Of a stretch of DNA of 64,000 nucleotides, positions 1 to 64,000 are shown piece by piece; the first letter of the stretch is position 1, and each line of letters opens with the position of its first letter. Source of the DNA: Polychytrium aggregatum (taxonomy: Eukaryota > Chytridiomycota > Chytridiomycetes > Polychytriales); the NCBI RefSeq assembly GCF_025602895.1, contig NW_026516251.1:248001-312000 (forward strand), in the 5' to 3' direction. The translations under genes were made by a program, and so were the position numbers. The notes below the pieces were generated by a model. It saw nothing but the letters and a program-made list of their open reading frames with translations, ran no database searches and was not told the origin of the DNA.

Positions 1-2
1 AT

Positions 3-2469
3 CTCGAGGCTCTGCTCGCGCAGAAAACCCTGGATTCGGCCGACTGGAGCATGATCTTTGACAACGATGAAGCGCGCAAGGTGAGGCACTCACCTGCACT
101 CACCTGCTCTCATCTGCTCTCACTTGCTCTCACTTGCTCTCACTTGCACTCACTTGCTCTCACTTGCACTCGCCACATGAATGCTCACCCCCTCGCACAC
201 TATGGCATGTTCCCACAGAGTCTTCTTCTCACCTGCAAGACCCGCGGATGCATCCCCAAGCTCCGCGACCTGATCAACCGCAACCAAGTCACAGTGCCCG
301 ATGTGAGACTGACCGACGAGGCTGGCGTCGGCAAGATGGTCCAGGAGCTGCAAGAGTTGCTCGCATCCGGCAGCTACGACCAGGAGTACGTCGTCGACCT
401 GAAGAAGCGCATCGCCCGCGGCAACCTCGAGAACGAGGCCACCTACCGAGAGAACGTCCGTCAGAGCCGCGCCGAGAATGGACTTTTGCGCGAGAAGGTC
501 CGGTCCGTCCAGATCGTTCTCGGTGAGCTTGCCGAGATCGAGCGCCTCGGCTTCTCATCGCAGGTGCTTGGCCGACTCTCCAACCGCGCGATGCGGGCCG
601 AGAAGGTGTCAGAGTCTGCCCAGAGCAGTCTCCTGGAAATCAGCGCATCCCTCGACAAGGCCGACACCGAGGGAGCCTTCCGCGCCGAGTGCCCCATCTG
701 CTTCGACGAGGACGCCATCATGTCCATTACGCTGACCCAGGTTGCCGCCGAGCACGTCGAGCTCAACACAAACGACTTTTGCCTCGACTTCCCGTTCGCG
801 GTGGGCAATCGTGAGCACAACGATGTGCTGTCGAGCCAGATGGCATGCATCCGCTGTGCCTCGTACTGCCTGCAAAGCCACGGAACCACAACTGTGCGTG
901 AGAACGCCACGGTTAGCATGTAAGTGATGGAGACAGAGGTGGAGATGGACATGGAGTTGCATATGCAAGTGGATAGGGAAATGGACCTCCGAAAGCGATT
1001 GCTTCTGGTGCACCTTGAAACTCGAGCTCATTCGTCTCCCTTTGACCTCCAGCCCCCTGATCCGCATGCACAATAACAACACTGCCGTCATCTGGAAGAA
1101 CTGCCTGTCTGTCGGCCTCACCAACGGCCTCAAGGTCGGCACCGTCGTGCCCCTGTTCATCTCGATCCTGTACCATGCCCTCGGCTCCAAGGGATGGCTG
1201 CAAGCCGGCGCCGACGACCAGCAGTCTGACAACGCTGTCCGTCGCCGAATGTTCGAGTGGGCCCTGAACATGCTGGTGCACACCTACCACACAAAGCACA
1301 ACTTTCAGGAGAGTGGCAAGTACGTCCCGTTCCCCGAGGCCATCGAGTGGATGTTTGACGACTGCGTCAAGACCGGCTACCAGGCGTTCGGCTACCGCTA
1401 CCCGATGAGCGGCTTTGTTGTACTCTTTGATCTTGCCAAGAAGATCCACTACCCCCAGGAATGGGCCAACGGCAAGATCATTGCCCACCGCCGCATCATG
1501 CTGCTGCTGATCGACAACTACATGCGCTCGGTGCTGCGTTCCTCGTGGGAGACCACTGCAGATCAGGTCAAGAGAAAGCTCTACCGCTACCGCTACTCGG
1601 CGCCGATCGAGGGCACCGGCCGACTGCTCGTGAACCTGGCCGACTCGACACTTCCCAACTACGAGGTCGAGCAGATCCGGACGATGCTCCGGTGCATTGG
1701 TCTTCCCGCGGACCAGCTCCCCTTCCCCGCGGCCACAACCGTTCTGCTCCGCCGCCTGATCGAAATCAAGGCACACAACTCGATCACCGGCACTTTAACG
1801 GATCTGCGAAGCAGATACACCTCGATTGTTCACGCTTTCGAGCGCCCCGAGATCGTCACCGAGCGCGATGCCCTCGATACCCTGCACGAGATGTTCGTTC
1901 CCGAGAATGCGGTCGCCGACCAGGACCACTCCCACATCCCCTTCGCCACTCCCTACGGCCCCTCAGTGATCCGTTGCGCATGTGGATACCGGTTCCTGCC
2001 TGCAGGCTACCGGGGCTCGCTGGACAAGATGTCGGCCCTGTTGCGCAAGAACCGCGCAGCACACTTCCGAGAGGTTTACCGATGCCAGGACCCCGCCGGC
2101 CTGCCCCAACGGGTCATCCAAGTGAACGGCCAGGACCAGGCCCCCAACAGCATCTCCAACAACCTCAGCAAGACCATTACTCGCTGTTTCCACGCCCTGT
2201 CCCAACCCGAGCGTGACGAACTGCTCTCTACTCCTGACAAGCATCCAGAGTTCCACCAAGCCGTGCTCAAGCACCTCAGTCAGCATGGACGGGGCAACAT
2301 TTACGACAAGGAGCTTGACCAAGACGTCGGTCCGGCGGTATCCAGCTTCTTCGAAAGGGTCGCCGAGATGGGATACGTGAACGAGCTTGGCGGAAGCTGC
2401 TCGATCATTGACAAACTGAAGCTCGAGATAGCTGCTGCTGGGGATGATGTCGATGTCGTGGTGGTGTGA
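3..2469 (+). CDS. Zinc-finger protein of unknown function, 3' part (5' end outside window)
   Basis: Three exons can be joined in frame: 3-80, 219-919 and 1053-2469, with introns 81-218 (GTGAGG..CACAG) and 920-1052 (GTAAGT..TCCAG). The second junction keeps phase and reads ..TVSIPLIRMHNN... The protein has a coiled or helical stretch, then a zinc-binding-looking segment with CPICFDE and, about 60 residues on, CIRCASYC, resembling an atypical RING. A second small Cys cluster (CACGYRF) lies near residue 550 of the visible part. The last 400 residues are helical with no motif I recognise. It ends in a short acidic/valine tail (DDVDVVVV). I cannot name the family; an E3-ligase-like role would be only a guess from the CPIC motif. 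The start codon lies left of the window. Confidence 0.6.
91..172 (+). repeat. Tandem CTCACTTGCT-type repeat in an intron
   Basis: A degenerate 10-12-bp unit (CTCACTTGCT, with CTCACTTGCA and CTCACCTGCT variants) is repeated about seven times inside the first visible intron of the zinc-finger gene. It is simple-sequence expansion and does not touch the splice sites at 81 and 218. Confidence 0.75.
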
Positions 2470-3250
2470 GTTTCGACTGGGCGCCGAAGATATGACAACA
2501 CTGAAAATCGCTGGACACTGCACCGATGAATGGAAGCGCAATGCGATGACCTCTATATATTTCAGCAGAGCAGCCAGTGGCCCGGCGTGGACTGAGGGTA
2601 TGGCCATTCAATATACACTTGCTTGTGACCCAACGATGGTGCCGACAGCTTCCACATCGGCAATCACGACCATGCTGCATGGCGTGTGGGCAATGATGCA
2701 GATGCTCTGCGAAGGAGTGGAATATCGCCGCCGTGATCGACACTGAATGGACTTGCAGTGGCTGTCCAGCAGCACATGCACCAGAGTCTTGCGGGACTTG
2801 CTCATCCGATCACTGGCGTGGCAATCCGTTCGCTTCTCGATCCCACTCGGCGGTCTTTACCATCTCCCACAGCCCGACATGCCCCATCGTCTCATAGTAT
2901 CATTTAACAGTCCCGTCATCTGGCGGATCTCGTCATCTCCCACCACCTGGCGCAATCTCCACCTTCCGCCATGTCTGTCGCTGCATGAATCCGATCGCGA
3001 GCGGCATGACCAGTGCTCATATTCCCACGCACCAATCTCGCCAACACCGCTGATCCCCACACCACCCACTCCGGGATTCCGACGCCCTCCGTTAGGATTC
3101 ATGCAGTGCTCGGGCTCGCCCCGCTTTGGAGTCCAGCGCGGCCGCCGCTCTCCAGCGCCGCCGACACCTTGCTTGCTCGCGAGTATAAGTACTCCCGCCG
3201 ACACCTCGCCCTTCTTCCAGCACTGCACCGCCATCGCAGCCATCACTTCC
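2470..3250. other. Intergenic region, 3' UTR plus promoter
   Basis: No convincing coding sequence. The left part should be the 3' UTR of the zinc-finger gene and the right part the promoter of the pseudokinase gene, with a TATA box at 3184. The open frame through 2747-3250 is in phase with the downstream gene but upstream of the TATA box, so it is probably not translated. Confidence 0.5.
3184..3190 (+). promoter_or_regulatory. TATA box of the pseudokinase-WD40 gene
   Basis: TATAAGT lies 61 bp before the ATG at 3251. This spacing supports that ATG rather than the in-frame codons further upstream, including an ATG near 3101. Confidence 0.5.
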
Positions 3251-6200
3251 ATGACAGCACCAGATCTTTCTCGCATCTCGGCCGACACCTTGTCCCTCCT
3301 GTCGTCTGTCGCTGCCGCACCCCTCGCGGATGTGCTCCAGGTTGCTGCTACTCTGTTCTCCGTCCTTGACAAGATCCAAGAGAACCACCACTCCTGGATA
3401 CTCTTTGCCAGTGCCTTGCATAACGTCCTTCATGCCCTCGCCCAGCCTCGGATCGACAGCTCTGACTTTGCCGAGGCTGTTGGTCGCCTCCATTTGCTGC
3501 TCACCCGGGCACTCCAGCTCACCACTGACCTCCAGACCCGCACCAGAGTCGAGAGGCTCGTCAAATGCCACATATGGCTTCGTATGGTCCAGCAGCTCAT
3601 CACAGAGCTTTCTTCGATTGCCTCAAGCGACGTTCTTGCTCTCTCCGTCAACTGTGATGGCATCCTGGCCGAGCCCCATCTCCGCCAAGCCATTGATGCC
3701 GACACCGCCCAGACCCAGGCTCACATCGCCCAGATTGCCCAACAGCTCCAGGCCGACGATCTTTCGGCACTTGGCGAGGTGGACATTGCTACCGACATGC
3801 CGGACTGGCAGCTCTGTCAAGCAGCCGATGCCCTGGTCAGACTTGCCGATGACGAGTCGACTCCCAGGGCACTGCTCGATAGCATCGTCGCTCCGCTCCT
3901 CCAGATGCTCCAGTCGCAGTCTGCAGTCGCCCGCTCGATCGTCAAGGAGTGCTGGCGCATCCCACGCTCGGCCATCACCAACCGCTCGCCCCACCCCATC
4001 GTCCGCGAGGAGTATGCAGAGACCTACATCGCCTCGTACGTTGGATTCGATGTTGCTGCCAAGCTGTTGCTCCTCAGCTACGACATGTCCGAGATGTCCA
4101 TGTTTCGGCGCAGACTCGGCATCTGGCACGGACTGACCCATCCAAACATCCTCCCGCTCTATGGCGCCTGCGATACTGCCGAGGAGCTCTTCATTGTCAC
4201 TCAACTCATGCCAAACGGCACCCTCCGCGAGCACGTCTCGAACCCTGCCAACTCTCCCACCCTCGGCGAGAGGCTCAGGTTGATGAACCAGGTGGCTGCT
4301 GGGATGGCCTATCTCCACAAGAACGGCATTGTCCATGGGAACCTGGACCTGGAGAGCATCCTCCTCGACGACTCCCTGCGTGCCGTTGTTGCCAACCTTG
4401 CCGCTCACCACATCTGGTCAGCCGCTGCTGCCGACGACGACAGCTTTGTCGAGTACCGGGCACCCGAGATGCTGGATGACGAGGACTCGTCCGAGGCCAC
4501 GACGAAAGCTGACGTCTACGCCTTTGCCGTCGTCCTCTACCGGACCCTGAATGGCGGCAGGACAGGTTGGCTGGCCAAGGATGGCAGACCCATGAGGCCC
4601 CATGCGATCGAGCGCCAGGTCTGCAAAGGAGGCCGGCCAAGGCGTCTGGACAGCATCCCCGACGATGTATGGGCCCTGATCGAGCAGTGCTGGCACCAGG
4701 ATCCCGCTCAGAGACCGGGCTTTGAAGAGATTACTCTGTTGCTGCACCCGCACATGGATACCCTGGCTTGTTCCCGTCAGATTACAACAGCCCGCTCAGT
4801 GACAGGACCCGACGTATCGACCCTGAGTGAGGACAAACCTGTGCCGTTGAATGCCACAGATCAGCCCAGCGATGGGAGACAAAGCGACGACAATGTCAAG
4901 GCTCCAGGCGATCAAGCGACGACTCAAGACAACGCACCAGGCAGTGTCGTGGATCAACCCGTGTTGCCAACGAAGCTGGGCCCTACGCACAACGAGATTC
5001 CTCAGTCTGTCGAGCAGGAGCCTGCACCCAAGTCCTGGGTTGGCAAGATTCGATCAAGCAGCATCACGGATATACTGGACATTATCGATACGATCGACTT
5101 TGCATCAGATGACAGCGACAGCGTCGACGACAACCTGGAGCTGTCGTTCTCGATGATCCGCACGCTCGAGAGCGACTCTAATGTCATCAAGCAATACCGA
5201 AATGCATTCTCCAGCATCTATAAGCAATCCAAGCATCCGAAAGAGTTGCACGCCGTCGTTTCAGCAATCGCCCTGACCCAAGCTCGCCTGACCCCTGTGA
5301 TCATCTCCAATCTCTTAGGACTCGATATTGGAACAGTCAGAGCAAGCATACAGGAATTGGGCCATGTCATCGATGCTCAGCACAATGGACGCTACGACAG
5401 TACCATTTCGCGACTCAAAACTCACAAATCGGTATCATCATTCTTGCTCAGCGAGCAGTCGCTCGGCGAGCGCTTCCATGTACCGGGCAGGCTCCATGTG
5501 GTACTTGCATCCAGGTGTCTGCAAGTGATTCTCTCGCACGAGCCCACGATCAATATTTGCGATGTCTACGACTTGCACGACAAAGTGCCCGACTTTGAGG
5601 ACAAAGTCAAGTCCAAGATCTCGCCGACGCTCCGGTACAGCGTTGCCTCATGGATTTCCCACTTTGTGTGGTGTCTGAGCCCGGACTGGATCACTAGACA
5701 AACTTGGAGGCAGTACAAAGACGCTGGATTGATCGAGCTGCTTTCCCGGTTCGTGTCGAGCCATGCGTTCTTCTGGCTCGAGTGCGGATCGCTCATCAAA
5801 TCCATCAAGCCCATCATCGATCAGCTCGATATTCTCTGGGAAGCCATCGCTCGGGCACCCAACGATATCATCGACAACAAGACCAATGCGCTCGTCTGGA
5901 ACATCAGAAGGTTCCTGCAAGAGTTCTCCGAGCCGATCGCCGCAAGCGCACCGCAAGTGTACAATTCGGGATATGTCTTCACACCCAAGGACAGCTTGAT
6001 CTACAAGACCTATGCCTCCGCCCTCGAGGACAAGATGCCGTTCCTGGTCACGGCTGGACTGCCAAGAACCTGGGACTCGGCATGGGAGCCAAGCCGGGTT
6101 TCTAACTGTTTAATCAGTGGAGCCATTGTGACCCCACAAGGAGAGTATATATTGGGAAGCGACTCTGATTGGAAAAACGGAGATAGTTCTGTTTGGGATG

Positions 6201-7283
6201 CTTTCACCGGTCAATACTACGGCTCGTTGCCATATGGAGCCAATTTCAAAACGGCTCGACTATCGAACGACCGCTCGTTCTTTGTGGCATCGACAAGGAG
6301 CAGGCTCATCATATGTGATGCGAATAATTACAGTCTGAGGCACACTCTGACCCCCACATCCGGCGGAGTTCAATCATTCGCAATAACGGATGATGATACC
6401 AAGATAGTGTCTGGATATGGTGATACTGTCGATATTTGGGATGTTGCCACTGGTGAAAGGGAATCCGGGCTCACATTGCCAAGACCAAAGGGACGATGTA
6501 ATGTATACATCAGTGTGTTGACAACATTTGCTCGCTCCAATTGAGGTTCATGATATCAAAGAGACCAAGTGCTCGCGCATTACTCACCAGAATCACTTTG
6601 TTTCATTCGGGTGCATCAGTGGTGGGCATTTCTCCAAGTGGAAAGTTGGCCGTATTCCGAAATGTTGACAGCACAATCAAAGTATGGGATGTTGAGAAGA
6701 GGGCACCAATGCAATCTCTCTCTGGTCACACCGGCAGTATACACGAATTTACCATATCAGCCGATGAGAGCATCATCACAGCGAGAGGATATGATAAAAC
6801 AGTCGCCTGGAAATTGGAAAATGGTATATTCGTCGAATCAAGTGCGGTGCAGCCTCTAACATACGAGAATGGCGACACTTGCATCAAGCACGGAGGCTGG
6901 AGCCTGGTCCAAACGGCAGCTTCATCCAAGTGGTTCAAACACGGGCCGCATTTGGTCTGGGTCAAGAATGTCGATCCCATTTGGTGTCGTTACAACAACC
7001 CTTACAGCGGCTTGTTCACATCGACATCAACCCCTCAGGCTTTGAAGTACATCCTATATGTAAGTTGCCCCATAGTCCTGGCCAGCCTTCATGGCCGCAC
7101 GTCTAATATCTGCACCGCTCAAAGCCCATATACCAGGACGCACCAGAGACCCACTTTGTGATGGCAAGGTTCCTGAGCAGTTCGGACGACCCGGAATGCC
7201 AGACCAGAGCAACCGAGCTCTTTGCCAAGGCCGCACAGGGCGGCTGTGTCCGGGCTCCACTTCAGAGCTTGGAAGTGAAGTAG
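3251..7283 (+). CDS. TKL-type pseudokinase fused to STAND-like helical region and WD40 repeats
   Basis: Proposed exons 3251-6502, 6562-7059 and 7125-7283 give about 1,302 residues. After an all-helical N-terminus (about 1-240) comes a kinase fold (about 245-505) with PNGTLREH, HPNILPLYGAC and a C-lobe WxxDP..RP motif. Catalytic residues are lost: the HRD loop reads HGNLDLES (Asp to Asn, Lys and Asn also gone) and the DFG site reads NLA, so it is a likely pseudokinase. After an acidic linker, residues about 645-900 resemble the winged-helix and helical bundle that follow NACHT in fungal NACHT-WD40 proteins (LTPVIISNLLGLDIGTVRAS), but there is no P-loop. Degenerate WD40 blades (IKVWDVEK, VDIWDVATGE) follow, and a short Sel1-like tail ends at 7283. 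Exon 1/2 splicing (GTATAC..AAAG, 59 nt) bypasses a stop at 6542 and is the weakest junction; a frameshift is the alternative. Confidence 0.7.
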
Positions 7284-7541
7284 CTGCAGTATGACTTGGC
7301 CACAAGTTGCCAGTACAATCATGATGCCGACTCAATGCATGTGCAGGTCGTTAACGCTGCAAACAACAGTCTGCCTGCATCCAGAGCCCTGAGCACGATT
7401 GACCATGGAGTTGCGGAATATATTGTGGCTGGTCCGGAATAGACGTGCACCCGGCTCATCCGAAAGCACCATCATGTGCTCAGCGCTGCGAGGGCATCGG
7501 CAGCACCATGCACGATTGCCAGAATCATCATCAGAACAAGC

Positions 7542-10514
7542 TCAAGGGAAGAGGCGCTTGGGGTCACGAGGGAACAGCGAGGTCTTGCGGATGTTGCCGA
7601 GGTTGAGGTAGAGCATGATAACACGCTCCAGACCTGTTGTAGAAGTGATGGTTGAACGTGGTGGTGAGCAGGTGGCGATGGACCCGTTCGCGGCAGCTTC
7701 GGCGTCGGCCCTCTCGCAGACACCCAGCACGACAACAACTTGGGTTGTCATCGCACACAAGCGAGCGTGATACTGCATGTGGGTGCACTCACCAATGCCA
7801 CCGCCGGCGTGCGGAGGAGCGCCGTACTTGAAGGCGTTGATGTAGTCTTCAACCGTGGCGGGATCGACTTCATGCTCCTTGATGCGCTCGACGAGCAGGT
7901 CGTAGTCGTGGATACGCTGGGCACCGGAGAGGATCTCTTCTCCGCGGATGAAAAAGTCGTACGAGTTGGAGTAGCCCTGGAGCGTGGCGGACGGTTAGAA
8001 TCGGCACAATGGTGGCTGGCACTGGCAAGGACGCTGGTATTGGGCTGGTGTGCAGCGACTTACAGGGCGGGCCGGATCGGGCATGGTGTAGAAGGGACGC
8101 ACGGCCAGCGGGAACTTGTCCAAGAAGAAAAAGTCGGTGTCGTACTTTTCGCGGACAAGGCGGCCAAGGAGGCGCTCGTTGGCAGTGCTGTCGTGGGGGA
8201 TGCGAGTAGCGTCGGTGAGCAGCTGCCATGTGTCTCATCAAGGTTCTGTCTGCACGCAGTTGCAAACTAGTCTCGTGTGCGGGGACAGCATCTGCAGCGA
8301 TCCTTACGTGAGATCATCAAAGTCGCCCATCTCGGCGCCGGCCTCACGCAGCATGCGCACGGCCTCCGGGAACTCGAGAACCAGGGTCTTTTCGCGATAC
8401 TTGAAGTCCTCGAAGGGGTACTGCTTCTTGACCTGCGCAATCTCGTCCGCAAATCGGGTCTCCAGACCCTTGAAGATGTGCACAAACAGACCGTCAAACA
8501 GATCGAGTGCCTCGTGGTAGTGCTCCTCGATGGTCATCTCGAGATCGAGGCCCATGAACTCAGTCATGTGTCGGTGCGTGAACGAGTTTTCGGCACGGAA
8601 GACAGGGGCGATTTCGTAGACACGCTCGTAGTCGGAGCAGATCATCATCTGCTTGTAGAACTGCGGCGACTGCGCAAGGTAGGCAAAGGTCTTGAAGTAC
8701 GGGATCTTGAAGACGTTGGCGCCGCCCTCGCTGGCAGCTCCAATGAGCTTGGGAGAGTGGATCTCGATAAAGCCCTTGTTCTCGAGGAACTCACGGAAGA
8801 GCTGGCCGACTCCGGCTTGGATGCGGAAGATGGCTTGGTTGGTGGTGGTCTGGCAGAGAGATCCGAGTCAGCGCTGCCGAGCGAAAGTGCGGCGCGAGAC
8901 GAACGACTGACGGGAGCGACGACTTACGCGGAGATCAATCACTCTGTTGTCGAGCTTGGTGTCGAGGTTGACACGGTTGAAGCGGCTCTGGATACCAACA
9001 CACCGTCAGCACACAGCCAAGGGCCACAGCAGCAACGGTGCTGGTGGGATCTGCGGCTGACACATGAATCAACGGAGAGTGGCACGCCACCGCAGTCACT
9101 TACATCGGGGTTGGCTTCCTCCTCCTCGGTGGGCTCGGGACGCGATGCGTCCTCGACGGAGATGGGCAGGCGAGCGGCCTCGCTGACGACGTGAATCTGG
9201 GCGGCAATCGACAACAGGTTGGCCGACCGACTCAAACCAGGGCGACAGGCACTTGCCAGGCATCGCACCTCCTACCTTCAAAATCTTCAGCTCAACGTCC
9301 TGGATCACACAGCTCTTGACCAGTTCATTGGGCTTGACAATCTCGGCCTCGACCTGGACGATCGACTCAAGGGTAATACTGCGAGTCCAAGCCGTGCCGG
9401 TAAGCCGTGCCGGTAAGCACCACGAACGCCGGGATGAGCGAATGCGCGCGGCATGGTGCATGAGGGCCCGAACTTACCCCTGGGCAAACTTGAGCATCTG
9501 CTTGCTCACTTTATCGGCGTCGAGAGCAAGCACGCCCTGAATGGTGACCATTCTTTCGCGGAAGACGAAAAAGGCGACCTTGGAGCCTGTCGCCGGCATG
9601 GAACGGTACAGTGAGGATGCCGCACGCCGATCATCCGCTGTTCGAGATCCGAATGCGGCTGGACACACCCGCCTGCAGCGCTGGAACAGGACATACCGGC
9701 GGCTCGGGAAGTGTGGACTCGGGCACTGAACAGCACAGTCTCTCCGACCATGTCGGGATTCAGCGAAGCCAGCTTGGTGCGAGCGTTTCCTGGAGAGCGT
9801 GAATGGCCGTAATGAGTCAAGGAACTCATGCTCGGGAGCCGGCCGGTGCACAAAAAATGCCAGTGACAGATGGGCTGGATGGATACGAAACAGCGAGCCA
9901 GCCCCAGCACAACACTGCGGATGTTTGGACGAGACCGGTCCACCTACCGGGGCGCTCAGTGGACTGCATCAGGGGGAGCTTTCCATAGGATCCAACAGAG
10001 TAGTCCTGCAAGAGACGGTCAAATAGCCAGGCAAAGCATGGTTCCTGGTCAACACATTGCAGAGAGGATCGCTGGATCTGCATCGAGCCGACGGCTTTGG
10101 GCTCTGGAGATCAGCGAGAATCTTACGGGCGAGGCGGCTTCACGCGCAGCCTTCTCAGCGGCCTGGAAAGTGATGCAAAGACACGATTGAGAATGGAGTC
10201 AGGGATTTAGTCGACGGCTGCGATCCCAAATCGCTCGGCGTGGTGGATTAGAGTAAGACCGACGGCGGGTCGATATGCCGCGCACTCATGGAGATCTGTG
10301 CTGTCCACGCCAACTGGCACCCGCACCGGCAGTAGTCGGCCCCTCCAATACACAACTCGGTGTGCCTCGAGCGCACCTGCTTGGCCTCGAGCTCCTTCTT
10401 CTTCTGCTCCTTCTCCTTCTGCTTCTGCAGCTTCTTCAGGGCACCCTTGGAGAGGGGCTTGCCATCTTCGCCGAGCACGACTTCGGCATCCTGGGGAACG
10501 ACTTGGTTATCCAT
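7542..10514 (-). CDS. DPS1: Cytosolic aspartyl-tRNA synthetase (class II)
   Basis: It charges tRNA-Asp with aspartate in the cytosol. About eleven exons join on the minus strand. In order they give a Lys/Glu-rich N-terminal extension ([20 protein letters not shown]), an OB-fold anticodon-binding domain, and the class II core. Motif 2 is visible as [15 protein letters not shown] and motif 3 as [12 protein letters not shown]. Other family landmarks are [43 protein letters not shown] and the C-terminus [15 protein letters not shown]. The LTTANERLL junction needs an intron from about 8303 to 8177. The ATG at 10514 is the first Met, but the frame stays open upstream to a good acceptor (branch-like CTGAC then CAG, minus strand, near 10661). 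A further 5' exon and a longer N-terminus are therefore likely. Stop at 7544-7542. Confidence 0.93.
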
Positions 10515-11225
10515 GGCGGGTTTGTTCTTTTGCACCGGCTTCTCGGTTTGCGGGACGGGGACGGGGACTGGGGCAGCGGCTACAGGAGCAGGCGCGGGCT
10601 GGGCGGGTCTGTCGACGACGAGGGTCTGAACCGAGGAGTATTCAATATCGAACCAAGGGGCTGTTTCGAGCGAGAAAGGTCAGCGACGCCACCGCCATGA
10701 CGGCGATCCGATGCAGACCGCCGCCGACAATGCAGCTGTGCGAGAGTACTTGCCGCCGTTCCTTGACATGGATCTGGATCTGGATCAGACGCAGGCAGGG
10801 CCTTCAGACGGGGCTGGATCGCGGAAATGTCGGGCAGGACGAGGATGCGCCGACACGGCCAAAAAATAGGACAGGCTCGTGTAACCGTTTTCTTTTTTCC
10901 AGCAGGTGGCGTGGCTTTGCCTCTGACGACTCACACGATCGAGAGGGCAACATGATGCCGGCGATGCCGCCAGTGATATCGCCATGCATGCTGCAGACGA
11001 TGTTGCTGGTGATGTCGCCGACGCCGGGCAGCAGACGAGTCGATGTGGTCGTGGCTATTGTGTCAGATGGATCAGCGCAGTCTCGGCGGTGGATGCCGAA
11101 TATGCGAGTCGACAGCACCAACAGTCGCAGCGGACAGTGTGCTGGCGTCATAGCCCGCTCGAAGCAGAGCACGATCGATGTTCGTAAGACCGGTGTTGCG
11201 TTGGCAGCCGAGGTTATACACTTTA
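10515..11225. other. Intergenic region between DPS1 and transposon copy A
   Basis: It holds the upstream part of the DPS1 reading frame (to about 10660), probably a 5' exon and the promoter of that gene, then sequence with no convincing gene on either strand. The right edge is the TA target site of transposon copy A (11224-11225). Confidence 0.45.
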
Positions 11226-11319
11226 TTCAGAAAAAAAAAACGGGACAATATAGCCGTTTCCATGAACATGTAGTATGTGCTGTGCTTGCGTCTAGCAAAG
11301 CCACAAGAAATAAAACAGA

Positions 11320-13700
11320 TCACTTTGGCAGCCTCCGAGTGAAGACCACCGGTCGCTCTCCGGTCTCCACAATCGACCTGCATACTGTGATCATGTTGCG
11401 CGCCGCATTGACGTCGCGATTCCACACTGTCCGGCAGCTGGGATTCTTGCAGCTCCTGACAAAGTGGGAATTCGCAACACTGGGCGCATCGAGTCCTTCC
11501 AACTGAACTGGCTCCAGGCACTTGGAGCACACCTGCGAGGTGTTGAACTCGTTCGTCGAGGCCACCTTGACACTTCCATGATGGTGAGTGGGACGGCGAC
11601 GGTGGTGCTCGAACTGCTCAAAGTACCGAGCAAATCGCTGCCTCCGAGGGCTGGATGCATAGCCCTTGCCTTGACGCCATGACGCATTGCCAAAGGCGAT
11701 CACCACATCAGTCCGTATCGGGGCGTGCTTCAGGACGGCCTTGCACATCCTGTCGACGGCCACTTGGCGCCTCTTGTGGCCCGTGAATCGATGGTGGCGG
11801 GCCTTCTTGCCAAGGTGGAAGTCGAGCTGCACTCGCAGCTCTGGTCGCAGGACATGGGTGAGATGGACCTTGAAGGCTTCCGAGGACGACACCTTGGGCG
11901 AGGGGGTGGTCGACATCCAGGTCTCGATGCTGAGTCGATACTTCATGGTGTTGTGCCACTTGGTGTTGGACGTATGGCCACACATGTGCTGATAGTGAGC
12001 ATTGGAGAACGAGACCACCTCGTCTTGGTGGCCCGGTGCTTGGATGACCGCAGTGAAGACGGAGCCGACTCCAGGATCGATGCCAATCCAAGTGGTGCGG
12101 TTGGGGTCTGGGTTGCCAATGTGGGCCTGGATGCGCTGCTCGGCAGTCGGAGGAGGCTCGATGGTCTCGAAGCGATCGGTTCGAGGCAGAAACTTGACGA
12201 GGCCGATGGTGCATCCAATGCCATCGGTGCTGATCTCGTAGTTGAACAGCTTCTTGTCCACGACCCGCTCTTGGAAGAGGGAACTACGCAGCTTGAAGCA
12301 ACTGCGCCAGAGACGATCCTGGTTGTTGATGCCGTCCTCACCTTCTTCCTTGAGCTTGTCCCTGGTGAGTCCAAGGCGCTTCTTTGGACCCAGGAGCTCC
12401 CAGAGTGCGACGGTGTCGATCTTGACATACTTGGCCTTGGCTGTGCACAGAGGGACCATCGTGCACACGGCCGGAGGAGTGTCCAGAGCGAGCTGCTTGA
12501 GTGCCCAGTTGATCCTGGCGGCCAGCTTGTTGATCTTGGCCTTGGTGGTGCCGAGCTCCGACTTGGCCTTGGTGAACCTCTTGTCGTCGGAGGGAATGCC
12601 TCTGGCAGTGAGCTCGTCCAGCTTGGCCTAGCGCTGCAGCTCGGTGACTCGGAGGGCGGGCATGTCACAGTCGATCCACTTGTGGACATTGTCGACCATC
12701 TTGTCCCGGGCGAGGATTCTCACATGGTATGAGAGGCGGTGGAGGGCCCGGAAGCGGTCCTGGTCGTTGCTGTACCGAAACTCGTCCAGGACGTGGCCAA
12801 AGTCTGGATAGAGGAACTCGAGATCGGCCTTGGGTGGAGTCTGCCCTGGTTTCTCGAAGAGCTCGAGACAGGCCTCGATGGCTTCGTGCTTGTGCTTGTT
12901 GGCTGGGAAGACGGCAGCACAGAAGCGACGAAGGAGTCTCCAGTAGGCCAGGTCGAGGTGGGTGGTGCAGTTGGTGGCATAGGCATTGACAGCCAGTGTG
13001 AGAAGCTGACTGCGGGCACCATCAGGCAGACGAGGGGCCGGAGGCAGGTCTGCGTGCCGAGTGGTCTGGTAGTCGCGAAAGGAATCGATCAGATGGTTGT
13101 CGTATTTCTCATTGTCCCCGGTCGGCGAGAGGGCACCGGCCTCGACAATCGTGAAGCATTGGCGGATGAAAGCAGGGGTGGTCTTGGAGATGACGGGGAT
13201 GGGAAGATCCTGCTCGATGCACCGGAGGATGTGCAGGTTGAGCAGCCTGGATGCCTCGAGAACTGGATCTGGGTCATGGCCTCGACGGTGGCCTGGATCT
13301 TGTCGCGGAGAGAGGGATTGAGACAACAGCCATCCATCGTCTGCTTGAAGCAGCTGAACTGAGGGGCGGATGACCTTCCATCCACGAGTGGGACGACAGA
13401 ACTCTTGAGGGGCCGGTATTTGGGACACTTGCTGGTGTTGCAACGTTCGTGATCGGTGCCATCGCACTGGCGACATCGCTTGATGGGACCAGATGAGGGA
13501 CCAGATGAGGGACCAGGCTCGGTGGGATCGACATCCATTGGATCTGCAGAAGCAGTGGTGGTGAGCGACGGAGCAACAGACGACCAAGCATACGTGGGGT
13601 CAGAATACGAACCAGAGACAGGCTCCGACTGTGACTTGGCTTTCTTGGGCCTGGGTGGCCGAGGCTGGCCATCGCCAGCACCCTTGCGCTTCGGAGGCAT
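11320..13700 (-). pseudogene. Fanzor (TnpB-like nuclease) pseudogene, copy A
   Basis: It aligns along its whole length with the intact Fanzor at 47002-49398. Against that copy it has a 24-nt in-frame loss near 13340, a 2-nt insertion near 13258-13262 that shifts frame, and a TAG at 12630-12628 where the sister has CAG. Downstream of the stop, 382 residues remain open, including GIDPGVGSVF (RuvC-I), the NEFNTSQVCSKC zinc-finger start and NRDVNAARNM (RuvC-III). The catalytic half therefore survives as sequence without an intact reading frame. A minus-strand TATA-like ATTTATA at 13829-13835 matches the promoter of the intact copy. Confidence 0.88.
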
Positions 13701-13884
13701 GGGGACAGAGGATGCTGGATGTCTGCCAGTGGTACTGGTCAGAGCAGAGACTTCTCTTTATCGTACAATAGCGCGATGATCAGATCAAGGCGAGATGAGG
13801 GAAGAAAGCAGCAGGACGAAGGTGTGGCATTTATACCCGAGAGCAGGAGCCCGTCTTTGCGGGCTGGTTGGGAAGTGACCCTGT

Positions 13885-14781
13885 TCAAAAATCGCCGAGA
13901 GGTTCAAGCCAGGGATGTGAACGCGAAAATGGCGGAGTGATTGGAGGGAACTCAACCCCAAAATTGATGGGGACTAAACCCCAAATCGGTGGGGACTCAA
14001 CCCCAAAGAAGTTCTCGATGGGATTGAAGTCGGGCGAGGCAGGTGGGGTGAAGATCACTGACCATCCTCGGCGCTCGATGCAGTCCAGGACAGCCATTGT
14101 CTTGTGCATGCTGACATTGTCCATCACAATCACAGAGTCGTCTGGGAAGGCCACTCGCTCAAAGAACTCGACCATCGAGTGTGTCTTGAATGATGTGGGG
14201 ATGTACATGCGATGCAGCACACCAGAGTGGTTGATGGCAAATGCAGCCGAGACAGACTTGTGTTTCATGTGATTGCGCTGGCGAAGCGGAGCACCCTTCG
14301 GTGAGTATCCGTAGAGAGGGAAAATGGATTTCCTGATCCCTGTCTCGTCGACAAAAACGAATCGTCGTGGGTCGATGGAGCGGACCTGGTCCCTGAACTG
14401 TGCCACCCGCTCATCCAGTCGCTTGGACTTGTAGAGGTGTGTTGCCCTCTTGTGTGAGAGACCTGCTCGCTGGATGGCAGTGTGGCAGAGTGAGAGTGAT
14501 ACTTTCCTCTGGAGGATGGACTCGAGCTTGCACCGCAGCACAGGACCAGTCTGGAACGGGTCCTGTTCAATCAGGGTGCGAATGACTGGACATGCCTGCT
14601 CGAAGAAAGTGGATCTGCGAGCTGGGACCCGGGATGGGTCATCCAGCTTGCATCCTCGGTGCCATCGATGGATGGTGCTCTTGGATACACTGAATATGGA
14701 GGCGACCTTACGCAGGCTATGGATGAGGGCGTAGCATCGCAATGCGGCGGTGCGAAAGTCGGATGTGTGGCGAATGGTCAT
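13885..14781 (-). pseudogene. DDE transposase, C-terminally truncated, copy A
   Basis: The reading frame is open from its ATG and nearly identical to the transposase at 45817-46749 through the last catalytic motif (PIENFFG). Immediately after that motif the normal C-terminal 50 or so residues are missing. They are replaced by about 66 bp of GGGGTTGAGTCCCC-type repeat, and the frame runs on into unrelated residues. The catalytic triad is kept, but loss of the C-terminal helices probably inactivates the enzyme. Confidence 0.85.
13946..14012 (-). repeat. Three imperfect 22-bp repeats at the transposase deletion scar
   Basis: On the minus strand the unit begins GGGGTTGAGTCCCC (variants GGGGTTTAGTCCCC and GGGGTTGAGTTCCC) with AT-rich spacers. 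The intact element has only one such unit, overlapping the transposase stop codon, so here it was amplified as the coding sequence was lost. Confidence 0.75.
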
Positions 14782-15051
14782 GGCCAGCGCGCGATAACAT
14801 TGGGTAACAAAATATTCGATGAATGGTCAAAATCCCGGGTGTCCTTTTTTATTGGATTGCCTGTAAATGCAGCTCGTTGTTCCAAATGCAGCCAGTACGT
14901 GGCCAGCCGCAGCGTCAGCCCGCCCGGCTTCCAGGCGCTGCGCATTTTAATTGGCAACCGTTTTTTTGTTTTTTGTTTCGCGCTGGCCGATCGATCGTCT
15001 GCTGCTGCTGCTGCTGTTGTCGATCGCACTGCATCCAACGCTCGCCACACC

Positions 15052-18000
15052 ATGGGTAAGGCTGGAGGAAGAGAGAAAGGGGAGCCAGCAGGACAACGCA
15101 CACCGAAGGGCAATCGGTAGAAATCAGCGGTGCCCGGTGCTCGATCTGTTCTCGCGCGAGGTGTGAGCAGCAGCCTAACGCAGCCAAGGATCGATGGTGC
15201 GGAATGTTGGTTCGACAGACCCGCCCCGCACGCTGGCTCCCGACAGCGGCGATATTAATCGGGCTGCAAGGGCACGTCGGCTTTCTCCATCTCACTTTGG
15301 TTGACTCTCTCCCAGGCCTGTTCACTCCGTTCCGCGCCATCGGCTATGTCACCAGCGATGTTCCCGTCTCGATCCAGGCTCGCGGGCAGTCGTATTTCTT
15401 GACGACCTCGATTGGCAATTCGTTCCAGATATACGATGTAAGCATCTGGGAAGGCGAGCAGGACAGCGTGCTCATAAATGAGACAGAAGCATCAAGCCAA
15501 CGCCAAGCTCTTTCGCCAATGGATGCATCACGGGCTTGAGCATCGATCGTTTTGAGCAGCTCGGACCAACTGTGGCTGCTGCTGTATGGCCAGGACCGAC
15601 AGCCGCCTGGATTGACCATCCTGTTCTTTCGCTCTCTCTCATCTCGCGCGACTGAATCCACTCCCGTGATGCCTCGAACTTGGATATGCTGGCTCCGATC
15701 TTGGATATGCTGGCTCCGATCTTGGATATGCTGGCCCCGACCTGGCCATCCATCGGACATTTTGTCCCATGACGGTGTTTGCTTGGTCCCCATACCAGAT
15801 GGCCAAGATGGGTCTTTTGTTCGTTGGTAAGTTGTGAATCTCATCGACAATGCCTGAGCGCTGTTTGCACTGTTGTTCTGTCGCCGCTTGCTTGCCATTT
15901 GCTCACCACAGGACTCGATCTGTACACCAGGCCCCCAGACTCCAGCCCCGATAACGGCGATTCTGTCGCATGGCGACTTGACCTTTGCGGCATGCGGGTC
16001 CGGCGAGATCATTGTCTACGAGCGCGCGAAGGAGATCGACCGATGGACATCTCCCAACAGCACAGCTGAGATTGTGCAGCTGTGCATCTTTGGCGATTTG
16101 CTTCTGGCCATCTGCGACGACAATGTGCTCCGGATCTGGAACCACGCCGGCCGAGGTGAGCGGCTCAGTCGGTGCTCCCGCTTGTCTTCAGCGGTCTGTG
16201 CCGGTCGCCGCTCCTCTGACTGACGATACTGTGACTTGCGACGACTCTGTTCCCACAGAATACTACAACGAGCTCTCGTTCGGGCCTGGATTCCGCGCCA
16301 CCTCGATCATTCACCCGAGCACCTATCTAAACAAGATTCTTGTCGGAAGCCAGCAGGGCGAGCTGCAGCTCTGGAACATTCGAACAATGTGGGTTATAGG
16401 ACAAGTAGCAGCGAGCCATCGTGCCTGCTACGAGGTTGGCCGCCACCTCAATCGACTCGGCAATATCTGCAACTCGCCTTGGTCATGGGTTCGATATGAG
16501 ATTGCTGACCATGTGGTGCCCTCACTAGGAAACTGATTTACGAGTTCCCGACGTTCGAATCGAGCATCACCTACCTTGCACAGTCTCCGGTTGTCGACGT
16601 CGTTGCAATTGGCCTCCTGGATGGCACAACGGTGATCCACAACATCCGATACGACGAGGAAATCATGCGGTTCAAGCAGGACGGCAAAGTCACTGCAATT
16701 TCTTTCCGCACAGGTCAGGGTCTTTGAATGATGGCAATGGGGGATTTTACAAGTCTGGTCAGAGCGTCAATGAGTCCGCCTATCTGTCTGGACGTGTAAG
16801 AGGCATGCAGTGCCGGTACCACTCTGTCATGGAGAACAAGATTCGTCCATGATGTCAGCGGACACGTATTGAACTCACTCAAACATCCATGTATCCACAA
16901 CTCCCCAACTCCACAACTCCGCAACTCCGCACACTCAGACGATAAGCACATCATGGCAACCGCAAACATGAGCGGCGACATTGCGCTCTGGGACCTGGAC
17001 CAACGCAAGCTAGCGCACACTATGAAAGGCGCCCACGACGGTAACGTCACCACGATTCAGTATCTCAACGGGCAGCCCGTGCTCGTCACGGCCGGAACGG
17101 ACAACTCGATCAAGCAGTGGATCTTTGATAATCTCGATGGACAGCCGCGAGTTCTTCGATCGCGCAGCGGACACCACCAGCCCCCAACCCTCGTTCGCCA
17201 CTACGGTCCTGACGGACACATTCTCCTCACTGCCGGACGGGACCGGTCTCTGCGCATGTACTCGATCATCCGCGATGCTCAAAACTGCGAGCTTTCGCAA
17301 GGTATGCACTCCGTGTTGCCGTGAGCTGGGCGCTGCCATGGATTATCTGGCCGCATCGACACTGCCGGCCGTCTTGTGCGAAGCCCCTGCGTTGCAAAAC
17401 AAGCGGCGTCGATTCTTTACTCAGCCGACATGTCTTTGCTTACCACATTGCATTTGCGCTCTCCTTGGGGTGGGCATCAACAGGATCGCTCGAGAAAAAG
17501 TCCAAGCTCGTTGCTATGAAGATTGACGAGCTGAAGCTTCCGCAGATCATCCAGATTGCTGCATGTATGCCAACCACTGCTCTGTTCTGTAATTTCCGCC
17601 AATACCATTGTAAACCTGACGATCAAGGCACTTGCTAACTGCCTCCACACTACCTGATATTTCGGTTGAACGCCAGCCGAGGCCAAGGAAAAAGAATGGG
17701 ACAATATCATAACCGCACACTCGGGCGAGTATCAGGCCCGGACGTGGGAGTTTCAGCGCAAGGCAATCGGAAAGCATCTGCTCGCCACCACTGATGGATC
17801 GTTTGTCAAGGTAGAACCAGCGCCAGGCCGGGAGTGGATGGTGGAGGGCCACGGCCCGCCACGGACACCGAGCCGTCATGCTGGGTGGGGGACAAGGCAG
17901 GGTCTGTTCGGTTGCTGCTCGTCCTCAAAAGCTACCGACACTGAACAACCGTTTTGCCATCAGTCTGTCGCGATCAGCAGTTGCGGTAACTTTGGATACG

Positions 18001-20242
18001 TCGGCTCAACCAAGGGCTTGGTCGATATGTACAACCTGCAGTCGGGTCTGCACCGAAGGACCTTTGGAGGCTCCCAAGGTGGGATTTGCAGCCGGCTCGT
18101 CTCAGGGGTCGCATCGCTGTGATTCGGAGCCATTGGCGATAGCAGCGCTCCAAGCAAGGAGTGACCCTGCACCGATCGATGCTTCGTCCGATGAATCTGC
18201 ACCTCCCGTGTGCTGACCCGCGTGTTCAACTTCTTGGCCATAGGACACACAAGAGCTGTCGTTGGGATCTTGACAGATAATGTCAATCAAGTCCTGATTA
18301 CTGGCTCGCTTGACGGAACAGTCAAGGTAAGGTGTCGACCACGAGGTCTGGCATGGAGTATTGGGCATGAGGCAAGGAGGATGGCGAGCGGTCCAAGTAG
18401 GGTCAGGTTGCTCGGGCTGGAATTGAGGCTCACGTATTGACCAGATACACTCCAACAAACACCACCGATCCAGATCTGGAGCGTTCCTAAGGGCCACTTG
18501 ATCGGCACGGTGCAGCTGGAGACACCGGTTTCACTCTTGACGATCCACAAGGAAAGCGGCCTGGTTGCTGTGTCGTGCGACGATCTGTGCATCCGAGTCA
18601 TGGACATTGAAACGCGCAAGATTGTCCGTGAGTTCTGGGGACACCGCAATCGAGTAACCGACCTGGTAAGGACGAGTACGCTACTTTGGCGGCTCTCAGC
18701 ACGGGAAGACGCCGAGTCCTGTCGGCAAGACTTGTGTGGTCGTCTGCGTTTGCTAGACGTCGGATTGGTAGGGTTCTTACCATGCGACCGCCATACCAGA
18801 CCTTCAGCCCCGACGCACGATGGCTGGTGTCGACCTCCCTCGACGGCACCATTCGAACATGGGATCTGCCGACGGGATATTTGATCGACTGCTTCAAGGT
18901 TGCCAACGTCGCCACGAGCGTGTCGTTTTCGCCCAAGGGCGACTTTCTGTCGACCACCCATGTCGACCACGTTGGCGTGTTTTTGTGGTCGAATCGCATG
19001 ATGTTTTCAAACATCTCGCTGCGCAACCTCAACGAGGAGGACGTGGACCAAGTGCTGGTGGCCCTGCCGACCGCGGCCAAGCTGGACGACACCATCCACG
19101 ACGACGAAGATGCGGGCGAGCCTGGTACGTTGTGGATGTGCTATGTGCTATGTGCTATGTGCTATGTGCTATGTGCAAGGTTCGACAGATTCGACGCCCA
19201 CTACCGCGCAGTCTTGTCACTCACCTCCGTCCTTCACTCCTATTGACTCCCAGCCAAGAACGATGAGCAAGATGAGGGCCAGACCGACGACGAGCTCCTT
19301 TCGCTCGAGGCCATTACCGACAAAATGATTATGCTCTCGACACTTCCAAAGTCTCGGTGGCAGAACCTCCTCAATCTGGAAGCCATCAAGAAGCGCAACA
19401 AGCCCGCCGAGGCGCCAAAGCAGCCCGAGAAAGCGCCGTTCTTCCTGCCGACGCTGCCTGGCGTGACAACAAAGTTTGACTTTGAAAGCGCCACCAAGGA
19501 TCGTGCCGACGACACGGAGACTCGGAGCCATGTGCTCAAGCTGAAGGACATCAATCCCACCTCGCACTTTGCAGAAGCACTCAAGGCCGGCCACCTGTCG
19601 AATGATTGTAAGCGATGGGGTTGCACGGAAGGATGCACTGCAGTCGCACATGTGATGCTTGGTAGCTTGAAAGAGAGGGTATATGGTGAAGAGACCATCG
19701 ACCATCAACCATACTGATTGCTTGCCGCAACGCCGCGCCACAATCGTCGCCAGACTCTCAATTCATCGATTTCGTCAAAACGCTGTCGCCGTCGAGCATC
19801 GACTTTGAGCTCCGCACGCTGAGTCCCGAGGACGACCACGCCCAGTTTGTATATCTCCTGCGGGCCTTGCGGCAACATCTCGAGAAGCGCCGGGACTTTG
19901 AGCTGATCGAGGCGTACCTGGGCGCCTTCTTGAAGGTATGTGCGGGCCGATGCGACATGCGTAGTGGTGCTGTGAGTCGCTGTAGGGCGTCTATGGGAGC
20001 TGCTTGCTTGCTTGCCTGGTGGACTCGCGGCGGCTGCATCAAGGCTGCTTCTCATCGGCGGTGCTGACAAGTGTATGTCTGTTTTTCAGATCCACGGCGA
20101 CGTCATGGTGTCCCAGAGCGACAACGAAAGCCTGCAGTTGGAGCTGCAGCTTGTGAAAGAGGAGCACCAGCGAACCTGGGGCGTGCTGGAGTCGCAGCTG
20201 CACTATGCTCTCTGTCTTGTCCAGTTTGCAAAGGGCAGTTGA
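15052..20242 (+). CDS. UTP21: U3 snoRNP WD40 protein Utp21 (WDR36)
   Basis: A component of the small-subunit processome (UTP-B complex) needed for 18S rRNA processing in the nucleolus. The first exon is only four bases (ATGG, 15052-15055). Joined to 15316 it gives MGLFTPFRAIGY, the conserved Utp21 start. About fifteen exons follow with clear landmarks: LLFVGPQTPAP, VGSQQGELQLWN, RSGHHQPPTLVRHYG, EKEWDNI, SVAISSCGNFGYVG, VDMYNLQSG, and in the last blades FSPDARWLVSTSLDGTIRTW. The C-terminal Utp21 domain is present (LPKSRWQNLLNLEAIKKRNK, SPSSIDFELRTLSPED). Stop at 20240-20242. The gene looks intact. Its promoter is squeezed between transposon copy A (ends 14863) and the ATG. Confidence 0.93.
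15679..15740 (+). repeat. Three 21-bp tandem repeats in UTP21 intron 2
   Basis: CTTGGATATGCTGGCTCCGA is repeated three times at 21-bp spacing; the third copy has one change. It lies within the intron between exons ending 15437 and starting 15799. Confidence 0.9.
19141..19176 (+). repeat. Heptanucleotide repeat (CTATGTG)5 in a UTP21 intron
   Basis: Five perfect copies of CTATGTG lie just after the donor site near 19125. No functional signal is apparent. Confidence 0.9.
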
Positions 20243-21278
20243 TTCGGCGCACGGGAAGGCAGGCGGGGCCGCAAATGCAAGACAGCGTGCGCTTGGCCTT
20301 GGCGCCATCCATGTGTCTGCGAGCCCAGGTCATGAATACAAGCATCCGCGATCTGCCGAACATGTCCGTGCCTCGCGCGCCAGGCTCTGTGTTGTCTGGC
20401 CGCGCCAGCCCGACGCCCAGCGAGTACCGGCCGAGCGCCGTGCGCATACAGCCCGACGGCCGCGAACATATCGGCGAGCCACACTCCCCCACCCGCGGTG
20501 CCGGGCTCGCACAAGGCCGGATGCTGGCACCCTGGCACAGTCGGGGTCTGATGGATGCGAGCGGGACCGGATGCCATGCAGAGGACGTCGCTGCCTCCCG
20601 CCGCTCATGCCCGGTGTACACCTGCGCCGTCTCTCCGCAGCCCTGTTCTCGCATCGCTGGCAAACCAGTGGGCTCCGCGAGCGAGTGCGGGTCTGTCGGG
20701 TGTGCTGGGGCCGACGGCTGGTGGAAGCCGCAAAGGAACGCGCGGCCCAAAAAGGCAGGCCTCGCCGACCAGAAAGGAAAGCTGCGATTTCCCGAATAGG
20801 CAACGCCTGGTTTGTTTGTCGCGTTGCTGTCGCCCCGCCGGCATTGTTCGCCGCCCAAGGTTGCGATGGCCGAGGTGCTGGTGGGCTGCGGTGGCCTGGT
20901 GGCCTGGTACAGCAGCAGCAGCAGCCGGACGGTGGGCCGATACGGCAGGGCAGATGCTTCCTCCGAGCAGATGCATCGACAGCGACCCCATCGGCACCAG
21001 GCAAGTGCGTTGGCGCTGTGCGTGTTTGTTGGCCAAAAGCCGGAGGACGATGGCCGCCACACACACACGCGCGTCCTCGCTGTGCTCTCGCCAGGCCCTC
21101 GCCAGGCCCTCGGCGCGCTCTCGCTGTGCCCGTGCGCTTCTCGCCGCGCCGCTAAATGAATTTAATATCCCTTGGCGTCCTCGGCCTCTTCTTTCCTCTC
21201 CCCCTTTCGATCCTCCCATTTTCCCTTTGTTGCCTCTCTCCCCCCATCCTCCCATCTGCCCGTCTCGTCTGCCTCGCC
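20243..21278. other. Intergenic region before RAC1
   Basis: GC-rich sequence with several long overlapping open frames on both strands that share no recognisable protein pattern; these are composition artefacts. The last 100 bp before the ATG at 21279 are strongly pyrimidine-rich, as in a fungal 5' leader, with AT-rich AATTTAATAT at 21158-21168. Confidence 0.5.
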
Positions 21279-23268
21279 ATGCAAGCCATCAAATGCGTTG
21301 TCGTCGGTGATGGGTGCGTACCGCCTGCCGTCCGCTTGCGTCGCCAGGAGCGCTGGCCTGTCGCTTGGAGGGGGGCGGGCCTCTGTCTGCAAAGGGCGGG
21401 GGTCTTCGGCCCTGTTCCTCGGGCGAGTCGGGCCGCGGCTTCGTTTGCTTCGCCGAGGCCTCCCGCTGCTCAACGACCAGCGCCGAGACGTTCCTGTCTG
21501 CAACCATCCGCAACTGCAGCGCAGGCAATGGGCTGCTCCGTCGGCGCCTGTCTGTCTCCGACCCGATGCTCTTGAGTGTCCTGTTTGTCCCCAGCGCCCG
21601 GCACTCCACCGACTCGGCCTGTTTGCATGCTTGGCCACCGAGCCGTACCGGCGCTGTGGCCCTGGCTCGCTCGGCCTGCTCCGTCTCGCTGTACCCCCAC
21701 GCTGCCGCTCGTCCATCAGGCCTGGCGACGAATCTCAAGCTGCCGCCGGAGCACGCCTCGGGCTTTGCCCGAGTGGCCGAGCTGCCAGACTCGCCAGCCC
21801 GGCCAAGCTGTGGCTTTTCTCTTGGCAGCTGCGTCAACCCGGAGCCCGCGCCGCCACAGCTCATATCGCCCGCAGCCCGTGGTTGTGGAGTTGCCTCGAG
21901 CGAGTGCCTGCTGGAACATGCATGCACCTGGGCGTTCAGCAGACGTCACGGAACCCCTGTCTCCCCCCCCCTGGCTTTTGAGGACACCTGCAACTCGAGA
22001 GGACAAGGCCCGGTTGGGTGGGGGTGTCTCGCTCGACCGCATTCCATCAACTCGGAACTAACCCGCCGGTGTTTGTTTCTGCCCTGCGTCCGATTCCTGT
22101 CGACTTGCAACTCACCACTCGACTCATCCTGCGGCACCATCGCCTCGCTTTATCGCGCATCCTTGTGGCCCTCAGTGCCGTCGGAAAGACCTGCCGTAAG
22201 TCGCGCTATCACCTCCGGCTACGGACTGCTGCCTCTCACGGGCGAGCTGCTTGCCACTCCTGAGCCTGTGCTGACGAACCTTGCTCCTCCTCGTTTCGGC
22301 TCGGCTCGGTGTTTGTGCGCTGCGTTGCAACCGATACTGGCTCAACTCGACCCGGTGCTGCGCCTCAAACGCCGCCATCCTGCGCCTCCAATCGCGATCC
22401 AACACAACCACCGCCGCAACAGTCCTCATCTCTTACACCACCAATGCCTTCCCCGGCGAATACATCCCCACTGTGTAATGCATCGTGCCTCTCACGCATC
22501 TGTGGCAAGCCTGTCGAGCCCTGGATGTCGGCCGAGAACATGCTCGTTACCCCTTGCCATACGCTAACCCGAGCCATCCCGATTTGCTCCCGGTGCTCCG
22601 CTCTTCTGTACGTATGTATAGCTTCGACAACTACTCTGCCAACGTCATGGTTGACGGCAGACCCATCAACCTGGGTCTCTGGGATACCGCCGGTCAGGAG
22701 GATTACGATCGCCTCCGCCCTCTGTCCTACCCCCAGACCGATGTTTTCCTGATCTGCTTCTCGCTGGTCAGCCCGCCGTCCTTTGAGAACGTTCGAACAA
22801 AGGTAACGGTCGAATCTCGAGCCTCTCGGCCGGCAGGAGGAGCCGCACACGTTGCGCGACAGCCATTCGGGCGCATAGGGCCTATGCCAACCACGACCCT
22901 CGAGTGCTCCGGTGCTAACACGATGCTTCCCTGTGGCCTCCTATGCGGCAATGCGCGGCTTACCCCAGTGGTACCCTGAGATCAGCCATCACGCCCCCAA
23001 CACCCCCATCATCTTGGTGGGCACCAAGCTCGATCTGCGCGAGGACCGCGACACCATCGAGAAGCTCCGCGACAAGCGAATGGCCCCCATCTCGTACCCG
23101 CAGGGCCTGCAGGTCGCCAAGGAGGTCAACGCCGTCAAGTACCTCGAGTGCTCTGCGCTGACTCAGAAGGGTCTCAAGAACGTCTTTGACGAGGCCATCC
23201 GCGCTGCGCTCTTCCCCCCTCAAGTTGCTAGCTCCTCAAAACGGGGAAAGGCCTGCCAGCTCCTCTAA
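21279..23268 (+). CDS. RAC1: Rac-type Rho GTPase
   Basis: A membrane-anchored GTP switch for actin organisation and polarity. Exons 21279-21313, 22176-22195, 22423-22474, 22622-22802 and 22969-23268 join in phase to a 195-residue protein; metazoan Rac1 has 192. The G boxes are intact: VVVGDGAVGKTC (P-loop), YIPTVFDNY (switch I), [18 protein letters not shown] (switch II), GTKLDLRED and ECSALTQKG. The protein ends in a basic [11 protein letters not shown], a CAAX box ending in Leu, which predicts geranylgeranylation. Intron 1 is 862 bp, long for this window. Rac-specific residues (WYPEISHH) favour Rac over Cdc42. Confidence 0.96.
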
Positions 23269-24187
23269 GCGCCCGCCTTCTATCCTCACATCATCCGACC
23301 GTTGCCTCCATGTTCGTCCTTTGTAGTTTTTTCCCCTCTCCGATCTCCTTGTTGCTTTGCTCCTCTTAACCGGTAATGAGATTGTACTTCTGTCATATGT
23401 TATCTCTCTGGCCTTTTTTGTACTTCACTAGATCGCTCGGCGATTGCCCCCATCTATTGTCCCTTCCCTCCTCTCCTCCTCCTCCTCCTCCTCCTCCTCC
23501 CCTTTCGGTGTCCGTTCCTGCCTTTTGACAGCTAGCATATACATCACGACCACTAGACTCTCGGACTCTTTTCGAAAGAACGGAACTGGATGAAAGAAAG
23601 GCATTCGAAACAAAAGAAAAAAAAAATCCTCCAAACTTTTCCCTTTCACAGGCACAGTCTTGTTTGCCCTCCCTTCTTCCCCCTCATATCTTCATGTCTG
23701 GAGAGCTGCTGAGCAACAAAGAAGAATACGGAACTGATGTTCGCAACAGCACCGCTGGGTGGATGTGGGTGGACTGCCGACCGTGCGACAATGGGCGAAT
23801 AGCGGCCACCACCCAGATAATCCGACGGCCTGCCACTTGTGCAGACACTTGGATGCTGCCCCTGGCTTTGGTCTCGGAGGACATGAGCATTCAGGCACAT
23901 CTCCAAGCATCACATCTTCGAGCGCACCTCTGTGTCATTACATATGCCATTGCCAACATCCGATGGCACTGCCGGCTGGGCTGATTCGCAAGGCAACTCG
24001 GCGACAACTCTCCGAGCCTCTCGATCCTCTCGATCCTCTGTCCGCAAGCTGCACATCCCCCTACACATCCCCGCATATTCCCTTCATCGTTCCCACGCAC
24101 CGGACTTTTATTAATTACTGGCCAGCATCCACACCCAGCCAGAGCAGCTATTCCACCTCCCGCCATCCCGGTCCACTAACCCTGACC
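23269..24187. other. RAC1 3' UTR and downstream intergenic region
   Basis: No gene seen. It contains a (TCC)n run at about 23470-23501, an A-rich stretch at 23610-23630 and T-rich patches typical of a fungal 3' UTR. The right part is the presumed promoter of the FAM227-like gene. Confidence 0.5.
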
Positions 24188-27100
24188 ATGTCGTCTCTGG
24201 GCACAACCTCACTGCCGCCTTTGCGGTCCAACCTGACCACTCCTCGGGATCGATCCGACCCAACCCGAGCATCCAACATTACACTCGCCGGGACATTCTA
24301 TGGCTCCAAGCCTGGAACCGCGGGCGGCCTCGCAAACAGCGCCAGCGCAAGGGGCACCACCGCCGAAACTCTTGCGGCCCTGCGTTCTGGCTCGAGCGAG
24401 CCTTCCGAGCGGCCCGTGACCCCTCCAGCCCAAACGTTCGATGAGTTCCTCGCCCAGCTTTCGGCCGAGCGAGCGCTCGCCGAGTACCGTGGAGGATCCA
24501 GCGGCGAGTCCAAGGAGGAGCGCCAGTGGCCCGATGAGTTCATCGACGACTCGGAAGACACCCGCGAGAAGATCATGCGCCAGGACGAGCTGGGGCTTCG
24601 CTCAGACGGCTCCGGGTGGGGACTCCCTCGAAAAGAATGGCCCCGAGTCGAGCTGGCAGGAGAGGCCAATGACGGGCCAAAATCCATTGATGCCAAGGCA
24701 CTGAAGCACTGGGAAAGCCAAGGTAGGATGGTCGAGTCGGAAAATTGTGGGAACTGTTGTTGTCCCATCCGTTCCCTCTGCCTCTCTGTCCACAACGTGC
24801 GGGTTTGCATGCCAGCGAGCCAACGCCGCCTGCTCTGCCATGACGCACATGGACAGGACGGAGTATCGAAAGGAAAAGTATTGTCAATGCCCTCACTTCG
24901 GGACCACCGCCCCCGGAACGTGCTTTGGACAGCATTCATCTCAAACTCAAGCGAGCGATTCCATGTGAGTGATTTCCTGCTCCAAAGTGGCTGTCGACGA
25001 GTGGCCGACATTGCAAGGCAGAGTGTTGGCAAGGGCATCAATTTGACCCCACATCACACTCTCGGCCAAAAGCGCTGAAGCACCTGGACGAACTGAACGA
25101 CCACATCGCCATCCTGACCGAAAAGCTCCAACTCAACTACCCCGAGGATAGCATCCAGCTGATCTCTGATGGGACAGAGTCCCCCACGAGCCAGACATCA
25201 CCAGTCCAGGCCGAACCACCCCAGAGAGAAGCAGCCTCGGCGGAAGAGGGCTTCCCGAAGGTGCTTGAAATCTGTGGCATATCCAAGGAACGGCTGGAAC
25301 ATGGTATGCGCACTCGCCTGGCGGGTGGCTTGGCTTGATAAAATCGGGTTGCCTGTGAAGTCGCCGATAGTACTGTGTGGTGCTGCTGTCATTGTCTCGC
25401 CAATAGGTTTCGTGTCGGTATATAGATATCGCTCCATTGTATTCTTGAAGCTAATTTCTCTCCTTGCACCTCAGCATCGAGTACTTTTATCACGCAACTT
25501 GCAGATTCCTACGAAGTCCCACAGATTCTGGACAAACCGCCGGATCTCAAGGCTGAGCAGGAAGCCAAATTGAAGGCCAGTGGTGGCTACCAGCTGATTG
25601 AAGTACGGGATAGTATGGCCTGCGGAGAGTCGTCCGGGGTGACTCTCAGGGCACCCCACGGTGGACATGTCGCATTTCCCATGGTTGAGGGTGGATTCTC
25701 TCGAGGGACGTTGCTCCAATGTCCTGCTCGTTCAAACCGCGATTGACTCTAGTGCACATCTATCCACTGTTAATACATCGCACCACGCCGGACGATGACA
25801 CCGAACAACATCAAACGACACCGAACAACTCCGCTCGAATCTTCGTTCCCGGCTGTAAACACACACGGCCCTCAGTTCAATCACTTTCCGGGCTATACCC
25901 CAGACCGCATGAGCCCGCTTCCGAACGAAATACTTGCCAAGCCCATTATCGTAGCGGTGCTATCTGAAAAGACCAGGACGGTAACGTGCACTGAGGCTCG
26001 ATCGTGCGCATCGCACCGGCGACGAGTGTCATGGACCATCGCCCTCAAAGGCTGAAGTGTCGCACGAGCAAGTGCTCTGTGCGTATGCTTTCCTTTCGTC
26101 TGAACAACAACACCTCACCAACCGCCACCTGAATCCACGAATCCATACATCCAGGACAAGCAATTTCGAAAGTGGCGCCGCCGGATTGTGTCCAAGAAAT
26201 GCATGGAGATCGTGTATGATACCTTTTGGGTGGTGTTTCTCAGGATCTGGAAGGCTGAAGCCGAGAACGAGAGCGCCAACAAGATGTTCCTGCGGATCTC
26301 GCAAAACTATGTCGCGATCTTCTCGGAGCTCAAAGGTGTCGACAACGATGAGTTTCTTGAGGTGAGCAGGAGAACGAGTGCCGCCATGGATGTTTGATGC
26401 ATCAGTACAGTATGGAACCTTGGTGTGCCGTTCGAATCTGTGCAAAGAGGCTCCAAGGCGGCGGCGCAGATGCCCACAGAGTGGTTAGAGGCACAATAGA
26501 CCAGGAACAGCGGCCATCGTGTCCCATGCGATATAGAGCTAGCACATGCAGCGGTGCAGACCCGGCGTCTCCGATATGCACCGGACATGATCCAAACTCA
26601 TCGATGGTGGGCGATTCCAGATATTCCCCGATCTTCTCGCTCAGACAGTGTACCGGTGCTTCTGTGAATGCTTCCCGCGATCGACGCACCAGTTCAATCG
26701 CGATTTTCAAATCAAGATCTGTGATTTGATCACAGAGTGGATTTCAGGTCTGTCCGTCGTTGGCTTGTATGGCCCGGTTGGAAGAGGCCCGTACTGACCA
26801 TTCGATCCCGTGCTACAGGCATCAAGCCCTATATTCCGTCTTGCGTCAGCTGGAAGCCTTACATCATCACTTCCCAGAAGATCCAGGGGCGAATGGCTGC
26901 CGATTCGGACGCTGCCAAGTCTCACGAAAGCGGTGCGGCTTCGTTTGCAATGCTCGTGCCTCACGCCTGCCTCAGATGGCATACCTGCTGCATTCGATAA
27001 GCTTCCCTTCAACCCACAGCACGCTGAGACATGATTTCTGATTCTGTTCCCAACAGCTCTCGATATCAGCGACACTTCTGGATACGGCATCGATCGCTTG

Positions 27101-28144
27101 GGCGACGGAATCAGGAGAGAAAAGATGGTCGGTAAGCCGGCCAAGGGACAGCGCATACGGCTGCGTGGTTGGGCTGGGCTGCTCTGATGTCGACACTCCG
27201 AGCAGCGCCGGGCTCGATGAAAGTGTACGGAACAGTGATCCGACTTGCTCTCGGGGCACGGAACGCCACTGTCGTTCGCTGTCTCTCCGCTTCTGGCCAC
27301 AGGCACCCCCATCATGCATCGCCGGGCCGGGTCCCCAGATACGGCGGCTCTGGTTTGACACCCATGGCAACAGTCCGATCATCGCCAAGTATCTCGAGGT
27401 ATATGGATTCGGCAGCGTCGAAAAGAAGCGGATCCATGTCCATCGATCCGAGGTCGTGCGCAACTCGGTTTCATATCCTTTTGCCGACGCATGGCCTGAC
27501 GCCGCTCTGTTGGGTACCGCTTGGGTGTATGATGCGCTCCCGGCGTCGGCCGATATGCAATATCGTCTGCAGGCCTGCTGGGTATTCTCGCGGTGCCGCT
27601 TTCGGCGGGGCATCCTGACAAACGATCCTTAACTCGCACGCGCGATTTGGGTTGGCTGTTTCTTGTGGTGCTGCTACAGAGGACGCACCGACCTACCGAC
27701 AGATCATCATGGAGTCGGCTCGCAACTCGAAGCGTATCTACCGCCAGTACTTGCATAGCCAGGAGGAGGCCCAGAAGGAACGGAACCGCATGCTGCAGGA
27801 GCTGAACCAGCAGCTGAGCAAGGACCAGCGAACCGCGTGGAGGCTTCTGAATCGGCCCCAGCTGGTGAGTACCGCGGAGCGAATCTGGGAGACTGCATGG
27901 TCGGCGATGCGCCGCGCCGACTGTTGCAAATCCAGTGAGTTGCTGGGTTTGATATCCAGATCTACCGAACAATACTGGGCGAGGCAAGCCGGTCAATCTA
28001 ATGTGTGCTCACTCGCTCACTCCCGCTTGCGGGACGCAGGTCAAGGAAACCGCGGACGAGCTCGTCGAGAAGATGCACCAGTCGATTGCATCGCAGGCGA
28101 AGCAAAAGAAGGGCGTATCGGCTGTGTCCGTGGGCGGAGAATAG
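24188..28144 (+). CDS. FAM227-like protein (flagellated-lineage family)
   Basis: Exon 1 (24188-24721) encodes a disordered N-terminus with FDEFLAQLSAERALAEYRGG. Further exons can be recognised by family-like blocks: CMEIVYDTFWVVFLRIWK followed by FLRISQNYVAIFSEL near 26200-26340; YRCFCECFPRSTHQFN and DLITEWISGIKPYIPS near 26650-26850; and WFDTHGNSPIIAKYLE near 27350-27395. These match the FAM227A/B pattern of FWW-like helices, FP.S..QF and YGNSP. A coiled, Glu/Arg-rich C-terminus (ARNSKRIYRQYLHSQEEAQK) ends at 28144. Homologues occur mainly in organisms with motile cilia, which fits zoospores. The internal exon set between 26360 and 27320 is incomplete, so the exact protein is uncertain. Confidence 0.65.
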
Positions 28145-28627
28145 ACGGCAGGGCGTCCGCGGCCTTGATTGTTCATGGCTATCTCATGGCGCTTCATTTC
28201 GCGAATGCAAATGAATGAGGCTGCAGCAAATGAATGAGCTGGCTGCGCATTGTGGCGATCCACACTCGATCCGCCCTCGCCCGCCCTCGATCCGCCCTCG
28301 AGCCAGCCCAGATCGCGAAACAGCGAGGGCGAGAGCGAGGGCGAGAGCGAGACGCTGACCGAGACAGCGAAGGCACCGCGAGACGCCGACGAGAGCACAC
28401 CGAGAGCACACCGGGAGCGCACCGAGAGCACGCCGAGGAGCGGCCAGGCGCAGACACGCCGTTTTTCGTTTGTCTTTTTTTCTCGGAGTCGGCAGCCTTC
28501 CCCCCGAGACGCACATCGAGGTCGTTTCGGTCTTTGTCTCTTTCTCCGTCCGTTTGGCTTTCTTCGTCGCAAGTCAGCAGAGATCCTCCCTCCCGTCGCC
28601 AACGCACACGACCTTTGCCTGACCGCC
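28145..28627. other. ATP5 promoter region
   Basis: Short intergenic stretch with GAGCGAGGGC and CGAGAGCACAC simple repeats (about 28320-28440) and no gene. The final 60 bp are pyrimidine-rich before the ATP5 start. Confidence 0.5.
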
Positions 28628-30543
28628 ATGCTCGCCCGCCAAGCCATCCGTGTTGTACGTATTCCCTCTCGATCGGAGGCGAGCGATGGCCTGCGCGACT
28701 TGTGGTGTCCTCTGGTCCTCTTTCCAGGCCGGGCCATCATCTGCAGCGACCTCGGTCCGCTCGGATGCCACCAGCATGCGCGTTGTCCGGAGCTGTGTCT
28801 TCCCTGAGCAAGCACGTCGGCCGGCGGCCAAGCACTGTGGTGTGCAGCGTCGTCGTATCTATGCACCGTCGTCCATTGCGTGTGGCTTGTGCATCGGCTG
28901 TGATTCCTGGAGCAAGCCGGTTCCTCTGCTGGCATGGATGGGACCCTGCTTTGCACCACAGACGGATCTGCTGAGGAAGAGCGCCCTGGGTTCTCGGCAA
29001 GACAGCCAACTGTCTCTGCGAATCGTTCATGGTCGCTGACGGCTGTACCAGAACACCCTTCCGATCTCATTCTTGACCGGTGCTCGACTCTTTGGGCGGA
29101 ACATGGGCACTTGTGCTGACGCCTCCCTCTCTTTCGATGTCTTCCGTCCATCCATGCGTCCAGGCCTCTCGCTCGTACGCGACCGCCTCTGCTTCCGTTC
29201 AGGTACAAACCGCACTTGCTTCCTGCTGCGGTCTGCCATGTCGTGTTTGCTTGCGGCCCACGCCATCCGATCCCCGCTTTCAACAATCACTCGACACGAC
29301 GACAACAACATCTGCTCGTCGGTCAGACAATGTTCATGCCGATCGATTGCGACGTGCATGTATCAGCGGCAGACGGGACCATGGAATTGGCTGCAACCGT
29401 GGCGCTTTGTTCAACACGGATCGGATCATCGAGATACACAGTTTTTGATCCGAAAAGCTTGGTGGCAGCCCAACCGACCACGCCTTCGGTCAACGGATGC
29501 GATATGGAGGCTGTGGTCCATCCCTGTGCATGTCCATGCAGACTCTATCGGCAGCAATCGACTGGGAAGTGGGCTCTGTCTTGGAGCGTTGCCGACCGCT
29601 GTTTGCTGCCAACCCCGGAAAACAATACCACATTTCCACTTCGCCACGGTACTCCCGCCTGGCATCATACACACTTTTGGGAGCCTTCAAATCACAACGC
29701 CGACTTGCGGCCAGCAAAGCTGAAACGATGCCGACACGATGGTGCCTCCCAGGATGATTACATGTTCGCCAAGCCTCGTTTGCTAAGAAGCCCTCTGTGT
29801 CATTCTTGTTCCCTCCCCCGTTTCGATCGTGTCGCAGGTCCCCGTTGCTCTCTACGGCATTGAGGGTCGCTACGCCACTGCTCTCTACACCGCCGCCGCC
29901 AAGAAGAAGAACCTGGACACTGTTGAGGCCGATCTCAACCGTCTCCGCGCTATCTTGGACAAGGATGCCAAGCTGAAGAGCTTCCTCGAGACCCCCATTG
30001 CCAACAACACCACCAAGCGCGAGGGTATCAAGCAGCTCGTTTCCCAGTCCAAGTTCTCCGAGACCGTTGCCAACCTCCTGGACCTGCTTGCCGAGAACGG
30101 CCGCCTCGACCACACCTCCAAGATCATTGATGGCTACGAGCAGCTCATGACTGCCCACCGCGGCCAGGTCACCATCACCATCACCTCTGCCAAGGTAAGT
30201 TCCGGTGGCGGTAAAGCGCAGGACGAACAGGCTGGTGCTGGGCCAAGTAGATCGCACTGTGCTTGCAGTGGCTAATGCATTTGATGCATCATTTTATGTA
30301 CATGTGCATATGATTGCCCCGCTCGCTGATTTGCAGGAGCTGGATGCCAGGGTCACCAACACCATCAAGGGCCACCTCCAGAAGAGCTCGATCTTGAAGG
30401 CCGGCCAGAACGCCAACATCGTCAACAAGGTCAACCCCCAGATCCTCGGCGGTCTCATCATCGAGTTTGGCGACAACACCATCGATCTGTCCATCTCCTC
30501 CAAGATCACCAAGCTCAACCGCCTCTTGACCGAGACCATCTAA
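28628..30543 (+). CDS. ATP5: Mitochondrial ATP synthase OSCP subunit (subunit 5)
   Basis: The oligomycin-sensitivity-conferring subunit of F1Fo ATP synthase, linking the peripheral stalk to the F1 head in the inner membrane. Four exons join in phase: 28628-28654, 29164-29202, 29838-30194 and 30337-30543, giving 209 residues. The first two small exons encode a mitochondrial presequence (MLARQAIRV then ASRSYATASASVQ) with RSYA as a plausible processing site. The mature protein starts near VPVALYGIEGRYATALY and ends with the OSCP signature GGLIIEFGDNTIDLSISSK. The length equals the family norm. Codon use is strongly biased to C/G third positions, fitting high expression. Confidence 0.96.
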
Positions 30544-31209
30544 GCTTTGCCGGCTCTCCCTTCCGTCTTATCCCATCCATCTAATGCGTGCGTGCATGGG
30601 AAGCTCTGCAGCGGTTTGCTACTACTCCCTTGAGCGATCTCTCACCTCCTACATGTGAGCAATAAACACATTACCCGAATTCGAATCAACGCGAAGCGCA
30701 CGGGCTTACGGAATCCGCTTCAGTCGTGCCATAGCGGCGGTGCATGGTGTTACGCGGTGCTGCTGTCCTAGCAGCGCTGCTTCGTCGCTGCGGCTATTTT
30801 CTCCCTCCTCTCTCCCCCCCCCTGCGTTTCGCAAAACTCTCGCAGCTGAGACAAAGGCAGCATTCTGGAGAGAACCTTGATGCTTTTATCCTTAGGTTTT
30901 ATTCTGGCAGCAAAAATGATGCGTTTCGTGGATGCTCTCTTCCCTTGAAGAAAAGAGGAGGGAATGGAGGAAAGGAGAAAATCAGAAAAGTAATAAAGCG
31001 AAAGCACAAAGGGCGTCTGCCTCCAAGAGGTGTGAGAGGCAGGACGCAGGAGGTGAAGGCACAGGTAAACTCGGCGTGGCCCAAGATCCTGTTGGTTCAG
31101 GAGAATGGTGTTGGTGTCCGCAGGTCGATAGACGTGATGTGTTCAGGCGGCGGGAGTCGCGCTACTGCCAAATCCTCAGAGGAGGCGTTGGGTCGTGGAG
31201 AAGATCGCA
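30544..31209. other. Convergent 3' region between ATP5 and SNX3
   Basis: Both flanking genes end here. It holds the ATP5 3' UTR with AATAAA at 30661 and no coding sequence that resembles a gene. Confidence 0.55.
30661..30666 (+). promoter_or_regulatory. Poly(A) signal of ATP5
   Basis: A canonical AATAAA lies 118 bp after the ATP5 stop codon. Confidence 0.55.
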
Positions 31210-33096
31210 ACTAATAGTGGTCACGCGAGAAGTTTGGGTCTGAGGAAGCGGGGTGGTGGGTCAGTTAGCATTCGGGCGGCTCGAGGCGGACAATGGTGAG
31301 GAGCCCACTGCAACCGAGACTGCGATTCCCCTTGGTCTACTATTGACCGGTCCGCTATCCGTTATGCTGGCGCTGGGTGTCCATGAAGAAGCGGGCCGCA
31401 ACGCAAGCTCATTTTGCCCACCACCGAGGACACAGACCTTGAATAAAAGGCACAAGAACCTGTTGATCCAAGCATTTGGTGTTGGAGAGGGGGGAGGGAG
31501 GAGACGGAATGCAGGCACAGTGCCAGACGTTCATGCGAGAGCATCGCCGTCAGCACAGCAGCGACTTGCTCCGGGAGACAGCATGGCCCAGCCAGGGCCG
31601 GAGCACTGGTCTGGATAGCGCAAGTACCAGCGCTCCGCTTGTGGGCAGAGGTTGGGCGTGACATTACGTGCGGTGGCTGCGGCACCACTGTTCAGCCAGG
31701 AATGTGTGCGAGCAATACATTACCTTGGATCCAGTCTGAAGCAGAGGATGGCCTGAAAACAGCGGCAACCAAGACTGGTCAACACCGATTGCCGGCCGTT
31801 GCAATGGTGCAACTACTGCGTACGAATGCTCGTCCGCGACAGGAGTTGTCTATCAGTCAAGCTCAAATCCAAGCAGGCTATGGTGCTATCTTACCAGCAA
31901 CACTAAGTAGAGGCGAAATTGGAATGATGGTGCCAAAAAATGAACGGGCAGGTCGGTTGTCAGCGCGAACGATCACCGGCATCACGAGCACACGATGGCT
32001 GCGCCAAGAATCCGGGTCGGGGAGACTCGCCTGATTCCAAAGGCACACTACTCACATTTGCAGGAATCGTTCGAGACTGGACCGACGGAGCTCGATGAGT
32101 TCGTCGCTGAATCGGTTTGAGAACACCTTGCCCGGCAGGCTTGGGATGTTGACCCTGTGTGCAGGCCGACATGCGGAAGCGAGTCAGAGGTGACGAATGG
32201 TGCTGCTCCCGATGCAATTGGTACCGCGGCATCGACCGCAATCCATCGGGGTGCGGTGGCGCTGGTGCAGCTGGATGGGTGACGAGGCGAGGTGGGTCCT
32301 CCTCTTGGGCTGCCGCTTCTTGGCGGTCTCCCCCCCTCCAGCCCTCAACTCGAATCCGCCCTCGAGCTGCACCCTCCACAGTCTGTGTGCATCGTTGCTG
32401 AAACCGACCTGGTGCTTTCGCGTTCCAGAGCATCTCGGAACCACTCAAAGTCGCTGTATCTGCGACGCACGACCGAGCTCTTCAGCTTGAAAGCCGGGAT
32501 GTTGGTCTGTGTCGAAAATCGAGGCCAGATCGATCAGTTGCCTGGCGGACTTTTCTGGGCTCCACAGCCGAGAACATGCACCAGGCTCGTAGAAACCGAG
32601 GCGACACATGTGGGCTGCTGGTGCAGAAAGGCGCCGAAACAATCGTCTCGCCAAGTCGGCTCCTGGCACCTACGCTGCAAACGATCTCGTAATCGACGTA
32701 TTTGTTGCGACCCGAGCCCTGGAACTGCGGGTTTCGAACTTCAATCTCAAGGTAGTTTTCCGGGATGCCGTAGCGCTCCTCGGCAGTCTATATCCACGAT
32801 ATTCAGTACGAGTGCATGAGGCGAATGCAGTCAGTGGCAGACAGGGAGCGAGCGAGCGAGGGAGAGCAGAGCGGTGTGCCTGGCCGCCATGGATAGCGGT
32901 TGAAGAGTGTATGGATGGCGGAAAGGGTAAAGGCACAACAGCGACGAGCCAAGAGAGCTCCTCTGCGCTGCCGCTGTTGAACATCGGCGCCGACATCGCT
33001 CGTTCTGACCTGCTCCCGGAAATCGTTGTTGGAGAAGGAGGCTGGACGGTAGGGACAGAGGCGAGCGATGGTCAGCGGTGGCAACAACATAATCAT
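31210..33096 (-). CDS. SNX3: Sorting nexin 3 (Grd19) homologue, PX domain
   Basis: A phosphatidylinositol-3-phosphate-binding PX protein that works with retromer in endosome-to-Golgi recycling. Minus-strand exons give [47 protein letters not shown] (the RRRYSDF motif contacts PI3P), then [12 protein letters not shown] and [10 protein letters not shown]. The [12 protein letters not shown] block needs an 8-nt microexon (TGTTGCTG, about 31890-31897) followed by 31723-31752. In that last exon one extra C separates the frame of GHPL from that of LQTGSK. Later small exons are 31438-31459 (VLVPFIQ) and 31210-31238, giving DPNFSRDHY and stop. The start at 33096 is the nearest in-frame ATG and is provisional. 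Confidence 0.78.
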
Positions 33097-33680
33097 GGCG
33101 CCGAGAAGGAATCATGTCAGCGCTTTCGCAGGACCCGAGTTGATCGGTTGATGTGGGATATGCTGGCGAGGCTCCAGGGGTGCACAAATAAGGGACCCTC
33201 GATACAGCTTGCGCCGCTGCGTCTGCGACTGACGGGCGCAACCGGCACAAGAATCGGCCACTCCAAGCAGCGCAAGGAGAGAGTATGTCTGCGACGGTCT
33301 GGGCTGCCGGTGGATATTCGGGTCTGCGGTGAAGCGCCGAGACAGCAGTGCATCCTGCTCCAGAGACAAGGGCCTTTCCTACCGTAGGGTCTGATCGGGC
33401 CCATATCTGTGACTCGGGAGTGCAGAGAGAGGGGAAGGGAGGCAGCGCTGCAGATCGGAAGATGACAACGACGATGGAGCGGGACGATGAAGCAAAAACA
33501 GCCACAAAGCGGGGGCTGGCGAGGCCAAGCGCAGCGGCTGCCGCGCCACTGGCGTGCCCATCCGCCCTGGCTCTGTGGGCACAGCGGCTGACGGAACACT
33601 CAGGCCCAGAGCAACCAGGGATGCCGCTTCACTTCATCGGGTGTATTGTTTGAGTACAGTGCGGGCACTCCTCGGCCGGG
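33097..33680. other. Region between SNX3 start and the kinase-Sel1 gene end
   Basis: Presumed SNX3 promoter or 5' leader plus the 3' UTR of the kinase-Sel1 gene. Overlapping open frames occur on the minus strand but none resembles a protein family. An additional SNX3 5' exon could lie here. Confidence 0.4.
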
Positions 33681-35543
33681 TCACTGGGTTGGGCAAATGG
33701 ACCTTGGCTTGGACTGGAGCTCTTTGACGCTGTGGATAGCCCACAGCAGATCCTGGTCGGCCGCCTTGCGGTACCAGTCGAGAGCGATTCCGATGTCCTT
33801 GGAGACACCCTCGCCGGTCTCGTAGCAGCGGCCGAGGTACCACTGTGCGTACCGATTGCCCTGTTCGGCGGACTTGCGGAAGGTCTCGGCTGCCTTGACG
33901 AAATCCTTGGCAATCGTGCGTCCCCAGTAGTAGCATCGACCAAGTTCCCACTGGCCATACGGATCGCCCTGGTTTGCAGCCAGGGTGTACCACTGTATCG
34001 CCGCAGCATGGTCGATGGATACTCCCAACCCCCAGTAGTAGCAGCGTCCCAGCCAGACTTGATTGATGCAGTTTCCGTTGCTGGCGAGCCGCTCAAAGAT
34101 GCCCACGGCCTTCTTCTGGTCCCGCGAGGTTCCGAACCCAAAGAACACACACACGGCCATCAGATGCTTGCACAACCAATCTCGCTCTGATCCCAGCTGG
34201 CACAGCTCAAAGAACCGACAAGCCACAGAGGAATCGGAGAAGGTGTTATCGCTGAAGGCCAGACATTCGCTTTCTCCAAGCGGGAACAAGTCCGACCTGC
34301 TGTCGCGGATCGTCTTGACGCCCTTCAGTTGGTCCCGCACAGTGCCGCGGCCGAGATAGTGCATCCATCCGAGCATGTGGGTGGCGATGGGTTTGATGAT
34401 CGGATCGTCGGATTGGGTGCTGACTTCCTGCCAATGGTTGAAGGCAACTTGATCGCTCTGCTCGACGCCATGGCCGATCAGCGCAAACCAGGCCATTCGG
34501 TGGCGCGTCTCCAGGTTGCTGGTATCGGTGCCGATATCAAGGAGCTGAGCGACTGGCTCCCGGCCAGGGTTGTCAGCAGGAGAGCGACCAGAGATGGCCT
34601 TGACAGCATCTGCCCGCTCACCGACCGGTCCATCCGATTCAGACTCGGGGAGAGGTGTTGCTGCATCGAGAATTGCAAGGATCTGAGGGAACGCAAGCTG
34701 ATCCGATGGAATGCAGACGCAACAGCGCTTGACGAGAGCCCAGATGCCGTCAGGGACACCGTCGACTCGGCTGAGGCTTTGGCCATCACGGATAGCAGGC
34801 TCGGTAGCTTGAACATGCCGGGCTTGCGCGTCGCCAGTGGCCCAGACCGGCTTGCCGTCGTTCAGGACTTCGTACATCAAGATGCCAAATGCATGGATAT
34901 CTGCGGCTCTCGATGACTCAGCTGGTCGCTCGTCGGCGAGGGTCTTTGGCGTTCGGTTGTCGAGACTGCCGTCGGTCTGACTCTTGGCTGCATGCGAGTC
35001 TATCGAGACGGATGTATGCTTGATACGAGACAGCCCAAAGTCACTGATGACAGCATTGACGCCACCGTCGAGGAGGACATTCGCAGCCTTGAGGTCGCCA
35101 TGAGCGACATTGTGTTCATGGAGATACACCATCCCCGCAGCCACTTGGCGGAGCAAACGGAGCTTCTCCCCGAGGGAGACAGGGGTGGCTGGGTCCGACA
35201 CATGGTCGCGGAGGGTGCCGTTTGGCATGAAGGGCGAGACCATGAAGGGAGGAATCGGATTGCCGTCGTCATCCCGGTCGCAGGCACCGAGCAGGGACAG
35301 GACGTTGGGATGGCTGAGCTTCTGCCAAAGATCGATATCGTGATGATATTCATTGAGCTGATGGGTGCTGCATGTGTCGAGGAGCTGCTTGATGGCGACC
35401 TTGGAGCCAAGGTATGTGCCGGTGAAGACCGAGTCAAGGCCACCACGACCGATGGGGTTGGCCGAGCGGTCGGTGATGTCGCTGGGCGCGATGTACCAGG
35501 ACAGCCGCTCGGGAGAGGGGCGAACGAAGGGCTCGCTGGCCAT
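33681..35543 (-). CDS. TKL-like protein kinase with C-terminal Sel1 repeats
   Basis: A single-exon gene of 620 residues. The kinase domain occupies about residues 20-300. It has a Gly loop IGRGGLDSV, VAIKQL with the ATP-site Lys, the catalytic loop HGDLKAANVLLD, and SDFGLSRI, so it is probably catalytically competent. The activation segment after DFG is long and lacks a clear APE motif. After an acidic linker, residues about 390-610 hold Sel1 repeats (WLGRCYYWGLGV, WELGRCYYWG, WYLGRCYETGEGVSKD) typical of protein-interaction solenoids. It is divergent from a Sel1-only gene at 35839 that shares part of this block. The chosen ATG (MASEPF) avoids a simple-repeat region upstream that would encode unlikely sequence. 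Substrate and pathway are unknown. Confidence 0.85.
   Translation of the reverse strand: MASEPFVRPSPERLSWYIAPSDITDRSANPIGRGGLDSVFTGTYLGSKVAIKQLLDTCSTHQLNEYHHDIDLWQKLSHPNVLSLLGACDRDDDGNPIPPFMVSPFMPNGTLRDHVSDPATPVSLGEKLRLLRQVAAGMVYLHEHNVAHGDLKAANVLLDGGVNAVISDFGLSRIKHTSVSIDSHAAKSQTDGSLDNRTPKTLADERPAESSRAADIHAFGILMYEVLNDGKPVWATGDAQARHVQATEPAIRDGQSLSRVDGVPDGIWALVKRCCVCIPSDQLAFPQILAILDAATPLPESESDGPVGERADAVKAISGRSPADNPGREPVAQLLDIGTDTSNLETRHRMAWFALIGHGVEQSDQVAFNHWQEVSTQSDDPIIKPIATHMLGWMHYLGRGTVRDQLKGVKTIRDSRSDLFPLGESECLAFSDNTFSDSSVACRFFELCQLGSERDWLCKHLMAVCVFFGFGTSRDQKKAVGIFERLASNGNCINQVWLGRCYYWGLGVSIDHAAAIQWYTLAANQGDPYGQWELGRCYYWGRTIAKDFVKAAETFRKSAEQGNRYAQWYLGRCYETGEGVSKDIGIALDWYRKAADQDLLWAIHSVKELQSKPRSICPTQ
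34314..34436 (-). repeat. Inverted 123-bp repeat, arm 1 (in kinase-Sel1 gene)
   Basis: The reverse complement is identical base for base to 36616-36738. It encodes part of a Sel1-region segment (HWQEVSTQSDDPIIKPIATH and following residues). Confidence 0.9.
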
Positions 35544-35838
35544 GTTGCGAGGGATGGATGCTGGAAGAGATGAGTTGGAGGATGCAATAATGGAACAATG
35601 GCGCGATGGGATGACGGAACAATCGAGCGGTGGGATGACGGAACAATGGAGCGACGATTTGATGGAGTGATGGATGAGTGGGAATGTGGATGGCAAGCAC
35701 TCGATCCATGGATCCAGCCATGTTCATGGTTTGGTGGCTGTGCCACTCCCGTTCCATTTTGCCCATCTCGTCCTCCATCTGATCGCTTGGATATCATCAT
35801 TGCCGCTCCCATCACATCAGTCTCCTGCATCGCACATC
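35544..35838. promoter_or_regulatory. Bidirectional promoter of the kinase-Sel1 / Sel1 pair
   Basis: A 295-bp divergent intergenic region between two head-to-head genes. The part next to the kinase gene carries imperfect repeats of GGGATGACGGAACAAT (about 35590-35660). No clear TATA box is seen on either strand. Confidence 0.5.
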
Positions 35839-37344
35839 ATGGCCAGTGCCCATCCCACAACCGACATGGCTCGCCTTGCCATCGACGAACACAACCCTGA
35901 CATCTTCACCATCATCTGCTGCAACGACAGCTTCCAGCTTGCCCTCGACCACAACACCATCAAAGCCCTCCTCCAAGTGTGCAAACGAGCCCAGCCTCTC
36001 CTCAGTTCCAAGCTGACTCGCTTCCACACCTGGTGCCAGAATGCAGGACTGTGTCGTTCCGATGGACAGCTGCGAATCGGCATCACACCGAGCGACCGGA
36101 TCGCCCTCTCGATGCACTACAAGGATCAAGCTGCAACCGATCGATCCTGGCTCGTTGCCCTGGCCTACCGGGGCAACACTGTTGCCTCGTTTATCCTGGC
36201 TCGCATCCTCCAAGTCGATCTCGACAGATGTGAAATGAGACGATCCGTGCGCAAGACAACTCAGCAACAGGTCTTTTATCATCTGGAGAAGGCCGCCAAC
36301 GCAAGCCATCTGCTGGCGCAGTGCTATCTGGCCGAGTGCTATCATCAAGGTGTTGGGGTCGACCGAGATGACGCCAAGGCTGTCGCTCTGTATCGCAGCC
36401 TTGCGGACCGTGGACTCGCCCAGGCTCAGATCGGTCTCGGTCGATGCTTCGAGAGCGGTGAAGGTGTCGATCAAGACTATGGCATTGCCATCGAATGGTA
36501 CTCCAAGGCTGCAGACCAGGGCAGCGACGACGGCCGTCTCCACATCGAGTTTCTCCGAGGATGGTTCTCGCTCACTGGACACGGTGTCGAACAGAGCGAT
36601 CAAATTGCCTTTAGCCATTGGCAGGAAGTCAGCACCCAATCCGACGATCCGATCATCAAACCCATCGCCACCCACATGCTCGGATGGATGCACTATCTCG
36701 GCCGCGGCACTGTGCGGGACCAACTGAAGGGCGTCAAGGCGATTCAAGACAGTCGATCGATTGGATTTCCGTTCGGCGAAAACGAGTGCCTGGCTGCACG
36801 GCTGTGGACCGCTTGTGGTCCTCCAGCATCCCGCAAGTTCTTTGGATTGTGCCAGTCTGGATCGGACCGAGACTGGTTGTGCAGGCATCTGACGGCCGTG
36901 TGTCTGATCGAGGGCTTTGGCACCCGGCGAGACAAATCAAGAGGAGTCGAGATTGCCGAGCAGCTCGCACACGACGGCCATAGCGATAGCCAGTACTGGA
37001 TCGGAAGATGCTACTACTTTGGCTGGGGAGTGGTGGAAGATCACAAGAAGGCACTCGAGTGGTTCAGCAAATCGGCCGACCAGGGCAACTCGTACGGACA
37101 GTTGGGAGTCGGCGAATACTGCTACTTTGGCGACGGGGCTGCCGAGGACCACGCCAAAGCATTCGAATGCTTCCGCCTGTCGGCCGAGCAAGGCAATCGG
37201 CACGGGCAGCTCGGGCTCGGAGCATGTTTCAAGAATGGCTATGGAGTCACCCGGGACATTGACACTGCCCTCTTCTGGTACCGCAAGTCTGCCGAGTCGG
37301 GTCTCCGAGAGGCCCTCGATTCCCTCGAGGAGCTTGGCCAGTAG
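35839..37344 (+). CDS. Sel1-repeat protein
   Basis: A single exon encodes 501 residues. The N-terminal 100 residues (MASAHPTTDMARLAIDEHNP..) are unique. From about residue 145 onwards Sel1-type TPR-like repeats follow, such as CYLAECYHQGVGVDRDDAKA, LGRCFESGEGVDQDYGIAIE and WIGRCYYFGWGVVEDHKKAL. Such repeats bind partner proteins, often in signalling or ER quality control; no signal peptide is seen, so a cytosolic role is likelier. The middle (GHGVEQSDQIAFSHWQEVST) is shared with the divergent kinase-Sel1 neighbour. The ATG at 35839 was preferred over 35674 because the intervening codons overlap the promoter. Confidence 0.85.
   Translation: MASAHPTTDMARLAIDEHNPDIFTIICCNDSFQLALDHNTIKALLQVCKRAQPLLSSKLTRFHTWCQNAGLCRSDGQLRIGITPSDRIALSMHYKDQAATDRSWLVALAYRGNTVASFILARILQVDLDRCEMRRSVRKTTQQQVFYHLEKAANASHLLAQCYLAECYHQGVGVDRDDAKAVALYRSLADRGLAQAQIGLGRCFESGEGVDQDYGIAIEWYSKAADQGSDDGRLHIEFLRGWFSLTGHGVEQSDQIAFSHWQEVSTQSDDPIIKPIATHMLGWMHYLGRGTVRDQLKGVKAIQDSRSIGFPFGENECLAARLWTACGPPASRKFFGLCQSGSDRDWLCRHLTAVCLIEGFGTRRDKSRGVEIAEQLAHDGHSDSQYWIGRCYYFGWGVVEDHKKALEWFSKSADQGNSYGQLGVGEYCYFGDGAAEDHAKAFECFRLSAEQGNRHGQLGLGACFKNGYGVTRDIDTALFWYRKSAESGLREALDSLEELGQ
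36616..36738 (+). repeat. Inverted 123-bp repeat, arm 2 (in Sel1 gene)
   Basis: Identical to the reverse complement of 34314-34436, while flanking homologous sequence differs at many positions. Confidence 0.9.
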
Positions 37345-38339
37345 TCCTGTCCGACGATCAACTCTCGATGGGCTTGCAGTATGACCAAGCGGACATGGCG
37401 AAACAGCCCATCAGGGTCCGACAACCTCGGGGTCGGTGGGTCTGCGGCGACGGCGGCCGTCCTTGCAACACCGGGGTCGCCTGTCCTCGGGCCTGCTGGT
37501 CCCTGGCACAAAATGATTGCAAGGCCGTCTGGTCCTTGCCTGTGCCCTCCCCATGGACAGTGCCTGCCCAACCGCCGTGGGCCTGTGCCTCGAGTGGTTG
37601 GCTGCCCCCACCCATCCACCACAACGACATCCACAGCACATCCACAGCACATCCACAGCACATCCACAGCACAACCACCACCGCAACCCTCTTGGTCTGG
37701 CCATAGAGTTTCACGCACAAACGCAGCTGGCTTGCAGATTCCAATGCATTCGCACACCTAGCCTGTTTCTCCAGGTGCATCCACAATATATCCCGTCCCG
37801 GCCTCGCGCCTTGATCCACGGCGGGTCTTGTCATGTCGCCCTCTTGTCCATTCGCCATCGCGAGATCGCCCTCCACCAGCCGGGCACAGAGCGCTGTTCT
37901 GGCAGTATTCCCTTGATGCCCCCTCCCACAGCCTTGCTGGCTCTCCTTGGCGCATCCCCACAGCAGGTTGTCCAGCGCCTTATCGCGGCCGCCCAGCAAG
38001 TATTTAGACCAACTCCCCGTCCACCCTCCCGCTCTGTTGGCCGTCGCATCTGCCCTGACTCTGGGCCCTGGCTGAGTACATCTCGCTGCTTCCCTCTCTC
38101 CATCAAGCGTCGTTGCTCTGCCTGGCTTTCTGTTCCCAAGACCGCTCCTCTGGCTTCTCGCCAGCCCGTCAGCCCGCCAACCCCATCGCCCTTGCTTCCG
38201 TTTCCATCTCACACACAACCTGTCGTCCCTCGACTGCTACCGCAGCGTCGCATAGATCTGTCTCCTATCCCGCTCCAGCAGCTCTTCCGCACCATTCACA
38301 GTCGCCAAGACCCCGCGGCCATCCCCGCCTCCAGCCAGC
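37345..38339. other. Intergenic region with an 11-bp minisatellite
   Basis: No supported gene. It includes four copies of CATCCACAGCA (37628-37671). The right half is the presumed promoter of the AMP-binding-like gene. Confidence 0.5.
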
Positions 38340-41300
38340 ATGTCCTTCTTTAGCTGCTTATGCTTTCCGTCGTCCTCCAGGTCACATGGAGGCGACTCGC
38401 CTCCCCTGTTTCCCCTGCCGTCTCCCAAACCCCATTCCGAGACATCTGGCCATCGCGCAGGCAGCAATCTCATATCGACATCACTGCCTGCTATGACCCG
38501 ATCGGCCTCAGCCCTGGCCTCGTCGCCACGGACATCATCCGACTCCAAATCGACTCTCCAGCCGCCCACCCCGACGAGCACCACCGGCGTCCCTCCACTG
38601 CCGAAAATGCCGCCCTTCTGGGAATCCATGCCGTGGATTCACCCCATGCTGGCCCTGGTATCGGTGGCCGTCCGAGAGCCGGATCGTCTGGCCATCTGGT
38701 CCTTCGGCTCGGGCGGTTTGATGGCTCGGCCTGTGCGCATCACCTACTTGGAGCTGTGGCGTGCTGCCTTCACTCTGGCCGAGAATCTCAAGGCCGTCCT
38801 TCCGGCCACCGAGCCCTCCAACGACCCGGACCAGCGCCTCGACTCTGCTGTCGCCGCCGGCACAATCAACTCCTCCAAGAACTCGAGCCATTCGGATTCG
38901 TCCGGACGCAGGTTCTTTCAGCAGACCGAGACCGTCGGGATCTTTGTCGACACAGGCCCGGACTGGATCATAGCCATCTACGCGATATGGATCCTGGGCA
39001 AGTGCGTATTGTGCGCTGGACTGGGCCTGCTTTCGGCACCTGATCTGGCACTGTGGATGCACTTGTGATATCGCAGTTGCATGCCAACGGGGGCAACTTG
39101 TACACTCGTCATGAAATGTCGTCTGGCTCGTGACCACCCCATTCACATCGCTCCTGTACCGCATTTCTCTCCTGCTCAGGATTGCCTGTCCGCTCTACAT
39201 CAACAGCCCGGTCGAAGTTCTCAATACTGCAGTGGCTCGGTGGGTGTCTTGTCCCTCTGCTCGATTTGCATGATCAAACCCTGGCCAGGTCTGATCCACT
39301 CGACAAATGATTCGATGGCACCCGTTTGTGGATGCCGTGCTTGAACCTCGCCTGGCTGACTCGGGTCTCTCCCACCAGCCTCCAGATCAACTATATTCTG
39401 TATAACGAGAAGATGCCGGATATCGGGATGACAGTTCGCCTCAATATCAACGACTTCCGCAAACCCATCGAGGTCCCTCCGCCCGATATCACCTTCTGCT
39501 CTCCAGTCAGCTATTTTTTGATCTACTACCAGTCCGTCGACAGTACCGGTATGTTCTTGCCGGCTGCATGCATCGAGTGGTTGTTGGGATGCAAGCCGCA
39601 GAGTCACACACATACACAGAGAGACCCTCATGCTCAATTGCCTTCCCCGAACACCATCTTGGCGTTGTCCATCTCAAAGGCTCCACTCAGTTGTAAGTTC
39701 GGTCTCGGCTCTTGACTTTCCAGCAGTACTACCTCCGTCGCCCACGCTTAACCCGCTTGGCAATAGCTCTATTCTTCCCGGCAGCTCCGCTCGTGGCTTT
39801 CGCACAAGCAACTGGTTCGCCCCCCATGTCAAAACCTGTATTTCTATGGTTCGTCCAGTCTCGCCTCCAAAGGGCTAATCGATTGCTCGTAGCGGCGGCT
39901 GATTGTTTAGTAGACCGGCAAGACCGCTGACCTGACTACCGTACCCCCTTCGTCTGGACAGGGACCGACGTTTGCCCTCTCGGTGTTTCCCCTCCTTGCC
40001 CAAAGCAACGCCCGTTGCTCGCTGTGGGTCGCTCGCTTGGCAGAGAACATGTTTGAGAAGGCATTTACACTCTTCATGATGCTCGACAGCGGAGTCGAGC
40101 AAATCACGTTGGTACGTTTCGCAGTGTATTCCTGGCCTGGAAGTGTCGCCAAAGTGCGGCACCTAGGCCACGATGAGGGCGGGTCCCGTGTGGATGGCTG
40201 TCCAGTATCGCTCATCTTTGGACATCCGATGCTTGCAACTTTGTATGACTGCCAGACCCCCATCACAATGCGGTTCCTGCTCAGCATCAAGGGCCGGGCC
40301 GCAAGCTGGTCGCGCCTCAAGTATCTCATTATCGGCAGCGAGGTTGTCGATCTCCCGCTCTTGCGCGCTATCCGCGAGCTCATGCCTCAAGTGATAATCG
40401 TTTGCGCGTACAGCTCATCCGTGGTAAGTCTTGCCCGATAAACTGCTGCGATCGACTGGACAGCGGCCTCGTGTTTGCCAAGAGGACATTGCCATGGTTT
40501 GACCTCGGTTGGCGGCGCCATCATAACTCACTGGCGTGTCCTTATCTGACGACCACAGGCAGGTGTCGTCGGTGCCTCGGCCAGATGCCTACTTACTCCG
40601 AAGGATCCTATCCCGAACCGCCTGATCTACACCAACCTCAACCCGACTTGCCAGCCCAAGGTCATGGACATGTTCAGCATGGAGCTCATGGAGGGAAGCC
40701 GTCATAAGCGCGGCGCCCTGTGCTTCTTGATCCCCAAGGATCTGCCGATCGTGAATACTCCGTACTTTTTGTCGCCGCACAAGTACTCGCCGTTTGGTTT
40801 CCTGCCCGACGGACGGCCGCGTGCGCGTTGCCTTGACGAAGCCGAGATGGTCGATGGACTTTCGTTCGTCATCCACGGAAAGTAAGTGTGTGTGCAAGGA
40901 TCGCCTTTGTGGAGGCAGGCGGGTGGAGCGAGCGGATGGATGGACGGATGGACGGATGGATGGACGGATGGATGGAGCGAGCAGATGATTCCAGGGAATC
41001 TTCCTGCCTAACTCGGCCGATGTTGACCTTCTTTCGTTTGTGCTTTGTTTGGCAGGCTGGATCGTCATATCCAGTGCGGCGACGCCTTTTTCGACCCGCA
41101 TCCTGTCGAAACGAGTCTGCGCTCCGATCTGGCGGCGTACATCTCCGACTGCCGGTTCATTGTCTCGTCCAACCACCAGATCTTTATCTTTTACACGTCG
41201 CAGATCTCCAACCGCGACGCAACCGACACCTTCATCAACGGAGTCATGCACGACGCACTCGTGGAGATATTTGAGAGGGAGGGCATCCCATTGGAGCACA

Positions 41301-41806
41301 TTCCGACTCCGATCCGGGTCTCGCACATGCCCTTCAGTCCGTCGCTCAAGTTGGATCGGCACCATATCCGGAAGATCCTCGATGAGCTGCTGAGACAAAC
41401 GACCGTCCCCATGTCCGAGTACCTCGAGCAGGTGGCCCAGATCCCGCTGATTCTCTTTTCCGAGGCAGCCCCGGGTACCTCGCGATATCCGATTGGGCTG
41501 GACTTTTTGGTGTCGTGCCAAGCCTCGTTCATCGGTGCCCAGCTGTACCGCCTGCCGCTGTTCGAGGGACGCGACTTCAAGCTCGGCAGCCTGGTTGCCT
41601 TCCACCAGCAGGTCCACGGAGCCGCTGCTGCACAGGAGCTGGACAGGCTCGCTCGGGAACACCAGCGGCTTGTGCAAGAATACGCACAGCAAGTGGTCGG
41701 TCTCCAGATCGACGAGAGCACGGTGCAATCGCTTGGTGCACTGTTTGCGAATGTCGAGGCCTCGGTCTCTGACATTGGAGCGCTGCTCTGCACTCGCCGA
41801 GTTTAG
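38340..41806 (+). CDS. AMP-binding (adenylate-forming) superfamily-like protein, degenerate
   Basis: A Ser/Pro-rich N-terminus precedes a segment resembling acyl-CoA/AMP ligases: VGIFVDTGPDWIIAIYAIWILGK joined over an intron (39002 to about 39179) to IACPLYINSPVEVLNTAVAR. Next comes YYQSVDSTG, at the place of the phosphate-binding SGTTGxPKG motif but lacking its Lys. Later exons give FALSVFPLLAQ, LKYLIIGSEVVDLPLLRAI, an exon 40560-40881 ending SFVIHGK, and the last exon 41056-41806 with HMPFSPSLKLDRHHIRKIL. The order fits an adenylate-forming fold, as in fungal DIP2/CPS1-like proteins, but key motifs are weak, so it may be a non-catalytic homologue. Exons between 39550 and 39960 are uncertain. 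An alternative start is 38491. Confidence 0.5.
40930..40980 (+). repeat. GGATGGAC minisatellite in an intron
   Basis: Interspersed GGATGGAC and GGATGGAT units are repeated about six times between the donor at about 40882 and the acceptor at about 41055 of the AMP-binding-like gene. Confidence 0.8.
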
Positions 41807-42733
41807 CAGGGAGCGCGTAGAGGCTATCGCAGAAAAATACACCCTGTTGCTTGTTTGTTGGAACTCGTGGGGCAGGGAGACGGCTCTGCTTTCTCCTCCG
41901 CCGCCGCCGTCGCCGCTGTGCATGGACATGACGGGGGGGGGCGTTGTCCGAACATGCCGTTGGGCCGGGATCTCCGGATTGCGCGCCGACGGCTGGGTGG
42001 GATAGATGGGTGCAACCGGATGGTGTGATGATAGTGCGTGCAATTGGACGATGCGCTGATGAGGATGACGGTGTTGGAGCAACATCGCGCCACCACGACC
42101 GACAGATCGTACAGCCAAGCCACAACCCCCGCGCCAAGGACCCGGCTGTGGTTGGCGCGTGGGCACGGTGGTGGCAGCGCAGCGGGTGTGCCGCCACAGT
42201 CTCTGTGTTCCGGGTGCGGCTTGAGTCGACTTGGCTTGGCTTGACTTGGCTTGGCTTGGCTGTCGGTGTGCGTTGTGTCGATTGAGTTTCTGCAAAACGC
42301 GAGTGGGCCAAGCACCGCCACCCGAGGATTTGCTGGGCTGCCTGATTTGGGCAGCGGTCACACGGCAGTCTCTGTGCTCAGTCGCTGTGCTCAGTCGCTG
42401 TGTGCAGTCGCTGTGTGCATCAACAAGCACCGCTGTCCCAGAGCGGTGCCCGGTCGCACACGTCGCACACGTCGCACATGCGCCCCACACAGACAACCGC
42501 GCGCAGCACGGCGCCGCGCCGGCCTTTTGTGCCGCCCCGCCGTTCCTCCTCCGTTTCCAGGCCGCCTCCTTTGCTTGCCCCCAAATCCTCCATCGCCGGC
42601 TGCGTCACTCATCTCCTCGATCCAGGTCGCCGATCCCATTTGCCTGCGTGCTGTCCTCTCGGCCCATCCGTCGCCCTGCTTTCCCTCGCCCTGTCGAACC
42701 GACCGCCCCGCCATCGTCTCCACTCCTGCGTCC
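41807..42733. other. Intergenic region with short tandem repeats
   Basis: No gene supported. It contains CTTGG/CTTGA pentamers (42226-42262), imperfect GTGCTCAGTCGCT repeats (about 42376-42420) and CGCACACGT repeats (about 42453-42478). The right end is the promoter of the membrane-protein gene. Confidence 0.5.
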
Positions 42734-45538
42734 ATGCTTCAGCCCCAGGCCCCTGACCCGGCCCGCGCAAGCCCAGTTGCCGAGCTCAAGACCCCTATTC
42801 ATGCACCCGAAGCGGCCGAGCCTGCTACCACTCTGGCCCAGCAGGATGCCCGGCAAGACGCCCAGCAGGACGCCCAGCAGGCTACCCAGCTCCCTACTGC
42901 TCCTCCAACCCCAAAGACCCCGCAGCTCCAGTCGCCGTCGACTCCCGATGTTGGCTCGACCCCGTCCACAAGAACGGCTCCTACGCATCTGTCGACTCCC
43001 TCGACCCAGCAAACTCCCTCCAGCCATCTCACCCCGTCGACCCAGCAAACTCACTCCAGTCGACCAGTTCTGACGAGCCCGTCCACGCTTTCCAGCCAGC
43101 AGACGCCTCCCGGCCAGCATGTGCCGTCCAATCTCATGACTAGAGATCTGCCCTCGAATTTGTCGCTGCAGTCCTCCGAAGCCAGCTTCTACACCGAGCC
43201 TCCCCGGCCCAATACCTCCAGGCGGGCAGCGACGCCGATCCCAAACCTGGCCCACGCATCCTCGTCGTTGTCGTTGACGACTGAGACGGCATCCGTGACG
43301 TCCTCTCAGATCCCCGTCACCTCGTCGCCGCTCTGGTATGCTCGGCCCATCGACACCGACAGCGCTTTCCGCGAGGCCATCTTCCGCCCATTTGTCCGCG
43401 AAGGATCGGTCTCGTCCCTTGGCCACCGAGCCTCGACCCTGAGCATGGCCGATAACCTGAGCCCGCAGTCCACTTCGGCGCATCCGCCGCTCGCTCGACA
43501 AATGACCGCAACCACGTATTCGACCGAAGACGGCCGGGAAGTCACAGCGTCCTCGGCAATCCGGGATGAACTATCCCCCATCCTCAAGTTTCTGACCATT
43601 GTGCCGCCGTGTCTCACCCAACGGTGCACCTGTGGCTCTGGTACGAACGCCAATTCATCGGCAGCGATCCCCGGGTCTATACAACCAACATTTCCCGCCC
43701 TTTTTTGCATCCAGAGCACGGTGCATATGGATCCACTGACACTGCGTTCCCCTCCGTGGACTCCACAGATTTGCTCGTCGGTGTCTTCACCCTGTCGTTT
43801 GTGGTCATTGGCCTGAATATTCTCGGTAATGTCATGTTCGATCCGCGGCTTTCTTTGGCGAACCATGGACTGCCGCCAGGATCCATCGACTCACGCGCAT
43901 AGCTCTCTCTGCTGGTCTTGCACGTCGCTCCCTCTGCAGAAATCATCAACTTTAGCAAGTCTACGGATGTGCTGCTCCCGAGCAAGCCCGCATTGCTGGT
44001 CTTTGACAGCATCAACGTCTTTGCGCTCTTCATTTTCGTGTCTTGTGTCTCAAGAATCGAGGTGGGTACTGGGTGAGGCCGTTCTTTTGTCGCTCAGGAT
44101 CCGTAACACTGGGGCACTTGGGAGATGCCATTGCCAGCACGGCAAAGCTGCCCGCTCCCAAATACTCTGGGTGTGCGGTTGGTGCTTTCGCCAATATCCT
44201 CAGCTGTGTTGATGTGGCCATCAGGCCGACACGAATGCTTGCTTGATAGGGCTTTGACATATCCTTGATGCATTTCTGGCCGCGTAGCTGTTTGCCCTTA
44301 TCGGTTTTCAGGTGCTGTGGTGCACCATCTACACGGGTAAGACCTGCAGTGGCGTGGCATTGCTCCCCATCGTTAATGATGGAGGGCTTTGATGTTTCTT
44401 CGCCGGCAGCACAGTCGCTGGCCAGCATCTGACAACAGCCTGCCTCCAGCATTCGCCATCGTCCAGATCGCTCTCGAGATTCAAAACGGGCTCTTTGCGC
44501 AATTGTTTGTCGAGCTCGGCAACTCAAACATCAACTCGTTCGAAAAGCTGGTCATTTTCCTCGTCAAGGTCGGTAGTGGTCTGGTCATTTTGTGACTCCT
44601 CGCTGTTGGGATGTGGGAAGGGCCGTGTTGATGATACTAACGACTCTGCTGGTCCACAGCTTTACTTTGGCTTGTTCATGTACTCTCTATGGTTTGTAAG
44701 TACCTCTTCGGCGAGGCATCGCCCCCCGCGGTGCTGGATCGCTGTCAGGAGCAGCTCTACTGCGTGCTGCTGGATCGATTCTGTTGCACGGGTCGACCTG
44801 GCCGAGTCAGCTTAGCCGGGTGGTTACATCGCTCAGCCGTGTCCTCTGGCTGAATCCCGACCGTTTTCCATCCAGAGCATCGTCCGTGAGCCCGAAGCCT
44901 ACTATCCCAACGACGATGACGTCTCGACGGTTGCATCCTCGATCGAGCCCCTGCCCGAATACGTACCACCCTACCGCCGCACTCCAAGTCTCCGTGCCTC
45001 GAGTATCCGCAACCTTGCCCTCAACATGGATCTGCGCTCCGCATCCCCGCCACCGCCGTACCAAAGCGACATCGAGAGCCAACCGTACCCCAGCCCCCGG
45101 TCTTCTGTCCATAGCCTGCAAGGCCACGGCTCACACCGGTCGCTGAGATCGCTGGCTCTGATTCCCACAGCGCAATCGCCAAATCAGGGCACGTCCGCTA
45201 ACATGTTTGGCCAGCGTGCCCGACGAACGCATTCGGCCTCGTCCCTGAGCCGAGAAGCCCAGATCACCATGGGCGATATACCACTTTCACGCTTTGCGTC
45301 CGACATCCACCCAAGCATTGTCACGTCACTGTCCTCTCCCCTGTCGTCTCAAGCCTCTGCAGGCAACCTTCCGAGGGCCGACCCTCGTGCCGCTGCTGCA
45401 ATCAGCCCAGGGACGCCCGTCACACCCGAACTCCGAGCAACCTCGGCACTGCCCACACCCACGATCAACACTCCACGCATCCCCTCACCATCACACTCGG
45501 CCGACCTTGGCGAACCTGACCACGGTGCAGCGTCATGA
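42734..45538 (+). CDS. Multipass membrane protein with long disordered tails and PPxY-type motifs
   Basis: Exon 1 (42734-43640) encodes about 300 residues of Ser/Thr/Pro-rich low-complexity sequence. A GTACGA..ATCCAG intron (43641-43714) restores the frame into a membrane region. Later exons supply hydrophobic segments LLVGVFTLSFVVIGLNIL, FDSINVFALFIFVSCVS, VLWCTIYTGAFAIVQIA and VIFLVKLYFGLFMYSLWF, so at least four helices. The last exon (about 44876-45538) is a cytosolic-type tail with PLPEYVPPYRR and SPPPPYQSD; such PY motifs usually recruit Rsp5/Nedd4 ubiquitin ligases. I do not recognise the family. The gene ends 194 bp before transposon copy B. Confidence 0.65.
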
Positions 45539-45746
45539 GAGCCACGAACCTGCGTCCGACACGTTTCGGTTGTCCGGCCTGGCCCGCTCCTGCATTAGAA
45601 TCAGGCCGCGGATGTTCTCCAACCTACCGAGCGGCAGCCTGCTTGAAGTCGAGTCCCCTGCGCCAAGAGCAGCGGCTCTGTTGATCCATTTTCGATCCCA
45701 TGCCGTTTCGTCGCCTCATCAGTTCTCTTTTACAGGCAATCCAATA

Positions 45747-45758
45747 AAAAACGGGACA
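45747..45758 (+). repeat. Terminal inverted repeat core, left end of copy B
   Basis: AAAAACGGGACA, 14 bp inside the left border; its inverse is at 49471-49482. Confidence 0.8.
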
Positions 45759-45816
45759 CCCGGGTTTTTGACCATTCATCGAATATTTTGTTACCCAATG
45801 CTATCGCGCGCTGGCC

Positions 45817-46749
45817 ATGACCATTCGCCACACATCCGACTTTCGCACCGCCGCATTGCGATGCTACGATCTCATCCATAGCCTGCGTAAGGTTGCCTCC
45901 ATATTCAGTGTATCCAAGAGCACCATCCATCGATGGCACCGAGGATGCAAGCTGGATGACCCATCCCGGGTCCCAGCTCGCAGATCCACTTTCTTCGAGC
46001 AGGCATGTCCAGTCATTCGCACCCTGATTGAACAGGACCCGTTCCAGACTGGTCCTGTGTTGCGGTGCAAGCTCGAGTCCATCCTCCAGAGGAAAGTTTC
46101 ACTCTCACTCTGCCACACTGCCATCCACCGAGCAGGTCTCTCACACAAGAGGGCAACACACCTCTACAAGTCCAAGCGACTGGATGAGCGAGTGGCACAG
46201 TTCAGGGACCAGGTCCGCTCCATCGACCCACGACGATTCGTTTTTGTCGATGAGACAGGGATCAGGAGATCCATTTTCTCTCTCTACGGATACTCACCGA
46301 AGGGTGCTCCGCTTCGCCAGCGCAATCACATGAAACACAAGTCTGTCTCGGCTGCATTTGCCATCAACCACTCTGGTGTGCTGCATCGCATGTACATCCC
46401 CACATCATTCAAGACACACTCGATGGTCGAGTTCTTTGAGCAAGCGACCTTCCCAGACGACTCTGTGGTTGTGATGGACAATGTCAGCATGCACAAGACA
46501 AGGGCTGTCCTGGACTGCATCGAGCGCCGAGGATGGTCAGTGATCTTCACCCCACCTGCCTCGCCCGACTTCAATCCCATCGAGAACTTCTTTGGGATTG
46601 TGAAGCATCAGTACAGGAAGGTGGCAGCGCTGAATGCGTCCGAGGGGTTCAGAGTCGGGATGGTGACCCTGTTTGAGTCTGCCGTTCGGAGGGTGCTTCC
46701 AGATGTCTTCCCACGGCTGATTGAGCGAGCGATGCGCTTCTGGGGTTGA
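45817..46749 (+). CDS. Tc1/mariner-IS630-type DDE transposase
   Basis: The cut-and-paste transposase of element B, 310 residues. The N-terminal 100 residues hold helix-turn-helix DNA-binding motifs (VASIFSVSKSTIHRWHRG). The catalytic core has Asp145 in FVFVDETGI, Asp221 in VVVMDNVSMHK and Glu256 in PDFNPIENFFG. There are 34 residues between the last two, a DD34E spacing typical of the Tc1/IS630 group. HTH and catalytic domains are complete and the C-terminus runs to FWG-stop. The start is 84 bp inside the left end. The copy-A homologue lacks the last 50 or so residues. Codon use is like that of host genes. Confidence 0.93.
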   Translation: MTIRHTSDFRTAALRCYDLIHSLRKVASIFSVSKSTIHRWHRGCKLDDPSRVPARRSTFFEQACPVIRTLIEQDPFQTGPVLRCKLESILQRKVSLSLCHTAIHRAGLSHKRATHLYKSKRLDERVAQFRDQVRSIDPRRFVFVDETGIRRSIFSLYGYSPKGAPLRQRNHMKHKSVSAAFAINHSGVLHRMYIPTSFKTHSMVEFFEQATFPDDSVVVMDNVSMHKTRAVLDCIERRGWSVIFTPPASPDFNPIENFFGIVKHQYRKVAALNASEGFRVGMVTLFESAVRRVLPDVFPRLIERAMRFWG

Positions 46750-46866
46750 GTTCCCTCCAATCAAGCCGCCATTTTCGCGTTCACATCCCTGGCTTGAACC
46801 TCTCGGCGATTTTTGAACAGGGTCACTTCCCCAACCAGCCCGCGCAGTCGGGTTCCTGCTCTCGGG

Positions 46867-46872
46867 TATAAA
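46867..46872 (+). promoter_or_regulatory. TATA box of the Fanzor gene
   Basis: TATAAA in the 252-bp gap between transposase stop and Fanzor ATG. It is 130 bp before the ATG and is conserved in copy A, suggesting Fanzor is transcribed independently of the transposase. Confidence 0.6.
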
Positions 46873-47001
46873 TGCCACACCTTCGTCCTGCTGCTTTCTT
46901 CCCTCATCTCGCCTTGATCTGATCATCGCGCTATTGTACGATAAAGAGAAGTCTCTGCTCTGACCAGTACCACTGGCAGGCATCCAGCATCCTCTGCCCC
47001 C

Positions 47002-49398
47002 ATGCCTCCGAAGCGCAAGGGTGCCGGTGATGGCCAGCCTCGGCCACCCAGGCCCAAGAAAGCCAAGTCACAGTCGGAGCCTGTCTCTGGTTCGTATTCT
47101 GATCCCACGCATGCTTGGTCGTCTGTTGCTCCGTCGCTCACCACCACTGCTTCTGCAGATCCAATGGATGTCGATCCCACCGAGCCTGGTCCATCTACTT
47201 CCTCGAGTACTGGCAAGCGATGTCGCCAGTGCGATGGCACCGATCACGAGCGAAGCAACACCAGCAAATGTCCCAAATACCGGCCCCTCAAGAGCTCTGT
47301 CGTCCCACTCGTGGATGGAAGGTCATCCGCCCCTCAGTTCAGCTGCTTCAAGCAGACGATGGATGGCATCTTCTGGAAGAATGCAAAGAAACAGTGGCTC
47401 AATCCCGACCTCTGGGGCAAGATCCAGGCCACCGTCGCAGCCATGACCCAGATCCAGTTCGAGGCATCCAGGCTGCTCAACCTGCACATCCTCCGGTGCA
47501 TCGAGCAGGATATTCCCATCCCCGTCATCTCCAAGTCCACCCCTGCTTTCATCCGCCAATGCTTCACGATTGTCGAGGCCGGTGCCCTCTCGCCGACCGG
47601 GGACAATGAGAAATACAACGAGCATCTGATCGCTTCCTTTCGCGACTACCAGACCACTCGGCACGCAGACCTGCCTCCGGCCCCTTGTCTGCCTGATGGC
47701 GCTCACAGTCAGCTTCTCACTCTCGCTGTCAATGCCTATGCCACCAACTGCACCACCCACCTCGACCTGGCCTACTGGCGACTCCTTCGCCGCTTCTGCG
47801 CTGCCGTCTTCCCTGCCAACAAGCATAAGCACGACGCCATCGAGGTCTGTCTCGAGCTCTTCGAGAAACCAGGGCAGACTCCACCCAAGGCCGATATCGA
47901 GTTCCTCTACCCGGACTTTGGTCACGTCCTGGACGAGTTTCGGTACAGCAACGACCAGAACCGCTTCCGGGCCCTCCACCGCCTCTCACACCATGTGAGA
48001 ATCCTCGCCCGAGACAAGATGGTCGACAATGTCCACAAGTGGATCGACTGTGACATGCCCGCCCTCCGAGTCACCGAGCTGCAGCGCCAGGCCAAGCTGG
48101 ATGAGCTCACTACCCAAGGCATTCCCTCCGACGACAAGAGGTTCACCACGGCCAAGCCTGAGCTCGGCACCACCAAGTCCAAGATCAACAAGCTGGCATC
48201 CAGGCTCAACTGGGCCCTCAAGCAGCTCGCTCTCGACACTCCTCCGTCCGTGTGCACGATGGTCCCTCTGTGCACAGCCAAGGCCAAGTATGTCAAGATC
48301 GACACCGTCACTCTTTGGCAACTCCTTGACACCGAACATCGTCTTGGACTCACCAGGGACATGCTCAAGGATGAAGGCGAGGACGGTGTCAACAACCAGG
48401 ATCGTCTCTGGCGCAGTTGCTTCAAGCTGCGTAGTTCCCTCTTCCAAGAGCAAGTCAGGGACAGGAAGCTGTTCAACTACGAGATCAGCACCGATGGCAT
48501 TGGATGCACCATCGGTCTCGTCAAGTTTCTGCCTCGAACCGATCGCACCGAGACCATCGAGCCTCCTCCGACTGCCGAGCAGCGTATCCAGGCCCACATC
48601 GGCGACCCAAACCCCGATCGCACCACTTGGATTGGCATCGATCCTGGAGTCGGCTCCGTCTTCACTGCGGTCATCCAAGCACCGGGCCACCAAGACGAGA
48701 TGGTCTCATTCTCCAATGGCCACTACCAGCAAATGTGTGGCCATACGTCCAACACCAAGTGGCACAACACCATGAAGTATCGACTCAGCATCGGGACCTG
48801 GATGTCGACCACCCCCTCGCCCAAGGTGTCGTCCTCGGAGGCTTTCAAGGTCCATCTCACCCATGTCCTGCGACCGGAGCTGCGAGTGCAGCTCGACTTC
48901 CACCTTGGCAAGAAGGCCCGTCACCATCGATTCACAGGCCGCAGGAGACGCCAAGTGGCCGTCGACAGGATGTGCAAGGCCGCCCTGAAGCACGCCCCGA
49001 TACGGACTGATGTGGTGATCGCCTTTGGCAATGCGTCATGGCGTCAAGGCAAGGGCTATGCATCCAGCCCTCGGAGGCAGCGGTTCGCTCGGTACTTTGA
49101 GCAGTTCGAGCACCACCGACGCCGTCCCACTCACCCTCACGGAAGCGTCAAGGTAGTCTCGACGAACGAGTTCAACACCTCGCAAGTGTGCTCCAAGTGC
49201 CTGGAGCCAGTTCGGTTGGAAGGACTCGATGCGCCCAGTGTTGCGAATTCCCACTTTGTCAGGAGCTGCAAGAATCCCAGCTGCCGGACAGTGTGGAATC
49301 GCGACGTCAATGCGGCGCGCAACATGATCACAGTATGCAGGTCGATTGTGGAGACCGGAGAGCGACTGGCGGTCTTCACTCGGAGGCTGCCAAAGTGA
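47002..49398 (+). CDS. Fanzor: eukaryotic TnpB-like RNA-guided DNA endonuclease
   Basis: A single-exon 798-residue protein. The N-terminus is basic and nuclear-localisation-like (PPKRKGAG, PRPKKAKSQ), followed by a zinc-knuckle-like CRQCDGTDHERSNTSKC. The C-terminal third is the split RuvC nuclease of TnpB/Fanzor: Asp547 in WIGIDPGVGSVF, Glu723 in STNEFNTSQ, and Asp768 in WNRDVNAARNM. A zinc finger (Cys730, Cys733, Cys756, Cys761) lies between the last two. The usual RuvC-II strand (VVIAFGNASW, 674-677) has no Glu; Glu723, 46-49 residues later, is at the rearranged position described for Fanzor nucleases. Known Fanzors use an omegaRNA to cut DNA. No internal stop or frameshift is present, unlike copy A. 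Confidence 0.93.
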   Translation: MPPKRKGAGDGQPRPPRPKKAKSQSEPVSGSYSDPTHAWSSVAPSLTTTASADPMDVDPTEPGPSTSSSTGKRCRQCDGTDHERSNTSKCPKYRPLKSSVVPLVDGRSSAPQFSCFKQTMDGIFWKNAKKQWLNPDLWGKIQATVAAMTQIQFEASRLLNLHILRCIEQDIPIPVISKSTPAFIRQCFTIVEAGALSPTGDNEKYNEHLIASFRDYQTTRHADLPPAPCLPDGAHSQLLTLAVNAYATNCTTHLDLAYWRLLRRFCAAVFPANKHKHDAIEVCLELFEKPGQTPPKADIEFLYPDFGHVLDEFRYSNDQNRFRALHRLSHHVRILARDKMVDNVHKWIDCDMPALRVTELQRQAKLDELTTQGIPSDDKRFTTAKPELGTTKSKINKLASRLNWALKQLALDTPPSVCTMVPLCTAKAKYVKIDTVTLWQLLDTEHRLGLTRDMLKDEGEDGVNNQDRLWRSCFKLRSSLFQEQVRDRKLFNYEISTDGIGCTIGLVKFLPRTDRTETIEPPPTAEQRIQAHIGDPNPDRTTWIGIDPGVGSVFTAVIQAPGHQDEMVSFSNGHYQQMCGHTSNTKWHNTMKYRLSIGTWMSTTPSPKVSSSEAFKVHLTHVLRPELRVQLDFHLGKKARHHRFTGRRRRQVAVDRMCKAALKHAPIRTDVVIAFGNASWRQGKGYASSPRRQRFARYFEQFEHHRRRPTHPHGSVKVVSTNEFNTSQVCSKCLEPVRLEGLDAPSVANSHFVRSCKNPSCRTVWNRDVNAARNMITVCRSIVETGERLAVFTRRLPK

Positions 49399-49489
49399 TC
49401 TGTTTTATTTCTTGTGGCTTTGCTTGACGCAAGCACAGCACATACTACATGTTCATGGAAACGGCTATATTGTCCCGTTTTTTTCTGAA
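49399..49489 (+). ncRNA. Candidate 3' part of the Fanzor omegaRNA (element right end)
   Basis: The 91 nt from the Fanzor stop to the right border are almost identical to copy A: one substitution plus a difference in T-run length, despite a decayed protein gene there. They contain a hairpin at 49417-49439 with a 10-bp stem (one mismatch) and an ACG loop. In TnpB and Fanzor systems the guide RNA scaffold spans the gene's 3' end up to the transposon border, with the guide copied from flanking DNA. The assignment is inference from position, conservation and folding; a plain 3' UTR is the alternative. Confidence 0.5.
49471..49482 (-). repeat. Terminal inverted repeat core, right end of copy B
   Basis: TGTCCCGTTTTT on the plus strand, the inverse of the left-end core at 45747-45758. 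Confidence 0.8.
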
Positions 49490-50468
49490 TATAGCGTAGA
49501 TCCTTGCCCTCTCCTCCACTTCCTTTCCTTTCTTTCTTTCTTCTCTTCCTTTTTTGACGAGCCCATCGCACTTTGCACGGTTTTGCTTCACTCATCTGCC
49601 CACTTCTTCCACCGGGACAGCACCACGATCCCATCTGTGGCTTTCCAGCGACTTTTTCTCTCTGTTTGTTCATGCTGTGTCTCGCCCCGGGCGTCCAGGA
49701 TGACTTGAATGATGCAAACCCTGCATGAATACACACATTGCCATTCCACATCTTCCCAGGCGAACCGGCCCACCAAGACAACGGGGAGCAGATCGGAGAT
49801 CCTTGGCAGGCGAGCTACGTTCCCTTGGCAATCGTGTGAGATCCACGATGGGGGGCATCTCGGACATCGTCGGGTATCTTGTGTATCTTGGGCTGTGGAT
49901 CTGATACCGCCCATTCGCTCTGCCCCCTTAAGTATCGCTCTGCCATCGCCGCATCTCAAGCAATACGCGCTCTCCTCTCGTCTGCAAGGTTGATATCGCC
50001 GTCGGTTGTGTTCTGATTGACCCTGGTTGCTTGATTCTGCCCTCGGGCCGTCCTTTGTCTCTGCACCTCATTCTTGCCCACAATCTTGCCCACAATCTTG
50101 CCCACAATCTTGCCCACATTCTTGCCCACATTCGCTCGCCCGTCCATTCTTGTGCGTCGCTTGCAGGTTCCTGGCCGCTTGTCTTCGCTCCCGCTTTTGC
50201 TTCCTGTGCCCCTCTCTCTGTCCGCTTGCCGCCCCCACCCCTTGGAGGCCGTTGCTCTCTTGGTCCGCTGCCTTTGGCTCGCCTGTGCGTCTGTCCCGCC
50301 ATTCACGCACTGAGCCCTGTCTTGCTCCCCATCTCGCCTGCTAACGTCCGGTCGTTGTTCCTCTGTCGTTGCCCATCCAGCCCCTCAACGTCCAGCCCCT
50401 CAACGTCCAGCTCATCAACTTCCTGGCTCTTCCACACCCAACTTCGCGACGCCCAGCTCCCTTTAGAC
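49490..50468. other. Intergenic region and SWA2 promoter
   Basis: No gene supported. It contains about five copies of a 12-bp unit (CTTGCCCACAAT and CTTGCCCACATT) at about 50073-50132 and a CAACGTCCAGCCCCT repeat just before the SWA2 start. The leftmost bases, right after the TA, are the flank that could serve as the guide of the transposon's RNA. Confidence 0.5.
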
Positions 50469-52662
50469 ATGGACGACCTGACCGACTTGGTTTGGAAGCA
50501 GGCCGGCGGAAAACCCACCCAGCCTGCTGCCACCCTCAGCGCTCTCTCATCCCATGCCAGCACCACCGCCGGCAACCCCAACCGAGCAACCGGTCTTTCG
50601 GGCTCGCCGATGGCCGGCTCGACCCCGCGAACGCTCTCGCCCAACCCGTCGCATCCACACTCTCCTGCAACGGCCCCGCGCATCTCGCCCTCCTTGAACG
50701 CTTCGGTCGTGGCTCCGTCGCCAGGGATGCAGCGCAACCCTTCCCAGCAGTACGGCAGCCATGCCTCTGCGGCGCCGCATCAGCGCAACCTGAGCTCGTC
50801 GCCAAACTTTGTGAGCTTCAACCCAACAGCTCCCAGCATGGCCGGCGTCCACTCGATCCAGCGCACTGGGACGCCGACCCACGGAGATGATCCCTTTGGC
50901 AACCTGGTGTCCTTTGGCTCGGCGCCCAAGCCGGCCTCGACCTCGGCCTCGGCATCGGGGTCGTCGCTTCCAATGGCAGAAGTACAGCGCCAACAACAGC
51001 AACTTCAGCAGCAGCAACTCCAACAACAGCAGCAACAGCTCCAGCAACTCCAGCAACTTCAACAACAACAGCAGCAACTCCAGCAACTCCAACAGCAACG
51101 ACAACAACAGCAGTTCCTGCAAGGCCAGTTTTCTCCCCTGTCCAAGAGCCAGACACCCCAGCCTCTGTCGCAGTCGCTGTCGAATGCGCCGCTCCTGCCC
51201 AATCTGCAAAATGGTTTTAGCTCGCCGATGGCGGTGCGGTCGGGCTCGCAGCTGAATGGTGAGCGTCCATACTGCATACTACATACTGCATACTACATAC
51301 TACTACATACTGCATACTACTACATACCGCATACTGCACAATGCATCTGCTGACATGCTCGGTTCTGCTGACCCACCGGTTCCTCCTGTTTATGTCGGCA
51401 GGCGGACTGGTCAACCCCGCCGATCCCTTTGGACGCTCTCCAGGCAGTGCATCGGGCGCCAGCATCCAGCAGCCCCAGCCCTTCGTCAACGACGCATGGA
51501 ACCTCGATCTACTTGAACAGCCCAAGCCCTTGGCATCGCAGGCTCCCGGTGCACCTGCCCAAAGCAGCGTTGTGGGCGACGACATCTTCGATATCAAGTT
51601 CCTCGGGTCGCAGAATCCCGTGGCGTCATCTCCATCCAACGCCGAGAAGCAGCCGGCCTCCAACTCTGCCGACGACCAGCATCCGCTTGGTCTTTTGGCT
51701 CAGCCTGTGAGTGCCTTCTCGGCAGCGACCCCGGTTGCATCAGGCTCCGCACCGGGCTCGGCAACGACCTCCCCGGCAACCCGCTCGGCAGCCTCGCCTG
51801 GCATGCAGCCGTCTCCGTCAAGCTCGCAGCCTCGCTCCATTGATGCCGCCCCTCCACCACGCCCGCCTCGTCCAGCCAAGCCCGATAGCGGCGACATCGA
51901 CTTCAAGATTGCGCAGCTCATGGACTTTGGCTTTGACGACCTGAGGGCCAAGAATGCGCTGGAGGCTGCCGGCTATGATATCCAGAAAGCGCTGGACCTG
52001 CTGGTGGGCTCCGAGTCCCCCGCTCCAAACAGCGACCCCCATCCCAAGCCGCCAGCAAAGCCCCGGCCCGATCCTTCTCAGAAGGTTGCACGCTACGCCG
52101 ACGACTACGAAGCGGACGATGGTGGTGATGCCATGCCCGGCCGGTATGCGGCGGGCCCGTCCGGCTCCGCCGGCCTGAGCCAGACCTCGAACCAACTGCT
52201 CAACAGCGCCAGCGCCTTAGGCATATCGGCCTTGAACAACGCAAAGAACCTGCTGTCCTTTTCCAAAAACAAGATCTCGGAGGCTCTTGAGAAAGCCTCT
52301 GCGCGCATCGACGACGGCTCGGCTGGACGCGGTGGATCGAGCGGCATGTCAACGTTTGCGTCCACCATCAAGAGCGGTCTCAGCACGGCCTCGTCACAGC
52401 TCAAAGGGCGGCGGCCCTCGGACGATAGCCCAGACGAGTACTCTGACGGTCCGGACAACCGATACCGAGGCTATCAGAACTATACCGATTTCCGGGATGA
52501 TGACAGGGGTGCGACTGGCTATGCATTCGCCCCCTTTGCCGACAATGACGGCGACGGCGATGACGATGACGAGGGCGAGGATGACCGAGCGGCCCAAGAG
52601 GCGCTGAGAAAGTCGCGCGAGGCGTACAACCAGAAGGTGCTCGCCGCCTCGGCCCAGCAGAG

Positions 52663-52705
<43 letters not shown>

Positions 52706-54466
52706 CAGAGTCCGGCTCGCGGCAGCCCCGGTCGGCCATCGCCCTCAGGCGTTTCGTATCCGTCGGTCGCAAGCCCAGTCGTCTCGGAGCAGCCCAAGCC
52801 AAGTGTCAAGGCTGTGGACCTGTTTGACTTTACCTCGGACTCGCCCTCCGCGGGCCCGGCACGGGTATCGCCGTCTCAGCCAGCGCCGGTCCGGCCAGCG
52901 GCCTCGACACCCAAGCTATCTCCTAAGAACACTGCTCCCGAGATTGTCGCCACACCCGCCCAGCTCGAAGAGTCGCTCAAGTACAAGGACGAGGGCACGG
53001 ACTATTTCAAAAAGGGCCAGTACGGCGATGCGGAAGAGTCCTACACCAAGTCGATCGTGGCCCTGCCCGCGGGCCATGCCAACCTCGTCGCCCTCTTCAA
53101 CAACCGCGCTGCTTCTCGGCTGAAGACTGGCCACTACGGCGGCGCCATCGAGGACTGCAACTATGTGCAAAACGTCGAGCCCGGCGAGGTCAAGTCGCTG
53201 CTACGACGTGCAACGGCGTACGAGGCCCAAGAAAAGTACCGCGAGGCCCGAGACGACTACAGCCGGGTTGTGGCGACCGACCCGTCGGTCAAGGCTGCCT
53301 CCCAGGGTCTTTTGCGCTGCGCCAAGGCAGTCTCCATGAGCGAGAGCGGCGGACACGCACTGGAGCAGCCCGCCCCGAGCGGTTTGGGCGGCTCTGCTGG
53401 CGTCTCAGTCGCAGCCAGCGCACAAAACGATCTTGCGTTCTTTGAGTCGCCGACGGCGGTACCTGGCGCTGCCGGTGCTTCTGTCGAGATTGCCCGCGAA
53501 CACGTCCCGTAAGTATCGCACTGCGCCGCTGATCGATCAGGCTATGTGTGTGTGGAGGAGGGGAGACACGGCGGGATGCATTTGTCATGATGTTCGATGG
53601 AGCACTGCTGTGGTTTCACACGGACACTGAGATTTCTGGCTCTCTGTATACGTCGTTGCTCTAGATCCTCGAACCCCCAGGTCCGGGAAGCAGTCGACAA
53701 GGCGGTGGAGAAACTGCGAGCGCAGAACATCCAGAGTGAGCAGGAGGATGCTCTCAAGCTGCAGCTCAAGGATCAAGTTGACATGAAGGTACCGTGGTGG
53801 CTCAACCATTCCTGTGCACAGGAGGAACCAGAGCATGGCCCTGTGTTCTGGCTGGAGATGATGTCTGGCGGCTGGGTTGCTTGAGGCAAATTGGCTGGAC
53901 GAGCGAGAGGGGTGCTGGAGCGTCAATGATGATGAATCGCCTCTTATAAGCGCATTCCGGACGATTGCCCCTTCCAGATTGAACAGTGGCGCTCGGGCAA
54001 GGAGAAGAATCTGCGCGCCCTGTTGTCATCGCTCGAGTCGGTGCTGTGGCCTGAGTTGGAGTGGAAGCCCATCAGCCTTGCCGAGCTGATTCAGCCTCAG
54101 CAAGTCAAGATCAAGTACATGCGGGCCGTCGCAAAAGTCCACCCAGACAAGGTGAGGCGTTATGGGAAAGCCCAACACGGACGGCGGCATCGGGACCGGC
54201 GGGGGCTTGTTTGCGGATCGGCCTCCCATGTTCCACCGATCCCTTGGCGTGGCTCCTGCCAGGTCACCATGTCGTCAAGCCGTCAGGGGATCTGTATCGA
54301 GTGGGAGAACTGACACCCGTCTTGGCCCCCGTGGGATGCTGACTCTTGCTCCGCCCACTCCCAGCTGAGCAAGGACTGCACACTCGAGCATCAGCTGATT
54401 GCCAACTCGGTGTTCAGCACCCTCAACAAGGCATGGGATGAGTTCAAGGTCCAGAACGGGCTATAG
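50469..54466 (+). CDS. SWA2: Auxilin-like clathrin uncoating factor (UBA-TPR-J)
   Basis: A J-domain cofactor that recruits Hsp70 to strip clathrin from vesicles. Exons 50469-51258, 51402-53508, 53665-53788, 53978-54151 and 54365-54466 join in phase to about 1,098 residues. The long disordered N-terminal half has a Gln-rich tract (about 175-225) and adaptor/clathrin-type motifs (DDPFGN, WNLDLLEQP, LFDFTSD). A UBA domain (about 427-467, LMDFGFDDLRAKNALEAAGY), a (QS)n run, three TPR helices pairs (about 783-900, YKDEGTDYFKKGQYGDAEES) and a C-terminal J domain with the HPDK motif follow. This order is that of yeast Swa2. It is longer than yeast Swa2 (668 residues) because of the low-complexity part. 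Confidence 0.93.
51262..51340 (+). repeat. TACTACATACTGCA tandem repeat in SWA2 intron 1
   Basis: An imperfect array of CATACTACATACTG units fills most of the 143-bp intron between 51258 and 51402. Confidence 0.85.
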
Positions 54467-55249
54467 CGGCCGTATATCCGAAGCCGAGGATGATTGATGT
54501 CTGTGTGTTTGTGTCCGAAAATGAAAGCCATAGACGCAAGTTGTCCTACTCCGTTTCGTGAGCGACGAAATGCACTGTCTTCCGACGCAACGGCGGGGGA
54601 AGTGGCTGTTGGGCGGGTAGGAGGCAGACCGTTTTTATCCATTGGATCGTTGATATCTGGAAGAGCAGCTCGCCATCCACTTCCGGATGGCTTGATCTCG
54701 TCTGCGCGCGTGGGTGAGCGATGCGTCGCTCCAAACTCATGAAGCCGCTCTGGTTGCCGTCCCATGTGCGGCAAAGACCGCGCCATCCAAACAACAGCCA
54801 GGGATAGCTTTCAGCGTGGCTCCAGGCATCTCTATCCCTTTCACCCCACACATCCAATCCAGGGTGTGGTTGATACATGCACCCGTTTTGGCGGGCAGGC
54901 GGGGAGGCGGGGGCGAGTGATCTTCAGTGGAGTAGATCGGGCCGGGTATATCAGGCCAGGGGAAGCAGCCGGCCGACGGGATCGACATTCCCATCGCAAA
55001 ATCAAGTGAATTCTCCGACGCTTCCGGACCGCCTTGCACAAGCCATCGCCACTCAAGCACAACACTCGACACAGATCGATTTCAGGTTGGCGATGCTGCG
55101 TTGGCGATGCTGCGTTGGCGATCAAGCCGCTGGGCATGGCTGCCGGTGCCTCTGTTGTTCAGCACCGCGGCTGATGGACTCTTGCCTCTGCTGCTCAACG
55201 CCTCGGATTCCCTTCTCGGGGGCCATGTCCGGCTCTAGCAACACCCAGA
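54467..55249. other. Intergenic region after SWA2
   Basis: No gene supported. Two direct GGCGATGCTGCGTT units occur near 55089-55116. The right part would be the promoter of the small secreted protein. Confidence 0.45.
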
Positions 55250-55489
55250 ATGCAGTCGCTCGACCGTTTGCTCCTTCAAGCCCTCGTGCTGCTGGCGATG
55301 ATGTTCGGCGTCTTTGCCTGCACCGACTGTGACGACGACGGCTGCACACTCGGCGACTGGCGCTGCTGCGACGACTACTCGCTCGTACAGCGGTGCGCAT
55401 ACGACCAAGACGGCCAGCTGGACTGGCTCGTTGTTGCCGACTGCGGCAGCCAGGGTCTGGTCTGCGTCCTGGACGACTGGGAATGGTGA
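55250..55489 (+). CDS. Small secreted cysteine-rich protein
   Basis: A 79-residue protein with an N-terminal signal peptide (MQSLDRLLLQALVLLAMMFG, cleavage probably after GVFA). The acidic mature part of about 56 residues carries eight Cys, spaced C-x2-C-x4-C-x6-CC-x8-C-x15-C-x6-C, enough for four disulfides. The pattern GDWRCCDDYSLVQRC..W..VADCGSQGLVC resembles short cysteine motifs found in fungal secreted proteins (RC..  ..VQ.C ..W.. C..G..C). No TATA box is evident and no intron is needed. Function is unknown; an effector or adhesive role is only a possibility. A chance open frame is the alternative, but signal peptide plus Cys pattern argue against it. Confidence 0.55.
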   Translation: MQSLDRLLLQALVLLAMMFGVFACTDCDDDGCTLGDWRCCDDYSLVQRCAYDQDGQLDWLVVADCGSQGLVCVLDDWEW

Positions 55490-57025
55490 GCGCCGCACCC
55501 CGAGAGAGAGAGAGGGTCCTGTCGAGCAAGGGGAAGTAGCCAGGATCTTGGTCCCGGCAGCATGGCTGTCGTGGTTGCGCACATCGCCCTGGACAGCTTA
55601 TCACAAGCAGCTCACCCTCTGCCTATTGCATTTCTCCTGCCTGCCGCGTGCGGGACACACCAGCGTCTCGCCTGACCTCGTCACGGACGACCACCACCTT
55701 GCCTCGTCGTCCTGAGCGGGAGACGGGTTTGTGGAGGTCAAGTGACGGACCAGGCATGGGCGATCGGAAACAGTTGCCAATGCCAATACAGTGACATCCA
55801 CTACCTGCTATCCAATACCATGCTATCCAATACCATGCTATCCAATACCATGCTATCCAATACCATGCCACCCCATGCCGTTTCCTGTCCTGCGACGCGC
55901 CGCGTTTGGCCCACCGACGATGGTGCCATGGGCAAGCGTGCGTGCTTGTGGCCACGCTGGGAATCGGCGCGCCTGTGCTGGTCAGCAACTGTCTGTGTGG
56001 CGGCGACAACACGCGACGGCGATCCTGTCCCACAGAGGGTTGCACGGCGCGGCGCCACAAGGGCAGCACAGTTCCGCCACAGTGCTGTTGCATCCCAAAG
56101 CACGCCCCGTCGCGATTGGACTTTGTCTTTGGACGGTCTTTGAACGGTCTTTGAGCGGCCTTTGAATGCTCTCGGAGTGGTCTTTGGGCTTGGTCGCGAG
56201 TCTTCCGAGTCGGTGTTGGTCGTCTTTCGTCGTCGCTGGTCTCGTTGGTCTTCTGCATCGCCGTCCCCTGAATTCCCGAGTGGCTTCCCATATCTCCCTG
56301 TCCCTCCTGTCCATCCTGTCCCTCCCGTCCCTCTGGTTCTCGCCGCCATCGGCCTTGCCTGTGAGTATTCCTCGCCCAACAGACCGCCAGTCCCCTTGCC
56401 CAACCCCGTTGCACCTCCGATGCTCCTTCTGCAGACCCATGCCAGAGCCCTCGGGCGTTCCGCGCAGAGCATCGCTGTCGGTGGGCCAATCATCTGCAGT
56501 CTTCGCAGAAGCCTCTGTCGAATACATTGCGAATCAGCCGCCCTGACGACAGCGCTTCGTTGCCGCTGGGCCTTGGCCGGATCGTCCTCAGACCCTGTGC
56601 CGAACATTCACCCCACTCGCTCGCTTGCTCGAGTACTCTTTCGAAGCATCCATCGCGAGCACCGAGGGGGGACCTTCCATCTCTACTGCATCGGCTGCAT
56701 CGGCTACATCGGCTTCATTCCACCGCCTCGATTGGCCTCCACGATCCTTCGATTCGACATCCACCCGTCCCTTCGTGGCTTCTGTTCCGGAAATAGCCCC
56801 CCCCCAGACGACCCTGCCCAGCACACCACATCTCCTCTGCGGGCATCTCGGCACCGCCAACGGCACGGCCGCATCGGTCGAGCTCCTGCTCCCGCCTCGC
56901 ACTAACCCCACTCCACTCGCACATCCCCTTCCGCCGCCCAGCCCCAAATCTAGGTTCCCCAATCCGCCCTCCGATACGGAGCGAAACCCTCGCCGCCGAA
57001 AGTCGCCCCTCCGTTTCCTTCATCC
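55490..57025. other. Intergenic region, no recognised gene
   Basis: Several long open frames exist on both strands but show low-complexity, compositionally driven translation and no domain. The stretch holds a 15-bp minisatellite (55808-55868) and should include the promoter of the TMCO4-like gene at its right end, which is pyrimidine-rich. Confidence 0.45.
55808..55868 (+). repeat. 15-bp minisatellite (CTATCCAATACCATG)4
   Basis: Four perfect tandem copies of CTATCCAATACCATG. No gene spans it. Confidence 0.9.
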
Positions 57026-60000
57026 ATGGAACGACCATCGCTGCAGCTCTCGCCTTCGATTACTCCCCCGTCCCCGGCCCGGGCAATTCACTCGTATCTT
57101 CCCAGCCGCCCCAGCGTCTCGGCATTCTCACCTCCGCTGCCGCCGGCGCCTATCAGCACCCTTGGATCCTCGGCCAGCAAATCCCCGGCAAGCATGTCGC
57201 TTTCCTCCATCGACACCACATCCTCCGGCCCCAGATCCGCCGGGCTTGCCGGCCATGCCAACGGCCCTCTATCTGCAGGTGTCGCCGGCACCGATTTCAA
57301 GTCCAAGTCCAACGCCCTGTTGGACCCCAAAACCGATGTCGCCGTCTCCTCCACACACCATGCTGCCAGCACGACTGCTTCGTCGTCATCGTCCTCGGCG
57401 GCCTCGGCCCCATCGTCGTCGGCCGGCGACTTCAACAACACCGCCTCGGGCAGCGGCCGTGTCGTCTACACCCAGTCCGAGAAGATTGGCCACCTGCAGC
57501 AGATCTTTAGCGAGTCTCAGAAAATCGCCTACGCCGGTCTCTGCTACCTCCTGATCCTGAGGTTTGCCGAGCGCAGTGTCAAGCCGTACCTGGCCAACTC
57601 CACCAATGCGTACTATCGTTGGTTCGAGAGCGTCATGGAGAAGCTCTACATCTATCTCGACATTCCGCCGGCAGGTAGGCTCTCGTGCAGGCTCCTGAGA
57701 GAGCTCGAGTAGAGCGCGAGCACGGCCGAATTGTCCAGCAGCTGTCGAAACAAACGCAGCAGCAGCATCACGGACCATGCGCAAGCCTGCCGTGATGAGC
57801 AAGCCAGTTTCAGTGTTCGCACCCAGGCCTGTGTCGGGGGCATCGGCTCTGCTTGCAGGGGGGTCGCAGTTCCGCTGGGCTCGTTCGGTGTGGTGCGAAT
57901 CGGCTGGCTCCGTTCATGTCGATTGCGATTGCGCTTTGCTGTAGGTGAGGCTGGTGGGGCCTTTTTCTGATGCGCTGTGCTCTTCTCTCCCATGTCTCGG
58001 CTCTATCGTGCTGCTCGTCGCTGTCGCTCAAACTTCTCAGACCGGAAAATGATCCGCCGTCTGGCCGAGCACGGCGTCATCCCATCCGACCTTTCCAGCA
58101 CCCTCATCAGCGATGCCAAGAAGGCAGCGGAGCGCCAAAAGGAGCTCGAGGAGGCCAAACAAAAGTCCGAGCAGGAGCTCCTCGACCAGCATCTTCCACC
58201 CGCCTTGGACGAAGCCGGCCGCAGCTCTTTGGACCTGGACGACGACGACCTGCCCTCGGACATCCGCTACACCATCCTGTCGCACTGCTTCATCCTGTCG
58301 ATCAACGATAACACATATGACTCGCGGTGTCGCACGCTTCTCCGCGCGCTGTCGCAGGAGCTGCAAGTGCCCTGGCTTGATGTCATCAAACTCGAAACAA
58401 CGATCGCGGACCAGCTCCGGATCTACGACTTGGTCTCCGAGATCCGCGAGGATGGCTCCGTCGTCGGCCAGCGCAACAAGCTGGAGAACTCGAAAGCCTG
58501 GCTGTTCATGGGGCTGGCTACGCTAGGTACGGTATCGCTTGGGCGTACGGGCGCTGCTGGAGTGCCTTGGCGACATGCATCGGGTGCTATACTTGCGCTC
58601 CTTTCTTTTCGACCTCCACGGCTTGTCCCTGCCCAATTACTCCAAGGAAGCGAGCTGTTCCTCTACCACTAGCGCTGACATCCATTTCTTTGCAGCTGGC
58701 GGTGCTGTTGTCGGCCTAACTGCGGGCCTGGCCGCCCCAATGATTGCAACAGGCGTCGGAGCGGCTCTGGCTCACCTTGGTGTTGCAGGGGCGGCTGCTA
58801 CCATCACCACGTCAACCGTAGCGTCCACTGCCATCATCGCCACGGGTGGTGCCGTGACCGGAGGAGGTAAGGGCCCACTGCGTGACCGACGTTGCAAGGA
58901 AGGGTGTTCACATGTGGCAACCACTCTCTGGCTTCCGTCCATCGGCTGTCCATCCTCGGTTCCTTGGATTCTGCTGGTGGCTCATCGCAAGGCGATCCTC
59001 GTCTGTGTCGATGTAGCCCCATGCAATCGCTTGCGTCCACGGCGGCTCCTCACACTCTGCTGGTCTCTGCCCCGGCTCAGGCATGTCTGGATTCAAGATG
59101 CTCAAGCGCATGCGCGGCATCAAGGACTTTGAGTTCGTCGCGATTGATGACGCCATATTTGCGATCGAAGAGAATCGAGAGAAGCGCGATGCCGAGCGAC
59201 GACGGCGCGACCGAAAGGCTGCCCGGCTTGCTTACCTCAAGAAGCAAGAGGAGCAGCTGGCGCTGCAGCAGAAGCTCAAGTCCCAGAGCGAGCAGGAGTC
59301 CTCCGAGCCCAGCAGCCTCAGCCACTCAAAGTCGGTCGAGAAGCGGCTGCAGCTGAACGAGGGCCTCGCCAACTACAGCTCGGTCGGCTCGTCATCACTC
59401 GATAGCCTCACGACAGACGTAACCCAGGACTCGGCTGCCGTGATCACTTGGTCGCAATTCAAGGACTCGGCCAATGCCAACCCCAGCGCAAATGCCAGCA
59501 TCGGTGCCAACTCACATCGCATCGCCTCAGCATCTTCGTACCCCGCTGTCAACGGAAGCCCCTCTGCCCCGTTCGACGTGTCGGCGCTCTCCGAGCCCCT
59601 CAGTGAATCCCGCGCCATCGAAGACGCCATCGCACCAGTGGACGATCTGCCGATCCTCGCCGACGACCTGTCCGTCCTTGCCCTTGGTGCCACACCCGCA
59701 ACTCTGGACACTTTTATCCAGCGGCGTTACGACTCGGACGAGCAGATTGACCGCGAGCTGAATGCAGACAGGGAACCACGCACCATCGACCTCTTTGTTG
59801 CCCCTGACTCGCAGAGCGACATTGCCTTCCCACCCAAGGCCAACTCGGAACTCGAATCGGCAGCTCAACCCATGGACGTATCTGTCAGCGCGCAGCTGTC
59901 CGAACAGCGGCCTGTCACCGGAGCCAATCCATCGTCACTCAGCACATCTTCGAGTCTCGGCAAGAGCGTGGGATTCGAAGTGTCTGCCGACGTCTCTCCA

Positions 60001-61946
60001 CCATCGCTTCGGGTGGTAACGCAGGAGCCATCACGAGCGCCCTCGGAGATGGCCTATACTGAGTCCGAAACACTCCCGTCGGCCCACCCAGACGGCACCG
60101 CCAAGAAGAAGCCCCAGCGGGCCGAGACCGTGATCCCGCAAGATACCCACAAGCTCCTGCCTCCATCGATCCGACGCCAGATGCGGCAGCCGGCGGACGG
60201 CGGCAAAACTGCCCCGCAGATCAAGCAAACGAATGTGTTGATCACAATTGCTGGCTGGGTCACCTACGGCGTCGACGACCACACGCTGCCGTTCTCGACA
60301 CTCGAGCCCAACATCTACGGCGACCAGTACACACTCGTGTGGGAGACCAAGACCCTTGAAGAGCTCGGCTCGGCGCTGAAGCTCTTGGGCATGGAAGTGG
60401 CTTCGTTTTTGTTCCAGAAAGGCTTGGAGGTGACGGTGCTGCCTATTCTGATGATGGGCCTGACCGGACCGCTGTGGATGCTCAAGCTGACGTATCTGCT
60501 CGATAACCCGTGGGGCAACGCCCTGGGCAAAGCCAAATGGGCTGGCAGGGTATGTTTTGAGTGCAACGGCGGAGGCTCTGGACTCTGTGGGGACATGAGC
60601 GGAAGCAGGATGCACCCGCGATCCCGAGGAGAGACGTATCGACCGTCGAGGGTGCAGACTGTCAGGTGAAAACGTGTGCTTGCTTGCTTGCCTGACTGCT
60701 CGCCTCTGCTCACCGTGCGACTCGGTTTCAATTCCTCACGCTGCAGGTCTTGGCCGACACGCTACTGCAAGGTGCCCAGGAGAATCGGCCCGTCACTCTC
60801 GTTGGGTTCTCGCTTGGCGCCCGCGTGATTTACTACTGCCTGCTGGAGCTCGCCGAGAAAGGCGCCTTTGGAATCGTGGAAGAGGCGTACATGTTCGGCT
60901 GCCCTGTGATGGCCACCAAGCTCGAGTGGGAGCAGATCGCCTCGGTAGTGTCCGGCCGTATCGTCAACGGATACCTCTCCAACGATTGGGTCCTCGGTGT
61001 GCTCTATCGGGCATCCTCGGCCTACTGGACCGACGTTGCGGGACTGCGCCCCGTCCAAGGCGTGGCCGGCATCGAGAACTACCAGCTCAACGACATCATC
61101 AGCGGGCACCTCGAATATAGGGTCGGCATGCCCAAGATCCTCGCCCGGGTCGGCTTCCAGGTGACCAGTGATCACTTTGTCGACATTGAGGCTGAAGAAG
61201 AAGCCCAGAAGAATATGTTTGCAGAAGATCGGAAGCGCCAGGCCGAGGCCAAGCGGCTCGAGCGCGAAGCACTGCTCCAGAAGAAGCTGGAGGAGTACGA
61301 GCGCAAGAAGCGCGAGAAGGAGCTCGAGCGCCAGGAACGCAAAAAGCTGGAGATTGCGACGCAGGCCGCCATCGAGGCCCAGCGGATCATGAGCGGCAAG
61401 AACAAGCCCGAAAAGTCGTCATGGTTCTGGGGCGGCCGAAAGAGCGCCACGGCTGCGGGCCCGCCATCGGCATCATCGCCATCGTCGCAAGCAGCGTCGC
61501 CTGGCTCGTCGCAGTCGTCGATAGCGGCAACGCCGTCGATGGTTGACAACTCAAGCGAGGACCAAATCGACGAGGAGTTCTGGCGGCCGCGCGAGATCAC
61601 ATCGACGGCCGAGCCCATCGTCATCGACAACCAGCGCATGTCGGAGCTCGAGGCCATTTTCGGCTCGCTATCGGCGGGCAAGAAGCGCAGAGCCGCGGAC
61701 GGCAATGAGGACGACGACGACGACGACGCCGACGACGCCGAAGATGACGACAATGCAATCGTGCTTTCGGATGCCGTGATCGAAGCTGCGTTCGAGGCAA
61801 CCGACCGGGGCCTGGGCCAGCTCGGCGCCGGCGACCGCGACCGCGACCGTTCTGATCGCGGCTGCAATGACGAGCACGACGATGACCATGACCACGACCA
61901 TGACGATGACCGTGACCACGAAAACGAAAGCAGCCACGGCCAGTAA
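57026..61946 (+). CDS. TMCO4: TMCO4/DUF726 family membrane-associated alpha/beta hydrolase-like protein
   Basis: Five exons (57026-57674, 58041-58526, 58696-58866, 59081-60549, 60747-61946) join in phase to about 1,324 residues. After a disordered N-terminus come helical TMCO4 sequence and a Gly/Ala-rich hydrophobic hairpin (GGAVVGLTAGLAAPMIATGV; GVAGAAATITTSTV), then GMSGFKMLKRMRGIKDFEF. The DUF726 hydrolase-like core includes TNVLITIAGWVTYG and the nucleophile-elbow motif GFSLGARVIYYCL (GxSxG with Ser), then MFGCPV and VSGRIVNGYLSNDWVLG. The yeast relative Mil1 binds clathrin adaptors. A Ser-rich insert of about 330 residues splits the protein. A coiled, Lys/Glu-rich and finally Asp/His-rich tail (DHDHDHDDD) is unusual. 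Confidence 0.88.
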
Positions 61947-62890
61947 CGACCGGGTCGTAACACTGCCTCTGAAACCTCGATGGGTTCACTTCTCACCACG
62001 GATGACATTGGGCCATCGTGCCCCGCACACCGTCTGCATGCTATGTCTCACTCGTCCGACGCGGCCGATCTGCCACCACCTGATTGCTAACACTTTGCCC
62101 TCCTCTGAGGGACGAGCGACTGCTTTCTGTCCTGAATACAGTCCCGTTGCACCGACACTTCCGACATGTCGCACGCCATGTGCGCACTTGTTCCATGGCA
62201 TGTCCCCGACAGGGGCACATGGCCCAGCCTCCCAGGGACCAAAGTCCGCGCGGAAACGAGAGGGAGGGGGACTCAAATTTGCGATTGCTGAGCCCATGGG
62301 CAGCCAGCCGATCGCGTGTGCTCATGCGAGCCTGTGCGGAGGTCCGTTTGTGCGCCCGCAAGAGGAAAGGTGCCTTGACAGCGGCCACGGCAGGGCGCGG
62401 CACAGGGTGGATGGACTTGCGTCTTTCGGCAGGGACTGGGTCGAAGTCGAAGCCAGAGCCGCAGTGGAAGTCAGAGCCAAAGTCAAAGCTGAAGGTCCTG
62501 CGCGCAGCCGGTCAGGTCTGCAGCGGACCATTCCCGACCATCGCCGACCACCATCGCACGGGAACAGCCCGAGACCGTTCCCCCAATGTCCTCCAAGAAC
62601 GACCGATTCCCCCTATTTCCAGCCGCCTCCCGCACACAGATTCGCGAGGCCTTGTGCTGTTGGTTCCTTCCTGCCCTTGTCGCTCCAAGGACACGCGCGG
62701 CCGTGCGTACTTGGTCCTTTGTGCTGCTGTCCCCCTTCAGCCAAGCACATCGATGTGTCGCCCTCGATCGCTCCTATAAAGCCTGGCCTGGGCGCTCGTT
62801 TCGGATCGGCCCGTTGTTCGCCGTCAGCGTCTCCTGCACGAGAGCCTCATCGCTGCTCATCGACTCTCTCGCTTACTCGTTCATCTCGCC
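61947..62890. other. Intergenic region and expansin-like gene promoter
   Basis: The 3' UTR of the TMCO4-like gene and the promoter of the following secreted-protein gene. No coding sequence supported. AGTCAGAGCCAAAGTC-type imperfect repeats occur near 62435-62490. Confidence 0.5.
62775..62781 (+). promoter_or_regulatory. TATA box of the expansin-like gene
   Basis: TATAAAG lies 110 bp before the ATG at 62891. Confidence 0.65.
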
Positions 62891-64000
62891 ATGCTCTCCT
62901 CGACTGTCGCTTCGGCTGCCGCGTTTGTGCTGGCGCTGGCTCCTGCCTTGGCCACCGCCCAGTCCGGCAACTGGACTCCCGGCCAGGGCACGCACTATGG
63001 TAGGCATTGTTCGAGACATGTCGGAGGACGGCCAGCCTCGCCTCGAGATGAGTCCAGATACCGCTGCTGTCTCCCGGGACACTCTTGGCAGCTGGATGTT
63101 CAGCCATTGGCACTAGGCGCCTCTCTGTTGCACTGGGCGCTTGTTTGCTGCATTGGGATGCTGGTCTGTTGCGCTGGATGTCCATCAATCCCCCTGGATG
63201 CTCACTGCTCGCATTCGACACTTGCCGCCGGGATTCAGGCCCCTTCCCTGCCTACCCCGCAGCTTCTGAGCTCGGATACTACCCCAACGATGTCGGCGTC
63301 GGCTGCTCGAACGGCCAGCCCGGCGGTGATCCCAACTGGAATCTGGTTCTTGCTGGTGGTGTCTACCCTCCTCCTGCTGGCACCCAGACCGTCTGGCCCA
63401 AGCGCGCCACTGTTGCTGTCTCGGCCAAGTACTGGGCTGCCCAGTATGCCCTTGCCGGCATCGCCTACAAGGCTCCCATTTGCTACCAGGTATGCTGCAT
63501 ATGGCCACAGACAGATGCATGGGCGTTAATGTGATTCGCGTGGATCGCCAGTGCTATTTCGCTCCGACTCGGCTCCGACTCGGCTCCTGCGCATGCTGTG
63601 GTGTTGACCGTTTGCCCTCATGGCTCTGCTCTTGATTGCTTTGAACTTTGTGCTTGCGCCTGCCCATGCCTGATCTCGGGCATCAAGACCATCTGGATCC
63701 GCAACGCCAACAACCACACCCAGATGGTCGAGGCCACCATCGTCGACTTTTGCCCATACAGCGGCTGCACCTGGGCCGAAGAAGATCTCGGCTACAACGT
63801 CGATATCTACGGCAGCGCCACCTGGGATTTGCTCGGCGGCCCGTTCCCCACCGTCGGTCCCAAGGTTGACATTGAGATCCTGTGGCCCGACTACCTGAGA
63901 CCCAACGCTTCCAACACCGTGCCCCCTCCCAAGCCCTCGTCGACCAGCGCCGCCACCACTAAGGCTCCTTCTTCGACCACCAAGAGCACCAAGACCACTA
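62891..64000 (+). CDS. Secreted expansin-like (double-psi beta-barrel) protein, 3' end outside window
   Basis: A signal peptide (MLSSTVASAAAFVLALAPAL..ATAQ) is followed by GTHYG, spliced over an intron (63000 to about 63238) to GPFPAYPAASELGYYPNDVG. Then come VGCSNGQPGGDPNWNLVL and, after a second intron (about 63490-63690), TIWIRNANNHTQMVEATIVD with DFCPYSGC and a segment ending TWDLLGGP. This matches the RlpA/expansin-like DPBB fold (HYG.., VD.CP..C, DL). The C-terminus enters a Ser/Thr/Pro-rich linker (PPPKPSSTSAATTKAPSS) typical of O-glycosylated secreted proteins and runs off the edge. It may carry a carbohydrate-binding module beyond. A cell-wall-loosening or cell-wall-associated role is likely by family. 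Confidence 0.75.

Follow-up and report, generated by a model that had tools for sequence, protein, structure and literature searches.

A Polychytrium aggregatum transposon with an intact DD34E transposase, a predicted Fanzor-type nuclease and a one-sided TTA at its insertion sites

In the chytrid Polychytrium aggregatum, a transposase gene is followed by a gene for a predicted RNA-guided nuclease of the Fanzor type. Do the two belong to one mobile element and, if so, what might the nuclease do for it? We addressed these questions in a window of 64,000 nucleotides (positions 248,001 to 312,000 of contig NW_026516251.1) and in related copies elsewhere in the genome. The locus is a complete transposon, with an intact DD34E transposase and an intact Fanzor-type protein in one TA-flanked element; it is an unusually complete example of an already known transposase-plus-Fanzor kind.

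Two genes between inverted ends

The features of the element, in window positions, are:

45731..45732, no strand: left TA target duplication, preceded by T (flank ...CTTTTA), which gives the motif TTA
45733..49496: transposon, full extent, with ends placed by alignment of copies
45733..45758, + strand: left terminal inverted repeat, CAGGCAATCCAATAAAAAACGGGACA
45817..46749, + strand: transposase of IS630/Tc1/mariner type, 310 aa, with DD34E triad D145/D221/E256
46750..47001, + strand: spacer between the transposase and Fanzor genes, with a TATAAA-like stretch (read by eye) upstream of the Fanzor start
47002..49398, + strand: predicted Fanzor-type RNA-guided nuclease, 798 aa
49471..49496, + strand: right terminal inverted repeat, whose last base is the actual right end; TATAGCG in this copy in place of the TAAAGTG of most copies
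49497..49498, no strand: right TA target duplication

As the earlier note had described, both genes are uninterrupted and in the same orientation, with no stops in the standard code. Besides its triad, the transposase matches PF13358 (4.2e-24) and the IS630 profile NF033545 (9.4e-37, above cut-off), in agreement with the identity first proposed. Its DDE_3 domain and DD34E spacing, the TA duplication and the imperfect terminal inverted repeats are those of the IS630/Tc1/mariner (DD34E) group. The inner 13 bp of the two repeats (AAAAAACGGGACA) are identical, whereas the outer 13 bp mostly differ.

The left end at 45733, with TA at 45731-45732, was borne out by the comparison of copies, as were the inverted ends and a TA on both sides. 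However, the right end originally proposed, at 49489, was 7 bp short and lies at 49496: CTGAA-TAAAGTG or a close variant precedes TA and unique flank in 38 of the 40 loci fetched, the right end being lost from the other two (L042 and L048). A TA adjoins an intact left end in 29 of the 40 loci, and in the other 11 the outermost bases of the element are altered or missing; here the ends were placed by alignment, with TA not required.

The 798-residue protein matches PF07282 at 1.7e-9, above that profile's cut-off. We take its basic N-terminus to be nuclear-localisation-like. According to PMC10711439, Fanzors are recognized by DPG at RuvC-I and by a rearranged glutamate six residues before a CxxC zinc finger. 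The protein has D547-P-G, present in all 27 aligned proteins, and E723-FNTSQV-CSKC, in which the glutamate stands six residues ahead of CxxC, with 173 residues from DPG to E vs 120-160 in that paper's search pattern. It also follows the pattern D-X(125,275)-[TS][TS]-XX-C4 zinc finger-X(5,50)-RD of PMC3627910, with D547, TS 726-727, a zinc finger from C730 and RD 767-768. The second half of the finger reads CxxxxC in this element's family and CxxC in a second, diverged Fanzor family. The agreement of these signatures (DPG, E before CxxC, RD) with PF07282 supports the earlier assignment to the Fanzor-type nucleases.

A profile of the family aligned with five TnpB-type proteins over residues 716-779 (probability 96%, E 1.6e-9; transposase control 0.1%), values that are not independent, since the five were chosen from weak tblastn matches to the same stretch. 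In a search of solved structures the profile matched SpuFz1 best (E 0.18, C-terminus); with the single protein as query the search returned interleukin-11 (E 0.15), which we attribute to chance, and LaTranC (E 0.24). Nine plasmid records matched by tblastn at E 3-8, all on the C-terminal stretch, and viral contigs, searched with few patterns, yielded no relative of either protein. AlphaFold models had a mean pLDDT of 35.6 with 27 copies, and of 36.2 when the last 272 residues were modelled together with partial sequences of the second family, values too low for the models to be meaningful as evidence on a TnpB-like RuvC core. The non-IS607 transposon and the match to SpuFz1 point to Fanzor1 rather than Fanzor2.

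TTA on the left side and a proposed mechanism

Genome-wide, TTA stands before exact left ends at 197 of 205 places, allelic copies included. At distinct sites, T precedes the left TA in 56 of 58, whereas A follows the right TA in 14 of 64 (Fisher p about 1e-18); T before TA has a background of 11.7% in the window. A later subset of left ends had TTA in 15 of 15. No base is preferred after the right TA, and base composition in the right flank is nearly flat. The eight non-T cases among the 205 left ends argue that the preceding T is target DNA. This one-sidedness is expected if TTA is the target-adjacent motif (TAM) of the Fanzor, although the transposase may also cause it.

We favor, with a probability of about two in three, a cut-and-paste transposon of DD34E (IS630/Tc1/mariner) type that inserts at TA, carries a Fanzor1-like OMEGA module and is retained by guided copy-back. 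The RNA features it invokes are:

49331..49498, + strand: candidate omega RNA, or guide-RNA scaffold, comprising the Fanzor gene end, the 3' noncoding stretch, the right repeat and TA
49499..49513, + strand: predicted native guide, the ~15 nt that directly follow the right TA

The transposase, judging by its family, would cut at the terminal repeats and reinsert the element at TA. The Fanzor would be loaded by an RNA that spans the 3' end of its gene, the right repeat, the TA and about 15 nt of flanking DNA, so that each copy would encode a guide to the empty form of its own site. Once the element had been excised, or where the homolog lacked it, the uninterrupted site would present W-TTA and be cut under that guide. 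Repair would then copy the element back, and insertions at TTA would thereby persist and multiply. What the sequences themselves show of this scheme is the anatomy, the copy numbers, purifying selection acting on the two genes, a TTA confined to the left side and the retention of right ends in short forms. The guide length is taken from SpuFz1, whose guides are 14-15 nt (PMC10432273).

The candidate omega RNA folds better than shuffles (z -2.7), and predicted folds of 33 right ends, which are not independent of one another, gave a mean z of -1.6. The TA is base-paired within a terminal stem at 21 of these 33 distinct first-family ends and at two of four second-family ends, vs 22 of 362 control GTA sites; the TA is unpaired in the fold of the window copy itself, as in the other two second-family folds. 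Rfam returned two matches, both far below the gathering score.

Alternatively, the transposase might set the TTA at insertion, through an asymmetric transpososome, with the Fanzor a conserved passenger in some other role. Short forms coding neither protein have TTA at 11 of 12 distinct sites, as a trans-acting transposase would give, but a trans-acting Fanzor would yield the identical pattern. The second Fanzor family also shows TTA, at five of six distinct left ends readable by eye (11 loci fetched, three duplicates and two unreadable ones dropped). Tc1/mariner transposases usually have target preferences that are symmetric around TA; here the base after the right TA shows a flat distribution. 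In SPu-1 a measured TAM includes the bases just before the left repeat (PMC10432273). We regard this alternative as rather unlikely.

Copies, alleles and selection

The search for further copies that had been suggested found hundreds of family termini, 363 left and 310 right with up to two mismatches, vs none for reversed-pattern controls in the same genome-wide search, i.e., more than chance. The family comprises full-length, transposase-deleted, 1.1-kb and 0.3-kb forms. One copy with the same ends lies in the window:

11219..14863, - strand: second copy, flanked by TA at 14864-14865 (TTA again) and 11217-11218, with the transposase C-terminus deleted and the Fanzor frame broken

The right end was kept, over at least 164 bp, in all 14 short forms examined: 164-212 bp in nine forms of 0.28-0.39 kb, and about 445 bp in five 1.1-kb forms. 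A distinct subfamily of ghosts as in Spizellomyces punctatus was rejected; between seven short and 40 long copies, the majority base differs at one position at one end and at two at the other, and none of these differences is fixed.

A search at 47 of 56 joined sites yielded no empty allele: 25 of the 47 were filled on two or more contigs, ten on one listed contig, and 12 were not among the matches listed (scores covered 40 of 120 and 40 of 82 candidates, an uninterrupted site being assumed to rank first). Two candidates were rejected. A 79-bp match (89%) at site L064 proved to come from a filled site, the right flank of which looks like a left repeat. The copy L017, considered as a nested insertion because it lies beside a second-family Fanzor fragment, has a left flank that does not continue that family. 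Nor did any empty site turn up to prove that the preceding T is target DNA. The closest non-allelic pair among 35 near-full-length copies differs by 2.5%, and these results gave no support to the suggestion that the element may still be active.

Where homologous contigs carry a copy at one and the same site, the interiors differ by 0.7-4.7% vs 0-0.8% for the flanks, which suggests exchange between copies (or assembly error). The Fanzor might drive RNA-guided copying into homologous chromosomes, such that insertions become homozygous, TTA is selected as the TAM, and breaks lead to frequent copying between family members and to differing allele interiors; we consider this distinctly improbable. 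If it is true, we know of no earlier natural example from eukaryotes of a DDE transposon whose OMEGA-driven retention is visible in genome data. Filled sites on both haplotypes are also expected if the haplotypes are recent, a point that counts against copy-back by the Fanzor.

Variants shared between copies gave pN/pS of 0.25 for the transposase and 0.26 for the Fanzor, and show that both genes are under purifying selection. It is therefore very improbable that the Fanzor now lacks a function and is decaying as cargo, even though the genes are broken in many copies and singleton Fanzor variants are less constrained (pN/pS 0.52). Fanzor frames of at least 770 aa (34 of 60 fetched loci) outnumber transposase frames of at least 300 aa (16 of 60) in a non-random sample that includes 14 short forms. 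Moreover, all 27 aligned proteins retain D547 and E723, and at least 90% of them have D768. Finally, nothing was found to favor two separate elements nested by chance, with ends elsewhere, and this is refuted by 25 of 40 scored candidates (65 matched pieces), the window copy included, that hold both genes between common ends (query base 1-4 to 3757).

Relation to known systems and significance

TnpB has its target-adjacent motif at the left flank, and TnpB elements of the IS200/IS605 and IS607 types carry an HUH or serine TnpA. The P. aggregatum element resembles them in its TnpB-family nuclease and its candidate motif at the left flank, but differs in its DD34E transposase and in the rearranged Fanzor glutamate.

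The Fanzor1 element SPu-1 of S. punctatus has a putative TA duplication, inverted repeats and an omega RNA from the 3' side of the Fanzor gene plus the right repeat, with 42 loci containing the gene and 134 'ghosts' lacking it (PMC10432273; PMC3627910). CA is conserved upstream of its left repeat, and the measured TAM of SpuFz1 is CATA (PMC10432273). The element described here is similar in its TA duplication, its inverted repeats, its Fanzor gene with a candidate omega RNA at the right end, and its conserved bases before the left repeat, TTA rather than CA; as in the ghosts, the short forms keep the right end, the site of the would-be guide RNA. Unlike SPu-1, between whose repeats the authors found no transposase (PMC10432273), it contains one. 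Its Fanzor is also larger than SpuFz1 (798 vs 633 aa) and only weakly similar to it, and its motif is (W)TTA. PUl-1 and PGv-1 (PMC3627910) are Mariner elements that likewise combine a Mariner-type transposase with Fanzor1 in one TA-flanked element, although PGv-1 is described as single-copy and has a third gene.

What, if anything, Fanzors contribute to their transposons is an unsettled question, and this family makes it directly testable. Besides an intact transposase and an intact Fanzor, this single high-copy family includes derivatives that lack the transposase or both genes yet retain the candidate guide-RNA end, and its TTA motif is strong and confined to one side. The predictions are specific, i.e., that the TAM is TTA and the guide is the right flank, and the family is thus a natural two-component assay of whether a Fanzor increases the retention of its transposon.

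Transposase and nuclease genes in one element

The window copy of the transposon (family 1) is 3764 bp long (45733-49496) and is flanked by TA. The earlier note had claimed two uninterrupted genes in one orientation within a TA-flanked element, and this was confirmed:

45817-46749, same orientation as the second frame: first frame, transposase, 310 aa, uninterrupted
47002-49398, same orientation as the first frame: second frame, Fanzor-type nuclease, 798 aa, uninterrupted

The first protein contains PF13358 (DDE_3, E = 4.2e-24) and matches the IS630 model NF033545 (E = 9.4e-37; 127 bits, above the cut-off of 100). Its catalytic triad is D145/D221/E256, with 34 residues separating the last two, so that it is a DD34E transposase.

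In the 798-aa protein, PF07282 was found above its curated cut-off (E = 1.7e-9), and all 27 aligned copies of the nuclease match it, while the NCBIfam TnpB model matched the same stretch below its cut-off (E = 2.3e-6; 27 versus 100 bits). The protein carries DPG, RD and, six residues ahead of CxxC, the alternative glutamate; these are the features given for Fanzor and TnpB/Fanzor proteins in PMC10711439 and PMC3627910. A profile comparison with five TnpB-type proteins gave a probability of 96.3 (E = 1.6e-9) restricted to residues 716-779, with the transposase, as control, at 0.1; this comparison is not independent, because the five proteins had been chosen from weak matches to that very stretch. 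The top solved-structure match of the nuclease profile was the Spizellomyces punctatus Fanzor, SpuFz1, albeit a weak one (E = 0.18). The sequence motifs support a Fanzor-type nuclease.

The right end had previously been placed at 49489, the first TA past CTGAA. This position had to be moved to 49496, because in 38 of 40 aligned loci the element continues beyond CTGAA as TAAAGTG or a close variant, followed by TA and then unique flank; in the remaining two the right end is missing. The window copy has TATAGCG here, differing from the majority at two bases, and its counterpart on the homologous contig has the exact majority pattern (C68:314340-314363).

Copy number, short forms and allelic copies

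We scanned the genome (64.7 Mb in 418 contigs) for terminus patterns with up to two mismatches. The search for further copies yielded 363 left and 310 right termini, and none with reversed patterns; because many sites are present on two homologous contigs, distinct insertions are fewer than termini. Among the matches listed, 64 of the 100 first-listed left termini paired with a right terminus. Pair lengths, which include both TAs, were 0.28-0.39 kb (nine), 1.11 kb (five), 3.18 to 3.72 kb (26) and 3.73 to 3.79 kb (24). The nine shortest forms retain 97-207 bp of the left end and 164-212 bp of the right, and the five 1.1-kb forms 663 bp and about 445 bp, respectively. In all 14 short forms examined, the closing portion of the Fanzor gene and the 3' end have therefore survived, much as the published Spizellomyces "ghost" loci of SPu-1, which lack the Fanzor gene, retain the omega (guide) RNA (PMC10432273). 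A second copy in the window is also defective:

11219-14863, minus strand: same family, inserted after TTA; C-terminal part of the transposase lost at the recurrent 868/1009 breakpoint, Fanzor frame broken

Elsewhere in the window, large frames at 2747-7161 and 33681-37344 resemble, by eye, TKL-type protein kinases that also have repeats of a WD40-like or Sel1-like kind, and from their arrangement they may be gene duplicates.

Sixty loci were fetched, i.e., the 40 highest-scoring plus 20 drawn from the pattern lists, among which 14 are short forms. In this sample, which is biased towards intact copies and counts allelic copies separately, 34 loci had a Fanzor frame of 770 aa or longer, 16 had a transposase frame of 300 aa or longer, and 11 had both; seven of these 11 have a 310-aa transposase ending in RFW plus one residue. 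After removal of six allelic duplicates (two short ones were retained), the pN/pS of variants common to at least four copies in the 54 loci was 0.25 for the transposase and 0.26 for Fanzor, and that of singletons 0.37 and 0.52. This pattern agrees with constraint during replication of the lineages, then relaxation after insertion.

The earlier note had also proposed a check for empty TA sites. For 47 of 56 sites the two flanks were joined and searched for, and no empty allele emerged: 25 sites had a filled copy on two contigs or more, 10 had one on a single contig among the matches listed, and 12 had no entry among those matches. Seven pairs of long elements share an insertion site across homologous contigs; within these pairs the flanks differed by 0-0.8% and the elements by 0.7-4.7%. 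Three pairs were about as different as unrelated copies, including that of the window copy, whose counterpart on C68 (L109) is missing a portion of its transposase gene and shows 169 differences within the element (about 4.7%, versus about 0.4% in the flanks). The other four contained tracts with near-identical ends. Of two short-form pairs, one was identical (0/311) and the other differed at 8/383. For 508/574 allelic differences, both states are also found in other family members; comparisons of unrelated copies give an equal fraction (6988/7970). Assembly error may be the source of such differing interiors; to us they look like the product of exchange between copies, and internal divergence is therefore no clock.

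A one-sided TTA motif and a candidate guide RNA

Because our end-finding patterns demand TA, TA itself cannot be counted as a preference. T preceded the left TA at 56 of 58 distinct sites and at 15/15 sites of a later subset, against a background of 11.7% in the window, and the base following the right TA was flat (G16 A14 C19 T15, n = 64; Fisher p about 1e-18 for the asymmetry). Exact left termini genome-wide, allelic copies included, had T in 197 cases and another base in eight. The next base outward was A or T at 46/58 left and 39/64 right sites (p = 0.03), so that this W is a weaker signal than T. At one locus (L064), the copy sits at a TA next to right-flank sequence that is similar to a related element's left repeat, as though the insertion had used again a site adjoining an element already in place.

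In SPu-1, a conserved CA precedes the left repeat, and CATA is reported as the measured target-adjacent motif (TAM) (PMC10432273). By the same logic, (W)TTA is the predicted TAM here, with the right flank as guide. The main rival is that the one-sided TTA reflects a preference of the transposase.

Predicted folding of the window copy's right end gave z = -2.7 for the last 168 nt and -2.4 for the last 100 nt. Of 33 distinct family-1 ends, 21 have a closing stem in which TA is paired to a UA further upstream, compared with 22/362 control sites; the fold predicted for the window copy's right end lacks this pairing. In Fanzor1 RNAs, the duplication belongs to the predicted scaffold (PMC10711439). 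Since the mean z over the 33 ends is only -1.6, folding lends modest support to a candidate guide RNA at the right end.

A second, diverged Fanzor family (family 2; the 3' part of its gene has about 68-69% DNA identity) was seen at L017:4266-4730 and L121-L124, and occurs in many copies (40 candidates scored). Its ends share the layout of family-1 ends, TA being paired in two of four through a different stem sequence, and the second half of its zinc finger is a canonical CxxC.

Relation to described elements

The complete DD34E-Fanzor transposon family is real. Among the papers searched, one dealt with Fanzor, chytrids and transposase together, the 2023 SpuFz1 study; this is no proof that the family is unpublished. 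This kind of element was described in 2013 with PUl-1 and PGv-1 (PMC3627910), and the family here is an additional member. Its value is that one family unites the transposase, the Fanzor and ghost-like derivatives and also gives a sharp TAM prediction.
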